Assembly (NCBI GenBank): GCA_027920525.1 | Contig: CP115858.1 | Location: 1,426,001 to 1,490,000, forward strand | Source of the DNA: Chryseobacterium daecheongense | Lineage (GTDB): Bacteria > Bacteroidota > Bacteroidia > Flavobacteriales > Weeksellaceae | DNA length: 64,000 nucleotides | Direction of reading: 5' to 3' | In this document: piece after piece, positions 1 to 64,000 of the stretch | Position numbering within the stretch: position 1 is the first letter of the stretch | Layout: every line of letters starts with the position of its first letter | Notes under the pieces: model-generated | The model's input: only the letters and a program-made list of their open reading frames with translations | Told to the model about the DNA's origin: nothing | The model's database searches: none | Translations under genes and position numbers: made by a program

Positions 1-770
1 ATCATACCGGCAATATAGCAGGCTTCAATAGCACTCTTTACCCGCAGCTTTTCCATAATATTCTGCCTGTGCCGGTCTACGGTATTTTTACTTATAAAAA
101 GTTTTTGTGAAATTTCTTTACTTGGCTTGCCAACAGCAATTTCTTTTAAAATTTCTATTTCTCTTCTGGTGAGAATTTTTTTTGTATTAAAAGCTGTATT
201 GGGAATGATCTGCCCATTTGAGGAATCGATAATTACAGCAGCAGGAGCCTGTTCAATACTACTACTAAAACTATACTGATATAAAACAAGCTGAATACTG
301 TCTGTTGATGAAGCATAAAATATCTTCAGTTCTACAGGAATGTACTTCCCGTCTTTATTTAAGATCCTGATGATAAGAATAATATGATAATTCAGGCGTT
401 CTACAGGCGTTTTATTCTTAAGGAAATGAAATAATCTGAGTTCTGTAAGATGCTTCATCGTAAGATCCTCCGGATGAATAAGTTTTAAAATGTTGTCATT
501 TTGAACAGAGCTGGTTACCTCGCCGGTCTGCTCATCAGCAATTCCGAGATACACGGATAAGCCTCCATGGTACACATAATTTTTTTTGAATTTTAAATCT
601 ACTAGAACCGCAGTAGAATTCTGGAGTACTGAAAAGATAAACGCCACATGCCTATATTTTTCCAATGACATTTTAGGATCAAGCTCACCTTTAAATGCCT
701 GATTAAAAATTGTCTCCGAGAGTAGATTTTCTGTCGCTGAAAAATGGTCATTTTTTACTATTTTATTCAT
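1..770 (-). CDS. LuxR-family transcriptional regulator (3' end outside window)
   Basis: The reading frame starts at the ATG at 770 and stays open to the window edge, giving 256 residues without a stop. The C-terminal part (about residues 195-255) is a LuxR/FixJ-type helix-turn-helix: LTRREIEIL is followed by the recognition helix ISKNTVDRHRQNIMEKL. The N-terminal 180 residues look like a PAS-type sensory fold but have no clear ligand motif. There is no receiver domain, so this is not a classical response regulator. It is divergent from the membrane protein at 862, which is a possible target. The family and the HTH are clear; the signal is unknown. Confidence 0.8.
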   Translation of the reverse strand, partial: MNKIVKNDHFSATENLLSETIFNQAFKGELDPKMSLEKYRHVAFIFSVLQNSTAVLVDLKFKKNYVYHGGLSVYLGIADEQTGEVTSSVQNDNILKLIHPEDLTMKHLTELRLFHFLKNKTPVERLNYHIILIIRILNKDGKYIPVELKIFYASSTDSIQLVLYQYSFSSSIEQAPAAVIIDSSNGQIIPNTAFNTKKILTRREIEILKEIAVGKPSKEISQKLFISKNTVDRHRQNIMEKLRVKSAIEACYIAGM

Positions 771-783
771 TAAACCATCATTA

Positions 784-791
784 TACCTTTG
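784..791 (+). promoter_or_regulatory. Candidate -7 box (TAnnTTTG) for the membrane protein gene
   Basis: TACCTTTG matches the Bacteroidota -7 consensus and lies 70 bases before the ATG at 862. No clear -33 TTTG is visible. Confidence 0.3.
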
Positions 792-861
792 TCAAAGATA
801 ATAATTATATGGTAATTATTGTGAAAAGATAAAATATTGTCCAATCAAATAAAAAAATAAA

Positions 862-1425
862 ATGAAACAAAAATTTGAAAACTTATGTCTTAAGATCAAT
901 ATATGGTTATTTATAGTACCAATGGGTATACTATTCGGAATAATGTCTTTTTTTCTTATTCCGGGTCTGCAGGCGCACCTTGGCACTACCCAGCTTTTGG
1001 ACACCATGTTCAGTGGATATTCTACGGAATATGCCGAATATTTAATGCAGAAACTCGGTCATGAAGGAAGACATTCCTATCTGTCTCTTGAGCTATATGC
1101 AGATGTCCCGTTTATTTTCTTTTATGTGACAGTATTTACCCTTCTTACCGTGCGATTACTTATCAAAAACAGATTATGGAATAGCTGGTTCCGGTTTATT
1201 GCTTTTCTTCCGTTACTGGCTGGAATTTTCGATTGGTTAGAAAATAGTATGATCATTAGTGTACTTATTCAATATCCTGATATTAACGGCAAATTGATAT
1301 CAATATCATCATTTGCTACGCATATGAAAGGATGTTTTCTTATACTGATGTTTCTCTCATTGCTTCTGAATTTAATGATGATATTATACAGATTCATTGT
1401 TTCCAAAAGTAATCATGATTTTTAA
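862..1425 (+). CDS. Membrane protein of unknown function, four TM segments
   Basis: This is a 187-residue protein with hydrophobic segments near residues 13-33, 83-102, 110-130 and 155-178. A polar loop follows the first segment (about 40-75). No family motif was recognised. The gene stands alone between a divergent LuxR regulator and a convergent DUF2911 gene, with a shared terminator downstream. It is probably an integral inner-membrane protein. The reading frame has normal composition, so it is likely real. Confidence 0.65.
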   Translation: MKQKFENLCLKINIWLFIVPMGILFGIMSFFLIPGLQAHLGTTQLLDTMFSGYSTEYAEYLMQKLGHEGRHSYLSLELYADVPFIFFYVTVFTLLTVRLLIKNRLWNSWFRFIAFLPLLAGIFDWLENSMIISVLIQYPDINGKLISISSFATHMKGCFLILMFLSLLLNLMMILYRFIVSKSNHDF

Positions 1426-1506
1426 TGCCCCCATACTTCTTAATTTCTGTAGAAAAATCGGGGTACTGTATATTGCAGCGCTTGATACAATATCAAAATT
1501 GTAAAT

Positions 1507-1540
1507 AAAAAAATCCCGGATGATCCGGGATTTTTTTTCT
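1507..1540. terminator. Bidirectional rho-independent terminator
   Basis: AATCCCGGA and TCCGGGATT form a 9-bp stem with a 3-base loop, with A-runs on one side and T-runs on the other. It serves the convergent genes ending at 1425 and 1552. Confidence 0.85.
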
Positions 1541-1551
1541 TGTATCTCAAT

Positions 1552-2070
1552 TTATTTGATCTCCACAGGAACTGAGATTTTATCCCAATCCATTGTGAAT
1601 CCATTACTGTTGATTTTATACACTAAATTTTCCTGTGTTGCCGGTAAAGCTTTTGTTTTTACATCAACACGTAAAGCATCTTTTGCCTGTTCGTATTTGT
1701 AAGCACCCCATTGTTTCGGCTCTTTGTTGAAAATTGCAGTCCATGTTCCACTTTCTTTAGGAATCAGGAAGAAGCTGTATTTCCCTGCAGGCAGCGGTTT
1801 ACCCTGAACAGTAATATTTTTATCCGTTTCAAAAGTAGTTGCTTCATTAGCTCCCGCACGCCAAACTTTATCGTAAGCTTCCAAACCACCCCAGATGGTA
1901 CGCCCTTTAACAGAAGGGCTACTATAGTTTATGGTAATGGTGGCATCTTTAATTTTTCCCGTAGCAGTAGCCGGAGGGCTGGCAGGCTTTTTAGTGTCCT
2001 GTGCAAAAGCATTTACTGAAAGCGTCATTGCAGCAAAAACTACAGTAACAGATTTAATCATTGTTTTCAT
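1552..2070 (-). CDS. Secreted DUF2911 family protein
   Basis: This 172-residue protein has a cleavable signal peptide ([18 protein letters not shown], then NAFAQ). The mature part carries the DUF2911 signature: [15 protein letters not shown] near residue 47, [13 protein letters not shown] near 70, and [11 protein letters not shown] near 95. The family is common in Bacteroidota and its biochemical role is not established; a beta-sandwich periplasmic protein is expected. It lies 25 bases downstream of the symporter stop on the same strand, so it could be read through from that operon. The family call is confident. Confidence 0.85.
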
Positions 2071-2095
2071 AATAATTTGTTTGTTTATTTGTTGT

Positions 2096-3787
2096 TTACG
2101 AATTTACATCTTTCGGCTTATAAAACACTAAACCAATTGCAGAAAATATAACGACTGCCGCTGCGCCGATTACATTAAGCCAGAGGAAAGAAATGATATC
2201 CAACTGGTAAACGGCAATTACCGTAATTTCTGATACAATGGCAGAAATAAATACATTCGCGCCGTTGATTTTCTTATAATAAAATGCAACCAGAAAAATC
2301 CCTAATATCGGACCGTAAAAAAGGGAACCCAATACATTCACCGCTTCGATAAGCGAACCCATTTGCGTGGCAAACATGGCTACCCCGATGGAGAAAATGC
2401 CCCAGGCCAAAGTGTGCAGGCGACTGTATTTCAATTCGGTTTTCTCATCAGGAATATCTTTTCTGAATATCAGATGAACATCCTTTAATGAGCAGGCGGC
2501 AAGGGAATTCAGTGCTGCTGAAATGGACCCCCAGCTTGCCAGAAAAATGACGGCAAACAGTAAACCGATCATTCCTACAGGCAGGTTATTTTTTACGAAA
2601 TACAGGAAAATGTAATTCGTATCCGTTTTCTCTGCATTATAATTTGATTTATTAATTGCTTCCTCTACCCTTCCGTGCAATGCTTTTACCTCAGTTTGTG
2701 TATTTTTAAAATCCTGAATTGTTTTGTTGAGCCGGGGAGAATGAGTTTCTTTTAGCTTTAAAATTTTTTTTGATTCTGCGTTAAATTTTATTTGTAAATC
2801 CTGATGTTCTTTTTCAAAAACCGCAGCCTGCTCAGGTTTTGTCTCCTTTAAATACTGATAAGAACGTTCATTAAAATAAATCGGAGCCGGTTTCAGAGAA
2901 AAGAACGCGAAAAGCAGGGCACCGATCAGGAGAATGGCAAACTGCATCGGAATTTTAACCAATCCGTTCAACAGCAAACCCATTTTTGCATTGGTATTGT
3001 CTTTGGCCGTAATATATCTGCCGACCTGACTCTGGTCCGTCCCGAAGTAAGAAAGTGCCAGGAAAAAACCGCCAATCAATCCACTCCAGATATTGTATTT
3101 GTCTTTCCAGTCGAATTCTGTGGTAATGACATTGAGCTTGCCTGATTTCCCCGCCAGATACAGCGCATCCTTAAAACCAATTCCGTTCGGCATATTCTCG
3201 ATAAGCAGGTACCCTGCAAAAGCCATTGTTCCCAAAATAATGAGAAACTGCAATTTTTGCGTGTGAGCGATCGCTTTTGCACCGCCAACATAGGTATAAA
3301 TCAACAGAATGCCGCCCGTTAAAACATTGGTCAAATAAATATTCCAGTTTAAAACGCTTGATAAGATGATACTTGGCGCGTAAATGCTGATTCCTGTTGA
3401 CAAACCCCTGGAAAAAAGAAAAAGCAATGAAGTGAGTACCCTTGTTTTCTTATCAAAACGGTTTTCTAAATATTCATAGGCCGTATACACATTCAGGCGC
3501 TGAAAAATAGGGATGAAGGTAATACAGATAACGATCATCGCCAAAGGCAAACCAAAATAATACTGAACGAAACGCATACCGTCCGTATACGCCTGGCCCG
3601 GTGCTGAAAGAAATGTAATGGCACTAGCCTGCGTAGCCATAATACCTATCAGCACAATGTACCACGGCATTTTATTATCTGCCTTCAGGTAGGATTCGTT
3701 GTTTTTTTGGCCCCGGCCGATGAATACGCCGTAAACCACCACTGCAACCAGTGTAAAAATGAGAACTGTCCAATCTATATTACTCAT
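2096..3787 (-). CDS. Sodium:solute symporter (SSS family)
   Basis: This 563-residue transporter has about 13 hydrophobic segments. SSS-typical stretches are present: [12 protein letters not shown] in TM2, the YEYLENRF loop near residue 105, and [13 protein letters not shown] near 248. It should couple sodium entry to uptake of a sugar, acid or similar solute. About residues 305-385 form an extra hydrophilic, coiled-coil-like insertion between TM segments, which is longer than in ordinary SSS loops. Its ATG overlaps the stop of a 34-codon gene upstream (ATGA), which in turn overlaps the PIG-L gene, so all three are translationally coupled. The substrate may be a product of the PIG-L enzyme; this is inference from linkage. 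Confidence 0.9.
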
Positions 3788-3888
3788 GCCCAGAATTTAG
3801 TAAACCAATAATAAAATGCGATCTGGAATACTAATGCTACTGCTAATAGTATGTACCAGATATTCCAGTTTTTAAGTTGTTTGTTCAT
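3784..3888 (-). CDS. 34-residue single-pass membrane peptide coupled to the symporter
   Basis: This short frame begins at the ATG at 3888 and ends with the TGA at 3784-3786. It encodes MNKQLKNWNIWYILLAV followed by a hydrophobic helix and a short tail ending FTKFWA. It shares one base with the PIG-L stop (TGATG) and four bases with the symporter start (ATGA). Such double coupling would be unlikely by chance. The product has a positively charged aromatic N-terminus and one transmembrane helix. By analogy with other symporters that have small partner peptides (YhdT-PanF, YjcH-ActP), it may be an accessory subunit; that role is inference. Confidence 0.7.
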   Translation of the reverse strand: MNKQLKNWNIWYILLAVALVFQIAFYYWFTKFWA

Positions 3889-6392
3889 CAGTTTTTCTGT
3901 GCACTTAAAAAATTAAAAAATAAACGTGCCGCCCCCACATTTCCTGAAGGTAGCTGTCTGAAAAATGCCAACGGCGTATAGATAAAATTACCCTTACCGT
4001 ATTGGGCATATAAAGTAGATCCCTGAAGAGGCTCTTCATCGGTATCGTGCATTTCAAAAAGCGGTTCATACGCTGCATCCCATTGTGCAGGGAAATAGGC
4101 ACCACGTTCCTGCACCCAGCCTTTAAAATCATCAGGAGTAATTTTGTTTGGAAAGTTCAGTAATTTATGATCAGGGTTTAAAAACGTAACCGCAGCATTT
4201 TCTTCGGTAACCCGTTTATTGGAAATACTGAAATTGTATATCCCCAATTTATCAACGGTTGTATCCTGGTTGGTGTTATACTGCATCACCAGATTACCAC
4301 CCTTTTTTACGTAAGACCATAGAAAAGGCATCCAGCGACCCAGTTTTTTCTCTGTGTTATTAGCGCGAACCCCAAGTACGATGGCATCGTATTGCGACAG
4401 CTTGCTCTGACTCCCGTTTCCGGCAGACTCATCTATATTGCCATAAAAATCTTCATCTTTCAGGACGTCTACCTGGATACCTGCAATGCGTAGAAAGTCA
4501 GGAATGAAATCACCTGCACCTTCTATATACCCCACTTTTTTAACCTTCGCCTGAATGTCACCTTTCATAACGGTTACAGTGGCAGGTGCAAAATATTGTA
4601 AGGAAGGTAAATGCGGATACTGAATTAATATCTGCTTTTTATTATAGGTAACTCCATCTGCAACAAAATTGGCTTCCAGTTGCAAGCGGGATGAATTAAT
4701 TGAAGCCAGTTTCGTTTTTGGAATAACATAATCGATGGTAGTATCTTTTCCATTGAGCGAACTAATATCCGCGCCCCCTACTCGCTCTCCGTTATGCATG
4801 AGATTGAGAATACCTTTATTGAAGTCTTTGCTGGAATTCACCTTAACATTTAAACTCAAATGCAAATCTTCATTTTCTTTAACCACATACAGGGGTTGTA
4901 TAAATTTCAGTTCCAATGCTGGAACAATACGCAGGCCTTCGACCACATCCCCACGTACCGGATCTAATTTCTTAAAAGATAAAGGAAGTTTAACCCGAAA
5001 CTTTTCCGAGCCTATTTTTAAACCAAGCAACACATTCAGGGATGACTCCGCCTCAGGCAAACCAATTAAAGTATCATTCGGAACAGAGAAAGTTGCTGCG
5101 TTGGCGGGAGGTTTTGCCAACCAGTAAGGTTCTGTAAGTGCCGCATCTGCAGGAATCTGAATGTCATGCTGAATGGTAATTAAAGAATCTTTTGACAGTT
5201 TTCTATTGAAGCTTTCTGATTGATGTAACCATTGTACATTTTCTAAAACAACAGGATCAGCAGCTCTTGAAATCAGATTTAACCTGAAATTATAATGGTC
5301 CCCGGCTACGGCTTCAGCCTGATTCGTCACCACCTCGCCCATAAATCCGGCACAGCTCAGAATGATATGGTCGAGAGATTTTATTTTATCCTTTTTCAGG
5401 TCTGCATCCTGAACTGCCATAACTTTTTTTCGTAAGGCAAGCAAAGCGGGTAAACTCAGGTCAGGATTATTGAAATTGAAGGTGGAAATAATTTGATCTA
5501 ATGCCCGGTCAATGTCAGCGTTTCCTTTTGAGGTCCAGGTTTTAACGACTCCGTCAAAAAGTGTTGCTTTTGCAGGCTCTCCGATAACATGAGAAAAATA
5601 TTCAGTTTTGATTCCGGCTACAGACTGTGTTCCTGCTCCCTGGCTTTTATGTAGGCTTCTGCTTAATCCTGCCAGTTCACCATAGCCCATTCCCAGCTGC
5701 GGATCATATTGCCCAACGGTAACTTTCAGTTGATTTTCAGCGGTTGTATTAACCCCACCAAACCGGAAAGTATTCCACAATACGCGTTTAGGTTGCCATA
5801 CATTCACATATTTTAATTGATCCGGAAAAGCAGTTTTATCACCTGCCAGCCTGAAGGCTTTTTCCGCAACCACGGCCGAAGCCGCATGTTGTCCGTGGCC
5901 TGCTGCTGCAGTTGGAGGAAATCGACAAATAATAACATCCGGACGGAATTGACGGATCACCCAAACAACATCCGCTATAATACTCTTTTCATCCCATTGT
6001 TTGAAAGTATCGGTCGTATTTTTAGAAAACCCGAAATCAATCGCACGGGTAAAAAACTGTTGGGCGCCGTCTAACTTTCTTGCCTCCAAAAGCTCATGCG
6101 TTCTGATTAAACCCAATGCAGCTCCCTGCTCTGTCCCTAATAGATTCTGCCCACCATCACCTCTTGTCAAAGACAGATAGCCCGTTTCAACATTCTGATC
6201 GTTGATTAGCCAGGAAAGCAATCCTGTATTTTCATCATCGGGATGAGCCGCAAGGTATAAAACTTTAGGCAGCTGTTTAAGTGTTTTGAGTTCACGGTAA
6301 ATTTCAGATGATTGGGAAGGTCGAACCTGTTGGGCCGAACAAAAAACCGTATAAAAGCCAAGAATAAATACAGCGCTTACTTTTTTGAACAT
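3888..6392 (-). CDS. Secreted PIG-L family deacetylase with C-terminal extension
   Basis: This 834-residue protein has a signal peptide ending near residue 21 (VFCSAQQ). The PIG-L/LmbE domain covers about residues 40-290. The zinc motif AHPDDE is near residue 50, and H-containing GHGQHAA near 166 completes the metal site. The enzyme class removes acetyl groups from N-acetylglucosamine-type substrates. The remaining 500 residues contain beta-sandwich-like parts and a C-terminal region (about 600-830) resembling a class I glutamine-amidotransferase-like fold, an arrangement common in Bacteroidota homologs. It is the first gene of the operon with the small peptide and the sodium symporter, suggesting periplasmic processing followed by uptake. 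Confidence 0.85.
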   Translation of the reverse strand: MFKKVSAVFILGFYTVFCSAQQVRPSQSSEIYRELKTLKQLPKVLYLAAHPDDENTGLLSWLINDQNVETGYLSLTRGDGGQNLLGTEQGAALGLIRTHELLEARKLDGAQQFFTRAIDFGFSKNTTDTFKQWDEKSIIADVVWVIRQFRPDVIICRFPPTAAAGHGQHAASAVVAEKAFRLAGDKTAFPDQLKYVNVWQPKRVLWNTFRFGGVNTTAENQLKVTVGQYDPQLGMGYGELAGLSRSLHKSQGAGTQSVAGIKTEYFSHVIGEPAKATLFDGVVKTWTSKGNADIDRALDQIISTFNFNNPDLSLPALLALRKKVMAVQDADLKKDKIKSLDHIILSCAGFMGEVVTNQAEAVAGDHYNFRLNLISRAADPVVLENVQWLHQSESFNRKLSKDSLITIQHDIQIPADAALTEPYWLAKPPANAATFSVPNDTLIGLPEAESSLNVLLGLKIGSEKFRVKLPLSFKKLDPVRGDVVEGLRIVPALELKFIQPLYVVKENEDLHLSLNVKVNSSKDFNKGILNLMHNGERVGGADISSLNGKDTTIDYVIPKTKLASINSSRLQLEANFVADGVTYNKKQILIQYPHLPSLQYFAPATVTVMKGDIQAKVKKVGYIEGAGDFIPDFLRIAGIQVDVLKDEDFYGNIDESAGNGSQSKLSQYDAIVLGVRANNTEKKLGRWMPFLWSYVKKGGNLVMQYNTNQDTTVDKLGIYNFSISNKRVTEENAAVTFLNPDHKLLNFPNKITPDDFKGWVQERGAYFPAQWDAAYEPLFEMHDTDEEPLQGSTLYAQYGKGNFIYTPLAFFRQLPSGNVGAARLFFNFLSAQKN

Positions 6393-6488
6393 TTAAATTT
6401 GCTTTGCGACAAATATAAGTAAATCATCTTTCTTGCAAACGTAAAAGAATCACACTGTGAATTTCACAAAAAAATGTTTAAATTTTTA

Positions 6489-6545
6489 TTAAACCACAAA
6501 CCGAAGAGGTTTAAATGATAAAACTTTTGTGATTTTGTGGTTAAG
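6489..6545. repeat. Imperfect inverted repeat of flavobacterial intergenic type
   Basis: AACCACAAA at about 6492-6500 pairs with TTTGTGGTT at about 6534-6542, with a 33-base spacer that also contains TTTTGTG. It lies in the 200-base gap between the PIG-L and CREST genes. It could be a terminator-like hairpin or a dispersed intergenic element; no copy was seen elsewhere in this window. Confidence 0.35.
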
Positions 6546-6594
6546 TTTAAACACACTTATGAATGAATTAGAATTCAAAGAAAATGTAAACTCT

Positions 6595-7266
6595 TTATTT
6601 TTTTCTCATTGTATTCTGCGTAAGATAAATATAATTAAACATGCAAAATGTGGCTGCCGCTCCGAAAGTATGCCATAAAAAGTGGGTTCCGAAACTCAAC
6701 CATCCCCACTGATCAACGATACGGAAAATAAGTGCGAAAACAAACGACAATAAAGCAAAACCCACCCATTTTCCGGCTTTCCACTTTGTATACATCAAGT
6801 ACCTTACTACCGAGAAAAGCACAAATGAAGCCATGATCGCATAATTGATATTGATAAAGAGAGCAACGTTATCGACCAAAATCCAATTTCTCAAACCTAA
6901 CATAAGGATCACATAGACAATAACCATTACAACTGCATAGTACCATCTGGTGCTCTTTGCTATAAAATAAAATCCGGCAGACAGACACAGCAGCATAATG
7001 GGCATCCAATCCATCATGATAAATATCGGCCATTGCCTGAAAGAATGGTAAACAGTTCCGCCTATGGCACCAATGTACAATAAAACTAAACAGTAGGTTA
7101 AAAAAGGATATTCTTTAAAACGACCCTTCAATTTAATGGTCCAGAAAATGGCTATGGCTAAAAAAAATACAGCAGTTATTGCATTGAAAGGCTCAGGAAA
7201 AAACTGAGCCATATCGGTTTCTTTATATAACATGCCCCCATCCGGAGGTATTGAGTTTACGAGCAT
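6595..7266 (-). CDS. CREST-superfamily membrane hydrolase (alkaline ceramidase-like)
   Basis: This 223-residue protein has seven predicted membrane helices. The conserved elements of the CREST (ceramidase/PAQR) superfamily are visible in order: EPFNAITA near residue 25, GGTVYHSF near 69 (His and Ser), DWMPI near 87 (Asp), and THFLWHTFGA near 196 (two His), which together would hold a zinc ion. An amide hydrolase acting on lipids is the likely function, but the substrate is not known. The first ATG is used because IPPDGG...E precedes the EPFN motif as in relatives, as I recall them; alternative ATGs are at 7233 and 7212. Its first five codons lie inside a direct repeat. Confidence 0.75.
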   Translation of the reverse strand: MLVNSIPPDGGMLYKETDMAQFFPEPFNAITAVFFLAIAIFWTIKLKGRFKEYPFLTYCLVLLYIGAIGGTVYHSFRQWPIFIMMDWMPIMLLCLSAGFYFIAKSTRWYYAVVMVIVYVILMLGLRNWILVDNVALFININYAIMASFVLFSVVRYLMYTKWKAGKWVGFALLSFVFALIFRIVDQWGWLSFGTHFLWHTFGAAATFCMFNYIYLTQNTMRKK

Positions 7267-7305
7267 TTTGTATTTACTATATACTTCTCCTAAATATAGA
7301 AAAAA

Positions 7306-7425
7306 TATGGCATTAGTAAATTCAATGGCAAAAAGCTTCCTTATCCTTCTATGGAAGTAGCCAAAAATATTGCTAAGATTTTAGGAATTACTATCAGTTA
7401 TCTTCTAGGAGAAACTGAGAAATAA
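7306..7425 (+). pseudogene. Remnant of an XRE-type HTH regulator, copy 1
   Basis: Reading on the plus strand gives YGISKFNGKKLPYPSMEVA, followed by KNIAKILGITISYLLGETEK and a stop. This is the second half of an XRE helix-turn-helix domain; the N-terminal half is missing. Comparison with the copy at 8856 shows one lost G near 7420, which creates the premature stop. More indels follow downstream. It is not expected to be functional. Confidence 0.7.
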
Positions 7426-7560
7426 ACATCTTTAAAGATCCGGCAATGCTCAGCCGTTTTAGCGACATCAAAACTTGATTCCGAAAATAAAAAACATCTG
7501 CATTCTATTATTGGTGGCTTATTTAAGCACTCAAAATTAAAAATATTGTTTTTGTCTAAC

Positions 7561-7586
7561 GACACGAGCGAGACGCTCGCGCCAGC
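7561..7586 (-). repeat. REP-like palindrome a
   Basis: GACACGAGCGAGACGCTCGC, then GCCAGC, with a CGAGCG/CGCTCG stem. It follows the toxin remnant (minus-strand sense) and closes direct repeat copy 1. It is GC-rich against AT-rich surroundings. Confidence 0.75.
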
Positions 7587-7589
7587 AGG

Positions 7590-7725
7590 GGGCCTTTGGA
7601 TTAAATCTGGAAAAATTAACTTTGCCAAAGCCAGTTGTGTTGAAATGTATTTTATCATAACTTTTCATGGCTTCTAGTATCTTACCCTTATCAAATCCTG
7701 TAGAAAAATCTCTATACGGGTTGCT
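7590..7725 (-). pseudogene. Remnant of a polymorphic toxin C-terminus
   Basis: On the minus strand an open stretch from about 7725 reads SNPYRDFSTGFDKGKILEAM, then KSYDKIHFNTTGFGKVNFSR and FNPK before running into the REP palindrome. Stops lie just upstream. The composition (DKIHFNTTGFG) resembles C-terminal tails of RHS-type toxin domains, but I cannot name the family. It sits between REP palindromes a and b and downstream of an RHS operon of the same orientation, as expected for a displaced toxin tip. It has no start of its own. Confidence 0.5.
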
Positions 7726-7753
7726 TCAAGGCTATAGCGCCAACAACTCCCTC

Positions 7754-7780
7754 GCTGGCGCGAGCGCCACGCTCATTGCC
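7754..7780 (+). repeat. REP-like palindrome b
   Basis: GCTGGCGCGAGCGCCACGCT, then CATTGCC. It is in the opposite orientation to a, d and e and matches copy c. It lies just upstream (minus-strand sense) of the toxin remnant. Confidence 0.75.
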
Positions 7781-7914
7781 CATTCATACATTACAAATTT
7801 AAACGTACTACCAAAATTCCCTGATCATCTTTATGGTAATTTTTTGTAGTATTAAATTTCAATTATAAGATTCCACAAAAAAATACTTTCAGTCTTTTAA
7901 ATACTAAAATAAAA

Positions 7915-7940
7915 ATCCGAGAAAGTATACCTTCTCGGAT
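7915..7940 (-). terminator. Hairpin terminator after the orphan immunity gene
   Basis: ATCCGAGAA and TTCTCGGAT make a 9-bp stem with an 8-base loop. On the minus strand it is followed by TTTTTATTTT. A close copy occurs at 8711-8740. Confidence 0.75.
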
Positions 7941-7970
7941 CTATTTATTCGTTAGTGATAAAAGTCAAAA

Positions 7971-8264
7971 TTAGCCATTCAATTCTTTTTTTATCATCAT
8001 TAACCATTCTAAAGCATCATTAGAGTTTTCAAAATAACGATTAGCTTCATCTCCAACTTCTTGCCAGTAAGAGTCAATGTTCTCAATGAGAATAAGTAAT
8101 TCTTCTTTTACTTTACCTAAAGTCTTTATTGACACTTCCGATTTATTACAATCTGTAATATAATTTTCAACAACTTCTTCATCAGTTAAATCATCGAAAT
8201 CTGCATCTGGAAAGTATGCTCCAAAAAACTGATATAAATTTGGAAATTTTTTTTTAAAGTCCAT
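7971..8264 (-). CDS. CdiI-like immunity protein (orphan)
   Basis: This is a 97-residue acidic protein. The start FPNLYQFFGAYFPDADFDD and the following EEVVENYI match what I know of the contact-dependent inhibition immunity family CdiI_2 (YFGAYFHQDW-type start). It begins 21 bases after the stop of an RNase A-type toxin fragment on the same strand, the usual toxin-immunity order. Because the toxin is truncated, the gene probably protects against toxin from neighbouring cells that still carry the full protein. A strong hairpin terminator follows it. The family call is by motif memory. Confidence 0.75.
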   Translation of the reverse strand: MDFKKKFPNLYQFFGAYFPDADFDDLTDEEVVENYITDCNKSEVSIKTLGKVKEELLILIENIDSYWQEVGDEANRYFENSNDALEWLMMIKKELNG

Positions 8265-8285
8265 ATTCTTTATTATTTTTTTATT

Positions 8286-8573
8286 TTATTGTGGGAATGC
8301 TGTTAATATAAAATAATTACCATTTCCATTTGCTTTAAGAATTATTCTAGCATTACTCAAATCATTAACAACACCAGTACTTCTCATTATTCCTCGACCT
8401 ATATTATTCACTCTATTATATTCTAATCTAAGATTGGTCGTAGCTCCCGAATTTAACCACGATTTAATTGCAGCTCGATTACTTCTTATTGTCGATCTAA
8501 TAACTGATTCTGCAACAGCTTCATTTGTAAAAGAGCTTGCCTCCGCTGGCGCGAGCGTCACGCTCGTTGCCAT
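8286..8573 (-). pseudogene. Truncated RNase A-type (CdiA-CT) toxin fragment fused to a REP repeat
   Basis: The frame encodes 95 residues. From residue 13 it matches the second half of the bacterial CdiA-CT RNase A domain: ASSFTNEAVAESVIRST, then IKSWLNSG, IGRGIM, ARIILKANGNGNYFILTAFP at the end. The first half of that domain, with the catalytic His (HTI..HVGKT region in relatives), is absent. Instead, residues 1-12 are simply the translation of a REP palindrome that supplies an in-frame ATG. So the fragment is a displaced toxin tip and probably inactive. Its immunity gene follows 21 bases downstream. Confidence 0.7.
8545..8571 (+). repeat. REP-like palindrome c
   Basis: GCTGGCGCGAGCGTCACGCT, then CGTTGCC. 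It joins the truncated RNase A toxin exactly at the ASSF residues and provides the apparent start codon. Confidence 0.75.
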
Positions 8574-8710
8574 TCACATCACAAATTTAAATCTATTTCC
8601 AGAATTTTCTGGTCGTCATTACAGTAGTTTCTTTCATTACCATATTTCCATTTGTATATTTATGTTACAAAGCTACTTTCAGGCCCATTAATCTTAAATA
8701 CTAAAAATAT

Positions 8711-8740
8711 AAATCCGAGAAAGTGTATCTTCTCGGATTT
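8711..8740 (-). terminator. Hairpin, second copy
   Basis: AAATCCGAGAA and TTCTCGGATTT form an 11-bp stem. Together with palindrome c about 150 bases away it repeats the layout of palindrome b plus the hairpin at 7915. No gene ends directly at it, so it marks a lost cassette. Confidence 0.65.
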
Positions 8741-8765
8741 ATATATAGATTGTTAATCTTTATTC

Positions 8766-8792
8766 TGGCACGAGCGTGACGCTCGCGCCAGC
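8766..8792 (-). repeat. REP-like palindrome d
   Basis: TGGCACGAGCGTGACGCTCG, then CGCCAGC. It lies at the left edge of direct repeat copy 2, exactly where similarity to the CREST gene start ends. Confidence 0.75.
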
Positions 8793-8855
8793 ATGGGGCA
8801 TTGAGTTTACGAGCATTTTGTATTTACTATATACTTCTCCTAAATATAGAAAAAA

Positions 8856-9064
8856 TATGGCATTAGTAAATTCAATGGCAAAAAGCTTCCTTATCCTTCT
8901 ATTGGAGTAGCCAAAATATTGCTAAGATTTTAGGAATTACTATCAGTTATCTTCTAGGAGAAACTGAGGAAATAAACATCTTTAAAGATCCGGCAATGCT
9001 CAACCGTTTTAGCGACATCAAAAAACTTGATCCGAAAATAAAAAACATCTGCATTCTATTGTAA
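8856..9064 (+). pseudogene. Remnant of an XRE-type HTH regulator, copy 2
   Basis: Same fragment as copy 1, reading YGISKFNGKKLPYPSIGVAK and then shifted by a one-base deletion in an A-run near 8922. After the shift the frame continues ISYLLGETEEINIFKDPAML, NRFSDIKKLDPKIKNICILL and stops. Copy 2 keeps the segment that is broken in copy 1, and copy 1 keeps the one broken here, so the ancestor was intact through this part. Confidence 0.7.
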
Positions 9065-9113
9065 ATGGCTTATTCAAGCACTCAAAATTAAAAATATTAC
9101 TCATTATAACACA

Positions 9114-9138
9114 AAACCCTCGCAAATTGGGAGGGTTT
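9114..9138. terminator. Hairpin terminator at the end of the RHS operon
   Basis: AAACCCTC and GAGGGTTT form a perfect 8-bp stem with a 9-base loop. T-rich sequence follows on both strands. It lies 70 bases past the immunity lipoprotein gene. Confidence 0.7.
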
Positions 9139-9151
9139 GTTTTTGTCTATC

Positions 9152-9177
9152 GACACGAGCGAGACGCTCGCGCCAGC
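9152..9177 (-). repeat. REP-like palindrome e
   Basis: Identical to palindrome a over its 26 bases (GACACGAGCGAGACGCTCGC, then GCCAGC). It sits between the terminator and the stop of the immunity lipoprotein gene. Confidence 0.75.
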
Positions 9178-9207
9178 GGTAGAAAGCAAGCTGGGGAAGA
9201 TTATCTA

Positions 9208-9720
9208 TTACAAAGTGTTTTTTGCAGAATCACTTTGTTCTGAAGCATCCTTAAAGATCATAAAGTTTTTAGTATTTCGTATTTCATAATCCACAGTTCT
9301 TTTCAATGGTTTATTATCATTTATATTATATATATTAAATTCTAAACTATCAGCCTGTTGTTCTTCAGGATATTTTGAAACCTTTTGTTTCAAATTTGTT
9401 ATACAATTTACATCTATTGAACTATTGGGTAAAATAAAAATATCTTGATCGTCAGAAAATTGAAGATTTAAAGTATCTTTTTTATAAATAACTTTGTACG
9501 AATCTATAATATCCTGCAATTTTATTTTAATAGTATCTCTGCTATTATTTGATAAATAAAGGAAATTCTCTAGATATAGATCTAAATGATTATTTTTATT
9601 CGCCTTGTAAACAACATATTGATAATGAATTCGTGTTTCAATTTTTTTTTCTTCTTGCTTACATGATATAAGAGAAAGAATGAATAGATATATAAAATTT
9701 TTAATTGCCAGTTGCTCCAT
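9208..9720 (-). CDS. Lipoprotein, probable immunity protein of the RHS toxin
   Basis: This is a 170-residue protein starting at the ATG at 9720; a further upstream ATG at 9729 is possible. The signal peptide ends in a lipobox, LSLISCKQEE, with the lipidated Cys near residue 20. The rest is a beta-rich polar domain with no family I recognise. Its start overlaps the last 20 bases of the RHS gene, the normal place for a cognate immunity gene. A membrane-anchored periplasmic immunity protein would fit a toxin that acts in the periplasm. The role is inferred from position only. Confidence 0.65.
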   Translation of the reverse strand: MEQLAIKNFIYLFILSLISCKQEEKKIETRIHYQYVVYKANKNNHLDLYLENFLYLSNNSRDTIKIKLQDIIDSYKVIYKKDTLNLQFSDDQDIFILPNSSIDVNCITNLKQKVSKYPEEQQADSLEFNIYNINDNKPLKRTVDYEIRNTKNFMIFKDASEQSDSAKNTL

Positions 9721-12700
9721 TTTTAACATCTTTATAGTTACTTAATATTAATTTTTGATAATCGAGAGTAGTTTTCTTAAATGTAGGAGAATTAATTTGA
9801 TTTTTGTACAAAATTAAGTGCTCATTTCTTTGAGCAACATCTGAGTCATCAATAGGAGATTGCATGTTTACAGTTAAATGGCTAACCTTACCACCCTCAT
9901 GTTCTAGAGTACTTATTAAATTATATTTATCATTTAAATAGCCATTTAAATGCCCATTAGTAACAGTAAAGTTAATTGTTCTATCATGTTTTATTGTACT
10001 TAAGACTCCCTTATAAGAATATGTTCCACCATTAAAAGTATTAAATGTTCCACTTTTTAAAATAGGTTGTCCACCTTCCCACTTCTGACCATTCCATACA
10101 GAACCTGAAAATTCTCCATTTCTGAGGTTTGCTAAATCTACACCAGCCGCTTTTGCATAATATTTTGCTATATTCATAATAATAGAAAAATTATTTTTAT
10201 CAAAAATATAATCTTTTAATTCTACAGATAGCCAAGGAGCTGTATTTAGGGCCCCTGTAATAGGGTTTTGAAAATCAATAACAATATTATTTGTTTTTTT
10301 ATTATCCGTATATAAAAACTTTCCAAATTGATTAAAATGATCATCAGGAGGATTATTATCTCCATTTCCAAATTGGCTGAAATTAAACCCAGTAAAATAA
10401 TTATTTCCCAATTCAGAGCTTAGGGACATGCTTGCTTTATATGCTGAAAACATCTGTCGTGCAGCTTCTCCTGTATAAGTTGTTACGTCATTTCCATCCG
10501 GATCAATAAACATTATAGGATTATTTACAGCATAATTATAGGGACTGTGTCTTCTATATTTTTCAGACATAGCATCTATAACTCCCCATCTTCCTAAGTC
10601 TGGCATATAGAACCGTGCTCCATAATCATAGAATCCTGTTTCCTGGATTTCCTTCCCATTATATTTATAATTATTATATCCCCCTAAAAGACCTTTTCCT
10701 TGTCCAATATGATTCATCCCAAATGCATAATAGTTATTGGTATCGGTAATTTCAAGAGCACCTGCGCTGTTTTTAGCATAGCTCACCCTGGCATTTCCCA
10801 GGTGATCTTTGTACTGGTAAATATAGCGGTTTTCTTTAAAACTGTAATACCCTTCAGCAGTTGGAACAAAATCAAGAATCCATTGTGGATCCAATGGTAC
10901 TGGTTCTAAAACAGGATCTCCATCTTTAAATGCTTCCTGTTCAAATGCCACACTGGTTTTACACCATAAGCAAGTGGAAGATTCATAATAACTGTATTGG
11001 AAACCATCCAAATAATCAATTATATTTTTTGTTGTAGGCTTACCTTTCCCTCCACCTCTCGTATTCGTCTTACGAATCTTTACTCCATCAGCACGATATA
11101 AATAGTTTAATCCAAAATTAACAACTCCGGAAAAGGGATCATTCTGAGTAATTGAATATGAATCTGGTAAATTAAGATAATTATAGGCAATTGTATTAAT
11201 TCCTTTATCCTTCATATTGATCATATTACCGTTAAGGTCATAATCAATGGGATTATTTCCACCCTCATAACCGGTGTCATTCATTGAATTTTCAATCACT
11301 TTATCCAAACGATTTCCTGTATATTGGTAATCAAGATTATCAACTACCGTAGGAGTAAGTTGTGATACGGGAACAGCTGTACGTTTAAGGTTGTTTATAT
11401 TTCCATTCAGGTCATAGGTAAGATATTCGTCATACTTACCTTCATTTCCTGTAATGGGCTCATTATAGAGAGCTTTTTTTAACCTGTCCAGATTATCATA
11501 CTCATAGTTGTATCTTTTTAATATATCTTCTGAAGCATTTTTCCAATCTACTTCCGCGATGTTTCCGTTAAACCTTCCTGGTGCAATGTTGGTGTTAACA
11601 GGATTGTTATACCTCATTTCGTACCCAAAGAGCTTACCGTTAAGATTTGCAGGATCATTGATCTTGGTCAGCCATCCCTGGATGTTATACGTATAATTAA
11701 TAATTTGAAGTGGCGATGCAATGCTTGTTCCACCTACTTTTTTGCTTCTTAATTGAGATAATTCATTGTAATCATTCTGTGTCAGAATTTCTTCTGGGTT
11801 ACTATCTACTTTGTGTTTATTGACCAATAACCTGTTTTGATTGTCATAGGTAAAGGTCTGGGTAATTACCTTTTCAACATCTGTTGCCAGTCTTTTGTGG
11901 TAAACCTTGGTTTGTTTTGCTAACCCTGTAAAATCAAGTTCTGATTCTGTTTTCGTATATCCACCTAAATGGTTGACTGAATAAGTCCCTATAATCCTTC
12001 CTTTATTGTCATAGAAGTTATAGCCACTAGTCCAGTTATCATCTTCTATATTTTTAACCAGTGTCATTACTGGAAGGCCTTTAGTACTTATAGAATTTCC
12101 CGTAGAATTATCCGTAATTACAGAACTTCCTAAAATATCAGTTGGAAAAGTTGGATTAAAACTATATACCGGATAGGTATCATAATAGCTAATACTCAAA
12201 AGTACATTGATTGAATTGGGATAACTTGTGTTATTATTACTATAATACACTCCACGGCCACCTACAATAAATCCTACAGAAGCCATTCTTACTACATTAT
12301 TATTCCCTTTAGCATCTACCAATGCCTGTTCAGCAACTCTTCCTGCTGTTCCGTAGGCTTGCGTTGATGTATAAATTCCAGTATAAGCGATTCTTCCAAA
12401 CTGGTCATATTTTGAAAAAAACCATTGCCTGGAATCTCCCATTTTGGCATCCTGGGTCATTATGAGTCTATTCTGTTTGTCGTAAATAAAATATTCCCAG
12501 CCTTTTCCTGGAAGCTTCTTTTCAACCTGCCTACCTTTACTGTCATATTTATATTGGTAACAAAAATTGTTTACAACGGTTTCATTAAGAGTTCCTGCAG
12601 AGGCCATTGGTGGGATAACATAGACAAGTTGCTTGTAGTCATTGTAAAGATAGTAGGTATCGGCATTTTGTGACGCATTTATTACCTTTCTTATCAATAC

Positions 12701-13354
12701 CGTTTGTCCAGAACCGTCTTTAAATTCTATGGTCTTGTTTCCATCCTGATCTGTCACCGTATTTTTCATTAATTTCCCAACAGCATATTCAGAAACGGTA
12801 TATTTCAGTTCATTCTTGTATAATTTTTCGGTTAGATCCCAGGTCGTTACCACTTCATACTGTTTGACATGGTCGGCTAAGCTATTTATATCATATCCGA
12901 AAGTAATTGGCTTATTATTCCATGCATTTCCTACCTGTCTTTGATCAAAAACCCTTTCCAAGGGAGACTTTTCAAGGGTCTTCTCTGTATATGTTTTTTC
13001 ACCTCCATAAAAATTGGTAGCATCCGCTACCGGATAAGGAACCATTCCCGCACTTTGAGGATAAATATTTCCATTAGTAGTAGACAATTGTGGAACCGGA
13101 AGATAGCTTCTGGTTTGCTTTCCCAATTCATCGTATACAATGGGTGTTACCAAATCCTTTCCTGTAGGTGTAGCTTTTATGCCCACAATCTGTTTTGGTC
13201 TTCCCAAATAGTCAAGATACTGTACTGTTTCGAATTTCTTGATACAATCCGCATCTAAACAGGTTGCACTTTGTATATAGTTTTCCGTGCTTGTTTGTGC
13301 ATATGAAAATCCTGCTACAAACAATGATATGTATAATATTATTCTTTTTCTCAT
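9701..13354 (-). CDS. RHS-repeat toxin protein with DUF6443 N-terminus
   Basis: The ATG at 13354 is chosen because it opens a clear signal peptide (MRKRIILYISLFVAGFSYAQ); the protein is then 1217 residues. DUF6443 follows (ENYIQSATCLDADCIKKFET, QYLDYLGRPKQ), then YD-type repeats. The RHS core lies near residues 850-985: YQYKDHLGNARVSY, GFYDYGARFYMPDLGRWG and SPYNYAVNNPIMFIDPDG. About 240 residues after the DPDG junction form the variable toxin tip. The tip contains STLEHEGGKVSHL, similar to metallopeptidase helices, but the second His of HExxH is Lys. An immunity lipoprotein follows with overlap. The RHS shell presumably encloses the toxin. Confidence 0.85.
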   Translation of the reverse strand: MRKRIILYISLFVAGFSYAQTSTENYIQSATCLDADCIKKFETVQYLDYLGRPKQIVGIKATPTGKDLVTPIVYDELGKQTRSYLPVPQLSTTNGNIYPQSAGMVPYPVADATNFYGGEKTYTEKTLEKSPLERVFDQRQVGNAWNNKPITFGYDINSLADHVKQYEVVTTWDLTEKLYKNELKYTVSEYAVGKLMKNTVTDQDGNKTIEFKDGSGQTVLIRKVINASQNADTYYLYNDYKQLVYVIPPMASAGTLNETVVNNFCYQYKYDSKGRQVEKKLPGKGWEYFIYDKQNRLIMTQDAKMGDSRQWFFSKYDQFGRIAYTGIYTSTQAYGTAGRVAEQALVDAKGNNNVVRMASVGFIVGGRGVYYSNNNTSYPNSINVLLSISYYDTYPVYSFNPTFPTDILGSSVITDNSTGNSISTKGLPVMTLVKNIEDDNWTSGYNFYDNKGRIIGTYSVNHLGGYTKTESELDFTGLAKQTKVYHKRLATDVEKVITQTFTYDNQNRLLVNKHKVDSNPEEILTQNDYNELSQLRSKKVGGTSIASPLQIINYTYNIQGWLTKINDPANLNGKLFGYEMRYNNPVNTNIAPGRFNGNIAEVDWKNASEDILKRYNYEYDNLDRLKKALYNEPITGNEGKYDEYLTYDLNGNINNLKRTAVPVSQLTPTVVDNLDYQYTGNRLDKVIENSMNDTGYEGGNNPIDYDLNGNMINMKDKGINTIAYNYLNLPDSYSITQNDPFSGVVNFGLNYLYRADGVKIRKTNTRGGGKGKPTTKNIIDYLDGFQYSYYESSTCLWCKTSVAFEQEAFKDGDPVLEPVPLDPQWILDFVPTAEGYYSFKENRYIYQYKDHLGNARVSYAKNSAGALEITDTNNYYAFGMNHIGQGKGLLGGYNNYKYNGKEIQETGFYDYGARFYMPDLGRWGVIDAMSEKYRRHSPYNYAVNNPIMFIDPDGNDVTTYTGEAARQMFSAYKASMSLSSELGNNYFTGFNFSQFGNGDNNPPDDHFNQFGKFLYTDNKKTNNIVIDFQNPITGALNTAPWLSVELKDYIFDKNNFSIIMNIAKYYAKAAGVDLANLRNGEFSGSVWNGQKWEGGQPILKSGTFNTFNGGTYSYKGVLSTIKHDRTINFTVTNGHLNGYLNDKYNLISTLEHEGGKVSHLTVNMQSPIDDSDVAQRNEHLILYKNQINSPTFKKTTLDYQKLILSNYKDVKNGATGN

Positions 13355-13433
13355 AAAGTTTTGTTTTCTGTATTCCTGTAATCTGTACTTACTTATCACT
13401 CATTATTACATTTTACGCTAATACATTTTACAT

Positions 13434-16190
13434 TTAATGTTTGTAGTTATATCTATATTTTTTTAATACTTTTCCGTTTTCATCGATAACCTGATCCAGC
13501 CTGTTGGCACTATCATATTTATAAATCTCACGGATCCCTGAAGGAGGGGTCATACTTTTCATACCGATCAAAGGATCATAAACATAGGTTGTGATCTGGT
13601 AATTTCTGAGATTGGAGTTATTTCTGAAAAGGCTCAAAGCATTCTGCAGATTCTGTTCAGATACATCATCTTTATCAGCATCAGATTTAGCTATAATATC
13701 TGCTACATATGAATTTATTTGACTGTACGTCGCGCCTTCAATCTTAGCAATAGGCAGTGTCTTATTATAACCCCAAACTATTGAAACAGGGATTCCGTCT
13801 TTAGTCGTATACTGTTGTAAATTCCCTTTGATATCATATTGATTGAAAATCGTTTCTGACGCAAGGATATTTTGAGTATCATAAGAAATGATAGAAGATG
13901 GAAACTTGTTAGCAACATTATCATATTTTGTTTCTGATTTTGACATTATTTTTCCTGTATCAGAAGGTGTTTTCTTTATTACAGAAGTTATTTCCAAAGG
14001 AATACCAATCATATTGGCTCCAATAAGCTTTTGATTGTTTTTATCCAAAGCATATTGATAAGTTGTTTCCTCAATTGTCCCATCAAAAGAAATAAGTTTT
14101 TCAAGATTTATCTTATAATTACTCGTATTTCTTACAGTCTCTGATTGCGATTCACTTATACCATTATTAAAAAAAGTTTTAGAGTTTATTTTTTGATTTT
14201 TTATCCATGAAGTGTTCATATAAAAATTACCTCCCATCCACGTCGGAATTGACAAATATGTTGGAGATGCATCATCATTGATCGTATATTCAAAAACATC
14301 TTCAGTAATCTTTTGATTCAAAGAATTATATATCTCTTTTTTTTCTATTAGACCACTTCTCATAATGTTAAAATATGGCCAGTAAGCCCGGTCATGATCA
14401 GCAGTTGGCTGAGAAGGATAAGCATCAGCTGCTTTAAAGTAATATTTCGTATAACCATTTCCATTAGTTACTTTTACATTTTTATAGACAGCTATTGGAT
14501 TTACAGGTTTGAGATCTGAATTTGATCCCATCTCTGTATAATATCCACTAGTGATTGAAGGGTCATCAAATTTGTTGTAATTATACTCTTCCATTCTGGC
14601 TGCAACCAAGCCTACAGATTCTTCATTAAAATATTTTATACTCCTAATCCTTAGCAGCCTGGCTTTTCCAGCGATCAAATTAACCGTTTCAATAGGGTCC
14701 TGGTCATAGTAAAGCGCTTTAAAATTAATTGGGCCATTGAAGGGAGCTGAAGGATCTGAATTTTCTAAAGAAACATAGTATTCTCCTGGTGGATATATCC
14801 TTTTTTCCATTGATTGCGAGTTAACATCTAGTGTGAAGGGAAGCATTTTATAAGTGTTTCCTTCTTTTTTAAAAAAATTCAACGACCAAAATCCAGAAAG
14901 AAGCTGTGAGGGTATATTTATCATTATTTCTTTATTTTGGGTAAGAGTGAAATAATATTTTTTAGTACTGGCATTAAATTGATCAAAAGATACAGTAGCC
15001 AATTCTACAGGTGGTGATGTATATGTTTTTGTAATATCTGTATAATAAGAACGAACAAGATCAAAATTATATTCAACCATTCCTGCGGTTGGTAATTTAA
15101 CATTTTTTAATACTTCTAATGATTCTTGGTCACCCTCAGAAATAGGACTTGATACTAATTGATAATTAAATGTATACTTTTCAATCTCATTTTCAGCAGC
15201 ATCCACTTGCTTAAAAGCTCTTAGTCTTCGATTGGGTGAGTAATCATAATCAAATTTGTATCTTTTAATAAATTGATTATTAATATTTTTTAAAACAATA
15301 TTGTTAATGCTAAATCTATCGGTCTTTTTATCTACCGACTCATTTTTATCATAATTTAACTCTATGATTCCTCTATCTTTAATTTCTATTTTGCTAACTT
15401 TGTTCGTTTCTGATTCTATGACTAAATTTGAAGTACCTGGTACATATTTTGTGTCTTTTAGGTAACTATATTTTACAAGTTCTTGATTGTTTTCATCCAA
15501 AATAGAATTTAAATAAAAGGCACTCCTATAATTTCTATCGGCATACATTGATCCTTCCAATGGGTGATCATACATCCATACACGCATTGTTGAAAGATCA
15601 TAATTTTGAAATTTGTATTTAATTCCTTTATCATTTGTTACAGTAAAAGAGTCAAATATTAAGGTGGAAGTATTGCTTGTTCTTGTATATTCTAATTTAG
15701 AATTAAATGGACTTAACTTTATAATTTCAAATACATCGCTTCCTTTATTTCTCAGAACTCTGAATTTCCCTGTTTCTCCAGGAATACTAAAATTGTAAAT
15801 ATCATCAAATTCATTTTTTATGTAATAAAAGGCTGATGAATTGTCAAATGATTCATCAAAATCACCCAAAACTTCTCTAGAGATAACACCTTGTCCTAAT
15901 AATGCCCAACCCGTTCCTACTTCTCCCGACCACATCTCCTTAGAAACATTTCCTGTATGGTAGCTTAGTTGTAAATTAACACTTACAAACTTATTATTTG
16001 TAGATACCTCAAACAAAGAATAGGATATATCTGGAACTCCAGTTTGAACAGAAACAGGAATATTATTATAGGTAGCCAGCGAAGCTACCGAGGGTACAGG
16101 CATTATACCTATTGTATTTTGGCTTTGGGTCTGACCATGATATAAAGTATATGCAAAAATGTATATCAGTAGTATATATATATTCCTCAT
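13434..16190 (-). CDS. RHS/TcB-like secreted protein
   Basis: This 918-residue protein has a signal peptide (MRNIYILLIYIFAYTLYHGQ). The N-terminal part (ASLATYNNIPVSVQTGVPDI, then SYHTGNVSKEMWSGEVGTGW) resembles the start of TcB/SpvB-like shells. The C-terminal 200 residues carry YD-repeat-like segments (IVWGYNKTLPIAKIEGATYS, IREIYKYDSANRLDQVIDEN). It has no toxin tip. It lies 79 bases upstream of the DUF6443 RHS protein start and 7 bases downstream of the T9SS protein, forming one operon. The pairing of this protein with a DUF6443 RHS protein is common in Chryseobacterium. It may supply part of the shell; that role is inference. Confidence 0.75.
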   Translation of the reverse strand: MRNIYILLIYIFAYTLYHGQTQSQNTIGIMPVPSVASLATYNNIPVSVQTGVPDISYSLFEVSTNNKFVSVNLQLSYHTGNVSKEMWSGEVGTGWALLGQGVISREVLGDFDESFDNSSAFYYIKNEFDDIYNFSIPGETGKFRVLRNKGSDVFEIIKLSPFNSKLEYTRTSNTSTLIFDSFTVTNDKGIKYKFQNYDLSTMRVWMYDHPLEGSMYADRNYRSAFYLNSILDENNQELVKYSYLKDTKYVPGTSNLVIESETNKVSKIEIKDRGIIELNYDKNESVDKKTDRFSINNIVLKNINNQFIKRYKFDYDYSPNRRLRAFKQVDAAENEIEKYTFNYQLVSSPISEGDQESLEVLKNVKLPTAGMVEYNFDLVRSYYTDITKTYTSPPVELATVSFDQFNASTKKYYFTLTQNKEIMINIPSQLLSGFWSLNFFKKEGNTYKMLPFTLDVNSQSMEKRIYPPGEYYVSLENSDPSAPFNGPINFKALYYDQDPIETVNLIAGKARLLRIRSIKYFNEESVGLVAARMEEYNYNKFDDPSITSGYYTEMGSNSDLKPVNPIAVYKNVKVTNGNGYTKYYFKAADAYPSQPTADHDRAYWPYFNIMRSGLIEKKEIYNSLNQKITEDVFEYTINDDASPTYLSIPTWMGGNFYMNTSWIKNQKINSKTFFNNGISESQSETVRNTSNYKINLEKLISFDGTIEETTYQYALDKNNQKLIGANMIGIPLEITSVIKKTPSDTGKIMSKSETKYDNVANKFPSSIISYDTQNILASETIFNQYDIKGNLQQYTTKDGIPVSIVWGYNKTLPIAKIEGATYSQINSYVADIIAKSDADKDDVSEQNLQNALSLFRNNSNLRNYQITTYVYDPLIGMKSMTPPSGIREIYKYDSANRLDQVIDENGKVLKKYRYNYKH

Positions 16191-16197
16191 TGGTAAT

Positions 16198-17823
16198 TTA
16201 TTTTTTAATCAATTTAGCATTAGCCGTTTTATTCGTATCCGTTTTGATCACCACCAGATAAGCACCTTGTATCAATGGCTGTGTATTAATCTTCGTAACC
16301 TTATTCTTGGTTTTTAGATTCTGAAGCTGTCTTCCGCCCATATCATACAAAGTAATATCCGCTTCCCTGAAATCAAAGCCTATTTCTACATAAGCATAAT
16401 CAGATACCGGATTCGGGTAGATCTTGATGTCTTGTCTTTCGATTAACTGATCCAGTTGTTTATCTCCCAGCTTCACAATCTTCCAGTTCTCCTTCCCTAA
16501 TTCCTCTGCACTGGTTCCTGCTAAAATGATGGAACCATCCCTGTTCAGCTTAATATCCGATAATCTCTCCTCTCTTTTTCTGGATTCTCCCTTCACATGC
16601 TTTCTCCACTGTTCATTTCCATTATGATCCAGATACAGCATCCAGAATGTTTCATCATCTGTTTCTATTCTTCCTTCTGCCTGAGTATATCCACCCAACA
16701 ATATTCCTTTAGTTGAGGGTTGAGAGTTGTCAGTTGATAGCTGATTTAGGGCAGTCATACCCATCAAAACATCCCTGTTTTTGAAGTTGTAGGATTTTTG
16801 CCACTGTTCATCTCCTCTTTCATTTAAAGAAACCAGCCACAAATCTGTTCCTTCTTCTATTCCTACTGTTTTGTTTCCGGATCTCTCACTTCTGGATTCT
16901 CCTCCGATGAGATAACCGTTTGAGGTTAAAACCAGTGTTCTTAGATGATCATCTCCTTTTCCTCCCAGGTTCTTTTCCCATTCTACCTTTCCCTCTTTGT
17001 TTAGTTTTATGATCCAGTAGTCTCCTTCACCAAAGTTTTCAGTGGTTTTTGCATAGCGGGATACGGAACCTGAGGTTCCTGTGGCTGAGTTTTGATTCCC
17101 GGAATCGGAAACACGAAACTCTGAACTTCTTGAATAGATTCCCAGAAGTGCTCCTCCGTCTCTTGTGGGGATCATCTTTTCCACTTCGTCTAATCCTCTT
17201 CCTCCTAGAATAAGCTGTGAGAGTTCTTTTCCGTTTTTATCCAATCTGATAACCAGGATATCTTTTGAACCATAGCCTTTGGATGCATTCTGAACATTTC
17301 CGGCTACAACAAATCCTAAATCTGTGGTTTGGATAACCGATCTGGCTTCTTCATCAGCACTTGTTCCCAAGGTCTTCTGCCACAATTCATCTCCAAATTC
17401 ATTAATCCTGATGAGCCAGATATCTGATCCTCCTTTGGAGTCATCTTTTTTATCCGATCCCTTTCCGGAATATGAGGTTCCTGAAATTAGAAAGCCTCCT
17501 TCCTGCGTAGCTACGGTAGAAGACAAATAATCATGATTGTTTCCTGAGAAATATTTTTCCCAAACCTGGTCTCCCTGTTGGTTCAGCTTCACCAAATGAA
17601 AGTCGTATCCATTATTTTGCTGGGTATTGCTTCCTGCATCCTTCTTCTGGTTTCCAGCCTGTATGACACTTCCTGTTATCAGATACTGCTGATCGATTGT
17701 TGTGGTTACCTGGCTCAGGAAATCCTGGGTAGAAGATTTGATGTCTTTTTGCCAAACCACTTCCTGGGCTGATAGCCCGGAAATAATGCACGTAGAAAGT
17801 ACACTGAAGTAGAGTTTTTTCAT
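16198..17823 (-). CDS. T9SS type A sorting domain protein with propeller-like repeats
   Basis: This 541-residue protein has a signal peptide (MKKLYFSVLSTCIISGLSAQ). About residues 30-440 contain six or so repeats of the form D.WLI.LN..G...W.K..GG...D, as in beta-propeller proteins. The C-terminal 80 residues are a type IX secretion signal: IYPNPVSDYAYVEI, ITLYDMGGRQL and a QGAYLVVIKT end. It is the first gene of the RHS operon, with the next gene 7 bases downstream. It should be exported to the cell surface and may help display or export the RHS proteins, which have no such domain themselves. That role is inferred. Confidence 0.85.
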   Translation of the reverse strand: MKKLYFSVLSTCIISGLSAQEVVWQKDIKSSTQDFLSQVTTTIDQQYLITGSVIQAGNQKKDAGSNTQQNNGYDFHLVKLNQQGDQVWEKYFSGNNHDYLSSTVATQEGGFLISGTSYSGKGSDKKDDSKGGSDIWLIRINEFGDELWQKTLGTSADEEARSVIQTTDLGFVVAGNVQNASKGYGSKDILVIRLDKNGKELSQLILGGRGLDEVEKMIPTRDGGALLGIYSRSSEFRVSDSGNQNSATGTSGSVSRYAKTTENFGEGDYWIIKLNKEGKVEWEKNLGGKGDDHLRTLVLTSNGYLIGGESRSERSGNKTVGIEEGTDLWLVSLNERGDEQWQKSYNFKNRDVLMGMTALNQLSTDNSQPSTKGILLGGYTQAEGRIETDDETFWMLYLDHNGNEQWRKHVKGESRKREERLSDIKLNRDGSIILAGTSAEELGKENWKIVKLGDKQLDQLIERQDIKIYPNPVSDYAYVEIGFDFREADITLYDMGGRQLQNLKTKNKVTKINTQPLIQGAYLVVIKTDTNKTANAKLIKK

Positions 17824-17873
17824 CCTTTATGGTATATATTTTTTAGTTTAATTCCGTCTGATATAAAAGCGTG

Positions 17874-17881
17874 CAAATTTA
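17874..17881 (-). promoter_or_regulatory. Candidate -7 box for the T9SS/RHS operon
   Basis: TAAATTTG on the minus strand, about 50 bases before the ATG at 17823. No good -33 TTTG is seen at the usual distance. Confidence 0.35.
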
Positions 17882-18084
17882 ACGCTTTTTATGACTTGTT
17901 AATTTCACTTTAAAAAGATTTAATATGAATTACATCATGTTTGATTATTCATTTACAAAATGTTACGATTACCATACTGCAAAGATATTGCTGTATAACG
18001 ACAGAAATTGACGCATTAAATTTTGAAGTGTAAATAATCAAGAAAATACTCAAATGATATTTTGAGAAGTTTCGCATAGTCTTC

Positions 18085-18630
18085 TTATCCTGAATTTGTA
18101 CCTGCCATTTTCTTTTCTCTCCTTCTTTCAAGGATAAGGTGTGCCGCATCCAGCATTTTAACCGTATGGATATACGGCATCACGATATTCCTTTCCGGTA
18201 GATTTTCATAGACACCCATTGAGAAATAGACGATTCCGGACATAAAATAATGAAATTCTTTGGGGGTGTATTCCCTGAATGCTGTTTTGAAAACCAGCAG
18301 CGGATTCCGGTATTCCTTCTCTGAAAGCAGGCCAAGAACCCACGGGGAAATCTTTTCCGGCCGGGTATCAACCGTCCATTTCCTTTCCTTCAGCATGATG
18401 AGATAGCCAGCCCGGATCAGTGACCTCATCGACTGGTAAAACTCAAAGATGACCGCCGGATCTTCATGGATCCAGCTATTCCTTTTTACCGCATAATTCA
18501 TCATGTTGCTGAGCCTTTCTTTGGAAACATCCAGCTCATTGAATTGAAAGAAAGCTTCCATCAGCTGCAAGCCGGAAGGCATCTTGTTAGCCCGAAACCG
18601 AGGATCGAAATGTGTTTTTATCTTTTTCAT
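18085..18630 (-). CDS. Hypothetical protein, 181 residues
   Basis: A soluble, basic, mostly helical protein starting MKKIKTHFDPRFRANKMPSG. Aromatic-rich stretches (FYQSMRSLIRAGYLIML, FHYFMSGIVYFSMGVY) suggest a globular helical fold. I do not recognise the family. The base composition is higher in GC than the genes immediately to the right, so it seems to belong to the host backbone, just outside the AT-rich defence island. It is divergent from the XRE regulator. No function is proposed. Confidence 0.6.
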   Translation of the reverse strand: MKKIKTHFDPRFRANKMPSGLQLMEAFFQFNELDVSKERLSNMMNYAVKRNSWIHEDPAVIFEFYQSMRSLIRAGYLIMLKERKWTVDTRPEKISPWVLGLLSEKEYRNPLLVFKTAFREYTPKEFHYFMSGIVYFSMGVYENLPERNIVMPYIHTVKMLDAAHLILERRREKKMAGTNSG

Positions 18631-18722
18631 GTGTTTGTATTTTTTTATAAATGTAATAAAAAAATAAATAAAAATACATATATGTGTTGATGAAAAATTA
18701 TAGAAAGTCCAAAATTTACTAA

Positions 18723-19031
18723 ATGTATAAATGGGAAATAGAAGAATTAAAGTTTCAAATTGGAAAGCTTATTCAATTATATAGGTTAAAAAGAGGGCTT
18801 TCACAGTTTCAGCTTGGAAATGAGCTCAATATTTCAAGTAACCATGTTGGTAGAATTGAAAGAGCAGAAACGAATCCAACCATTGAAAGTCTTGTCACAT
18901 TCTGTAATTTTCTTGAAATTGATCTATTACATTTATTTACAAAATTAAATGAGAAAGAATTAAAGAGGATTGAAATTGAAATCGATCAGCTACAAAAAGA
19001 ATTTAAAAATCAAAATAAGAGAAAATCCTGA
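18723..19031 (+). CDS. XRE-family transcriptional regulator with coiled-coil tail
   Basis: This 102-residue protein has an HTH_3 domain at about residues 12-70: LIQLYRLKRGLSQFQLGNEL, then ISSNHVGRIERAETNPTIES. The last 30 residues (KELKRIEIEIDQLQKEFKNQ) look like a short coiled coil for dimer formation. Small XRE proteins of this kind often control neighbouring defence or mobile genes. It precedes the Shedu gene on the same strand, but a terminator and a separate promoter lie between them, so it is probably its own unit and may act as a regulator in trans. The target is inference. Confidence 0.8.
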   Translation: MYKWEIEELKFQIGKLIQLYRLKRGLSQFQLGNELNISSNHVGRIERAETNPTIESLVTFCNFLEIDLLHLFTKLNEKELKRIEIEIDQLQKEFKNQNKRKS

Positions 19032-19051
19032 TGAAAGTTAGGATTTTTTTT
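19022..19051 (+). terminator. Rho-independent terminator overlapping the XRE stop codon
   Basis: AAAATCCT and AGGATTTT form an 8-bp stem with a 10-base loop, followed by T's. The TGA stop at 19029-19031 begins at the end of the left arm and runs into the loop. Confidence 0.75.
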
Positions 19052-19157
19052 GTTGAAACTTTAAAGAAATTCCGTGAAAATACTGACTCAAAATTTCATA
19101 ATGATTTATATTTTTGTTGTTTACGGGAAACCATAGGAAAATAAGTATACAATTTTG

Positions 19158-19165
19158 TATATTTG
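19158..19165 (+). promoter_or_regulatory. Candidate -7 box for the Shedu gene
   Basis: TATATTTG is a perfect TAnnTTTG match 70 bases before the ATG at 19235. The 200-base gap after the XRE terminator therefore has its own promoter. No -33 TTTG is evident. Confidence 0.4.
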
Positions 19166-19234
19166 GATTATTAGATAAATTTTCGATAAGTGTGAAACTA
19201 TTATACAACAATTTTAACCAACTCCCACTCATAA

Positions 19235-20497
19235 ATGGCAATAAAAGGAGAAATTTTAAAAAAAACATTAATCTCTAAAGATGTATATCATTACATTGAC
19301 GAAGAAAATTCAATAGATTATATTTCTAAGGAAATTTTTAAAAAAGTTGATGAAGAAATTCATTATCCTAGAGGATTTGATAGCCAGCATAAGTATAAAA
19401 CTATAAGGAAATTTATATATAAAGGCTTTAAAGGTAATTTACCCGTTGGTGTTGTGAAATCATTTAAATTAGGATATGGTTTCACAAAAACATTAAATCC
19501 ATTTGCATTTTACATAAACGATAACTTCCACATTGAAGAAGTAATAATTGAAAATGAAGGAATAACAAAGCTAGATAAGAAGAATAGAAAATTATTTTTA
19601 TCTGAAAAAGATTTGGAATATTTAAATAAATCATTCAGTGAAATTTATAAGAAAAATAAAGGTGAAATTAGTTTAAGTTTACAGATTGGATTAAATAAAC
19701 TATTTCCAAGGAATTTTAAGGCACCTGAAAAAACATATGTCGAAAATGATCTAGCATCTTCAATAGCAAAATGGGGAAATTCAATTGATGAATTTTCAGA
19801 TGCAGATAAAAGTGCAATTCAAGACTTATTTGATAAATTATCTTTAAGCACAGACTTTTTGTCAACAGATTCATTAGCTAAAACAAAAGAAATAGTTGAT
19901 AGTAAGTATATACAAAAAACTCTTAAAAAATTTGATGAGATTTATTCATTAAAAAGTAATGCTGATAATTTGGAACAAAAGTGGCAGGAGTTTCTAAGAG
20001 ATAATAGTTGGGTCCTTTCAACAATATTTGCACAACCAGTTATTTTACATAAACGAGAGGCGTATGTTGGTGGTAAAACTTTAGATAATACTAACGGTAA
20101 ATATAACGACTTCTTATTAAAAAATTTAAGTGACAACGTTTCATTTCTAGAAATTAAAACTCATAAAACCAAATTGACTGAAAATATAGCCTACAGAGGA
20201 GATGATGTATTCGGAGCTTCAAAAGATTTATCTGGATCCGTTGCACAAGTGCTTAATCAAAGGGATAACTTTCAAAAGGAATTTTACAATTTGAAAGGAA
20301 AGAATAAAACAAAAGAAAATTTTGAGACTTTTAATTCTAAATGTATTGTATTAATTGGAAATTTGAATGATTTATCAGAACAACAACGCTATTCTTTTGA
20401 AATACAAAGAAATAATTATAAGGATGCTGAAATTATAACTTTTGATGAACTAAAAGAGAAAATTCAAAGTTTACAATATTTACTAAATCAGAAATAA
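19235..20497 (+). CDS. sduA: Shedu-type defence nuclease (SduA, DUF4263)
   Basis: This is a 420-residue protein. The C-terminal half carries the Shedu/DUF4263 domain: LEQKWQEFLRDNSWVLSTIF near residue 247, then a PD-(D/E)XK-like core GKYNDFLLKN...VSFLEIKTHKTKL (Asp and Glu-x-Lys), and YRGDDVFGASKDLSGSVAQV. Shedu proteins protect against phage by nuclease action as oligomers. The N-terminal 240 residues are variable in the family and probably sense the phage. It is a single-gene system here, convergent with the reverse transcriptase. The domain call is strong; activity is inferred from the family. Confidence 0.88.
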   Translation: MAIKGEILKKTLISKDVYHYIDEENSIDYISKEIFKKVDEEIHYPRGFDSQHKYKTIRKFIYKGFKGNLPVGVVKSFKLGYGFTKTLNPFAFYINDNFHIEEVIIENEGITKLDKKNRKLFLSEKDLEYLNKSFSEIYKKNKGEISLSLQIGLNKLFPRNFKAPEKTYVENDLASSIAKWGNSIDEFSDADKSAIQDLFDKLSLSTDFLSTDSLAKTKEIVDSKYIQKTLKKFDEIYSLKSNADNLEQKWQEFLRDNSWVLSTIFAQPVILHKREAYVGGKTLDNTNGKYNDFLLKNLSDNVSFLEIKTHKTKLTENIAYRGDDVFGASKDLSGSVAQVLNQRDNFQKEFYNLKGKNKTKENFETFNSKCIVLIGNLNDLSEQQRYSFEIQRNNYKDAEIITFDELKEKIQSLQYLLNQK

Positions 20498-20530
20498 ATC
20501 ACATTCTCTGAATTTCAATTTTTTAATTAA

Positions 20531-22141
20531 TTATGATTTAAATTGTTTGCTAATACATCTAAATACAATATGCTTTCTCTTCTTTATCTGATTCATAAAG
20601 TGCTCCTCCTCAAAAATTGAACAGCACCGTTTTACATAAGAATAATAATTGGAATCTTTTTTAGGATTTGTAGGCCTATAATGAGAAAATTCATAAAAGC
20701 CTCTTTCATTTTTTCTTAATGAGCTAAATTTCCTTCTTAAACTTTTTTTCTCAGAACTTTCTGAATCACTTATTTTTAATGGTCTATTATATAATTTTTT
20801 AACCTGACTCATAAAAATCGCTTTTTTTGTTTCAGGATTTTTATCTAAAACCTTTTTAATCCTATGACACCTACGCTTTGTAACTGAAATTATTTTTCTG
20901 TAATATTTTGATAAATTAGCTGATTTAATTACAGTTTTATAGCCTCTAAATTCAAAACCTAAATATAATAATGGAGTTTCCGTTTCAAGGTTAGTTTTTT
21001 TATCAATCTTAAAACATGCTAATCTTGTATTGGTATGTTTTGGAGAATACATAACATTTCTAAAAATAAATTTTTCAGTTTTATTTTCACTAATATTCAC
21101 TTTACTTTCTTTTACAAGAGCATAAATATATTCCTCAATAAATTCTGATTGACTAGGTTTGCAAACTACAACAATATCATCCGAATATCGTCTGTAATAC
21201 ACCCCCCTCTCTTCAACAAGATCAGTTATAATTTTCAAATCAAAGTCGTATAAATACAAATTTGCAAGTAAAGCACTAATTGGTAAACCTTGTGGAATTC
21301 CAACATTAATTTTATCCTTCGAGTAAAAAGGATTTTTATAAATACGTAATTTTCCCTCCTTAATTGTTCTCCGAAATTCTTCATTACTTTGAAAGAAGCA
21401 TTTATATCCTTTTTCTTTTCTAATCTTTGCAAGTTTTGATTCATCAAAGCCCAACTTTCTTCCATTTCGATTATTCCGGACTCTTAAGTCATCAAGCAGA
21501 ACATATCTAAATTTTGTACAAGCTTTAAACACATTATAATGGTCTTTTGGAAGCTCATCAACACCTAAAAGCCACTTCCATTTTTGTTTTAAGAATTGAT
21601 GATTCAAACTTGGAAAGAAGCTTTTCAAATCAAACGTTAAAACACAAACTTCTTCACCTTTACCCCTCTTCTTGATTTCATCAAATGCTTCTTTTGCAAA
21701 ATGGATTGTGCTTTTTCCTTTTTTATCTTCTTTCGAGATTTCAATTTTACGATATGCGTTTACTGAAGAATCTAATTGGGGATTTTCCTTCAACTTTTTT
21801 TCATATAATTCGTCAAGTATTTCTTTGTAATATCCATAAATCAAAGCATCCATATGACTGGCATAATGTAAAGGTCTAAGCTTGTTTGATTTTTCAGCTT
21901 TTCCTGTTTTCTCATTCACATGACAGTGCCTTCTACCTCGAGTTTTGTGTTTTTCTGGATCTGCTTTCTTGTATTTTCGATCGATTATATTTGTATGAAT
22001 AAGTGGATAAAACGCATACTTTGCAACAAAATTTTTATTAATTATGTTACGGTAGTAATTTTGCCATTCTTCTCCTATTTTCAGAGAGGGGGAAATGTGT
22101 AAGTAGCCTTTTTCTTTAAGCCAGCTAGGTTTCTCATTCAT
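20531..22141 (-). CDS. UG/Abi-type defence reverse transcriptase (DRT-like)
   Basis: The ATG at 22141 is preferred (MNEKPSWLKEKGYLHIS), giving 536 residues; a TTG 15 bases upstream lies inside the inverted repeat. Motifs: KLRPLHYASHMDALIYGYYK (UG-type N-terminal region), catalytic VLTFDLKSFFPSLNH, GIPQGLPISALLANLYL, and RRYSDDIVVV with YSDD in place of YADD. The C-terminal 130 residues are a Lys-rich helical extension, as in defence RTs. It lacks the VTG motif of retrons and the maturase/HNH parts of group II introns. A structured RNA lies directly upstream. It is convergent with Shedu. I cannot assign the exact UG class. Confidence 0.8.
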   Translation of the reverse strand: MNEKPSWLKEKGYLHISPSLKIGEEWQNYYRNIINKNFVAKYAFYPLIHTNIIDRKYKKADPEKHKTRGRRHCHVNEKTGKAEKSNKLRPLHYASHMDALIYGYYKEILDELYEKKLKENPQLDSSVNAYRKIEISKEDKKGKSTIHFAKEAFDEIKKRGKGEEVCVLTFDLKSFFPSLNHQFLKQKWKWLLGVDELPKDHYNVFKACTKFRYVLLDDLRVRNNRNGRKLGFDESKLAKIRKEKGYKCFFQSNEEFRRTIKEGKLRIYKNPFYSKDKINVGIPQGLPISALLANLYLYDFDLKIITDLVEERGVYYRRYSDDIVVVCKPSQSEFIEEYIYALVKESKVNISENKTEKFIFRNVMYSPKHTNTRLACFKIDKKTNLETETPLLYLGFEFRGYKTVIKSANLSKYYRKIISVTKRRCHRIKKVLDKNPETKKAIFMSQVKKLYNRPLKISDSESSEKKSLRRKFSSLRKNERGFYEFSHYRPTNPKKDSNYYSYVKRCCSIFEEEHFMNQIKKRKHIVFRCISKQFKS

Positions 22142-22149
22142 AAAAAATA

Positions 22150-22521
22150 CTTGCAAAAAGTCAATAACGTTTTATAATTACATACAGCTTTCGCTCAGAT
22201 AAGTACCCAAATTATTAATATTGAGTCATTGATAATTCCGTAATTGGTGGAAATAGTATTAAGCATAGCAGAGACTGTAATCCCAGAACTAATAGTTATA
22301 CTGATAAATTATGAAGACAAAGATGATAAAGTTAATAAATAAAGTTACCCTTTTGGTAGTTTCAATAATTCTTAGTAAATTGGTACTGATTTCCTTTATA
22401 TCGGGCTGTCCTTTCGGTGAGCCTTCGATGAAATTCGCTAACCTTATAACCCACTTGTTATAAGTAAATCTAAAAAGATCTTTTATCTTATTCTAGACGT
22501 AATTACACTACTTTTTGCAAG
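22150..22521 (-). ncRNA. Probable structured non-coding RNA of the reverse transcriptase
   Basis: A perfect 12-bp inverted repeat, CTTGCAAAAAGT / ACTTTTTGCAAG, closes this region (22510-22521 and 22150-22161). Inside it TAATTAC/GTAATTA (22500-22506, 22175-22181) can extend the closing stem. Local hairpins include TTATAAC/GTTATAA (22444-22463) and GGCU..CC-GAAA-GG..AGCC (22404-22423) with a GNRA loop, plus an imperfect helix at 22204-22248. A TATTTTTG box ends 5 bases before the first arm, so transcription would start at the base of the stem. The second arm ends 8 bases before the RT start codon. Upstream ncRNAs are known for several DRT systems. No protein frame is seen here. Confidence 0.65.
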
Positions 22522-22526
22522 CATTT

Positions 22527-22534
22527 CAAAAATA
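22527..22534 (-). promoter_or_regulatory. Candidate -7 box for the ncRNA/RT transcript
   Basis: TATTTTTG on the minus strand, 5 bases before the closing repeat of the ncRNA. The expected start point falls on the repeat. No clear -33 box. Confidence 0.45.
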
Positions 22535-22546
22535 TGAAATAATTCT

Positions 22547-22554
22547 TATATTTG
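22547..22554 (+). promoter_or_regulatory. Candidate -7 box for the divergent gene at 22582
   Basis: TATATTTG is a perfect consensus match 27 bases before the ATG. It lies back to back with the RT promoter, 12 bases apart, so the two cannot easily be occupied together. Confidence 0.45.
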
Positions 22555-22581
22555 GGATAATAACCATGAAAATAATTAATA

Positions 22582-23787
22582 ATGAGCTCGTTTAATATCG
22601 GGGATTTCGTATGTCTTCAAAATCATCCTTATTTAAGTTCAAATCACAAAATTAAAATTGCTGCAAATGCAGATATGACACCTCCAATTATGATTGTTGG
22701 CGAGATTTTGAATAAGGATGAATACAATACTTCAACTGGTAAGCAATCTGAAATTCAACTTCGGTGTTATTATTATTCTACAAAAGAAGGAAAATATATA
22801 GATAAATGGATTAAAGCTGAACAATTAAAAAAACTTGCTGCTCCAGAAACATATTTAAATATTGATGAATTTATTAAAATTGATGATTTTGATTTAGAGT
22901 ATTTGAAAAGTTTATACCTGAATAAAATGGTTTGTTTAAAAAGTGTAGATTTCGAACTCAATAAAAAAAAGATTTTTATTGACAGTTCAGATGGGATCCG
23001 TACAAATAAAGAAAATAACCATCTTGAATTCCTACCTCCAGTAATGACTATTATAGATATTGTGAAAAATAAGGAGGAAAAAAGATTTTCTTCTACTAAA
23101 TCAGACTCTATTGAAAAAGATCTTTCTAAATATATTTTTAAATGTAAGTGGTATAATCCTAAAACTTCATCTTATTCAGAAGAATTTATACCAAGTAAAA
23201 TTTTAGGTTTTATTGTTAATCAGACAGAGTTTGTTGAGATGATTATGGCAGGAATTGCCGAAAATAATTTCTTAATTGCAAGTTTAAAAGGAAAACACAT
23301 ATTAGAATTAGAAGATAGCCCTAACAAGGTGATAAATAACATTATTAAACCTATAGAGATCATTTTCAATCACTATTACTACAAAATAAATGCATTTGAC
23401 TATGCAAAACAAAAGACATCATCATATACAATAGACAATCTTTATTCATTAGATTTTATTGAAAAATCAACAATCTTTGCCTCTACATATCCTAGATATA
23501 AGACCACTTTCTATCCCATCACTGAAAATACCTTCCATGAACAAGAATATTGTTTCATAAAATATAGGGATAAATTTAACAAAATAACTAATCGGACTAT
23601 TAAAGTATTATATAAGGAACCTTATATCGATCCAGAAAGTAATGAAGATTCTTTTTTTATTGTTGCGAACTGTCTTCTACGAAATGGCCATATAAGACAC
23701 TTTAAATTAAGTCAAATTTTAGAATCAACAGAGATTATTAATGGTATAAAAATATTTGAAGAGATTGAAATCGAAGAAGTCTCCTGA
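22582..23787 (+). CDS. Unknown protein with three YodC-like (DUF2158-type) modules
   Basis: This 401-residue protein is not recognised as a whole. It seems to contain repeated small beta modules. The first (about 5-85) reads GDFVCLQNHPYL...PPIMIVGEI...LRCYYYSTKEGKYIDKWI. The second (about 108-205) reads NKMVCLKSVDFELN...LPPVMTIIDI...FKCKWYNPKTSSYSEEFI. A weaker third (about 315-385) ends FIVANCLLRNGHIRHFKLSQ. The pattern G-x-V-C-L...P-x-M-x-V...C-x-W/Y resembles DUF2158/YodC domains of SH3-like fold. It is divergent from the reverse transcriptase with overlapping promoters, so it may be part of the island. Function unknown. Confidence 0.55.
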   Translation: MSSFNIGDFVCLQNHPYLSSNHKIKIAANADMTPPIMIVGEILNKDEYNTSTGKQSEIQLRCYYYSTKEGKYIDKWIKAEQLKKLAAPETYLNIDEFIKIDDFDLEYLKSLYLNKMVCLKSVDFELNKKKIFIDSSDGIRTNKENNHLEFLPPVMTIIDIVKNKEEKRFSSTKSDSIEKDLSKYIFKCKWYNPKTSSYSEEFIPSKILGFIVNQTEFVEMIMAGIAENNFLIASLKGKHILELEDSPNKVINNIIKPIEIIFNHYYYKINAFDYAKQKTSSYTIDNLYSLDFIEKSTIFASTYPRYKTTFYPITENTFHEQEYCFIKYRDKFNKITNRTIKVLYKEPYIDPESNEDSFFIVANCLLRNGHIRHFKLSQILESTEIINGIKIFEEIEIEEVS

Positions 23788-23852
23788 CTTTTGATCAAGT
23801 TTAAAGTCAATGAATTACAATTATAACTATTAAAAATACTTACACTCCCAAT

Positions 23853-24782
23853 TCAACTCCCCTTTATTATCTCCAAAATTTTTGTTGCCGCCAAAGTCCC
23901 CATGCTATATCCATCATTAATAATACATTCATAAGAATCATCAAGGTACTTGGGAAGAATACCTTCTGTAATAGCAATTACCTTTACTGCAGAGGCCTGT
24001 AATTTATTTTTAACTAATGAACTGTGCAATCCTGCAAGCGTTTCGTCACTCATGGCAAAATAGCCGTCAAAATGTTCATACTCCAGAATGGTACTGAGCT
24101 TGTCTTTTACCTCATCGGCAGATTTACAGTAGATCACCTTGCATTTGATGTCCGGATTGTCTTTTAGTTTTTCAAGAAAGAAATCTCTTCTGGTTTGGGT
24201 TATTTCCAGGTTTTCATCACCAAAAACAGCCAGTATACTTTTACAGTGGCTTTCAATCAGCTTTTCGGCAGCCATTCCGGCATTCAGTCCATTATCGAAA
24301 ATAATTTCATCGAAATGATTTTGCGAGATCGTTTTATCAAAAATAACAACAGGAAGCTCGATGTCTCTGGCTCTCTGCAGGTGGGAAAGATCTTTCGTAT
24401 ATCGCGTAAGAGAAATCAGGATTCCATCTACCCGGGAGTTGATGCAGGTTATAATGTTTTCCTTTTCCCTCATCAAAGACTCTTCCGAAGACAACAGAAA
24501 GAAATGATATCCTTCACTGTGAAGCACAGAAGATATTCCTTTAATAATAGAAGGAATAAAGAACATTGACATTTCAGGAATGATAAGCCCGATCACTTTC
24601 GATGATTTCTTCCGGAAGTTGATGGCGAAATCATTAGGGATGTAATTAAAAGTCTCTGCGGCCTCTTTTACTTTAAGCTTTACGGCATTGCTGATATCAG
24701 GATGATCCTTCAGTGCCCGGGATACTGTAGATACACTGATGTTCAGCATTTCGGCAATGTCTTTTATTGTGACTCTTTTCAT
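23853..24782 (-). CDS. LacI-family transcriptional regulator of the sugar locus
   Basis: This 309-residue protein has the LacI HTH at residues 3-55 (VTIKDIAEMLNISVSTVSRA, hinge DFAINFRKKSSKVIGLIIP) and a periplasmic-binding-like sensor domain to the end. The latter is shortened relative to typical 330-340-residue members. It is divergent from a TonB receptor/invertase/kinase/transporter operon and most likely represses it in the absence of the sugar. LacI-type palindromes lie in the shared upstream region. Confidence 0.9.
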   Translation of the reverse strand: MKRVTIKDIAEMLNISVSTVSRALKDHPDISNAVKLKVKEAAETFNYIPNDFAINFRKKSSKVIGLIIPEMSMFFIPSIIKGISSVLHSEGYHFFLLSSEESLMREKENIITCINSRVDGILISLTRYTKDLSHLQRARDIELPVVIFDKTISQNHFDEIIFDNGLNAGMAAEKLIESHCKSILAVFGDENLEITQTRRDFFLEKLKDNPDIKCKVIYCKSADEVKDKLSTILEYEHFDGYFAMSDETLAGLHSSLVKNKLQASAVKVIAITEGILPKYLDDSYECIINDGYSMGTLAATKILEIIKGS

Positions 24783-24832
24783 TATAAGTTAATTGAGACC
24801 ATTTTTGGGTTAATTCAGGACTGTTTTCGGAG

Positions 24833-24840
24833 CAAATCTA
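24833..24840 (-). promoter_or_regulatory. Candidate -7 box for the lacI-type gene
   Basis: TAGATTTG on the minus strand, 50 bases before the ATG at 24782. No -33 TTTG was found. Confidence 0.35.
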
Positions 24841-24909
24841 AGTTAAAAAAACGTTAATTTTAACCATAAAAATGTTATTAAAAAGTTAAAATTCAAATAA
24901 GTTATCCAC

Positions 24910-24933
24910 CGCAAACGATTGCGCAAACGTTTG
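24910..24933. promoter_or_regulatory. Tandem LacI-type operators
   Basis: CGCAAACGATTGCG (24910-24923) is a near palindrome, and CAAACGTTTG (24924-24933) is a perfect palindrome; the two abut. Both have the central CG and flanking CAAA/TTTG or GCAA/TTGC typical of LacI-family sites. They lie about 60 bases upstream of the receptor promoter. Confidence 0.65.
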
Positions 24934-24990
24934 AATTTAATTATCATTTAACATACGGGATAAAGCTCATTTTACATAGGGTAAAAAAAA

Positions 24991-24998
24991 TACTTTTG
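24991..24998 (+). promoter_or_regulatory. Candidate -7 box for the sugar operon
   Basis: TACTTTTG fits TAnnTTTG and lies 28 bases before the ATG at 25027. Confidence 0.35.
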
Positions 24999-25026
24999 GA
25001 TCATAACAAAAAAACTCCGAAACGAT

Positions 25027-27450
25027 ATGGAATCAAAAATTTTTACCAGACTGCTTATTTTGGGTACGATGAATACAGCTGCATTCATGTTTTCCCAAAG
25101 TACAGAAAATGATACGATTGTAAAAAGTAAGGCCATTGATGAAGTGGTGATCACAGGAAATTCCAATCCTAAAGCTTCCATTAAAACCAGTACTTCTATA
25201 TCCACATTAAAAATGAAAGATATAGAAAATGCTGCCCCAAGAACAACTGCGGAAATTTTCCGTACTATTCCGGGGATCCGTTCGGAATCATCCGGTGGGG
25301 AAGGAAATTCCAATATTACGGTAAGAGGAGTTCCGGTTTCGGCAGGAGGTTCAAGATACCTTCTGATCCAGGAAGACGGTTTACCGGTGATGCAGTTTGG
25401 AGACATTGCTTTCGGAACGCAGGACCAGTTTACCCGATTTGATTCTTTTGTTTCCAGAGTAGAAGCCTTACGAGGAGGATCTGCCTCTGTTTTTGCCAGC
25501 AATTCTCCGGCAGGGATCATCAATTTTATTACAAAAACAGGAGAAAAAGAAGGCGGAAGCATTACGCAGCAGATTGGTCTTAATTATAAAAACTACAGAA
25601 CAGATTTCGATTACGGAACATCCATAGCAGAAAATACCTATATCGCAGTAGGAGGATTTTACAGGATATCGGACGGACCGAGAAAAACCGGATTTAATTC
25701 CAATAACGGCGGACAGTTCAGACTTTCTTTACTGAAAAAGTTTGATAAAGGAAGCTTCAGAATATATGCAAAGCTCCTGGACGACAGAACAGCCGCTTAT
25801 ATGCCGATGCCGGTAGGCGTTACAGGAACCGACGGAGATCCTAAATGGTCTTCCCTGCCGAATTACAATATTCTCACAGGTGCTTTACAAACCATCAATC
25901 TTCAGCACGACAGAACCTTAGGAAATGACGGAAATATTTTTAACAGTGATGTTTCGGATGGAATGCATTCCCTTTCAAAGGTGATCGGGGCAGAGTTTAA
26001 TTATGACCTTGGAGAAGGCTGGAAGCTGGAAGAAAAAATTCGTTATGCGGCCAACAGCGGACAGTTTATTGCCCCTTTTCCTGCCAGTGTAAGCAAAGGC
26101 AGTGATTTCTTTACTGCTGCTAATTTCACCAATTTCGGAAGTGCTGTGTATGCAGGGACGAATACTCCGGTAGATATGAATGCCAATTATATGAAGCTGG
26201 CCCTTTTTAATGTAAAGCTGAACAACTTCAATAACTTCGTGAATGACCTGAATATCAACAAGAAATGGAACAGATTAAAATTGAATGCAGGCTTATATAA
26301 ATCGACACAAAACATCAATATGTCCTGGATGTGGAACAATTACATTCAGGAAGTCAATGACAGCAATGCCCGGTTGGTAGATGTAAAAGATACGTCCGGA
26401 GCATTGATCACAGACCATGGTTTACTGAATTACGGAATGAAAGACTGGGGAAACCTGAAGAGGGATTACAATACCAAATATGATATCACCGCACCCCATG
26501 CCCAGATTGAAATCAATGCAACAGATCAGCTGACGATAGATGCCGGAGCAAGATACGATATCGGAAAAGTAACGGGAACTTTTTCAGGCGCCACCGTTAC
26601 CTATACCAGCCTTGATATGAATGGAAACGGCGTCATTGATATTCCTGAACAAATGGTGGGATCCAATGATAACATTAATGTTCCGGTCAACTACAGATAT
26701 GGCATTTTCGGATATTCGGTGGGGGCCAATTATGCGCTCAACAATAAAAATGCTGTATTTGCCAGGGTAAGCCAGGGTGGAAGCGCTTCTGCAGACAGAA
26801 TCCTGTTTTCAGGATATAATTATACCAATAATGACGATCCTGCACTGGATGCTGTAAAAGTAAATAAGGTTAACCAGATAGAAGCGGGATACAAACTGAG
26901 AGGAGCGGGATATTTCCTGAATACCACACTTTTCTACGCCGGAACAAAAGAAGCGAATTACGAAGCAACCACCCAGAGGAAAACAGAAAATAAATACCAG
27001 TCCCTGGGAGTAGAGCTGGATGGATATTACAGAATTACAAAAAGTTTTGAAGTAAAAGCAGGGCTTACTTATACCCACGCTGAGATCAAAAATGCACTTG
27101 ACCCTTCTATTATTGGGAACACGCCGAGAAGAACCCCTAAGCTGATGTATTCCGTAAACCCGAATTTCAATATGGGTAAAGTGAATGTCGGGTTTTATCT
27201 GATCGGAACCACAAAAGCATACACCCAGGATTCCAATAAGCTGGTAATGCCGGGATATGCTATTGTAAATCCTTACATTTCTTATCAGATTATGAAAAAC
27301 CTTTCAGTAAATGTGAATGCCAATAATATCTTTAACGCCATTGCAGTTACGGAGGCCGAAGAAGGATCCATCGCAGGCGGAAATGGAATTGTAAGAGCCA
27401 GAACACTTCCGGGAAGCAGCTACAGCGCAAGTGTGAAATTTGATTTTTAA
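25027..27450 (+). CDS. TonB-dependent receptor of the sugar operon
   Basis: This 807-residue protein has a signal peptide (to about residue 23), then a TonB box-like start (AIDEVVITGNSNPKASIKTS). The plug domain follows at about 45-170 (IPGIRSESSGGEGNSNITVR, VEALRGGSASVFASNSPAGI), then a 22-strand barrel ending SYSASVKFDF with terminal Phe. There is no SusC-type carboxypeptidase-like N-terminal domain and no SusD partner, so it is not a SusCD pair. It should bring the oligosaccharide, probably sucrose, across the outer membrane. It is the first gene of a four-gene plus-strand operon controlled by the divergent LacI regulator. Confidence 0.88.
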   Translation: MESKIFTRLLILGTMNTAAFMFSQSTENDTIVKSKAIDEVVITGNSNPKASIKTSTSISTLKMKDIENAAPRTTAEIFRTIPGIRSESSGGEGNSNITVRGVPVSAGGSRYLLIQEDGLPVMQFGDIAFGTQDQFTRFDSFVSRVEALRGGSASVFASNSPAGIINFITKTGEKEGGSITQQIGLNYKNYRTDFDYGTSIAENTYIAVGGFYRISDGPRKTGFNSNNGGQFRLSLLKKFDKGSFRIYAKLLDDRTAAYMPMPVGVTGTDGDPKWSSLPNYNILTGALQTINLQHDRTLGNDGNIFNSDVSDGMHSLSKVIGAEFNYDLGEGWKLEEKIRYAANSGQFIAPFPASVSKGSDFFTAANFTNFGSAVYAGTNTPVDMNANYMKLALFNVKLNNFNNFVNDLNINKKWNRLKLNAGLYKSTQNINMSWMWNNYIQEVNDSNARLVDVKDTSGALITDHGLLNYGMKDWGNLKRDYNTKYDITAPHAQIEINATDQLTIDAGARYDIGKVTGTFSGATVTYTSLDMNGNGVIDIPEQMVGSNDNINVPVNYRYGIFGYSVGANYALNNKNAVFARVSQGGSASADRILFSGYNYTNNDDPALDAVKVNKVNQIEAGYKLRGAGYFLNTTLFYAGTKEANYEATTQRKTENKYQSLGVELDGYYRITKSFEVKAGLTYTHAEIKNALDPSIIGNTPRRTPKLMYSVNPNFNMGKVNVGFYLIGTTKAYTQDSNKLVMPGYAIVNPYISYQIMKNLSVNVNANNIFNAIAVTEAEEGSIAGGNGIVRARTLPGSSYSASVKFDF

Positions 27451-27511
27451 TAGTTGGTTATGGACGGACTCTTTTTTTTAATCCGCTCTGTATTTAAAAA
27501 AAATAAAAAAT

Positions 27512-28633
27512 ATGTTTAAACAGGAAGCCATTGAGATCATCAGAAAAGCCATTACAAAAGAAGGCATTCTGGCCTCTGCACAGCAAAAAGATAATTATGC
27601 AAGAGTATGGTCAAGGGATTCTATGATGGCAGGATATGCCGGAATTTTAATCCATGATGAGCAGATCATTTCCGGGCTTAAAAGATCTATTCTCACCTTA
27701 GCCGAACATCAGGCAGAAAACGGGCAGATCCCTTCCAATGTGGTGAATGGCAAAGCGAGTTACGGAACACATGTAGGAAGAACGGATGCTACGGCATGGT
27801 GGATTGTTACGACCTGTGAATACCTTAAAACAACATCAGATGATGCGCTTAAAAGCAGCCTGAAAGAGAAGATATATCAGGCGCTTTCATGCCTTAAGAC
27901 CTGGGAATACAATCAGAGAGGTTTGGTCTACAGCCCCCTTGGAGGAAACTGGGCAGATGAATATGTGACATCAGGATATACGCTGTATGATAATGTTCTG
28001 AGATACTGGGCATTGAAAAACACCTCAGAAGTTTATAATGATCCCGAATTAAAAGCAGTATCGGAAAACACAAAAAATCTCATTCAGCAGAATTTTTATA
28101 AAAATGATTCCAATGTAACCAGGTATCATGAAACAGCCTACGCAAAAGCTTCAGCAAAACCCTACTTCTGGGCGTCACTGAATGCAAACGGATACGACGA
28201 ACGGTTTGATCTGGCCGGAAATGCACTGGCTCTACTTTTAGATTTTGAAATGGATATACAGGCTTTTTCAGAATTCCTAAAGGGTATCCGTGATGAGTTT
28301 AAGCACTGGATGCTTCCTGTCTTTTACCCGGTTATTTTTCCTGGAGATGACGATTGGCGTTTACTGGAAAACAACTACAGTTACAGCTTTAAAAACCAAC
28401 CCTACCATTTTCATAACGGAGGATCGTGGCCTATATTTTTAGGATGGCTGTGCCAGGGGCTTAAGAAAAAGGGAATCAGGGAAATTCCTGAAAAAATTAT
28501 GACGGAATACGAAACATTAATGCATGAAAAGGGTGAGCATTTCAGAGAATATTATTCAACAGACAAGCTCTTGCCACTGGGAACCGGGCAGCTTTGTTTT
28601 TCTGCATCCGGATATCTTTTCATGTCGCTGTAA
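27512..28633 (+). CDS. GH100-like neutral invertase / glycosidase
   Basis: This 373-residue protein has no signal peptide and so is cytoplasmic. It has an (alpha/alpha)6-barrel glycosidase pattern. Motifs recall GH100 alkaline/neutral invertases: YARVWSRDSMMAGY near 30, THVGRTDATAWWI near 88 with the probable acid Asp, and FHNGGSWPIFLGWLC near 302. It would split sucrose to glucose and fructose after import. A related amylo-1,6-glucosidase-type specificity cannot be ruled out. It sits between the TonB receptor and a P-loop kinase. Confidence 0.7.
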   Translation: MFKQEAIEIIRKAITKEGILASAQQKDNYARVWSRDSMMAGYAGILIHDEQIISGLKRSILTLAEHQAENGQIPSNVVNGKASYGTHVGRTDATAWWIVTTCEYLKTTSDDALKSSLKEKIYQALSCLKTWEYNQRGLVYSPLGGNWADEYVTSGYTLYDNVLRYWALKNTSEVYNDPELKAVSENTKNLIQQNFYKNDSNVTRYHETAYAKASAKPYFWASLNANGYDERFDLAGNALALLLDFEMDIQAFSEFLKGIRDEFKHWMLPVFYPVIFPGDDDWRLLENNYSYSFKNQPYHFHNGGSWPIFLGWLCQGLKKKGIREIPEKIMTEYETLMHEKGEHFREYYSTDKLLPLGTGQLCFSASGYLFMSL

Positions 28634-28677
28634 AGCATTGTTTCAAATAACCAAGATAGGTTCAAAAAATTAAAAAA

Positions 28678-29328
28678 ATGATTGGAGATATTATCGAACT
28701 GAAAGAAAAACATCTGGCCACCGCCAGAGAGATCACAGAAATACTGAAAAGACGTTTCACTTTACATAAAGACCAGAAAATAGCGATAGGAATTGCAGGA
28801 GAAAGCGGAAGCGGAAAGTCCGTAACAGCTTTTGCCGTTCAGAAGATCCTGGAACAGGAAAACCTGAAGAGCATCGTTCTGCAAATGGATGATTACTTTA
28901 AACTCCCCCCGAAAACAAATCACGAAAACCGTCTGAAATCTCTGGACAACGTAGGCATACATGAGGTTGATCTCAATACACTTTCTCAAAATATAAGGGA
29001 CTTTAAAAATGGAGATCCGGAAATAGAAAAACCTTTGGTGAACTACGGTGAGAACACTATAAGCAATGAAATAGTGGATACATCAGAATATAGTATTATT
29101 ATTGCAGAAGGCACTTACGTCCTTGAAATTGAAGCTTTTGATTTTAAAATTTTCATAGACAGGGATTATAAGGATACTTACAGAAACCGGATGAACCGTA
29201 ACCGGGATGAACAAAGTGATTTTATAGAAAAAGTATTGGAAATAGAACATCAGATTATCAGAAATTTTAAAAATAAAGCAGATCTTATTCTGGGGAAAAA
29301 CTATGAACTTTTAAATACCGGTTTATGA
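28678..29328 (+). CDS. Uridine kinase-like P-loop kinase of the sugar operon
   Basis: This 216-residue protein has a Walker A motif GIAGESGSGKS at about residues 38-48. Next come VLQMDDYF (substrate/Walker B-like Asp pair) and the NRMNRNRDEQSDF lid segment. This is the uridine kinase/phosphoribulokinase fold. In this operon (invertase upstream, transporter with a 4-base overlap downstream) a sugar substrate such as the released hexose is more likely than uridine. That is inference; the fold itself is clear. Confidence 0.75.
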   Translation: MIGDIIELKEKHLATAREITEILKRRFTLHKDQKIAIGIAGESGSGKSVTAFAVQKILEQENLKSIVLQMDDYFKLPPKTNHENRLKSLDNVGIHEVDLNTLSQNIRDFKNGDPEIEKPLVNYGENTISNEIVDTSEYSIIIAEGTYVLEIEAFDFKIFIDRDYKDTYRNRMNRNRDEQSDFIEKVLEIEHQIIRNFKNKADLILGKNYELLNTGL

Positions 29329-30731
29329 AAGCAAAAAGAATCATTCCCCATCTGAGCTTCTGGCAGATCTGGAACATGAATGTCGGATTTTTTGGTATTC
29401 AGTACAGTTTCGGACTTCAGCAGACGGCAGTAAATCCTATTTATTCCTTTTTAGGTGCCCATGCTGAGCAGCTTCCTATCCTGAATCTGGCCGGGCCCAT
29501 CACAGGGTTATTGATACAGCCTCTGATAGGAGCCATCAGCGATAAGACCTGGAGTCCTAGGTGGGGACGAAGAAAGCCATTCTTTTTGCTCGGTGCTCTA
29601 TTTTGCAGCATTGCTCTATTTTTATTCCCTTTCAGTTCTACCATCTGGATGGCAGCAGGTTTGTTATGGATCCTGGACGCGGCGAATAATACAGCTATGG
29701 AGCCTTACCGTGCTTTTATTGGTGATAAGCTCCCCGAAGACCAGCAGACATTCGGCTTTCAGATGCAGAGCCTGTTTGTAGGGGCGGGTATTACCCTGGC
29801 AAATCTTTCACTGTTTGTTTTTCAGAAATATCTCGCAGGAAATTCTACGAACGGCGGTATTCCGGTCTGGGTTTACTATTCGTTTTTCTTAGGTTCCTTC
29901 TGCTCCATTGCATCGGTAGTCTGGTCTGTGTATAAAACACCGGAGATTCCGCCCACCGAAGATGAGCTTAAGGACATAAAAAAAGCCAGAGAAAGCAGCA
30001 CGTTTTTTACTCCTTTTATAGAAATAATCATTGCCATCAGAGAAATGCCAAAAGTTCTCTGGCAACTGGCCCTGGTGTACCTTTTCCAGTGGTATGCCCT
30101 TTTTGTGTACTGGCAGTTTATCACGCCCATGCTGAAATGGTCACTGTACGGCGTTTCCGAAGCTGATGAAATGAAAGCCCATCATCTTCTGGAAAGCACT
30201 AAAAGCGGAATACCCATTGCAGCATCCGACCTGACTTGGGCAAAAAACATATTGCACCAGGTAGAAGTAGCAGTAGGACAAACGGGACTTATGAATGGCT
30301 CTTATAATATTGTGACCATGATTTCCGCATTGCTCCTGGTACCTTTTGCTAAAAAGTTCAGTTCAAAAAACACCTATATTTTCTGTCTATTCCTTACAGG
30401 ATTGGGAATAATGACGCTACCTTTTATCAGGAATGAATATGCTATTCTTATCCCAATGGTGGCTCTTGGAATTGGATGGGCTTCCATGATGGGCTTGCCC
30501 TACTCCATCGTTTCCCCTTCTATCCCGCACCGGAAAAGGGGAATCTACATGGGCGTTATCAATATGATGATCGTTATTCCCATGCTGATTCAGACCCTGT
30601 CTTTCGGGACTATTTTTAATTTCTTTCTGAACAGCAATCCTTCCTCAGCCATTATGGTCTCCGGAATATTATTTCTGACTGCCGGCGCATGTGTCTTTTT
30701 TATTAAACCTGATATTCCTAAAAGCGAATAA
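29325..30731 (+). CDS. MFS/GPH-type disaccharide transporter (SLC45-like)
   Basis: This 468-residue protein has 12 hydrophobic segments. The loop 2-3 motif SPRWGRRKPFFLLG near residue 80, together with NMNVGFFGIQYSFGLQQ in TM1, is typical of the sucrose/maltose-proton symporter (SLC45, SUT-like) branch. It would move the disaccharide from periplasm to cytoplasm for the invertase. Its ATG overlaps the kinase stop (ATGA). A hydrophilic insertion of about 35 residues lies around 275-310. A rho-independent terminator follows. Confidence 0.85.
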   Translation: MKAKRIIPHLSFWQIWNMNVGFFGIQYSFGLQQTAVNPIYSFLGAHAEQLPILNLAGPITGLLIQPLIGAISDKTWSPRWGRRKPFFLLGALFCSIALFLFPFSSTIWMAAGLLWILDAANNTAMEPYRAFIGDKLPEDQQTFGFQMQSLFVGAGITLANLSLFVFQKYLAGNSTNGGIPVWVYYSFFLGSFCSIASVVWSVYKTPEIPPTEDELKDIKKARESSTFFTPFIEIIIAIREMPKVLWQLALVYLFQWYALFVYWQFITPMLKWSLYGVSEADEMKAHHLLESTKSGIPIAASDLTWAKNILHQVEVAVGQTGLMNGSYNIVTMISALLLVPFAKKFSSKNTYIFCLFLTGLGIMTLPFIRNEYAILIPMVALGIGWASMMGLPYSIVSPSIPHRKRGIYMGVINMMIVIPMLIQTLSFGTIFNFFLNSNPSSAIMVSGILFLTAGACVFFIKPDIPKSE

Positions 30732-30770
30732 TACCGGATGATAAGAATTATTCTTTAATAAAACTTCAAT

Positions 30771-30802
30771 AAAAAAATCCCAACGAAAGCTGGGATTTTT
30801 TT
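30771..30802 (+). terminator. Rho-independent terminator of the sugar operon
   Basis: AAAAAAATCCCA and TGGGATTTTTTT form a 12-bp stem closing an 8-base loop. Confidence 0.85.
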
Positions 30803-30843
30803 AAGCCAAATAGCTACAATTCTACGATATTGCAGCATTTATA

Positions 30844-30963
30844 TTATTTTTTCACAAGCTCTACTCTACGGTTTTGCGCTTTCCCTTCTTCAGAACTATT
30901 ATCCCCTATAGCATTTAATACTGCTATAAGAAGTTCTTTTCCCATATCCAACAAGCTAACTGC
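30844..30963 (-). pseudogene. C-terminal remnant of an OmpA-family protein
   Basis: The minus strand encodes MGKELLIAVLNAIGDNSSEE and GKAQNRRVELVKK then a stop. The ending (EEGKAQNRRVELVKK) is the typical OmpA C-terminal helix that binds peptidoglycan. The rest of the domain is missing and a stop precedes the fragment, so it is a gene relic. The remainder of the 338-base gap (30732-31069) shows only the terminator and the upstream region of the next gene. Confidence 0.65.
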
Positions 30964-31069
30964 TCAAACATAGAGTTTATGTTTTGCTTGTTATTTCCAG
31001 GCTGGCGACATTCAATATTGCAACAAAGTTTCATTTTATAAAATTTTATCCTTACTTTTACCGCTTCTT

Positions 31070-31408
31070 ATGCAAAAAACATTGAAAATCTTATTTACCT
31101 TTTCTCTGTTACTGATCTTTCTTTCGAACGTCAGTGGAATAAGCATATGTCTTGAACATGCGAAACATGTAACAACCAAAATTGACAACAAAAAAGATTC
31201 TAAAAAGGAAAAAGCCCCTACAGTTTCCCAGGACGACTGCCAATGTGCACTCCATTTGCAGATGAATACAAGTCTTCTTCCGGAAATTCAGAATCTAAAT
31301 TTTGCCATAAACGATTCAAATGATAACGAAATACCTCAGCCAAAGGCCGTATCATACCGTTGTCTCCTTGATTTTTTCTCTTCCAGGGCTCCTCCCGTTC
31401 TCTCCTAA
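31070..31408 (+). CDS. Small secreted Cys/His-containing protein ahead of a TonB receptor
   Basis: This 112-residue protein has a signal peptide (MQKTLKILFTFSLLLIFLSN). The mature part has SICLEHAKHV, a Lys-rich stretch, then DDCQCALHLQMN, and ends FFSSRAPPVLS. Similar short Cys/His proteins ending in a RAPP-like motif precede TonB receptors and metal-resistance genes in flavobacteria, as I recall, which hints at metal binding. I do not assign a family. It stands 140 bases before the receptor and may share its promoter. Confidence 0.55.
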   Translation: MQKTLKILFTFSLLLIFLSNVSGISICLEHAKHVTTKIDNKKDSKKEKAPTVSQDDCQCALHLQMNTSLLPEIQNLNFAINDSNDNEIPQPKAVSYRCLLDFFSSRAPPVLS

Positions 31409-31550
31409 TTTCTAGTTTTTCAAACTAAACTCTTTTAGCTACAGATTTGTTATCTGCAGTAACTGTCTTTTTGGGATATTTTATTTTAAAAGTAGAATAA
31501 GATATTCTTTACTCACCAGGTATTTAATTATACCATTTTACTCTCTATTT

Positions 31551-33866
31551 ATGTCATTTAATGCTTATAATCCTGGAATCATACATTTTATTCCCACTAA
31601 AACTTTTCATTTAGCAGGCTTAGGTTGTATCATATTCTCAGGTGTGATCCATGCTCAGAAAATTAAAAAAGATTCAATTCCCGTCACTATTCAGACGGTA
31701 GAAATTACAGGGCGAAAATCCAAAGATTATATTTCCGATTATTCATTTGCGGCCACTAAGATTGCGATGAAAAACAAAGATCTTCCGCTCACGCTGAATA
31801 CGGTTACCAAAGAACTCATCAACGACAGGCAGGCGTTCAGACTGGGTGATGTCCTGAAAAATGTTGCAGGCGTTTCCAATGTAAGCTTTTACAATCAGTA
31901 CAGCATCCGGGGGATCAGCCAGAATGAAGAAGGCCAGATCATTAATGGAATGCGCACCAGGCAATATTATTTTCTTCAGCCGATGACCCCACATATCGAG
32001 CGTGTGGAGGTTTTTAAAGGTCCCGCAAGTATTACCATGTCCAGCGTAGACCCCGGAGGAACCATCAACATGGTAACTAAAAAACCTTTGGCAAATTCCC
32101 GTTACGAAGTAAGTTTGTCGGGAGGAAGCTTTGATACCTATCGCCTTTCCGCAGATGTAACCGGACCTTTGAATACCAGTAAAACGCTTTTATACCGTTT
32201 CAACGGTGCTCATCAGCATGCCAGATCGTTTCGTGATCATGTAAAAAATAACGGAATTTTAATAGCTCCCTCGATCTCCTTTATCCCTAATGATAGAACT
32301 TCGGTGAATGTAGAAATGATTTACAACGAAATGAACGGAAACCTCGACAGAGGACAGCCTATCTTTGGAGCAGTTGCCGGAAAAACCGATCTCAACAGTA
32401 CTCCTGTCAGTTTAAATCTGGGGGCTCCGGGTGACTATTTTAAAACAAAAGATCTTACTCTGATGGGAAGTCTTGCCCACCATTTCAATAAAAACATCAG
32501 CTTTAATGCTTCTTATATGAAGCAGTTCTGGAACGAAGACATCCATGAAACGAGGACTACAAATTCTTTTGTGCCGGATATCAGCAATAACCAGATTTCA
32601 AGCCTGGTGATGATGCAGTATATGGAAAGAATTCAACATTGGTCGGTGGATAATATTAATGCCTATTTTAATTTTACTTACAGAACAGGACCCCTTGAAC
32701 ATCAGACGTTAGTAGGATATGACAGCCATATCTGGGAGAAAAAAAGCGGCGGAAAACAAGATGCCGCAAGAGGTTTCATGATGAAGGATGGAACAGTAAG
32801 CTCATCTTATAATCCGGCCAATGCTGCTTTATATCAGACATCGGTTTATAATGGTATTATATTTCCCACCCCCAATGTGAGCCCATTCGACCTGACGCCC
32901 GGAGCGGCAAACCATCAGGGGAATAACTATACTGTTTTGAATATCATCAACCCGTTACCAACGGCTTTAACAACTACTCATGCAGCATATGTACAACATT
33001 TACTGACATGGAAAAAGTTTAAACTTCTGGCGGGACTCAGACAGGAATGGTTTCAGGACATTACCCAATATAAGAAAGCGGAAGAAAGTTCTTTCAGAAA
33101 TCAGAAGATGCTTTACCGGGTCGGCCTGACGTATAGCATCACAGAAAATACAAACATATACGCAACATATCTTACAGGGTATCAGCCACAATCCAATACG
33201 GTTACCCTGATGCCGCAAACAGCCAATTTTACAGGTGCAATTTCCGCCTCATTGTACAAACCCCTGCTTTCCGATCTGAAAGAATTCGGGGTCAAAACCA
33301 AGCTTTTTGGAAAAATTAATGCCACATTTTCCATCTATGAAATCAATCAGAAAAATATCCTGATGAACGCCAATAATCCTGCGGAGCCCGATCAACTGAT
33401 CCAGCGTGGCGCAGACAGAAGCCGTGGTTTTGAGGCTGAGTTTACGGGTCATATTCTTCCGCAATGGCACATTTATGCTGGTTACAGCTATATTGATGCA
33501 AAAGTTCTGGATGATTCTAATCCTGCTTTAATTGGTTTAGCTAAAGAAAATACATCAAAAAATTCCGTCAATATCTGGACGAGGTATAATTTTACCAACA
33601 TTCAGCCTTTAAAAGACTTCGGAATAGGTGCGGGAATGCTCTATCAAAGTAAAAAAATTCCCTGGTTTACCAGAAGTTTCGAGCTTCCCGCTTATGCTAC
33701 CGTGGATGTGGCAATTTATTATTCCGTACCGCAAACTAAGCTTCAGCTGGCTTTGAATGTGAACAATATTACCAATATAACGTATTGGGTAGGAGCTCAG
33801 AATTACCTGAGACTGTTCCCCGGTGCCCCAAGAAATTATCTATTTACAGCAACTTATAAATTTTAA
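31551..33866 (+). CDS. TonB-dependent siderophore-type receptor
   Basis: This 771-residue protein has an unusual long N-terminus before the signal core (GLGCIIFSGVIHAQ at about 23-36). The plug follows: LPLTLNTVTKELINDRQAFR, VLKNVAGVSNVSFYNQYSIR, VEVFKGPASITMSSVDPGGT. This is the siderophore receptor pattern (FhuA/FoxA-like). The barrel ends YLFTATYKF. It is followed 4 bases later by an ABC-2 type exporter set, an odd partner because uptake would normally need an importer. The ligand is unknown; iron chelate or another metallophore is likely. Confidence 0.85.
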   Translation: MSFNAYNPGIIHFIPTKTFHLAGLGCIIFSGVIHAQKIKKDSIPVTIQTVEITGRKSKDYISDYSFAATKIAMKNKDLPLTLNTVTKELINDRQAFRLGDVLKNVAGVSNVSFYNQYSIRGISQNEEGQIINGMRTRQYYFLQPMTPHIERVEVFKGPASITMSSVDPGGTINMVTKKPLANSRYEVSLSGGSFDTYRLSADVTGPLNTSKTLLYRFNGAHQHARSFRDHVKNNGILIAPSISFIPNDRTSVNVEMIYNEMNGNLDRGQPIFGAVAGKTDLNSTPVSLNLGAPGDYFKTKDLTLMGSLAHHFNKNISFNASYMKQFWNEDIHETRTTNSFVPDISNNQISSLVMMQYMERIQHWSVDNINAYFNFTYRTGPLEHQTLVGYDSHIWEKKSGGKQDAARGFMMKDGTVSSSYNPANAALYQTSVYNGIIFPTPNVSPFDLTPGAANHQGNNYTVLNIINPLPTALTTTHAAYVQHLLTWKKFKLLAGLRQEWFQDITQYKKAEESSFRNQKMLYRVGLTYSITENTNIYATYLTGYQPQSNTVTLMPQTANFTGAISASLYKPLLSDLKEFGVKTKLFGKINATFSIYEINQKNILMNANNPAEPDQLIQRGADRSRGFEAEFTGHILPQWHIYAGYSYIDAKVLDDSNPALIGLAKENTSKNSVNIWTRYNFTNIQPLKDFGIGAGMLYQSKKIPWFTRSFELPAYATVDVAIYYSVPQTKLQLALNVNNITNITYWVGAQNYLRLFPGAPRNYLFTATYKF

Positions 33867-33869
33867 ACC

Positions 33870-35315
33870 ATGGCTTTTTCAAACCTGAAACTCATTGTAA
33901 GAAAAACCCGGCAGGATTTATTTAAAAGTAAACAAAACCTGCTCATTGCCATTACTGTTCTCCTGTTCTGCTTTATAAGCATTGGAATAGGGTTTACAAA
34001 ATACGGTGAAACTTATTCAAAGATAAAGGAATACCGTAAAGAAACCCGTGAAAACTGGGAGCACAGGCCTGACAAGCATCCGCACAGGATGGCCCACTAT
34101 GGTTATCTCGTTTTCAGAATCGGGCATCCGTTAAGTATTTTTGATAACGGATTGGACGATTACCTTGGAAATGTTATTTTCCTTGAAGCCCATAAACAAA
34201 ATACCGCTAACCTTTCGGAAGCCGGAAGTTCAGGGACTCTCGTACGTTTCGGAGCGTTCAGTGCAGCATTCATTCTGCAGGCAATAGTTCCTTTGATTAT
34301 TTTATTTCTCGGTTTCAGCGTGATTGTCCGTGAAAGAGAAGAGGCCACACTGAAAATCCTTACCGTTCAGGGAGCATCATCACGGGCTATTGTATGGGGA
34401 AAAATCCTTGGTCTCTGGCAGTTTTCTTTATTGTTTCTGATTCCTGTGATTGCCATCGTTTTAGTGGCCGGACTTATGGTTGAATCAAGCCATTTTACTG
34501 ATATTTTATCAAGAATACTGGTCCTTTTTCCGGCGTATATGATCTATTATTTTTTCTTCAGTACATTGACGGTTTTAATTTCGGCAAAAAGCAAAGCTTC
34601 GTCATCCGCTTTAATCAGTTTAATTGGCTCGTGGATAATTCTGTCGATTTTTTTACCTAAAGGAATTCAGTTTGCAGCGCAGAATCTCTATCCTACTCCA
34701 TCAAGAATTGCCTTTGAAACCCAGGTAGAAGAGGATGTTATGAAAGTAGGCGACAGCCACAACCCCAACGATCCGCATTTTAAAAACATTAAAGATTCGC
34801 TTCTGGCAAAATACAATGTGAAAACAACGGATGAACTTCCGGTTAATTACGGTGGAATTGTGATGAAAGAAGGAGAAAGAATCAGTGCAAAACTGTATGT
34901 TGATCATTTGAAAAGACTTCAGGATCAATACGATCGACAACAAAAACTGAATGAAATTTTCGGTTTCATCAATCCTGTGATGGCGATTAAAAATCTTTCA
35001 ATGACCGCTTCGGGAACAGATTATTTTGCGTACCGGCAATTTCAGAATCAGGCAGAGAAATACCGCTATACACTCGCCCAGCGAATGAATGATTTACAGA
35101 TTGAACACATCCGTAACACCCCACCCAAAAAAGGTGAAAAACAGGCAATGGTAAGTAAAAAAAACTGGCAGGAATTTCCTGATTTTCAGTATGAGTTTAC
35201 GTCAGTTAAAGAAAGTCTGGGTAACCAGATTCTTCCTCTGGTTGCTATTCTTTTCTGGTTCCTTGTCTGTGTTCTGATGATTGAATTAAGTGCAAAAAAT
35301 TTAAAATTAATCTAA
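33870..35315 (+). CDS. ABC-2 type permease, DUF3526-like (first)
   Basis: This 481-residue membrane protein has TM1 at about 22-42 (LLIAITVLLFCFISIGIGF), a periplasmic loop, four or five TM helices between 130 and 280, a large loop, and a final helix near 455-475. VIVREREEATLKILTVQGAS is the cytoplasmic coupling motif of ABC-2 permeases. The layout matches the DUF3526-type permeases that occur in pairs. Its stop overlaps the start of the second permease by one base (TAATG), so the two likely form a heterodimer. Confidence 0.8.
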   Translation: MAFSNLKLIVRKTRQDLFKSKQNLLIAITVLLFCFISIGIGFTKYGETYSKIKEYRKETRENWEHRPDKHPHRMAHYGYLVFRIGHPLSIFDNGLDDYLGNVIFLEAHKQNTANLSEAGSSGTLVRFGAFSAAFILQAIVPLIILFLGFSVIVREREEATLKILTVQGASSRAIVWGKILGLWQFSLLFLIPVIAIVLVAGLMVESSHFTDILSRILVLFPAYMIYYFFFSTLTVLISAKSKASSSALISLIGSWIILSIFLPKGIQFAAQNLYPTPSRIAFETQVEEDVMKVGDSHNPNDPHFKNIKDSLLAKYNVKTTDELPVNYGGIVMKEGERISAKLYVDHLKRLQDQYDRQQKLNEIFGFINPVMAIKNLSMTASGTDYFAYRQFQNQAEKYRYTLAQRMNDLQIEHIRNTPPKKGEKQAMVSKKNWQEFPDFQYEFTSVKESLGNQILPLVAILFWFLVCVLMIELSAKNLKLI

Positions 35316-36661
35316 TGAATCATTATTTATTTAAACAGTTTTACCGCAACAAAGCCTACATTATTTCTTTGTTGATTCTTCTTTTTGCCGGTTTATGCTC
35401 TCTGTACACCGGTAAAAAATTTCTGGACAGGAATGAAGAAATTATGGCTAAAAGTGCAACCTATCAAAAAAACAGCATCGCTAAAAATGTGGAATTACAC
35501 AGCGATAACATCGGTCTTTTACTCTATTATGTGAAATTTAATCTCGTGAATGAAATACCCAGACTGGCTGCTTTAAGTATCGGTATGAGAGATTTGAATC
35601 CTTCCATTCAGGGCGTTACAATACGAAACCTGGAAGAACAAAAAAACAATTCCGATTTTTTCAACCCTGCGAATGCAGCGGTTGGAAATTTCGATTTCTC
35701 TTTTGTGATGATATTTCTTTTTCCACTCGTGATTATTGCCTTGTGCTACAATATCATTTCCGAAGATCAGGAAAAAGGAACCTGGAAATTACTCTCAGTG
35801 CAAAGTCAAAATGTAAGAAAGCTGATTGATGCTAAGTTGCTGTTCCGTTTCCTGGCCGTAAGCTCGGTTTATGTTTTATTGTTAATTGCTGCCCTTTTTT
35901 ACATTAAAATTCCAGTAGACCTGGCCTTCGCTATTTTTGCTTTGTCCGGTTTTCTATATTTGGCTTTCTGGTTTGCCTTATGTAGATGGATTATTGGTTA
36001 TCAGAAGTCCTCTTCGTGGAATGCTTTAACCCTGGTGATTTTCTGGCTGAGCATGAATTTTGTAATTCCGATGACTGCAAATATGATGATACAGAAATTG
36101 ATTCCTGTAAAAGAAGGATTGCAGGCACAAATCGAACAACGGGAAGGTTATCACAATAAGTGGGATGAACCGAAAATTCCTACAATGCAAAAATTCTATA
36201 AAATCTATCCTCAGTTCAGCCAATACGAGATTGCGGAAAACAGCGACTTTTCTTACGCCTGGTATTACGCAATGCAGCACATGGCGGATGTGGAATCGGC
36301 AGCTTCTTCAAAGAAATATCATGAAAAAATGCATAGCAGAAACAATGCAGCCATTTACTTAGGGTATATTTTACCGAATATTCAAACACAATGGATTCAG
36401 AGCAATGTTGCCGGAACAGGAATGGAAAATCAGCTAAATTATGCAGAAAACCTGAAAAATTTCCACGAGAAACAAAGGCTGTATTTCTATCCTTATATTT
36501 TTGAAAATATAAACGGAAAAATGATCGACTGGAAAAAACAGACTGTAAAAATCTTTACGGATTCTGAGAAAATTAATCTTTTCAGCTTACTTCTTCCCTA
36601 TTTCATTTTAATTTTTTTATTGCTAATCCTTTCACAAAACAAATTCAGAAAGCTATGTTAA
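35315..36661 (+). CDS. ABC-2 type permease, DUF3526-like (second)
   Basis: This 448-residue protein has the same architecture as its neighbour: an N-terminal helix, a long periplasmic segment (about 45-125), five helices (about 130-260), a second soluble loop, and a C-terminal helix. IISEDQEKGTWKLLSVQSQN is the coupling motif. It overlaps the first permease by one base and the ATPase gene by seven bases. Export or membrane-complex maintenance is expected; the cargo is unknown. Confidence 0.8.
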   Translation: MNHYLFKQFYRNKAYIISLLILLFAGLCSLYTGKKFLDRNEEIMAKSATYQKNSIAKNVELHSDNIGLLLYYVKFNLVNEIPRLAALSIGMRDLNPSIQGVTIRNLEEQKNNSDFFNPANAAVGNFDFSFVMIFLFPLVIIALCYNIISEDQEKGTWKLLSVQSQNVRKLIDAKLLFRFLAVSSVYVLLLIAALFYIKIPVDLAFAIFALSGFLYLAFWFALCRWIIGYQKSSSWNALTLVIFWLSMNFVIPMTANMMIQKLIPVKEGLQAQIEQREGYHNKWDEPKIPTMQKFYKIYPQFSQYEIAENSDFSYAWYYAMQHMADVESAASSKKYHEKMHSRNNAAIYLGYILPNIQTQWIQSNVAGTGMENQLNYAENLKNFHEKQRLYFYPYIFENINGKMIDWKKQTVKIFTDSEKINLFSLLLPYFILIFLLLILSQNKFRKLC

Positions 36662-37350
36662 AAACCATCAAACTTCATAAAAAATACAACGATTTTACCG
36701 CTTTAAAATCTCTTGATCTTGAAATTCAGGAAGGGGAAATCTTTGCTCTTCTCGGACAGAACGGAGCCGGTAAAAGTACAACTATCAATATTCTTTTAGG
36801 CCTGATTAAAGCTACTTCCGGTGATGCCTTCATTAACAATATTTCAGTAAAAGATCATCCCGAAAAAATTAAAAAACACATGGCATACATTCCTGAAACT
36901 GTATTACTTTATCCGAATCTTACCGGAATTGAAAATCTTGATTTCTTTTCAAAAATTGCGGGATTTAATTATAATAAAGAAGAACTTTCTGGTCTTTTAC
37001 AACAAACCGGTTTACAGGAAACTGCTCATAATAAACCTTTAGGAAGTTATTCAAAAGGAATGCGGCAGAAAGTTGGAATTGCTATCGCTCTCGCTAAAGA
37101 TGCCAAAGTTCTGCTCCTTGATGAGCCGACCAGCGGACTCGACCCGATTGCCACCGCTGAATTTACAGAAATTGTAAGAATGCTAGGCTTAGAAGGACGA
37201 ACTGTTTTAATGGCCACCCATGATATTTTCAACGCGGTAAGTGTCGCTACGAATATCGGAATTATGAAACAGGGAGAACTGGTGCAAAATATTCCATCCA
37301 AAGCGTTTTCGGCCGAAGAACTGAAGGAACTGTATTTGAAGACAATCTAA
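36655..37350 (+). CDS. ABC transporter ATP-binding protein
   Basis: This 231-residue ATPase has Walker A GQNGAGKST near residue 34, the signature YSKGMRQKVGIA near 128, Walker B VLLLDEPTSGLD near 148 and the H-loop ATHD near 182. It pairs with the two upstream permeases, with a 7-base start overlap. With the receptor and the secreted peptide it makes a five-gene unit, whose natural reading is trafficking of a metal or metallophore. That joint role is inference. Confidence 0.92.
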   Translation: MLKTIKLHKKYNDFTALKSLDLEIQEGEIFALLGQNGAGKSTTINILLGLIKATSGDAFINNISVKDHPEKIKKHMAYIPETVLLYPNLTGIENLDFFSKIAGFNYNKEELSGLLQQTGLQETAHNKPLGSYSKGMRQKVGIAIALAKDAKVLLLDEPTSGLDPIATAEFTEIVRMLGLEGRTVLMATHDIFNAVSVATNIGIMKQGELVQNIPSKAFSAEELKELYLKTI

Positions 37351-37539
37351 TTATTTTAAATTTTAATTGAAATACATTATTGATATGTATTGTAACTTCT
37401 CTGTATTATCTTTTTTTACAAGAATCTTATGAATACTTGATCTCATAGTAGTAATAAGATGGAGAGACAGGAGCTCCTATCAACTTTACGGCCCTTATTT
37501 AATGGAAATAATTACAATGAATTACTTAAAAAAGTTTAA

Positions 37540-37547
37540 TATATTTG
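37540..37547 (+). promoter_or_regulatory. Candidate -7 box for the YaiO-like gene
   Basis: TATATTTG, 45 bases before the ATG at 37593. Its position makes a start upstream of about 37553 impossible for this transcript and so supports the chosen ATG. Confidence 0.4.
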
Positions 37548-37592
37548 TTAAAGATACAATTCGTCTTTATATTGATTAAGAATTTCACCTCA

Positions 37593-38828
37593 ATGAGAAT
37601 ATATTTTGGCTATTTAGTTCTTCTGATATTATTTCCGTTACAAATACATGCGCAGCAAAATCTGTCAGCCGACGAATTATTTGCAAAAGCAAGAACTGCT
37701 GCGTTTGAAAATAAGGATTATACCAACTCTATTGTATTGGCTAAACAAGCCCTGGAAAAAGCCCCCGATTATACCGATATTTCAATTTTTTTAGGAAGAG
37801 TTTATACGTGGAATAAGGATCCGGAGTCTGCAAGAACCGTTTTTGAGGCGCTTGGAAAAAAAAATATACAGGATGAAGATTACTTTATTGCCTATGCATC
37901 CTTAGAATATTGGAATGACCAGTATAGTAAGGCCAAAGAGATCCTCGACAAAGGGTTATCTTTTCATCCGCAATCTGAAGCGCTTTTACTTTTAAAAGCA
38001 AAAGTAAATTATGCAGACAAAGATTATATTGAATCCGAAAAGGCCATTAAATATATTCTAGCCATCGATCCGAAAAACACGGAAGCCAACAGCCTTGCCG
38101 TAAAAGTGAAGGAGTTTACTTCTAAAAACGCTATAAGCATTCTTTATAACTATTCCCATTTTGATAAGCAGTTTGATGACGACTGGCATGTTGTAGGGAT
38201 CAGCTATAAAAGGGTTACCCCTATTGGAGCCGTGATTATCAGAGGGAATTATGCCAACAAATTTGCTCAAGACGGTACCCAGATTGAGCTGGAAGCTTAT
38301 CCACGGTTATCAAAAACATTTTACTTGTATGTGGGAGGTGCCTATTCCAATGATGTCGGGCTTTTCCCGAAATACCGTACAGGGGTATCCCTTTATGCTA
38401 ATCTTCCTAAGAGTTACGAAGGAGAAATCGGATACAGACAGCTTTATTTCAGCAACAGCATCTGGATGTACACAGCATCTATCGGAAAATATTACAAGAA
38501 TTTCTGGTTTAATATAAGAACCTACATTACGCCGGATAACAAAAATATCTCGCATTCCTATACCGGAACAGTACGCTATTATACGAAAAGTGCTCAGGAT
38601 TATATTGGCTTTCAGATCGGCACGGGAATAAGCCCTGAAGAAAACCGAAATAACCTTCTTGAAAATGAAACTTTTAAGCTTAAAACTTTTAAAGTAGGTG
38701 CCGAATATAATTTTACAGTACAATCCAATATATTCTCTGTAGGAACCATGTATTACAACCAGGAATACCTTCCAAATACAAAAGGAAACCAGTTTGATAT
38801 TACTCTAGGCTACACAAGAAAATTTTAG
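37593..38828 (+). CDS. TPR plus YaiO-family outer-membrane beta-barrel protein
   Basis: The ATG at 37593 opens a signal peptide (MRIYFGYLVLLILFPLQIHA); the protein has 411 residues. TPR-like helices cover about residues 25-165 (SADELFAKARTAAFENKDY, PESARTVFEALGKK). The C-terminal 240 residues are a YaiO-type beta-barrel (ISILYNYSHFDKQFDDDWH, GNYANKFAQDGTQIELEAYP) ending in ITLGYTRKF with the C-terminal Phe. Such proteins accompany polysaccharide synthases as export or sensing partners. It is convergent with the GT2-LtaS operon, which fits that role. The link is inference from position. Confidence 0.8.
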   Translation: MRIYFGYLVLLILFPLQIHAQQNLSADELFAKARTAAFENKDYTNSIVLAKQALEKAPDYTDISIFLGRVYTWNKDPESARTVFEALGKKNIQDEDYFIAYASLEYWNDQYSKAKEILDKGLSFHPQSEALLLLKAKVNYADKDYIESEKAIKYILAIDPKNTEANSLAVKVKEFTSKNAISILYNYSHFDKQFDDDWHVVGISYKRVTPIGAVIIRGNYANKFAQDGTQIELEAYPRLSKTFYLYVGGAYSNDVGLFPKYRTGVSLYANLPKSYEGEIGYRQLYFSNSIWMYTASIGKYYKNFWFNIRTYITPDNKNISHSYTGTVRYYTKSAQDYIGFQIGTGISPEENRNNLLENETFKLKTFKVGAEYNFTVQSNIFSVGTMYYNQEYLPNTKGNQFDITLGYTRKF

Positions 38829-38834
38829 ACTGTT

Positions 38835-41800
38835 TTATTTATTTTTTTTCATAAAATGAATAACTACAGAATCAGGCATTAGTTTCTTCGTGGTATAAAA
38901 ACTTGAATTCATCCTTTTAAACTGGTTAAAACGCCCATTGATCATATTCAGGGCAGAAGCATCATTAGAAGGTTCTTCCTCTGAGTTTTCAAGGGTAAAC
39001 AACTCCCCGTCGTGAAGATAATATTGATCTGAAACAAAATCAGCCATCATATTTTTACTCTGCATCATAGGGATTCCCGCTTTTCCTGGTTGAAGATCCG
39101 GAGAAAAGCCCCGTCCTACCCATGTAACAGTAGATGGCGTTCGGAGTTTATAATTATTTCTGTAATAGGCTACAATAGAAGGAGCAACATCAAAGTGACT
39201 TGCCGTTTTGTGAAAACGTTTTGTTTCCTTCAGTAATGGTGAATAAATCAGTAACGGCACATGAAACCTGTCAATCTTAGACTCCAGTGTGATCTCCGGC
39301 ATACTATGATCTCCTGTAATAACAAAAATCGTACGTTGAAAATCCGGACGTTTACTGTAGTTTTCAAAGAAGTTTTTCAAAGCATCATCTGCATTAAGCA
39401 AAGCAACCAATTGGTTTTTAAAGCCCGCCGCCCATTTTTTCTGCTCCGGATTTAAAAGATTGGATTGCAACCTTTCGTTATAAAGTTTTTCATAATATTC
39501 TTTGTTATTAATGAGAAACGGATTATGGGTGGAAAGGGTAAGAAGCATTTTAAAATAAGGCCTTTGCTGTAATTTCTGGGTTTCCAGCATCTTTCTGAAA
39601 ACCGCCTGGTCTTCATATCCCCAACTGTCTCCATTGTTTGCCGGCAGTCTTTTGTAAGCCCCCCCATACGATCCAATGTCTACAATATGATCTACTTTAC
39701 TGTACTCGAGGAAGTTTCGGTATCCGTCAAACAATAAATTTCCGCCGTAGTGAAATCCTGTTTCAAATCCGTTGGCTTTCAGTATATTAAAAAGATTAAA
39801 ATTTTCCGGTGTTTTTTCAATTTCCAGAAATCCGTTTTTTCCGAAAGGAAGTGATCCTGTAAGCGAAGGTAAGGCTCCGAATGTTCTTCCTGCAGAGCTA
39901 AGGCAATTCTCCCAATACAAACTTTTATTAGACAAAGAATCCAGAAACGGCGTAAAGTTTCCGACATAACCTTTAGGAGAGGTGTATGCATGTCCAAAAC
40001 CTTCCATCACAATAAATACAAGATTCGGAACCTCATCGGATCTGTTGAAATAAGATCCCAAAAAATCGGGAGTATCCTCTTTTCTCCAGAAAGGAAATGA
40101 CTTGTCGAGCATTTCAGCATTGGCTGTAAAGCTTTCTTCCCCATTAATTATTTCTCCGATTTCCGGGTGATCGCTGATAAAATTCTCTTCATTGGAGATA
40201 AAGAAATAGTTCCATTTACTCTTTGAAGCTGTCTGGCCGAAGGTATTATTTGTCTGGTTTAATTCCTTTGACTGAAACATATTACTGGGAACGAAAAAAG
40301 CAATCAGGCCAAGGCTTAAAAAAGCGATTCCGATATATTTCGACTTCAAAGCAGATTTTACGGCCATCCATAATGGAATGATACATATCGCAATCAAAAC
40401 GATCAATAGCGCAATATTTTTTAAATTAAGCATTCCGCTTGCTCTTAAAATCTGTTTGATCTCATCTTTGTTGTAATAAAAAAGATCTGCCCCAAGCATA
40501 TTTTGGGTCTCAGAGAAATATAGGAACAGAATATACTGTACTACAGTCACCAATCCGAATAGGACAAGTGCTGATAAGTTGGCCCAATTCTCTTTTACGG
40601 AATTGATAATTAAATAAATAATTCCAAAGCCAAATATCAGTTTAAACGCAAACAAAATATTTTCAAAAAAAAGATTTCCTGCAATTGAAGAAGGATTCAG
40701 CCTTGGGAAAGAATATTTGTACCAAAGCCATTCTGCTGTGATCCCTACTAAAAATAAAAGCAGAAAAACGACTGATACCATTCCGAATTTTTTCAACCCA
40801 TTATTAAGAATCGCGGATATTCTTTCTTTTAAAGGTAAATTTTTGGTATTCTGATTAAACCCCTGTCTTGTCATCTCACCCCAGCCGTGGGATTTTTTAA
40901 AATAATCTATAAACCCCTTCACCCCGGCTTTCACCACGATGGGATGAAAATAAAACGGTTCTGAAAACGCAGTACCGATCAAGGTTAGAAAATCTTTCCT
41001 TTTGGTATAAACCTGATAGCTAACAAGATCCACCAAAATCCCATAAATAGAGTAAAGAAATCCCATCGATACGACCAGGGCAAACAAAATCACGAAAAAC
41101 GGCCAATTGATAATTCCTAATAAAAGGAAAATTACAAAGATTATATATCCAGAAAATTCAACCAAAGGACCCAGAAATTCAAAGAAAAACCAATAAGGAA
41201 GACTTACCATGCCCAGCTTTCCGTATTTTGGGTTAAACATCATTTTCCGATGTTTCCACAAAGTTTCGATGGTTCCCCGCATCCACCGGTTACGTTGTTT
41301 TTTCAGGATATCTTTGCTTTCAGGAACTTCCGTCCAGCAAAGTGGATCAGGAATTGTAAGAACTTCATAAGGCTCATTCTTTTCTTCCATATACTTTCTC
41401 ATACGGACTACCAACTCCATATCCTCTCCTACCGTAGTTTTATCATATCCACCGCATTCCAAAACTATTTTTCTGTCGAAAACTCCAAAGGCCCCGGATA
41501 TCAGGATTAATCCCGATGCCCGCGCCCATGCCATTCTTCCAAGAACAAAAGCACGGATATATTCCAACGCCTGGGTTTTACCGAGGAGCGTTTTTGGCAT
41601 ATTTACACTTACTACTTTTCCATCTTCAATAACGCAATTATTAGCGAGACGGATCACACCTCCGCAGGCAATAATTTTTTTATCGGTTTGTTCCAGAAAC
41701 GGTTTTGCCAGTTTTAAAATGGCATCTTGTTCCAGGATACAATCCACATCAATACACACCAGATAATTTCCTGAAGAAACATTAATTCCTACATTTAGGG

Positions 41801-42266
41801 CATCAGCTTTACCTCCGTTTTCTTTATCTACAACAATAAGCTTTTTAAAAGCCTGGTTTTTACTCTTATAGATGCCTTTTATTTTATTGGTTTCAATTGT
41901 ACCTTGTACAAAAAAAGACACTCTTTCAAGCTCATAAGCTTCGATCAGTTTCTGCATGGAATCGTCTTTACTTCCATCGTTAATGATGATAATTTCCAGG
42001 TTGTGATAATAGAGAGATAACAGGGACCTTACATTTTCTACAATGGTCATTCCCTCATTATAAGCGGGAGCGAGAAGGCTGAAGGTAGGCGAATTGGGAT
42101 TAGCGGCAATAATGCTGTAATCGGTAAATGTATTTTCTTTTTTATAACGTATTACAGCTCCTAACGCATATATTCCGACCCAGCCGTAAATAATAACTAC
42201 TGCCGTCCCATACAGCAGGAATAACCATATAACAACTTCATAGATAATGTGTGAGAATTCTAACAT
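38835..42266 (-). CDS. GT2 glycosyltransferase fused to an LtaS-like phosphotransferase
   Basis: This 1143-residue membrane protein has two catalytic parts. After one TM helix, a BcsA/PgaC-like GT2 domain spans about residues 55-330: PAYNEG, IINDGSKDDS, CIDVDC, TTVGEDMEL, and KKQRNRWMRG, the QxxRW motif of processive synthases. About ten TM helices follow. The C-terminal 400 residues are an alkaline phosphatase/LtaS-like domain: FIVMEGFG, SSAGRTFGALPSLTGSLP with the likely Thr nucleophile, and ITGDHSMP. It could build a polymer and decorate it with phosphoglycerol or phosphoethanolamine. It overlaps the HEAT gene by seven bases and is the last gene of the operon. Confidence 0.85.
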   Translation of the reverse strand: MLEFSHIIYEVVIWLFLLYGTAVVIIYGWVGIYALGAVIRYKKENTFTDYSIIAANPNSPTFSLLAPAYNEGMTIVENVRSLLSLYYHNLEIIIINDGSKDDSMQKLIEAYELERVSFFVQGTIETNKIKGIYKSKNQAFKKLIVVDKENGGKADALNVGINVSSGNYLVCIDVDCILEQDAILKLAKPFLEQTDKKIIACGGVIRLANNCVIEDGKVVSVNMPKTLLGKTQALEYIRAFVLGRMAWARASGLILISGAFGVFDRKIVLECGGYDKTTVGEDMELVVRMRKYMEEKNEPYEVLTIPDPLCWTEVPESKDILKKQRNRWMRGTIETLWKHRKMMFNPKYGKLGMVSLPYWFFFEFLGPLVEFSGYIIFVIFLLLGIINWPFFVILFALVVSMGFLYSIYGILVDLVSYQVYTKRKDFLTLIGTAFSEPFYFHPIVVKAGVKGFIDYFKKSHGWGEMTRQGFNQNTKNLPLKERISAILNNGLKKFGMVSVVFLLLFLVGITAEWLWYKYSFPRLNPSSIAGNLFFENILFAFKLIFGFGIIYLIINSVKENWANLSALVLFGLVTVVQYILFLYFSETQNMLGADLFYYNKDEIKQILRASGMLNLKNIALLIVLIAICIIPLWMAVKSALKSKYIGIAFLSLGLIAFFVPSNMFQSKELNQTNNTFGQTASKSKWNYFFISNEENFISDHPEIGEIINGEESFTANAEMLDKSFPFWRKEDTPDFLGSYFNRSDEVPNLVFIVMEGFGHAYTSPKGYVGNFTPFLDSLSNKSLYWENCLSSAGRTFGALPSLTGSLPFGKNGFLEIEKTPENFNLFNILKANGFETGFHYGGNLLFDGYRNFLEYSKVDHIVDIGSYGGAYKRLPANNGDSWGYEDQAVFRKMLETQKLQQRPYFKMLLTLSTHNPFLINNKEYYEKLYNERLQSNLLNPEQKKWAAGFKNQLVALLNADDALKNFFENYSKRPDFQRTIFVITGDHSMPEITLESKIDRFHVPLLIYSPLLKETKRFHKTASHFDVAPSIVAYYRNNYKLRTPSTVTWVGRGFSPDLQPGKAGIPMMQSKNMMADFVSDQYYLHDGELFTLENSEEEPSNDASALNMINGRFNQFKRMNSSFYTTKKLMPDSVVIHFMKKNK

Positions 42267-43327
42267 ACTTTTTCCTGGACTGCGTGTTTTATAATTTGAA
42301 TTAATTCTTCGGACGATGTTTCATCTTCCGAAAGTTCTGATAAGTATTCCTTATATCCCAATGCAGCAAGAGCTTCCGCTGCATACAACTTAATCCCTGT
42401 ATTGATATTTTCCAATAATTCTTTTTTGAGTAAGCCTATACAGGACTGATCCTTAGAAACTTTCATCACACGAAGAATTTCAAGCTGGACTTCATAAGGC
42501 TGGTCGGGATACACTTTTGTAAGGAACTGAATGGTTGAAGGATCTTCCAATGACAAAAGGGTATGCACGGCCTGTATTCTGACCTCAACTGATGAATGCT
42601 CCAGAAGATCGGCCACCATCGGATAAAAAGAAAGCAATTGAAATTTCCTTACCAATTTTAAAGTAAAAATGATAACAGAGCTATTTGAACTTCTAAGCCA
42701 GCCTTCAATAGCTTCTCCTGAGTTTTCAGGTATGCTGGTAATGGAGAGAAGCAGCCGGAGCTGTTGCCATTCTGAAATTATCCCCGAAGCGGTACTCAAA
42801 AAATCCAATCCTTCAAAACCTTTAAAGCTTACCATGGCATATTGCGCTTCCTGGTAGACCTGTGCGGAAGGATGGGATAAAAAAGAGGAAATTTTGGGAA
42901 GGTCCTCCTTTGCGTTCATGACCGTAAGTTCCTGTATCCCCCCGGCAATAAGATATGTTTTTTTCTGATCAAGCTTTTTAGCGGCTTCCTGCCGGAGATT
43001 GTATTCTTTAAAAAGGTTTTTAATTTTAATTTTTGCAGCCCCTGAAAATTTCTTTTCAGAATCTACCAGTTTTTGCAGGAATAGATTTCTAAATGAAGGA
43101 CTCCTGGAAAGAAGTACAAAATTCTGATCAAGAGCAACTTCTTCATCTTCATAAACAATAACTTCCGATATTTTTTGATTAATAACCTTCATCCACCCCG
43201 AGATTCTCACAGATTCTTTGTACCGAAAAAAACTGTAAACAAGAATCCCTGTAATCAATAACAATACGAGAGACAACATCCCAAGGAAGATAAGAAACAG
43301 AAAATGTACAGAAGTGGTTAGCAGCAT
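42260..43327 (-). CDS. Membrane-anchored HEAT-repeat protein
   Basis: This 355-residue protein has one N-terminal TM helix (about residues 5-30, FLFLIFLGMLSLVLLLITGI) and a cytoplasmic alpha-solenoid. HEAT-type helices are visible in SSVEVRIQAVHTLLSLEDPS, QPYEVQLEILRVMKVSKDQS, and NTGIKLYAAEALAALGYKEY. A scaffold role at the membrane is likely: it lies between the receiver (7-base gap) and the GT2-LtaS fusion (7-base overlap), and could pass the receiver's state to the synthase. That step is inference. Confidence 0.75.
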   Translation of the reverse strand: MLLTTSVHFLFLIFLGMLSLVLLLITGILVYSFFRYKESVRISGWMKVINQKISEVIVYEDEEVALDQNFVLLSRSPSFRNLFLQKLVDSEKKFSGAAKIKIKNLFKEYNLRQEAAKKLDQKKTYLIAGGIQELTVMNAKEDLPKISSFLSHPSAQVYQEAQYAMVSFKGFEGLDFLSTASGIISEWQQLRLLLSITSIPENSGEAIEGWLRSSNSSVIIFTLKLVRKFQLLSFYPMVADLLEHSSVEVRIQAVHTLLSLEDPSTIQFLTKVYPDQPYEVQLEILRVMKVSKDQSCIGLLKKELLENINTGIKLYAAEALAALGYKEYLSELSEDETSSEELIQIIKHAVQEKVC

Positions 43328-43334
43328 CGTTCTA

Positions 43335-43691
43335 TTATTTAGGGGTAAATCTTTTTATCCTCAACATCAATTCATTGGGACTGAACGGCTTTACAATAAA
43401 ATCAGAAGCTCCCAGATCAAAAGCGTTTAGTACCACCTCTTCCTGCCCCATACTGGATAGCATAATGACAGGAATCTCCTTTCCCATGGTTTGTATGGCA
43501 GAAAGTATTTCTATTCCTGAAGCAAAAGGCATCATGATATCGGTGATGGCAAGGTCTACATCTTTCTCTTTTAAGGTTTCGATGGCTTCTTTACCATTAC
43601 GGGTAAGGATTACTTCATGCCCTTCCTTTAATAATTTGTGTTCTATCGTTTTTAGAATCAGTTCATCGTCTTCAGCGATCAGAATCAACAT
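43335..43691 (-). CDS. Single-domain response regulator (receiver only)
   Basis: This 118-residue protein is a complete CheY-like receiver with no output domain. The acidic pair is EDD near residue 8, the phospho-acceptor Asp is in LAITDIMMP near 53, Ser in VIMLSS near 80, and Lys in FIVKPFS near 103. It is 12 bases downstream of a hybrid kinase that ends in an HPT domain, which would be its phosphodonor. Signalling must go through protein contact, plausibly with the HEAT protein encoded next. Confidence 0.88.
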   Translation of the reverse strand: MLILIAEDDELILKTIEHKLLKEGHEVILTRNGKEAIETLKEKDVDLAITDIMMPFASGIEILSAIQTMGKEIPVIMLSSMGQEEVVLNAFDLGASDFIVKPFSPNELMLRIKRFTPK

Positions 43692-43703
43692 AGTCTTTTG
43701 TTT

Positions 43704-46700
43704 TTATTTTATTAAACCTTTTATTAAATTTAATCCGATTGTTATTTCATTGATAATTTCCTGCTGTAAAGAGGTGAAATCCATAGTTTCATCCGCTTTC
43801 TTTTCCCAGTATAAAGCAGTTTCTGCCAGCTTTATCAATCCGGCAGTTCCGGCTGTACCTTTTAGTTTGTGAAGAACTTTCTTCAACTCATCTCTGTTTT
43901 CTTCAGCCGATGCAATTCTTATATTATTTTCCGCCTCAGATAGCTGTTGGACCACCAGATCCAGGAAAATCGCTCTAAAATCATCATCGTCTCCCGTTTG
44001 ATCATTGAGAAGATTCAGATCAAGATATTTCTCAGTTTTTACAGTATTTCCTGTTTCTATCGTTTGAACGGAAATGTATTTTTCTAGCATTTCCAAAAGA
44101 TCTGACTGTCTCAGGGGTTTCGGAAGAAAATCATTCATTCCGGACATGATGCATTTTTCCTTTTCACCGATGATGGTTCCTGCTGTTACACCAATGATCG
44201 GAACATCATGATATCCTGGAAGAAGACGAATTTGTTTAGTAGCTTCAATACCGTCCATTACCGGCATTTGGACATCCATCAATATCACCGAAAAATGTTT
44301 GTTTTTACATTGTTCCACTGCTTCCAGTCCATTTACCGATTCTGTAAGCTCAGCATCGGGAATCAAAGATTTCATCATTTTGTTGTTAAGAACCATATTC
44401 ACAGGGTTATCATCAACAAGTAAAACCTTAAGATGTGGTGGAAATAAAAAATTTTCTGCTTCCTGCTCATCAGCTGCCGGTATTTCTTTTACATTATCAT
44501 GTACTACACGTTTTAAAGTTCGGTAGAGTTCTTCTGATTTTATAGGTTTTAACAGGAAGTAGGAATTTTCTTCTTGCCGGAAAGAGTTGAGCACATCATG
44601 CTCTTCCGAAGAAGTATGAAGAATAACCAGGGGTGAAGTTTCATTTTTTTGAGCAAATAATTCCTTAATTTTCTCAATAGTTTCCAACCCTGAAATAATG
44701 GGCATATGATAATCCATCAAAATAACATCAAAATGTTCTCCATCCAATAAAATCTGCAAAGCTTCCATCCCGTTGGCTGCTAATTTTGACCCAATATTTT
44801 TATAGGCCAGCATGTGCTGGAGAATGATCCTGTTCGCCTCATTATCATCAACAATAAGAACTTTTTCTATTTTCAGTTCTTCTTCTTCAATACCTTCAGA
44901 TTCCTCATAGGGAACTTCAATGTCAAAGAAAAATACGGATCCTTTTTCCGGTATACTGTTCAGGGAAAGATGGCTTCCCATATAGCCCAGAATATTATTG
45001 GATATCGTTAGTCCCAGTCCTGTTCCCCCGTAATGCTTGCTGATGGAACTGTTTTCCTGGGTAAAGGCATCAAAAATATGCTGCTGTTTTTCAAGTGGAA
45101 TACCTATCCCGGTATCTCGTACGGAAAATCTTAATGATATATTTTGTCCTGTGATATTCAGCTTTTCTACTTTAAGCTCAATCTCGCCACGATGTGTAAA
45201 TTTAACGGCATTACCCAACAGGTTAATGAGAATCTGTTTCATTCTGGATTCGTCAAGCCAAAGTACTTTCGGCAATCCCTGTTCAATATTGAGTAGCAAC
45301 TCAATGTTTTTTTTCTGTGATTGATAAAGGATCACATTGATTACCTGGCTAACTAAATCATAAACATTCGATCTTTCGATAAGGAGTTCCATTTTTCCAG
45401 ATTCTATTTTCGAAAAATCCAGGATATCATTAATTATATTGAGTAGATTTTCCCCCGATTCATTGATATAATTAAGATATTGAGTCTGTATTTCATTGAG
45501 AGGAGTTTTCAAAAGAAGATCTGAAAATCCGATCACTCCATTCAGAGGGGTGCGGATCTCATGACTCATGTTGGCAAGAAATTCTGATTTTGCTTTGCTT
45601 GCAATATCCGCCATTTTCTTTGCATTTTTGAGTTCTTCGTTGGTTTTTACAATATCGGTAATATTCTGTACAGAGACAATTATTCCACCTATTATGCCAT
45701 CAGAAAGATACCATGGTCCTACTTCCAGGTTATAATGTTGGATGCCTTCTTTATGTGGAACTTCAATGGCAAAATCATCATTTTTATAGACCTTGCCTTC
45801 TAAAGCATTTTTGTAGATGGCCTTTCTTTCTTCAGGAACGTTAGGAGAAATGGTATAAATATTCTCTCCCATCAGCTCCATATTATTCATATTGAATTCT
45901 TCCTTCCAGCTTGTACTTACCGAAACATAATTAAGTTCTTTATCAAACATCGCTACTGCAACGGGAACATAAGTAGCAAAAGACTGCATCATTGCTTCTT
46001 TCTTCTCCAGTTCCAGATATATATTTTTAAAAGCATCAATATCCTGAATGATTCCGTACACCCTGGTACATACTCCGTTTTCAAACTCCGGAATTCCTTT
46101 TACTCTTACCCAGATCGTAACTCCATCATTGCGGACAAGCTGAAATTCCGCATCATAAGGAATACCTTCTGAAACAGCCCGGTTAAATAAGAACTCAACT
46201 TTTTGTTTATCTTCTTCTTTATAAAAACCGATTGCATTTTCAAAGTCGGGCTGGAATTCCTGATCTATTTTATGGATTTCTTTTGCTGTTTTGGACCAGA
46301 TTACAGATTTATTTTTAAGGTTGACTTCCCAGCCACCCACCTGAGCGACCGAGCTCGTTTGCTCAAGCATTTTCTTGGCATAAAGAAGATCCCTTTCCAG
46401 GCTCATTCTTTCCGTTACGTTCAATGCTGTACTTACCACATACGGTTTTCCGTCTTTATCAATTTCCACAAGATTATGGTACATCCAGATCAGTTCTTCA
46501 CCTTCTTTTGACTCGAGGATCATTGTTCCGAAATCTTCCTTATTCTGATTGATACGTTCTAAATATTTTTCCAGCAAAGAACTATTTTGTTCAGGAACGA
46601 GATCTTTCAGATTTAATCCGTTTACTTCTTCCGCAGAATAATGCAGGGTTTCTCTACCTTTTTGATTCACCTCAAGAATATTTCCTTCCATATCGTGCAT

Positions 46701-47606
46701 GCTCATCAACCCGATTGCATTTTCGAAGAAGCTTCTAAAACGGCGTTCGGAACTTTCAAGCTGGCGCTTTTCTTCGATATGCTGGGTAATATTAATGCCG
46801 AAACAAAAAATCTCAGAATGGTCATGGTTTTGCTTCAGGTACCATTCTATAATTATAGCACCAGCGTCTTCAGTTTTTGTGGAGGTAGTAAAAACCAGTT
46901 CTTCATCTGTCTTAAGAAAGTTTTCGAGTTTGAGTTGCCAATCGTCATCCTGCTTTTTTATAATCGTTAAAAAACTTTGATTAACTGCTTTTTTTGGAGC
47001 TATTCCGAATATTTTTTCAAAGGTGGGATTTGCTTCTTTAAGAATAAATTTGTTATCAAGAACGCAAATCAGGTTATTGGAAATATCAAAGGTCTGTTGG
47101 AAATATTCAGCCTGTTTATTCTTTTTTTTGCCGATATATAAATTGGTGATAGCTTCTCCAATTTTTTTCAGAGTATCTATTTGGTTGTCGGAGAGGTTTT
47201 TAGGCTTAAAATCAATAACGCACAGTGTACCTAATGCAAACCCTTCATCATCTATCAGCGGTACCCCTGCATAGAATCGGATACCACTTTCCACAATTAT
47301 AGAATTCCCGGATGATCTGTCGTCAGCAAGTGTATCAGGGATCACCAACACATCTCCGTTTGCAATAGAATACTGGCAAAGTGTATTTTCACGCTCCACA
47401 CTATCCAAAGAAATCCCAATACAGCTCTGTATCATCTGGACATCACTTTCCATAATAGCAATAAGAGAGCTGGGACAGTCGGTAACCAGACAAGCAGTTT
47501 CTGCAAAAATATCTAATTGAGGATCCTTTGGCAGATTCAGAAGATCAAATAGTTCCAGTTTTTTTACTCTCCCCTGTTCATTATTAGGCACTGGATAATT
47601 CCCCAT
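43704..47606 (-). CDS. Hybrid sensor histidine kinase (GAF-PAS-HisKA-HATPase-REC-REC-HPT)
   Basis: This is a 1300-residue cytoplasmic protein with no TM segments seen. GAF is at about 20-155 (ESGIRFYAGVPLIDDEG), then four PAS/PAC units to about 665 (NLICVLDNKFILKEANPTFE, SMHDMEGNILEVNQKG and others). HisKA follows near 690 (FLANMSHEIRTPLNGVIGFS), then HATPase (NLLGNAVKFTHRG, DTGIGIP, GGTGLGLTIS). Two receivers have Asp in VILMDYHMP and VILMDVQMP, and the HPT domain near 1240 has LHKLKGTAGTAG. It is the first gene of the operon and would feed phosphate to the stand-alone receiver. The signal is unknown. Confidence 0.9.
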   Translation of the reverse strand: MGNYPVPNNEQGRVKKLELFDLLNLPKDPQLDIFAETACLVTDCPSSLIAIMESDVQMIQSCIGISLDSVERENTLCQYSIANGDVLVIPDTLADDRSSGNSIIVESGIRFYAGVPLIDDEGFALGTLCVIDFKPKNLSDNQIDTLKKIGEAITNLYIGKKKNKQAEYFQQTFDISNNLICVLDNKFILKEANPTFEKIFGIAPKKAVNQSFLTIIKKQDDDWQLKLENFLKTDEELVFTTSTKTEDAGAIIIEWYLKQNHDHSEIFCFGINITQHIEEKRQLESSERRFRSFFENAIGLMSMHDMEGNILEVNQKGRETLHYSAEEVNGLNLKDLVPEQNSSLLEKYLERINQNKEDFGTMILESKEGEELIWMYHNLVEIDKDGKPYVVSTALNVTERMSLERDLLYAKKMLEQTSSVAQVGGWEVNLKNKSVIWSKTAKEIHKIDQEFQPDFENAIGFYKEEDKQKVEFLFNRAVSEGIPYDAEFQLVRNDGVTIWVRVKGIPEFENGVCTRVYGIIQDIDAFKNIYLELEKKEAMMQSFATYVPVAVAMFDKELNYVSVSTSWKEEFNMNNMELMGENIYTISPNVPEERKAIYKNALEGKVYKNDDFAIEVPHKEGIQHYNLEVGPWYLSDGIIGGIIVSVQNITDIVKTNEELKNAKKMADIASKAKSEFLANMSHEIRTPLNGVIGFSDLLLKTPLNEIQTQYLNYINESGENLLNIINDILDFSKIESGKMELLIERSNVYDLVSQVINVILYQSQKKNIELLLNIEQGLPKVLWLDESRMKQILINLLGNAVKFTHRGEIELKVEKLNITGQNISLRFSVRDTGIGIPLEKQQHIFDAFTQENSSISKHYGGTGLGLTISNNILGYMGSHLSLNSIPEKGSVFFFDIEVPYEESEGIEEEELKIEKVLIVDDNEANRIILQHMLAYKNIGSKLAANGMEALQILLDGEHFDVILMDYHMPIISGLETIEKIKELFAQKNETSPLVILHTSSEEHDVLNSFRQEENSYFLLKPIKSEELYRTLKRVVHDNVKEIPAADEQEAENFLFPPHLKVLLVDDNPVNMVLNNKMMKSLIPDAELTESVNGLEAVEQCKNKHFSVILMDVQMPVMDGIEATKQIRLLPGYHDVPIIGVTAGTIIGEKEKCIMSGMNDFLPKPLRQSDLLEMLEKYISVQTIETGNTVKTEKYLDLNLLNDQTGDDDDFRAIFLDLVVQQLSEAENNIRIASAEENRDELKKVLHKLKGTAGTAGLIKLAETALYWEKKADETMDFTSLQQEIINEITIGLNLIKGLIK

Positions 47607-47983
47607 AACATTAACTAATATTTTGTTTTATGTTAAATATAGTTATAAAATCATTATGGGAAACTATTTTTTTACAACATCGTCAGCATATTCAATTAAT
47701 ATTATTTAATAGTACATTACGATTACAAATATTCAAAATTACAGTTGCGGAAAATTTAATCTTCAATAAAAATATCTGATAAAACGATTATTACATTTCC
47801 ATTCCGGTTTAACTCATTCAATCGGAGTCAATTGTCGATAAAATTATTTGATAACAATCTCATCAAGGCCACAAGACTCATGCAAAGATTACATTCTTCG
47901 ATGCCGTTTTTTAATTTTAAAATTCGTTGCTGTAATGACAGATTGAGCGACAATATTCATTTTGAGTTGATAACTTAAAAAAG
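47607..47983. other. 377-base gene-free stretch
   Basis: AT-rich sequence between the hybrid kinase start and the DUF2867 gene end. It must hold the kinase promoter, but no perfect TAnnTTTG box or strong hairpin was found. No coding remnant was recognised. Confidence 0.5.
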
Positions 47984-49414
47984 TCACTCTTTTGCTAATC
48001 TCCTTACCATACCTTTAAAAATAATCCCATGAAATGGTAAAACAGAATACCAGTATAATCTCCCGGTCAGTCCATGCGGCCGAAAAACCGCTTTTTGCCA
48101 AAGCTTTCCTTTATAAGTTTTAAACATGAGCCATGCCTCACCGGGAAGTTTCATTTCTGCGAAGAGAATAAGTTTTCCTTCTTCTTTGTTTGCATATAAA
48201 ACACGCCAAAAATCCAAAGCATCACCTTCGTGAAGTTGATCGGGATGTGTTCTCCCACGCCGCAATCCGGGTCCGCCAATCAATAGATCCAAAAACCCCC
48301 GTATTTTCCATAGGCTTTGCCCGTACCAGCCGTTTGTTCCTCCTAAAGAAAAAACCCGGTTCAGACATTTTTCACGATCATCGTATTCTGCAGTTCTTAG
48401 ATCCGTAAAGCATCCATATTTTGGGACATCAAGATAATTTTTCAGATTGGAATCACTTCTGCTGCTGATAAAGCTATCCTTCCAGCTTGATATAATTTCC
48501 TTATCCTGAATTTTAGCGAGAGTTCTTCTTAAGGCTGTATCATATGAAAGTGGCTGAACACCTGTAATCTGTTTTATTTCCAGTAAGCTTTCTGGCCTGC
48601 ATACCACCTCAATTTTCATACTTCCAACCAGTGCGGAAGCCAAATTATAGGATGTCGAAGTAATAAAATACAACCAATACGAGGACAGTTTGGGTGTCAT
48701 TACAGGAACTGTAAAAATCTTTCTTTTCAGCCCTCTAATTTTAGCAAATTCCAAGAGCATTTCTTTATAAGTCAACACATTATCACAACCTATATCAAAA
48801 TTTCTACGATAGGCCTTTTCTTTAAATAATGTAAAAATCAGAAAATCAAGAACGTTGGCAATTCCTATCGGCTGACATTTTGTGTGAAGCCACCTTGGAG
48901 CGATCATTATGGGTAATTTTTCTACCAGATCTCTTATAATTTCAAAAGAAGCACTTCCTGATCCAATGATAATTCCGGCTCTTAAGACCGTGGCAGGAAT
49001 TTTACATTGCATAAGATTCTTTTCAACCTCAAACCGGGAACTTAAATGTTGGGATAATTCTTTTTCGTTGACCAGACCCGAAAGATAAATGATGTGTTTG
49101 CATTCCGTGTTCTCAATAAAATTGGAAAAGTTAACAGCGCATTCTTTTTCTTTTTCAGCATAATCATTGCTATTGCTCATCGAATGCATAAGATAATACG
49201 CTCCTGAAATATCTTTCGGAATATTTTCCAGGGTTTCAGGTTTTAAAAAATCTACTTCCACTACCTCCACCTGATTATCGTTAATATCGACACTTTTGGA
49301 AAAACGATTTTTATCTCTGCAACAACAGATAACCCGATAACCCTGAGCAGCGATAACGTCGATCATTCTTTTTCCGATGTATCCGGTTGCGCCGGTGAGC
49401 AGAATTTTTTTCAT
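47984..49414 (-). CDS. SDR-type NAD(P)-binding protein with C-terminal DUF2867
   Basis: This is a 476-residue protein. The N-terminal Rossmann domain begins KKILLTGATGYIGKRM (GxxGxxG), with SGL and RAGIIIGSGS later, as in atypical (NmrA-like) SDRs. The C-terminal 150 residues are DUF2867 (GTNGWYGQSLWKIRGFLDLL, GGPGLRRGR, GEAWLMFK). The domain pair is common in Bacteroidota next to photolyase genes. Its stop-side neighbour ribA is upstream by 48 bases on the same strand, so the two may be cotranscribed. Substrate unknown. Confidence 0.85.
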   Translation of the reverse strand: MKKILLTGATGYIGKRMIDVIAAQGYRVICCCRDKNRFSKSVDINDNQVEVVEVDFLKPETLENIPKDISGAYYLMHSMSNSNDYAEKEKECAVNFSNFIENTECKHIIYLSGLVNEKELSQHLSSRFEVEKNLMQCKIPATVLRAGIIIGSGSASFEIIRDLVEKLPIMIAPRWLHTKCQPIGIANVLDFLIFTLFKEKAYRRNFDIGCDNVLTYKEMLLEFAKIRGLKRKIFTVPVMTPKLSSYWLYFITSTSYNLASALVGSMKIEVVCRPESLLEIKQITGVQPLSYDTALRRTLAKIQDKEIISSWKDSFISSRSDSNLKNYLDVPKYGCFTDLRTAEYDDREKCLNRVFSLGGTNGWYGQSLWKIRGFLDLLIGGPGLRRGRTHPDQLHEGDALDFWRVLYANKEEGKLILFAEMKLPGEAWLMFKTYKGKLWQKAVFRPHGLTGRLYWYSVLPFHGIIFKGMVRRLAKE

Positions 49415-49462
49415 AGGATTAGGCTTTGGTGGTTTGACAATGTTTGCCGGTGAAAGAAAAAA

Positions 49463-50053
49463 TTATACCTTTTCTAAAAGATGTCCGAAATAATCTTTCT
49501 TTTTTGCCAGGTAACTTTCATTGACCTCATTCGACTCTATTTCCAGCGGAATTCTATTCTTTAGCTTAATTCCACTGTTATCAAGAGATTTCAGCTTTTC
49601 AGGATTGTTGGTCAGCAGATTAATTTCATTTACTTTTAAAATCTTCAGCACTTCTATCGCGATATCAAAATTTCTGCCATCAGCCGGTAATCCCAGTTTC
49701 AGATTAGCTTCTACCGTGTCAAAGCCTTTTTCCTGAAGTGCATAAGCTCTCAATTTGTTGATGATTCCGATATTCCGACCTTCCTGACGCAGATAAATAA
49801 TCATTCCGCCGTTCTCATGCACATATTTCATAGCAGCATCCAGCTGTTGCCCGCACTCGCATTTTTTAGAATGAAAAACTTCGCCGGTGATACACTCCGA
49901 ATGAAAACGCACATTCACCGCAGTACTAAAATCTGTATTTTCCGCCACCCAAACCAGATTCGGATTCCAATCATCTTCGAACTCTGAAAATGCATAAACA
50001 GTAAACATTCCAAAATCAGTTGGAATATTCGATTGCGCTTGTATTGTCAACAT
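49463..50053 (-). CDS. ribA: GTP cyclohydrolase II
   Basis: This 196-residue protein opens the GTP ring in the first step of riboflavin synthesis. The motifs are complete: FHSECITGEVFHSKKCECG with three zinc Cys (C-x10-C-x-C), YLRQEGRNIGIINK and LGLPADGR near 124, and LTNNP. It is a stand-alone GCH II without the RibB half. It sits in the photolyase cluster, divergent from the photolyase, so it may raise flavin (and lumazine) supply together with light repair rather than serve housekeeping alone. That is inference. Confidence 0.92.
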   Translation of the reverse strand: MLTIQAQSNIPTDFGMFTVYAFSEFEDDWNPNLVWVAENTDFSTAVNVRFHSECITGEVFHSKKCECGQQLDAAMKYVHENGGMIIYLRQEGRNIGIINKLRAYALQEKGFDTVEANLKLGLPADGRNFDIAIEVLKILKVNEINLLTNNPEKLKSLDNSGIKLKNRIPLEIESNEVNESYLAKKKDYFGHLLEKV

Positions 50054-50081
50054 AATTTAAAAATTAAAAAATCATATAGTA

Positions 50082-50089
50082 CAAATTTA
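50082..50089 (-). promoter_or_regulatory. Candidate -7 box for ribA
   Basis: TAAATTTG on the minus strand, 28 bases before the ribA ATG at 50053. Confidence 0.4.
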
Positions 50090-50122
50090 TACTTTATTTT
50101 AAATAAAAATAAAATTATTTAC

Positions 50123-50130
50123 TAAATTTG
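50123..50130 (+). promoter_or_regulatory. Candidate -7 box toward the photolyase
   Basis: TAAATTTG on the plus strand. It lies 260 bases before the photolyase ATG, so a long leader would result; the rest of this 338-base gap shows no gene and no other perfect box. Confidence 0.3.
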
Positions 50131-50391
50131 TAGATAAATACATTTTCTTGTGCAGGAAAATCCAATATCACACAGGAAAAAAAACTGAATTATATATTGA
50201 ATACCAAAAAGTTATAATAAATGAAAGAGAAGTCCCGGATCAATGTTTCACTAATTACAACCTTTCGAAATTAATTTTTTTGACAAGGTGAAATAAAATA
50301 AAATAAAATTGAGCACTGATAAATAACAACCGGCCTTTTAATCCAGAGAACAGGCAAAACTTTACAACCCTAAGCAAGAATTCAGACGATT

Positions 50392-51870
50392 ATGGCTAAA
50401 ATAATAAAACATACCGCTCAACTGATTTTTCCGCATCAGCTTTTTGAGGATACTGATTACCTTATCCAAGATCAGCCGGTATTTTTGATAGAGGAATTCT
50501 TATTTTTCAGGCAATATGCGTTTCATAAACAGAAGATAGCTTTTCATCGTGCGACAATGAAGTTCTATGAACATACATTGAAAAAATCCGGTTTTGAGGT
50601 TGAATATATCGAAAGTTCATCAAAATACTCAGACATCAGAAACTTAATTCTGAAACTGGAAAACGACCATTTTAAAACTATAAAAACGACAGATGTTTGT
50701 GATAATTGGCTGGAAAAAAGATTAAGACAAACCAAATTAGATCTTGAAATTCATGACAGCTCTCTTTTTTTGAATACCAAAGAAGAGCTGAAAGATTACT
50801 TTGAAGGGAAGAAATCATACCATCAGACTGATTTTTACAAGCAGCAGAGAATCACCCGGAATATCCTGATGAAGGCAGGAAAACCGCTGGGAGGAAAATG
50901 GACCTATGATACGGAAAACCGAAGAAAATATCCTAAAAATAAAAAAGCACCTTTCATATATTTCCCGACAAACAATCAATATTATGAGGAGGCGAAAGAA
51001 TATACCGAAAAACATTTTTCAAAAAATTACGGAATTCTTACAGATGAACAGCTTTATCCTACAACTTTCAAAGAAGCTGAAAAATGGCTTGAGCAATTCC
51101 TGGAAATGCGTTTTCCGGAATTTGGCATTTATGAAGACAGCATCGTGGAGAAAGAATATTTTCTGCATCACAGTGTTCTTTCTCCATTAATGAATGTAGG
51201 ACTTTTAACTGCGGAAAATGTTTTGGAAAAAGCCATTTCCTTTGCAAAGGAAAATGATATTCCGGTAAACTCACTGGAAGGTTTTGTTAGACAAATTTTA
51301 GGATGGAGAGAATTTGTCCGGGGCGTTTATCTTTATCAGGGTGTAGATCAGCGGAATAAAAATTACTGGAAACACAAGCAAAAACTTCCGGCATCTTTTT
51401 ATACTGCTAAAACGGGAATCCAGCCAGTTGACAGCTCAATTCAGAAAATTTTAAAAACCGGCTATGCACACCACATCGAAAGGCTGATGATTTTTGCTAA
51501 TTTAATGAACCTCTGCCAATTCGATCCTGATGAAGTATATCAGTGGTTTATGGAAATGTTCATTGATTCTTATGACTGGGTAATGGTTCCGAATGTATAT
51601 GGAATGAGCACCTTTTCGGATGGTGGCAAAATGAGTACGAAACCCTACATCAGTGGCAGCAATTACATCAAAAAAATGAGCGATTATCCTAACGGAGAAT
51701 GGGCAGAACAATGGGATTCACTTTTCTGGAACTTCATCAATGATAACAAGGATTTTTTCGCCAAAAACCCAAGGCTGGGCATGATGTTGAGAACGCTTGA
51801 AAAAATGCCGGAAGAACAAAGGAAAGAGCATATAAAGAGAGCAAAAGCATTTATTGAAAATCTGAAATAA
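50392..51870 (+). CDS. Photolyase/cryptochrome of FeS-BCP architecture lacking the Fe-S ligands
   Basis: This 492-residue protein follows the FeS-BCP (PhrB/CryB) pattern: LIFPHQLFED at the start, FVRQILGWREFVRGVYL near 303, KTGYAHHIERLMIFANL near 362, and NVYGMSTFSDGGKMSTKPYI near 403. It should repair UV photoproducts with FAD. In PhrB-type enzymes four Cys hold a [4Fe-4S] cluster. Here the first site reads TGIQPVDSSI and the last three would lie in MSDYPNGEWAEQWDSLFW, with no Cys at any of them. Only two Cys occur in the whole protein. Its stop overlaps the TIGR03643 start (TAATG). Confidence 0.85.
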   Translation: MAKIIKHTAQLIFPHQLFEDTDYLIQDQPVFLIEEFLFFRQYAFHKQKIAFHRATMKFYEHTLKKSGFEVEYIESSSKYSDIRNLILKLENDHFKTIKTTDVCDNWLEKRLRQTKLDLEIHDSSLFLNTKEELKDYFEGKKSYHQTDFYKQQRITRNILMKAGKPLGGKWTYDTENRRKYPKNKKAPFIYFPTNNQYYEEAKEYTEKHFSKNYGILTDEQLYPTTFKEAEKWLEQFLEMRFPEFGIYEDSIVEKEYFLHHSVLSPLMNVGLLTAENVLEKAISFAKENDIPVNSLEGFVRQILGWREFVRGVYLYQGVDQRNKNYWKHKQKLPASFYTAKTGIQPVDSSIQKILKTGYAHHIERLMIFANLMNLCQFDPDEVYQWFMEMFIDSYDWVMVPNVYGMSTFSDGGKMSTKPYISGSNYIKKMSDYPNGEWAEQWDSLFWNFINDNKDFFAKNPRLGMMLRTLEKMPEEQRKEHIKRAKAFIENLK

Positions 51871-52151
51871 TGAATAAAAATTTCAACATACGGGAAAGGG
51901 ACCGGATTATCGAGATGGCCTGGGAAGACCGTACTCCATTTGAAGCTATAGCATTTCAGTTTGGGATCAGAGAATCTGAAGTGATTGAAATAATGCGTGC
52001 TGAATTAAAAGAATCGAGTTTTAAACTTTGGAGAACGAGGGTGAATTCCGGGGTGAGTCAAAAACATTTAAAAAAGCGAAATGAAGATATCATTCGCTTT
52101 AAATGCAGTAGACAAAGAACCATTAGCAATAATAAAATTTCTAAAAGATAA
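51870..52151 (+). CDS. TIGR03643 family protein
   Basis: This 93-residue protein matches the TIGR03643 signature: RDRIIEMAWEDRTPFEAIAF, then GIRESEVIEIMRAELKESSF and KLWRTRV. The family is small, of unknown function, and usually lies beside photolyase genes in marine and soil Bacteroidota and proteobacteria. The helix-turn-helix-like middle suggests nucleic-acid binding. Translation is coupled to the photolyase. The C-terminal 20 residues are basic. Confidence 0.85.
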   Translation: MNKNFNIRERDRIIEMAWEDRTPFEAIAFQFGIRESEVIEIMRAELKESSFKLWRTRVNSGVSQKHLKKRNEDIIRFKCSRQRTISNNKISKR

Positions 52152-52161
52152 TAGAGTAATC

Positions 52162-52860
52162 ATGAAAAATATTATCATCGTCGGATGTGGAAAAGGAATT
52201 GGACATGCAACAGCAGAAATCCTTTCCGAACAAAATAAAATCATAGGAATTTCAAGAACAATAAATCCCGGGGTAAATCACGCTAATATAACATTCCATC
52301 AAATGGATATTCTTTCCGGAAATTTAGATGAAATTACTTTTCCTGAAGTTGTAGACGGACTGGTGTACTCTCCCGGAAGCATTAATCTGAAACCGTTTAA
52401 CAGGCTTTCCATAGATGAGTTCAAGAATGATTTTGAAATTAATGTGATAGGAGCAGTGAAAGTTATTCAAAAGCTTTTACCGAATCTTAAAAAATCTGAA
52501 AGTGCCTCTATTGTACTTTTCAGTTCTGTAGCGGCAAAACTGGGAATGCCGTTTCACTCTTCAATTGCTGCCAGCAAAAACGCTGTGGAAGGTCTTACCA
52601 AAAGTTTAGCGGCTGAATTTTCGGCACATAAAATCAGGGTAAATGCCATTGCCCCTTCTTTGACAGATACTGAGCTCGCCTCAAGCCTCTTATCAACTCC
52701 TGAAAAAAAGGAAGCATCCGCTAAAAGGCATCCTCTGCAAAGAATTGGAAATGCTGAAGAAATCGCGGAAATGACAGCTTTTTTAATTTCCGATAAATCT
52801 TCCTGGATTACGGGCCAGATTTTTGGAATCGACGGTGGAATGGGAAGTGTGAAACTTTAA
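52162..52860 (+). CDS. Short-chain dehydrogenase-like protein with altered catalytic Tyr
   Basis: The ATG at 52162 gives 232 residues beginning MKNIIIVGCGKGIGHATAEI, the NAD(P)-binding glycine motif. NVIGAVKV and VLFSSVAAKLGMP with the catalytic Ser follow, but the YxxxK position reads HSSIAASKNAV, so Tyr is Ile. Later parts (INAIAPSLTDTELA, GQIFGIDGGMGS) are typical of classical SDRs. Loss of Tyr argues for a binding or non-redox role. It lies 10 bases after TIGR03643 and is the third gene of the photolyase operon. Confidence 0.82.
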   Translation: MKNIIIVGCGKGIGHATAEILSEQNKIIGISRTINPGVNHANITFHQMDILSGNLDEITFPEVVDGLVYSPGSINLKPFNRLSIDEFKNDFEINVIGAVKVIQKLLPNLKKSESASIVLFSSVAAKLGMPFHSSIAASKNAVEGLTKSLAAEFSAHKIRVNAIAPSLTDTELASSLLSTPEKKEASAKRHPLQRIGNAEEIAEMTAFLISDKSSWITGQIFGIDGGMGSVKL

Positions 52861-52883
52861 CGTAAAAAGATATATTTTTAGAT

Positions 52884-52891
52884 TAAATTTG
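52884..52891 (+). promoter_or_regulatory. Candidate -7 box directly before the MarR start
   Basis: TAAATTTG ends 4 bases before the ATG at 52896, so transcription would begin at or next to the start codon (leaderless mRNA). Confidence 0.35.
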
Positions 52892-52895
52892 TGCC

Positions 52896-53543
52896 ATGAA
52901 TACCGATTTTTTCATTGATTTGCTTCATCAGGTAAAAGAATTTGAAAACTCCGAAGCTTGTAAACCTCATTCTACCACTGAGGATTTCCGTCTTTGGATG
53001 AATGATCAGAAATACAGAAAAGAAAGCCCTACAAAGCTTTTTAAAAATGAAGAGCATCAGGTTGCTTTTACCGAAAATGAAATCTGCAAACAGGTTCTGC
53101 TTTTGGCAAGATATTCCAAGCAACTTATTAGAAAAGGGCTTAATGACTTTCCTGAATTAGCCAATGAAGAATTCACCTATCTGTATAGACTGAAAGATGA
53201 ACCAAACCTGACTAAAATTCAGCTCATTGAAAGAAACGGACATGAGAAACAGACGGGAACTCAAATTATCAAGCGTTTATTGGAATACGGTTTAATTGAA
53301 GAAAAAAACGACAGCGAAGACAAAAGAAGCAAACGTCTGAACATCACTAAAAAAGGAGAAGATTATTTCCACCGTTCTGTTAAAAAAGTAAATATCACTT
53401 CAAGAATTCTTGCCGGGAAGCTTGAAAATAATGAAAAAAATGAGTTTCTGGAATTACTCAGAAAGCTTAATGATTTTCATTCTAATCTTTACTTTCAATA
53501 TAAAAATTCTAATATTGACGAGATTACTGAAGCATTCGACTAG
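52896..53543 (+). CDS. MarR-family transcriptional regulator
   Basis: This 215-residue protein has a winged HTH at about residues 95-165: TYLYRLKDEPNLTKIQLIER, then QIIKRLLEYGLIEEKNDSED with the RSKRLNITKKG wing. N- and C-terminal helices would form the dimer interface. It follows the photolyase operon by 35 bases and may control it; no operator was identified. Confidence 0.82.
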   Translation: MNTDFFIDLLHQVKEFENSEACKPHSTTEDFRLWMNDQKYRKESPTKLFKNEEHQVAFTENEICKQVLLLARYSKQLIRKGLNDFPELANEEFTYLYRLKDEPNLTKIQLIERNGHEKQTGTQIIKRLLEYGLIEEKNDSEDKRSKRLNITKKGEDYFHRSVKKVNITSRILAGKLENNEKNEFLELLRKLNDFHSNLYFQYKNSNIDEITEAFD

Positions 53544-53724
53544 ATCCAGAATTACGTGAAGTTTAAACCATGATCTCCTTAAATCGCCTATTCCCGGACC
53601 GACACCGGTTGTAAAGGCTAAACCACCAAATAAAGATTCTCTCTTCGAGGTTGCTTTTTTGTTTATTTAAATGAGATCTTTTTCTCAATTTTCCTATCTT
53701 TAAATTTTCAAGTAAGAATTTTCT

Positions 53725-55284
53725 ATGAGCAAGCCTTCTGATCCTAATGCAGAAATGATGAAACGCCTGCAGGACATGCAGAAAGAACAGCTTATCATTG
53801 TCCGTTTAGCCAAAGACTTTTCTACCGTTTTAAACAAAAAACAACTTCTTTCTGTTCTCAATACCTCTTTCAAAACTGAACTGGGCTTTAATGATTGTAT
53901 GATCATCAGGGATTACAGAGGGACTATTGAAATGCTCATCAGTGGGATTGAAAATCAAAATTATACTATAGATCATGCACTTGATACGTATTTAAAAAAA
54001 TGCCTTGATTCCGCGGAACCCCTGTTTTTTGATCTTAAAGAATTGTCATCACTTCCTTCCTGTTTTACCGAAGTTAGAAATTCGGGAATGCGAATGGCTG
54101 TGGGATTAGGTCTGCCTGCTGTTAATGAAAATAAAAATGTGCTTTTCCTTTTCTACAGAAATTTTATCTCAAGAGATGCTATTCCGGAAAGAATTTTAAA
54201 CAGCGTTTCTACCCAGGTTTCCATTACTCTTCATAATATTGATGTTCAGGAACAATTGAAAGCGTTTCAGGGAAATATCCAGAACTTTCCTAAAGAAACT
54301 GAAGAAGAAAAGAAAAGTGAGTATGGCTTTCATGGAATTGTAGGACAAAGTGAAGTAATGCAGACTATTTTTGAACAGATCTCGCAGGCAGCTCCATCAC
54401 AATCCAATGTCATCATCTTTGGAGAAACGGGTACAGGAAAGGAGCTTATAGCAAAGGCTATTCATGAACTTTCAGAATTTTCGGGAAAGAAGATGATCAG
54501 GATAAACTGTGCGGCTATTCCTGCCAATCTGATAGAATCCGAACTTTTCGGGCATGAAAAAGGAAGCTTTACCGGAGCAACCGAACAGCGGAAAGGAAAG
54601 TTTGAACAGGCGCAAAACAGCACCATTTTTCTGGATGAAATAGGTGAACTTCCCCTGGAATTGCAAGCCAGACTTCTGAGGGTTCTTCAGGAAAAAGAAA
54701 TCGAAAGGATCGGGGGAAACAAAAGAATAAAAGTGAATGTAAGGATCATTACGGCCACCAACAGGAATCTTGAAAAAGAAGTCGCGGAAGGACGGTTCAG
54801 AAGTGATCTTTTTTACAGGCTGAATGTATTTCCTATCCATCTTCCTGCCTTGCGGGAAAGAAAAGAGGATATTCCTTTACTGGCAAACTACTTCCTTGAG
54901 AAACTCTATTCTAAGACAGGCAAAAAGATTACCGGTTTTTCTCAGAACGTGGCAAAAATGATGATCGCCAATCCATGGCTCGGTAATATCCGTGAACTGG
55001 AAAATATGGTTGAAAGAAGCATGCTGACGGCAAAAGGAAATATGATCAGGGAAATGGATTTTCCCAAAGTTATTAACTCTCAAAATACGGATCAGGATTT
55101 CCGGATCAAAACGCTCCAGGAATTCGAAAAGGAATATATTCTAAAAATAATCAAAAAATGTAACGGCCGTATTTTTGGTGAAACAGGTGCTGCAAAGCTG
55201 CTGGGATTACCGCCAACCACGCTGATTTCCAAAATGCAGAAACTCGGAATAGAAAAAAAACACTATTTCAAGGGATCTGAATAA
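53725..55284 (+). CDS. Sigma-54-dependent activator with GAF-type sensor domain
   Basis: This is a 519-residue protein. About residues 25-180 form a GAF-like sensor ([20 protein letters not shown] start). The AAA+ domain is at about 208-440: GETGTGKE Walker [14 protein letters not shown] sigma-54 contact loop, [11 protein letters not shown]alker B, and the R-finger region [17 protein letters not shown] Fis-type HTH closes the protein ([20 protein letters not shown]). It activates sigma-54 promoters in response to an unknown ligand. The AAA+ part is very similar to the response regulator at 56032. Its end overlaps the convergent TMEM175-like gene by 22 bases. Confidence 0.9.
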
Positions 55285-55904
55285 TGTTTGTCAAGCTCCA
55301 TTTCTATTTTCCCGGAAGACAAAGCCCAGAAAATCCAAAGGCCTAAAATGATCAGCAGCGACAAGACCGGGATCCAGAACGACAGGATTAATGCAATCAC
55401 ATAAATCGGAAGCCCGTAAAGGTAATTATTATGGATCTTTTTTATAGCAGCATCGGTAATACCGGGACGCAAAAGTTTTTTATTCCGGGTGGCCAGAAAC
55501 CATAATAAATTATAAGCAAGATTGATCAGAACAAAAATACCGGTATAAAGTGCCACAACAACAGAGGAAGCTTCACCGTCAAAATACCTTGCCAGCAAAG
55601 CGGTAGGATAAGAAACTGCTGAAACCAGAAAAAGGATCAGTCCATTCGCAAACATAATTGCGGAATTCCGACTGTAGATCTGTTTGAAGATCTTATGATG
55701 GTTTACCCACATGATGAAAATGCTGAAAAATGAAAGGATAAATGCCAGAAATGCCGGCCATTGATTCTTCAGAAAGACCAGCAGATCATTCCCGTTCTGT
55801 ATTGAATGCTCTTCAGGGAAATGAAGGTCCAATACCAAAAGCGTAACAGCTATTGCAAAGACGCCATCACTGAATCCTTCTATTCTGAGTGTTTCTTTTT
55901 CCAT
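55263..55904 (-). CDS. TMEM175-family (DUF1211) potassium-channel-like membrane protein
   Basis: This 213-residue protein has six TM helices and the signature [20 protein letters not shown] in TM1 (FSDG), characteristic of TMEM175/DUF1211 channels. Bacterial members have one six-helix unit and conduct potassium as tetramers. The final residues lie inside the overlap with the sigma-54 activator gene on the other strand. No operon partner. Confidence 0.85.
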
Positions 55905-56031
55905 AATTACATGATTGATTTATTATTTGATATTCTGCGTAAAGGCATAATGATTTTGTCCTCAAATTATTTGAAGAATTATGATTAAAAAAATGAATGA
56001 AAATATAGTCTCCGGTTAGCTTTGCCCGTGA

Positions 56032-57384
56032 TTATTTATAGCCTTTGTCAATTCCTAATTTTTTCATTTTGGAATATAAAGTCTGAGCTTGTATTTTCAG
56101 CAGCTCTGCAGCACCGCCAGGTCCGGAAACTTTTCCGTTAGAAGTCTGAAGCGCACTTATAATATGATCTCTTTCCATATCTTCCAATGATTTCAGCTGG
56201 CCTGGCATTTCAGAAGATTTTTCAATGATTTTGGGCAGATCAAAGCTTTCTATTTCTGCGGTTTTGGCCAACAGAACACTTCGTTCGATCAAATGCTCCA
56301 GCTCACGAATGTTTCCCGGCCAGTGATAATTCAGCAACTGTTCTAATGCTTTTTCACTGATAGAAGTGATATTTCTTCTCGAAGCAGCGGCATATTTATT
56401 CAGGAAAAAATGGGCCAGCAATACGATATCTTCCTTTCTTTCTCTCAGCGGAGGCAGTTCTATAGGGAAAACATTCAAACGGTAATACAGATCCAGCCTG
56501 AATCTTCCTTCCGCCACTTCTTTTTCCAGGGAGCGGTTGGTCGCTGCAACAATTCTTACATTTACTTTAACTGTATTATGTCCACCAAGCCGTTCAATTT
56601 CCTTTTCCTGTAAAACTCTCAGTAATTTAACCTGTGAATCCAGTGGCAGTTCCCCTATTTCATCCAGGAAGACTGTTCCTCCGTTGGCTTGTTCAAATTT
56701 TCCGATCCTCAATGTATTGGCTCCGGTAAAGCTTCCTTTTTCATGTCCGAAGAGCTCGGATTCGATAAGCGCATGCGGCAGTGCGGCACAGTTGACTACA
56801 ACAATAGGATGAGCGCTGCGGTCTGAAAGCTCATGAACGGAATGAGCCACTTTTTCCTTACCCGTTCCGCTTTCCCCGACCACCAGAACAGACGTATCTG
56901 TAGGAGCTACTACCCTTATTTTTTCAACGACATCCTGAAGTACCTTGCTTTTCCCGATAATTCCTTCAATCACTTCACGATTTCCGTTATCTGTGCACAG
57001 TTCACAGCCTCTTTCCATATCATAACGGTATCTGGCAATATCAAGCATAACAATCATATCACGCTCCCGGAAAGGTTTTACCATAAATCCGTAGGGCTGC
57101 GTTTCTTTCACTGCTTCCAGGGTAGACTGGTTGGTATTGGCTGAAATATATAGAAAAGGCAGATTCATTTCACGCAGTTCCCAGGCGAGATCAATTCCTG
57201 TGAGGTCTCCTTTTAAAATGATATCAAGAAGTACCCAATCCGGCTTGCTGTCTGCAATCAGTTTTCTGGCCTGAACCACCGAAGATGCGATTCCTGTGAT
57301 CTGGTAACCGGCCTTCATCAGCATCAGCTTCAGATCATTGGCTACAATAAATTCATCTTCTACAATTAATATTTTTTCTTTCAT
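56032..57384 (-). CDS. Sigma-54-dependent response regulator (NtrC-like)
   Basis: This 450-residue protein has a receiver domain at 1-115 with phospho-acceptor in WVLLDIIL near 53. The AAA+ domain is at about 142-375: [31 protein letters not shown] and [17 protein letters not shown] Fis-type HTH lies at the end (GGAAELLKIQAQTLYSKMKK). It is 12 bases downstream of the TPR histidine kinase, its obvious partner. Target sigma-54 promoters were not found in the window. The receiver has the longer ESGID-free form seen in Bacteroidota NtrC relatives. Confidence 0.9.
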   Translation of the reverse strand: MKEKILIVEDEFIVANDLKLMLMKAGYQITGIASSVVQARKLIADSKPDWVLLDIILKGDLTGIDLAWELREMNLPFLYISANTNQSTLEAVKETQPYGFMVKPFRERDMIVMLDIARYRYDMERGCELCTDNGNREVIEGIIGKSKVLQDVVEKIRVVAPTDTSVLVVGESGTGKEKVAHSVHELSDRSAHPIVVVNCAALPHALIESELFGHEKGSFTGANTLRIGKFEQANGGTVFLDEIGELPLDSQVKLLRVLQEKEIERLGGHNTVKVNVRIVAATNRSLEKEVAEGRFRLDLYYRLNVFPIELPPLRERKEDIVLLAHFFLNKYAAASRRNITSISEKALEQLLNYHWPGNIRELEHLIERSVLLAKTAEIESFDLPKIIEKSSEMPGQLKSLEDMERDHIISALQTSNGKVSGPGGAAELLKIQAQTLYSKMKKLGIDKGYK

Positions 57385-57396
57385 GATAGTCAGCCT

Positions 57397-59664
57397 TTAG
57401 TTGGAAGGAGTTATTTCTGTATTTCTTCTGAATGTAATTGTAATTTTTAATCCACTTTTATTTTCGAGATGGAAGGTCCCGTCTAACTGGTCAGTAAGCC
57501 CCCGCATCAGGTTCATTCCCAGAGATTCCGTTTCTTCAATATTGAAATCATTGGGAAGCCCTACTCCATTATCTGATATAATCAGTTCACAAAGATGGTC
57601 ATCCGTATTTTTGAATGAGACGGAAACTTCACCTTTCCGGTCATCCGGAAACGCGTATTTTACCGTATTATTGACTGCTTCATTAACAATTAATCCCATA
57701 GGAACTGCCTGGGCGACGTCAAGTAACACTTTATCGGTATCCACTGTGAAATTAATTTTTTTGTCATATGAATAACATTCTTTGATATAAGTGATCAACT
57801 CATAAATATACCATGACATATCAATCATCGAAAGATTATCGGACTGATAAAGTTTCTGATGGATAATGGACATAGCATGCATTCTGTGCTGGCTGTTCTG
57901 GATAGCCATCAGGGCATCTTCATTATCCAGGTAAGCAGACTGCGTATTCAGCAGGCTGATCACAATCTGCAGATTGTTTTTGACCCTGTGATGGATCTCT
58001 TTTAAGAGCCATTCTTTTTCGGCAAGTAATTTTTTCAGCTGTTCGTTCTGTTCATCAATCTGCTTACGTTTCAGTTCCAGGTTTTTATTGGCATTGCTTT
58101 TTAATCTTGATCGGTTATACAACAAAGCAGCAAAAAGGATCAGTGCCAGAATACTTCCAATGAAAACATATCTGATAAAGGTATCATTCGCAATCTTAAT
58201 ATCCTGTAGTTTTGCTTTCTGGGTCAGCAGCTGAATGTTTTTATCTTTCTGTTCTGTCTCAAACTGAATTTTAAGACTGTTGATCTGCTTGCTTTTTTCG
58301 CCGTTAAAAACAGAATCGGAAAATTTTTTGTACAGCTGATAATGCTGTATGGCATCCAGGTATTTTCCCTGTATGGAATCTGCTTTGAACCACATTAAAT
58401 GGTTTTCCGAACGAAGCATATCATTTCCGTTATTTTTGGCTATCGAATCAAAAAGCCTCGCTTCGCGGTACATTTTATCAAAGTTCCGGGTCTGGTAATG
58501 ATAAAAAACAAAGCTTCGCAGCAATGAAGCCTGCTGATTGTTCTTTTCTGCATTTTCACCGTAATAGGCGACCAGTTTTTTGTAGTAGGCTTCGGCTTTA
58601 TTAAACTGCTTTAAAATAGTATAGGTGCTGAACAGGATATAATTTTCTGACATTTCAAAATCCTGGTCTACGATAGGGTAACGTTCTCTATATTCTTCTA
58701 TCATGGTAATAGCCTGCTTAAACTTTTTCTGCCTGATCAGCATCGTAGAAATATTATTGGCAACGGTTCTGATGTAGCTGTTATCTTTATTTTTTTTAGC
58801 AGTAGCTAAGGATTTTTCCCAATATCTCATGGCATCGTCGTTCTGGCGGAGATAGTAATACACCATTCCGATATTGCTGTAAATAGAACACATCTGCAAA
58901 GAATAATCATTTACGCTTTCTGCTGTTTTTTCTGCCAGAAGACCATAACGGAGCGCTTCCCCATAATCCGCCTTCTGAATTTCAACCTGGGAAATAAGGT
59001 TATAAACACTCTGTAATTCTCTGAATTTCACCGACTGATAAACAGAAAGGGATTGCCTGAGCAAACCGAGCGCTTTATCAGGATTTTCTTTGATATAATA
59101 TAGTTCTCCAAGATCTTTTAAGACGCCTGCCTGATTCAGTTTTGATCCTGAATTTTTAAAAAGTTCCAATGCTTTTTCTTTCAGTCTAATTTTAGTATCA
59201 AAATACTCGGGTTTATTGTCATACATATACGATAACTCGTTATATGCCTCTCCGGTCTGTTCCTTAAATTGATGGGTTTCAAAATAAGCAAGTGCTTCTT
59301 TCATTTTGGATAAAGCAATGTTTTTACTGCCTCTTTCTTTATCTAGTTTAGCATCCAGAAATATGAGCTTTCCGGCAAACATCAGATCTCCGGATTTTAT
59401 ATTCAGTGCTTTTGCCTGTCTGTTCAGAATAGCGGCACTGTCGAGATCAGCCTTCAACTCTCCTTTTTTACTAATATAATAGTTACTCAGCCGCAACAAT
59501 AAAGCGGTTTTCTGAGCAGTATTGGGGGAAGAGGAAATCTGTTTTCTCAACAGTGCAGGATTTTCTTGGATTTGTGCTTTTATACTCCATGAAAACATAA
59601 AAACCAATGAAAAATATACTACTTTAAATAGATTTTTAGATAAAAAATAAAGCCAGAAATTCAT
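57397..59664 (-). CDS. TPR-containing sensor histidine kinase (HisKA_2)
   Basis: This 755-residue protein has an N-terminal signal/TM segment (about 1-30) and a TPR solenoid at about 70-430 (TGEAYNELSYMYDNKPEY, NLISQVEIQKADYGEALR, YSNIGMVYYYLRQNDDAMR). A TM helix near 500-520 (YVFIGSILALILFAALLYN) and a coiled coil follow. The kinase core is HisKA_2 with LLKEIHHRVKNNLQIVISLL (phospho-His) and an HATPase of NEAVNNTVKYAFPD, DNGVGLP and LGMNLMRGL. The TPRs would face the periplasm. It precedes its response regulator by 12 bases. Confidence 0.9.
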   Translation of the reverse strand: MNFWLYFLSKNLFKVVYFSLVFMFSWSIKAQIQENPALLRKQISSSPNTAQKTALLLRLSNYYISKKGELKADLDSAAILNRQAKALNIKSGDLMFAGKLIFLDAKLDKERGSKNIALSKMKEALAYFETHQFKEQTGEAYNELSYMYDNKPEYFDTKIRLKEKALELFKNSGSKLNQAGVLKDLGELYYIKENPDKALGLLRQSLSVYQSVKFRELQSVYNLISQVEIQKADYGEALRYGLLAEKTAESVNDYSLQMCSIYSNIGMVYYYLRQNDDAMRYWEKSLATAKKNKDNSYIRTVANNISTMLIRQKKFKQAITMIEEYRERYPIVDQDFEMSENYILFSTYTILKQFNKAEAYYKKLVAYYGENAEKNNQQASLLRSFVFYHYQTRNFDKMYREARLFDSIAKNNGNDMLRSENHLMWFKADSIQGKYLDAIQHYQLYKKFSDSVFNGEKSKQINSLKIQFETEQKDKNIQLLTQKAKLQDIKIANDTFIRYVFIGSILALILFAALLYNRSRLKSNANKNLELKRKQIDEQNEQLKKLLAEKEWLLKEIHHRVKNNLQIVISLLNTQSAYLDNEDALMAIQNSQHRMHAMSIIHQKLYQSDNLSMIDMSWYIYELITYIKECYSYDKKINFTVDTDKVLLDVAQAVPMGLIVNEAVNNTVKYAFPDDRKGEVSVSFKNTDDHLCELIISDNGVGLPNDFNIEETESLGMNLMRGLTDQLDGTFHLENKSGLKITITFRRNTEITPSN

Positions 59665-59709
59665 TTTTTAAAGGTAATATTTTATACCGTATTTTGCCAT
59701 AGTCCCGTA

Positions 59710-60375
59710 CTAGTTTTTACGGTGATAAAAATAGCAGATGATCATGGCCAGCCCCGGTAAAATCAATGTTTCGAGTCCAAATTGTTTTCCCGCATATGCC
59801 CCTAAAAAACAGCCTATCAGAAATCCAAGTATGGTAACCAACTGCTTCTTCAGGCTTGCCCAGGCTTCAGGGTGTTGAAAGCCACTTGACAGAAGCGTTC
59901 CAAAATCCAGGGAAGCCTGGGTTACATTTCCTGTCATCATGGTAGTAGGACCATGGGTTTCCTTTGCATAGAGTTTCCCGAAAGCATTCTGAAGCCCCAT
60001 CGCAAAAACGGTCATCATAGCCACAGTATACATCATAACTTCTGAAAACGTTCCGTAGTAACTGAGAACGGCAACAATAATTCCGGCTAAAAAAAGCAAT
60101 GTTCCTTCCCAGAATAACAGCGTGTAATGATTGATAACTTTCCCGGCAATCTTCCCTCCTGCCATAACCGCGAGAATAAAGACCGGAAAAGTAAGCAGCT
60201 TTACCCAGGCATGAATATCCGATCCCTTCACAAACTGATAGGCAAATACAATAAAGTTCCCTGTAACATGTGCCGAAAAAAGGGCATCTGCCGCTACAAA
60301 TGTCACGGTATCACAGTATCCGGCAATCATGGTTAACAATAAGGTGACAAAGCCGATATTATGTTTTACTTCCAT
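59710..60375 (-). CDS. DUF1275 (YoaK-like) membrane protein
   Basis: This 221-residue protein has six TM helices. The family signatures are MIAGYCDTVTFVAADALFSA and HVTGNFIVFA near the N-terminus, with GLQNAFGKLYAKET and TTMMTGNVTQASLDFG in the middle. The function of the family is unsettled. It is encoded 4 bases downstream of the Dps gene, so the pair is cotranscribed. Confidence 0.88.
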   Translation of the reverse strand: MEVKHNIGFVTLLLTMIAGYCDTVTFVAADALFSAHVTGNFIVFAYQFVKGSDIHAWVKLLTFPVFILAVMAGGKIAGKVINHYTLLFWEGTLLFLAGIIVAVLSYYGTFSEVMMYTVAMMTVFAMGLQNAFGKLYAKETHGPTTMMTGNVTQASLDFGTLLSSGFQHPEAWASLKKQLVTILGFLIGCFLGAYAGKQFGLETLILPGLAMIICYFYHRKN

Positions 60376-60379
60376 TTTT

Positions 60380-60853
60380 CTATTTTAAATGTGAACGGAG
60401 CATCCAGGCCATTTTCTCATGGGCTTCCAGTAATCCTGTAATGTAGTCGCTTGTCCCTGAATCACGGAATTCCACAGCGAAGTTTTCAATATTTTCACGA
60501 AGATGAATGATGATACTTTCGTGGTCGGAAAGAAGCGCTCTGATGTAAGTTAGGCTGTCGTTCGATTCAAGATGGTGCTCAGACAAATGGGTTAATTCAA
60601 GATATTCCCTTAAAGTAGCCGGTGCATAATGTCCCAGCGTCCTGATTCTTTCAGCCAGATCATCAATGATGTCGTCCAGCTGCCCGTATTGTGCTTCAAA
60701 AAACAGGTGTTTATTGTAAAAATCCGGTCCTTCGACATTCCAATGTGCTTTTCTAGTTTTGGTATACAATACAAATTCGTCTGCTAAAGTGGTAACCAGT
60801 ACCTCAGCAACTTTTGCTAAATTTTCGTTTTTAATTCCGATTGAAGTTTTCAT
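60380..60853 (-). CDS. dps: Dps-family ferritin-like protein
   Basis: This 157-residue protein has the Dps ferroxidase pattern: KTRKAHWNVEGPDFYNKHLF with the His, then FEAQYGQLDDIIDDLAERIR with Asp/Glu ligands. It should form a 12-subunit shell that stores iron and protects DNA from peroxide. Single bases separate it from the DoxX gene upstream and 4 from DUF1275 downstream, indicating one transcript. Confidence 0.9.
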   Translation of the reverse strand: MKTSIGIKNENLAKVAEVLVTTLADEFVLYTKTRKAHWNVEGPDFYNKHLFFEAQYGQLDDIIDDLAERIRTLGHYAPATLREYLELTHLSEHHLESNDSLTYIRALLSDHESIIIHLRENIENFAVEFRDSGTSDYITGLLEAHEKMAWMLRSHLK

Positions 60854-60854
60854 T

Positions 60855-61280
60855 TTATAAAATATTTAATAAGTAATAATCAAGTGAATATCTTCCTGCA
60901 CCCAATGCAAGAATCAGTAACAGGGAAAGGGTGTACATAAAAGGAACATCCCGCACTTCCAATGAATCCTTTCTATGAACCACAAAATATCCGATAGCCG
61001 TCACACCAATGGTCGGTAAAACCGCAAGCCTGGTTCCCAATCCTGAAATAATCAGAAACGGAACTATCAGATCAGCAAATGAAGCGACTATGGCATTGAG
61101 TTGATCAGGCAATCCCAGAGGGTTTGGAATGACTTCCCTTTGCCCGTTTTCCAACCTGAATTTCTTTAAACCATGGACTCTGAACAGCTGAATGGCAAGG
61201 AGTACCCGGAAAACCAGAAATGAAGCATCATTGCATGGTGAGCCTAAATCCGATGAAAGGATCTGTTTTAAAATTTCCAT
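60855..61280 (-). CDS. DoxX-family membrane protein
   Basis: This 141-residue protein has four TM helices; the DoxX pattern is RVLLAIQLFRVHGLKKF near 25, then LPDQLNAIVASFADLIVPFL and LAVLPTIGVTAIGYFVVH. DoxX proteins are linked to redox and oxidative-stress handling. It lies 12 bases after the amidohydrolase and 1 base before Dps. Confidence 0.8.
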   Translation of the reverse strand: MEILKQILSSDLGSPCNDASFLVFRVLLAIQLFRVHGLKKFRLENGQREVIPNPLGLPDQLNAIVASFADLIVPFLIISGLGTRLAVLPTIGVTAIGYFVVHRKDSLEVRDVPFMYTLSLLLILALGAGRYSLDYYLLNIL

Positions 61281-61292
61281 ATGTATTGATAG

Positions 61293-63182
61293 TTAAAAGG
61301 CAAAGCACGAACAGCCTAGAGCTCCCCAGAATGTGTGGTAATTATTAACGGGCACATTGCTCATTCTTGCCTGGTTATGGTTATGATGGTGAATATCGCA
61401 GCTTCCTGCACAGCTGTGAATTTGTGAGGTCAGCGGGGCTTTTAAATCCTGTTTCGCATTTTTCTCAATTTCTTTCTGAAAATGTCCGCCTGCAGGGTAA
61501 TATCCGTTGTAAAGATTGGTGGGAGACCAGTCCGGAAGCACAGGAATAGATGGTGGTGCATAAGATAAGAATGTTCCTTTGGCATAGACTATTTTCCCGT
61601 CTACAATGGTCATTTCCGCTTCAATATTTTTGATCTCTTCATCATCAACCGTGAAATAATCCTGATCAAGAACTGCCAGATCGGCAAACATTCCCACTCT
61701 GATATCACCTTTTTTCTGCTGTTCCTGAGAGAACCATGCGCTGCCTTTTGTATACAGTTCCAGTGCAGTTGACCTGTCCAGCTTTGTTTCATGATACAGT
61801 TGAAGTCCGCCAACAGTTTTACCTGCGGTCAGCCAATACATGGAAACCCACGGATTGTAGCTGCTTACCCTTGTGGCATCTGAGCCTCCACCTACAGGAA
61901 CTCCCATTTCCAGCATTTTTTTTACGGGTGGTGTACTTTCTGCGGCGCCGGAACCATAACGGTCTGCAAAATATTCTCCCTGATAAGCCATTCTGCTCTG
62001 GATGGCGATTCCTCCGCCAAGCATTTTTACCCTTTCGATATTTTTTTCATCAATGGTTTCTGCATGATCAAAAATCCATGGAAGACCATTAAAAGGAATA
62101 TCCCGGTTTACTTTTTCAAAAACATTTAAAAAACGGGTGATGCTTTCATTATAGGTTGCATGAAGTCTGAATGGCCAGCGGTTTTCTACCAGTAAACGGA
62201 CTACTTTTTCGAGATCTGCTTCCATGTTTTCAGGTAGGTCAGGTCTTGGCTGAAGAAAATCTTCAAAATCGGCTGCAGAAAATACCAGCATCTCTCCTGC
62301 CCCGTTGTGACGGTACATATCATCCCCCTGATATAATTTTACCGTGTCGATCCAATCGCTGAAATCTTCAAATTCATGCTTTGGTTTCTGGGTAAAAAGA
62401 TTATAGGCGATCCTTACGGTAAGCTGTTTTTTCTCATTCAGTTCGTTCACCACCTGATAATCATCCGGAAAATTCTGGAATCCTCCGCCGGCATCAATGA
62501 CACTGGTAATTCCGAAGCGGTTCAGTTCTGTCATAAAATGCCTTGTGGAATTCAGCTGGTGTTCGTAAGAAAGCTTCGGGCCTTTTGCCAGTGTTGAGTA
62601 TAAGATCATGGCATTGGGTGTGGCAATAATCAACCCTGTGGGTTCACCGTTAGCATCTCTTTCAATATGTCCGCCTGCCGGAGCCGGAGTATCTTTGGTA
62701 AATCCTACTGCTTTTAATGCTGCCCTGTTCATTAAAGCCCTGTCGTACAAATGCAGGATAAAAACAGGCGTTTCCGGGGCAATGGCATTAATTTCCTCCA
62801 AAGTAGGCATCCTTCTTTCTGCAAACTGGAATTCGGACCATCCTCCTACGACACGAACCCATTGCGGAGAAGGCGTACGGTCTACCTGGTCTTTTAACAT
62901 TCTGAGCGCATCAGCCAGTGAGGGAATACCGTCCCATCTTAATTCCAGGTTGTAATTCAATCCGCCACGAATCAGGTGAATGTGAGAATCATTGATTCCC
63001 GGTACTACTCTTTTCTTTCTGAGATCAATAAGTTCTGTAGATTCATCTGCAAACTGATCTGCCAGTCTGTCATTTCCAACCGCAATAATTTTCCCGTCTT
63101 TAATGGCCACTGCAGAAACTTCCGGAGTTTCTTTATTGAAAGTGTGGATTTTTCCGTTGTATACGATAAGGTCTGCTTTCAT
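61293..63182 (-). CDS. Amidohydrolase family 3 (YtcJ-like) with His/Cys-rich tail
   Basis: This is a 629-residue enzyme. The metal-dependent barrel begins with VPGINDSHIHLIRGG (HxH) near residue 65. RLHATYNESITRF near 340, WIFDHAETID near 368 and GGGSDATRVSSYNPW near 435 supply further metal and catalytic residues. It likely hydrolyses an amide or formamide, substrate unknown. The last 55 residues are outside the usual domain: SCAGSCDIHHHNHNQ and a final LGCSCFAF suggest a metal-binding tail. No signal peptide. Six bases downstream of the M17-N protein; first of the DoxX-Dps-DUF1275 run. Confidence 0.85.
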   Translation of the reverse strand: MKADLIVYNGKIHTFNKETPEVSAVAIKDGKIIAVGNDRLADQFADESTELIDLRKKRVVPGINDSHIHLIRGGLNYNLELRWDGIPSLADALRMLKDQVDRTPSPQWVRVVGGWSEFQFAERRMPTLEEINAIAPETPVFILHLYDRALMNRAALKAVGFTKDTPAPAGGHIERDANGEPTGLIIATPNAMILYSTLAKGPKLSYEHQLNSTRHFMTELNRFGITSVIDAGGGFQNFPDDYQVVNELNEKKQLTVRIAYNLFTQKPKHEFEDFSDWIDTVKLYQGDDMYRHNGAGEMLVFSAADFEDFLQPRPDLPENMEADLEKVVRLLVENRWPFRLHATYNESITRFLNVFEKVNRDIPFNGLPWIFDHAETIDEKNIERVKMLGGGIAIQSRMAYQGEYFADRYGSGAAESTPPVKKMLEMGVPVGGGSDATRVSSYNPWVSMYWLTAGKTVGGLQLYHETKLDRSTALELYTKGSAWFSQEQQKKGDIRVGMFADLAVLDQDYFTVDDEEIKNIEAEMTIVDGKIVYAKGTFLSYAPPSIPVLPDWSPTNLYNGYYPAGGHFQKEIEKNAKQDLKAPLTSQIHSCAGSCDIHHHNHNQARMSNVPVNNYHTFWGALGCSCFAF

Positions 63183-63188
63183 CTTTAA

Positions 63189-63932
63189 TTATTTGGTGTT
63201 CAACTTCGATATAGCTTCCTGAATTCCTCCTCCGGCAACGGTGAAAAAAGACGGTCCGGCCAGCAGAATCAATTTTTTTAATTTCATGGTATCGGATAAA
63301 TGCTGAGCTTTTAAATAAGACTGCGTACGGTAGGCATCAAAAGCGCCCAAAACCACATTTTCTGCCACCAGGGCTGTCGGAGAATCAATTCCGGCATCTT
63401 TGATATCACTGGCAAAGGATACGGTATGTACCTGTAGTTTCAAAGCTTCTCTCATGGCAACACTTCCTACTTCTTTCATCAGTTCGGCATCGAAAGAGTT
63501 TCTGTTCCCCAGGCCGATCAACAGCAGTTTTCCGGAGGCAAGGCTTCCTTTCGGAGGATTAATTAATAAGGTTTCCAAAGCGTGTCCTTTGAACTGTCCT
63601 TTTTTACGGACTTCTGTAATAATTCCTTTTAATGCTTCATCCAGATGAATCATTCCGTTCAGTTCTTTGGGAAGCGCCGGCGGATTAAAAATATCTCCTT
63701 CCGTATACTCGAAAACACAGGCGATCTGCAAATCTGCTTTGGCAGCAGAAGGTCCCTGCACCAGTCCTACAACGGAAATTCCGTCAACAGTTCCCCATGT
63801 TTTTGAGGTTCCAATTGCTGTTTTTTCTGCAACAGCCTGTGCTGAAACGAATTGGGTTCCCGCAGTTGCCAACACCAATACTGTAAAGAGTGTTTTTGAC
63901 CAATTGATATATTTTGAAATTGAATTTTGCAT
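63189..63932 (-). CDS. Secreted peptidase M17 N-terminal domain protein
   Basis: This 247-residue protein has a signal peptide ending near FVSAQA (residue 32). The rest matches the N-terminal, non-catalytic domain of leucine aminopeptidase (M17): ALETLLINPPKGSLASGKLLLIG-type centre with GLGNRNSFDAELMKEVGS, and ALVAENVVLGAFDAYRTQSY near the end. The zinc-binding catalytic half is absent and there is no sign of truncation, since the next gene starts 6 bases later. It may be a binding or decoy domain. Function unknown. Confidence 0.78.
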   Translation of the reverse strand: MQNSISKYINWSKTLFTVLVLATAGTQFVSAQAVAEKTAIGTSKTWGTVDGISVVGLVQGPSAAKADLQIACVFEYTEGDIFNPPALPKELNGMIHLDEALKGIITEVRKKGQFKGHALETLLINPPKGSLASGKLLLIGLGNRNSFDAELMKEVGSVAMREALKLQVHTVSFASDIKDAGIDSPTALVAENVVLGAFDAYRTQSYLKAQHLSDTMKLKKLILLAGPSFFTVAGGGIQEAISKLNTK

Positions 63933-63952
63933 AATAAATGATTTAATAATGA

Positions 63953-64000
63953 TTAAAATTTGAATCCCAGCCGGATATTCCAGAAAACACCGCTTTTTGC
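63953..64000 (-). CDS. C-terminus of an outer-membrane beta-barrel protein (partial)
   Basis: The last 15 codons read AKSGVFWNIRLGFKF then TAA. The alternating pattern ending in Phe is the sorting signal of outer-membrane barrels. The gene runs past the window edge and lies 20 bases upstream of the M17-N gene, so it is probably in the same operon. The family cannot be told from this end. Confidence 0.6.
   Translation of the reverse strand, partial: AKSGVFWNIRLGFKF

Follow-up and report, generated by a model that had tools for sequence, protein, structure and literature searches.

A divergent DRT2-like reverse transcriptase locus of Chryseobacterium daecheongense, with a conserved scaffold RNA, a WYL-like partner gene and a probably finite Neo-like frame

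A close described counterpart of the locus reported here is DRT2 (UG2; neo) of Klebsiella pneumoniae, whose repeat unit, in the account of Wilkinson et al. (PMC12039810), is the reverse complement of what lies between two ACA motifs and has one stop-free frame, the unit length being divisible by three in 42 homologs. For the more divergent DRT2 clades, the relevant statements of Tang et al. (PMC11100668) have the RNA as predictable, the annotation of Neo as harder and alternative mechanisms as possible. DRT9 and DRT10 resemble the present system in pairing a Class 2 reverse transcriptase (RT) with an RNA and in making repetitive cDNA, described as poly-dA or short tandem repeats (PMC12483538, PMC12632851); unlike theirs, the template here exceeds 100 bases and is open-framed in the sister leaders. 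On the side of the partner gene, the WYL-domain regulators BrxR, PafBC, DriD and CapW are among the closest known systems. In the open-licence PMC literature we found no paper joining DRT2 with YodC or with WYL, and none on DRT2, Neo and Bacteroidota together or on DRT2 reverse transcriptase and Chryseobacterium.

The locus lies in a stretch of 64,000 nucleotides (the window) of Chryseobacterium daecheongense (GCA_027920525.1, CP115858.1, 1,426,001-1,490,000, forward strand). Its RT (20531-22141, minus strand, 536 aa, YSDD) matches Drt2 profiles and the Drt2 fold and is, on these grounds, DRT2/UG2-like, a class left unassigned by the preliminary description, which had rightly recognised a UG-type RT and, upstream of it, the RNA of a DRT system. 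Since it scores 299.8 bits against the NCBIfam Drt2 equivalog cut-off of 390, and this subclade lacks an endless frame, we file it as a divergent DRT2-like RT outside the named equivalog. By analogy the system would work like DRT2. Compared with Klebsiella DRT2, the RT is longer (536 vs 425 aa, with the additional residues scattered as insertions), the flank motif is RTTTA-like instead of ACA, a closing outer stem and a WYL/YodC-like partner are features of the window system, every antisense frame is closed in the window's subclade, and a search for a junction promoter gave no significant match.

We put at roughly 0.7 the probability that the locus is a DRT2-like phage-defence unit of three parts (the RT, the scaffold RNA and a divergent WYL/YodC-like protein) whose concatemeric cDNA encodes a Neo-like protein. 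The RT would bind the RNA scaffold and copy the middle region, beginning at the 3′ limit and finishing at the 5′ one; on the Klebsiella DRT2 analogy, the fresh cDNA end would then re-anneal to the other copy of a short direct repeat and copying would restart, giving concatemeric cDNA. This would be made double-stranded and transcribed antisense; the encoded product, a hydrophobic Neo-like protein probably acting on membranes, would arrest the infected cell. In the sister subclades the frame would continue through every repeat; in the window's own, translation would start at the ATG at 22311, cross the junction and stop within the next repeat, so that a finite small protein would result.

A Shedu SduA-like gene (window 19235-20497, plus strand; PF14082; PADLOC SduA, 224.9 bits) is convergent with the RT and has a small HTH gene beside it (18723-19031), and no relative carries such a Shedu-like neighbour in the available flanks that we examined. 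In a same-species genome (L090) the same flanks enclose an HTH-like gene, a 670-aa gene whose product has no PADLOC match, and a SIR2/ThsA-like gene instead; the site is a chromosomal defence hotspot. Further off in the window (9701-16190, minus strand) two large consecutive genes of 1232 and 918 aa have, as an impression from their translations, the look of an RHS/YD-repeat pair.

The structured RNA is predicted to extend over 22150-22521 (minus strand), and the comparison of 32 leaders, whose RTs are 46-100% identical to that of the window (tblastn), reveals a shared scaffold on either side of a variable middle. The outer stem P1 pairs 22510-22521 with 22150-22161, eight bases before the RT's ATG at 22141; within it lie P2 (22499-22507 with 22173-22181, seen as helices in single sequences and in the row comparison) and P3 (AGATAA at 22483-22488 with TTATCT at 22197-22202), a third stem that the preliminary description had not listed. 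All three re-form with different letters across subclades. The first pair of P2, for instance, is C-G in one, T-A in four and A-T in six of 13 distinct rows, and unpaired in two; in P3, 76 of 78 cells are paired in the same number of rows, with both-side changes at several pairs. Since the 5′ arm of P3 was picked in this comparison as the best complement within a 26-base stretch, its evidence is the arm-swap test and not the pairing percentage. In that test, run on 11 representatives, pairing between a leader's own arms surpassed all 5000 derangements (0/5000 as good) for P1 and, separately, for P3, although for one representative (L045) the best ‘P1’ helix is actually its P2 helix. This is the covariation with homologous RTs that had been proposed as a check.

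Four smaller hairpins complete the scaffold (all minus strand): P4 (22467-22480), seen by eye in the aligned leaders; P5 (TTATAAC/GTTATAA, 22443-22464), which borders the template and by inspection ends in AGG, TGG or CGG; P6 (ACTCA..TGGGT, 22205-22226), whose letters are invariant in 13 of 13 distinct rows, so that covariation is absent either way; and P7 (22186-22196), also from aligned leaders. Folding of the single sequence is unremarkable (z -1.53; 9 of 100 shuffles fold equally well), and RNAalifold, applied to the 5′ and 3′ parts joined together, finds hardly any structure, since between subclades the outer arms fall out of alignment, which is why helices were sought per sequence and tested by arm swapping. 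By these comparisons the scaffold RNA upstream of the RT is real.

Upstream of P1 stands TATTTTTG (22527-22534, minus strand), which we take to be a -7 promoter box of the Bacteroidota type TAnnTTTG and from which the presumed transcription start follows. Sought 55-106 bases before the end of P5, TAnnTTTG occurs in 31 of the 32 leaders, in a single alignment column, L069 having a variant, which agrees with the earlier claim that the RNA has its own promoter. That box, the 12-bp arms, an inner TAATTAC/GTAATTA pairing, both hairpins and the spacing to the ATG were all found on the minus strand as the preliminary description had them. One of these hairpins, the GAAA hairpin (22404-22423), had been counted with the structured RNA; it exists, but sits in the variable template region and thus outside the conserved scaffold. 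The suggestion that the RNA may be new holds in that Rfam gives no match at gathering in the window (a single snoRNA match, E 0.83, falls in 22100-22580), and fails in that DRT2 RNAs as a kind are already published.

The variable region between the two scaffold halves, with outer limits 22230-22441 (minus strand), is the presumed template of reverse transcription. Outside the window's subclade (L001 and L027-L031, six leaders), one antisense frame is open across this region in all 26 leaders, the region having been trimmed for the count by 11 bases at the 5′ end and two at the 3′ end; the sense strand is open in nine of the same 26, where the listed shuffle probabilities total about 1.9. (The counts of 26 and 32 exclude L063 and L064, which lack a 5′ anchor. 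L013-L023 and L044, being fragments or other RTs, were set aside, as were L043, L054, L059 and L061, whose matches begin too far into the protein to allow a leader to be cut; L024 and L025 duplicate L027 and L030.) The stop-free antisense stretches measure 41 to 65 codons in the 22 leaders listed. The 26 represent about nine template families and do not form an independent sample; with one hand-picked leader per family, antisense openness exceeds that of dinucleotide shuffles with a Fisher p of 2.6e-6. Thirteen further partner-bearing leaders have antisense p ≤0.046 in every case and sense p <0.05 in two, and in 15 leaders without the partner p <0.05 is reached seven times antisense and six times sense. 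Within the window's subclade, L031 also has one sense frame at p 0.005. Changes at codon positions 1, 2 and 3 number 96, 56 and 96, the second being the least changed (p 0.0016, eight pairs chosen as independent). The antisense products are hydrophobic, beyond shuffles (p <0.05) in only 15 of 27 leaders (p 0.000 to 0.385).

Similar frames appear in more distant leaders. In the typical DRT2 locus of Psychrobacter (L080) the unit from ACA to ACA is 105 bases long and its frame endless; Photobacterium L079 has no such ACA pair and a 62-codon antisense stretch. A 42-aa antisense ORF was annotated by the depositors in the drt2 leader of R. beringeri, and the depositor-annotated ‘hypothetical protein’ antisense in the drt2 leader of L092 (1177-1305, minus strand) may represent part of a neo frame, of which others may sit in databases under the same kind of name. 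Deeper partner-bearing DRT2 leaders with other scaffolds (L048-L051, L072-L076, L026, L055) also have long antisense open frames, that of L055 running for 90 codons, i.e., all 270 bases scanned.

If the template is copied by jumping, a short repeat should flank it at a distance that keeps the frame. In an anchor-free test, which takes the longest motif common to the first 17 and the last 22 bases of the region, a single answer emerges for 24 of the 26 sister leaders, and the repeat distance is divisible by three in 23 of these; the exception is L046, whose longest shared motif lies at 115, and L002 and L005 are ambiguous. The shared motif includes ATTTA or GTTTA in 17 of 26 and is just TTT in L034, L008, L036 and L037, and its length rarely exceeds that in shuffled flanks (p ≤0.05 in 3 of 26). 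What carries weight in these sequences is the consistent spacing and not the motif length, with the caveat that related leaders do not count as independent. In several subclades TCAA follows the 5′ copy and CGAA the 3′ copy, and units measured at this place run from 102 to 162 bases (174 in L005, by a guessed anchor). The hand-set anchors were taken from alignments, the 5′ one of L005 being a guess; as the 3′ anchor was set by a TTA pattern, the TTTA shared in the hand-anchored comparison is partly built in. In the window's subclade the presumed jump repeat would be AATT (5′ copy 22432-22435, 3′ copy 22242-22245, minus strand) where many sisters have RTTTA, and both copies are ambiguous: the candidate distances are 190, 196, 198 or 199, L001 offering GAATT at 198 or AATT at 190.

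The same observations can be set against a more conventional explanation, i.e., that a plus-strand small membrane protein runs from the ATG at 22311 to a stop ending at 22463, with the RNA as its antisense regulator, in the manner of a type I toxin-antitoxin pair, and with some other product for the RT. Type I toxins are typically hydrophobic single-helix peptides, the ORF does continue in genomic DNA directly to a stop, and within the window's subclade stops close that frame before the ATG. A conventional ORF, however, has no need of a frame that is also open upstream of the ATG, as in the 26 sisters, nor of flank motifs spaced by multiples of three, and known DRT2 follows this antisense scheme. 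Nor is a promoter for it apparent: antisense TAnnTTTG is missing from the template and 3′ scaffold of 21 of the 32 leaders, the window's among them; the other 11 have it antisense, without a common place, and none has it on the sense strand. We consider this explanation unlikely. For the DRT2-like unit itself, a junction promoter of the form TTG-N17-23-TAnnTTTG was sought at about 113 junctions of 22 leaders, without a significant result (best score 6.86 of 9; null mean 6.41, maximum 6.73 of 60). TTG-N18-20-TAAAnTA recurs at one trial junction, a pattern picked after the fact.

The frame open across concatenated cDNA, which the preliminary description had suggested looking for, is thus there by frame in all 26 sisters but in none of the six leaders of the window's subclade. 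In these, no antisense frame is free of stops: each is interrupted either between the 3′ limit and the ATG (at 22311 in the window) or soon after it, so that a junction near the conserved flanks gives no endless frame. What both subclade halves keep is an ORF of 42 to 43 codons from the ATG to the 5′ limit (frame f0; 22311-22441 in the window, plus strand), which would be the hydrophobic, Neo-like first part of the product, although its longest antisense stretch is not unusual in length (p 0.10 for L001, 0.058 for L029). The hand-anchored distance is 2 mod 3 in 6/6 subclade leaders, against 1 mod 3 in 26/26 sisters, and the ORF would consequently pass into frame f2, where the subclade members have 28 to 32 open codons; in the window the segment at 22244-22342 (plus strand, entry frame by hand anchoring) has 32 codons and then a stop, a candidate end of the ORF after one jump. 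Frame f2 is also the one most alike between the subclade halves (matrix sum 50 vs 25 and 14), and 9 of 14 substitutions in the segment fall at third positions (p 0.017, two hand-chosen pairs). The f2 segment of L030 lacks hydrophobicity (0.88), and with a junction of 198 bases the ORF would be shorter. A passage from f0 to f1 ending at an ATGA overlap was dropped, since the anchored distance points to f2 instead. Given a junction close to the conserved flanks, a finite ORF in the window's subclade is well supported, more so than any particular end point.

These stops could also mean that, with a DRT2-like RT and the same RNA, the neo frame of the subclade has decayed, that the template is shorter, or that the cDNA acts as DNA, be it signal or sink. 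Stops in all three antisense frames of six members are what such a state would leave, the flanking repeat is weaker here, and a template limited to the 5′ part, off the conserved flanks, could hold an open f0 frame. On the other hand, the RT is intact with its YSDD, the scaffold pairs, both subclade halves retain the 42- to 43-codon ORF, and the f2 segment has its third-position bias; we regard decay or another use of the cDNA as rather improbable.

Whatever the templates encode, they seem to be exchanged. The scaffolds of the pairs L032/L033, L004/L034 and L035/L008 are 94-100% identical, but their templates are only 54.1, 55.3 and 56.4% identical, against means of 50.0 to 50.7 and maxima of 56.8, 55.6 and 54.3 for shuffled templates; the third pair, just above its shuffle maximum, is not independent of the second. 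At the same time, template identity is 80% between L034 and L036 and 83% between L004 and L003. By these identities, template cargo is swapped under a constant scaffold, and the spacing remains a multiple of three.

The divergent partner gene (22582-23787, plus strand, 401 aa; PADLOC RTasWYL-YodC, 369.2 bits) adjoins the RT, and such a gene stands next to the RT at 47/47 loci of the clade and at none of 26 other loci examined (of which L081 has only 281 bases of upstream DNA). A scan of genome contigs with a single protein yielded three loci; viral contigs yielded three distant loci, none with the partner. The WYL-like domain of the partner (about residues 212-299) falls within the well-tested part of its list of structural matches (residues 211-387) and may sense single-stranded cDNA or phage ssDNA, thereby gating the system.

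A bolder version of the DRT2-like reading, which we find doubtful and offer tentatively, is that this would be a DRT2 branch in which template jumping builds a complete, self-terminating gene, each lap yielding a discrete two-helix membrane toxin; the template cassettes would be exchangeable, and the WYL partner would serve as reader of the single-stranded cDNA. The start codon of such a gene would lie in mid-template and the end of its frame at the other end, the two being joined only in the cDNA.

In conclusion, the clade described here combines Neo-like frames that can be read, a flank motif of its own, interchangeable cargo and a partner gene, and the window's subclade seems to break the never-ending rule. 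With such a clade and subclade at hand, three questions become testable: whether Neo must be endless, whether the template is a swappable module, and what a WYL protein does beside an enzyme that makes single-stranded DNA.
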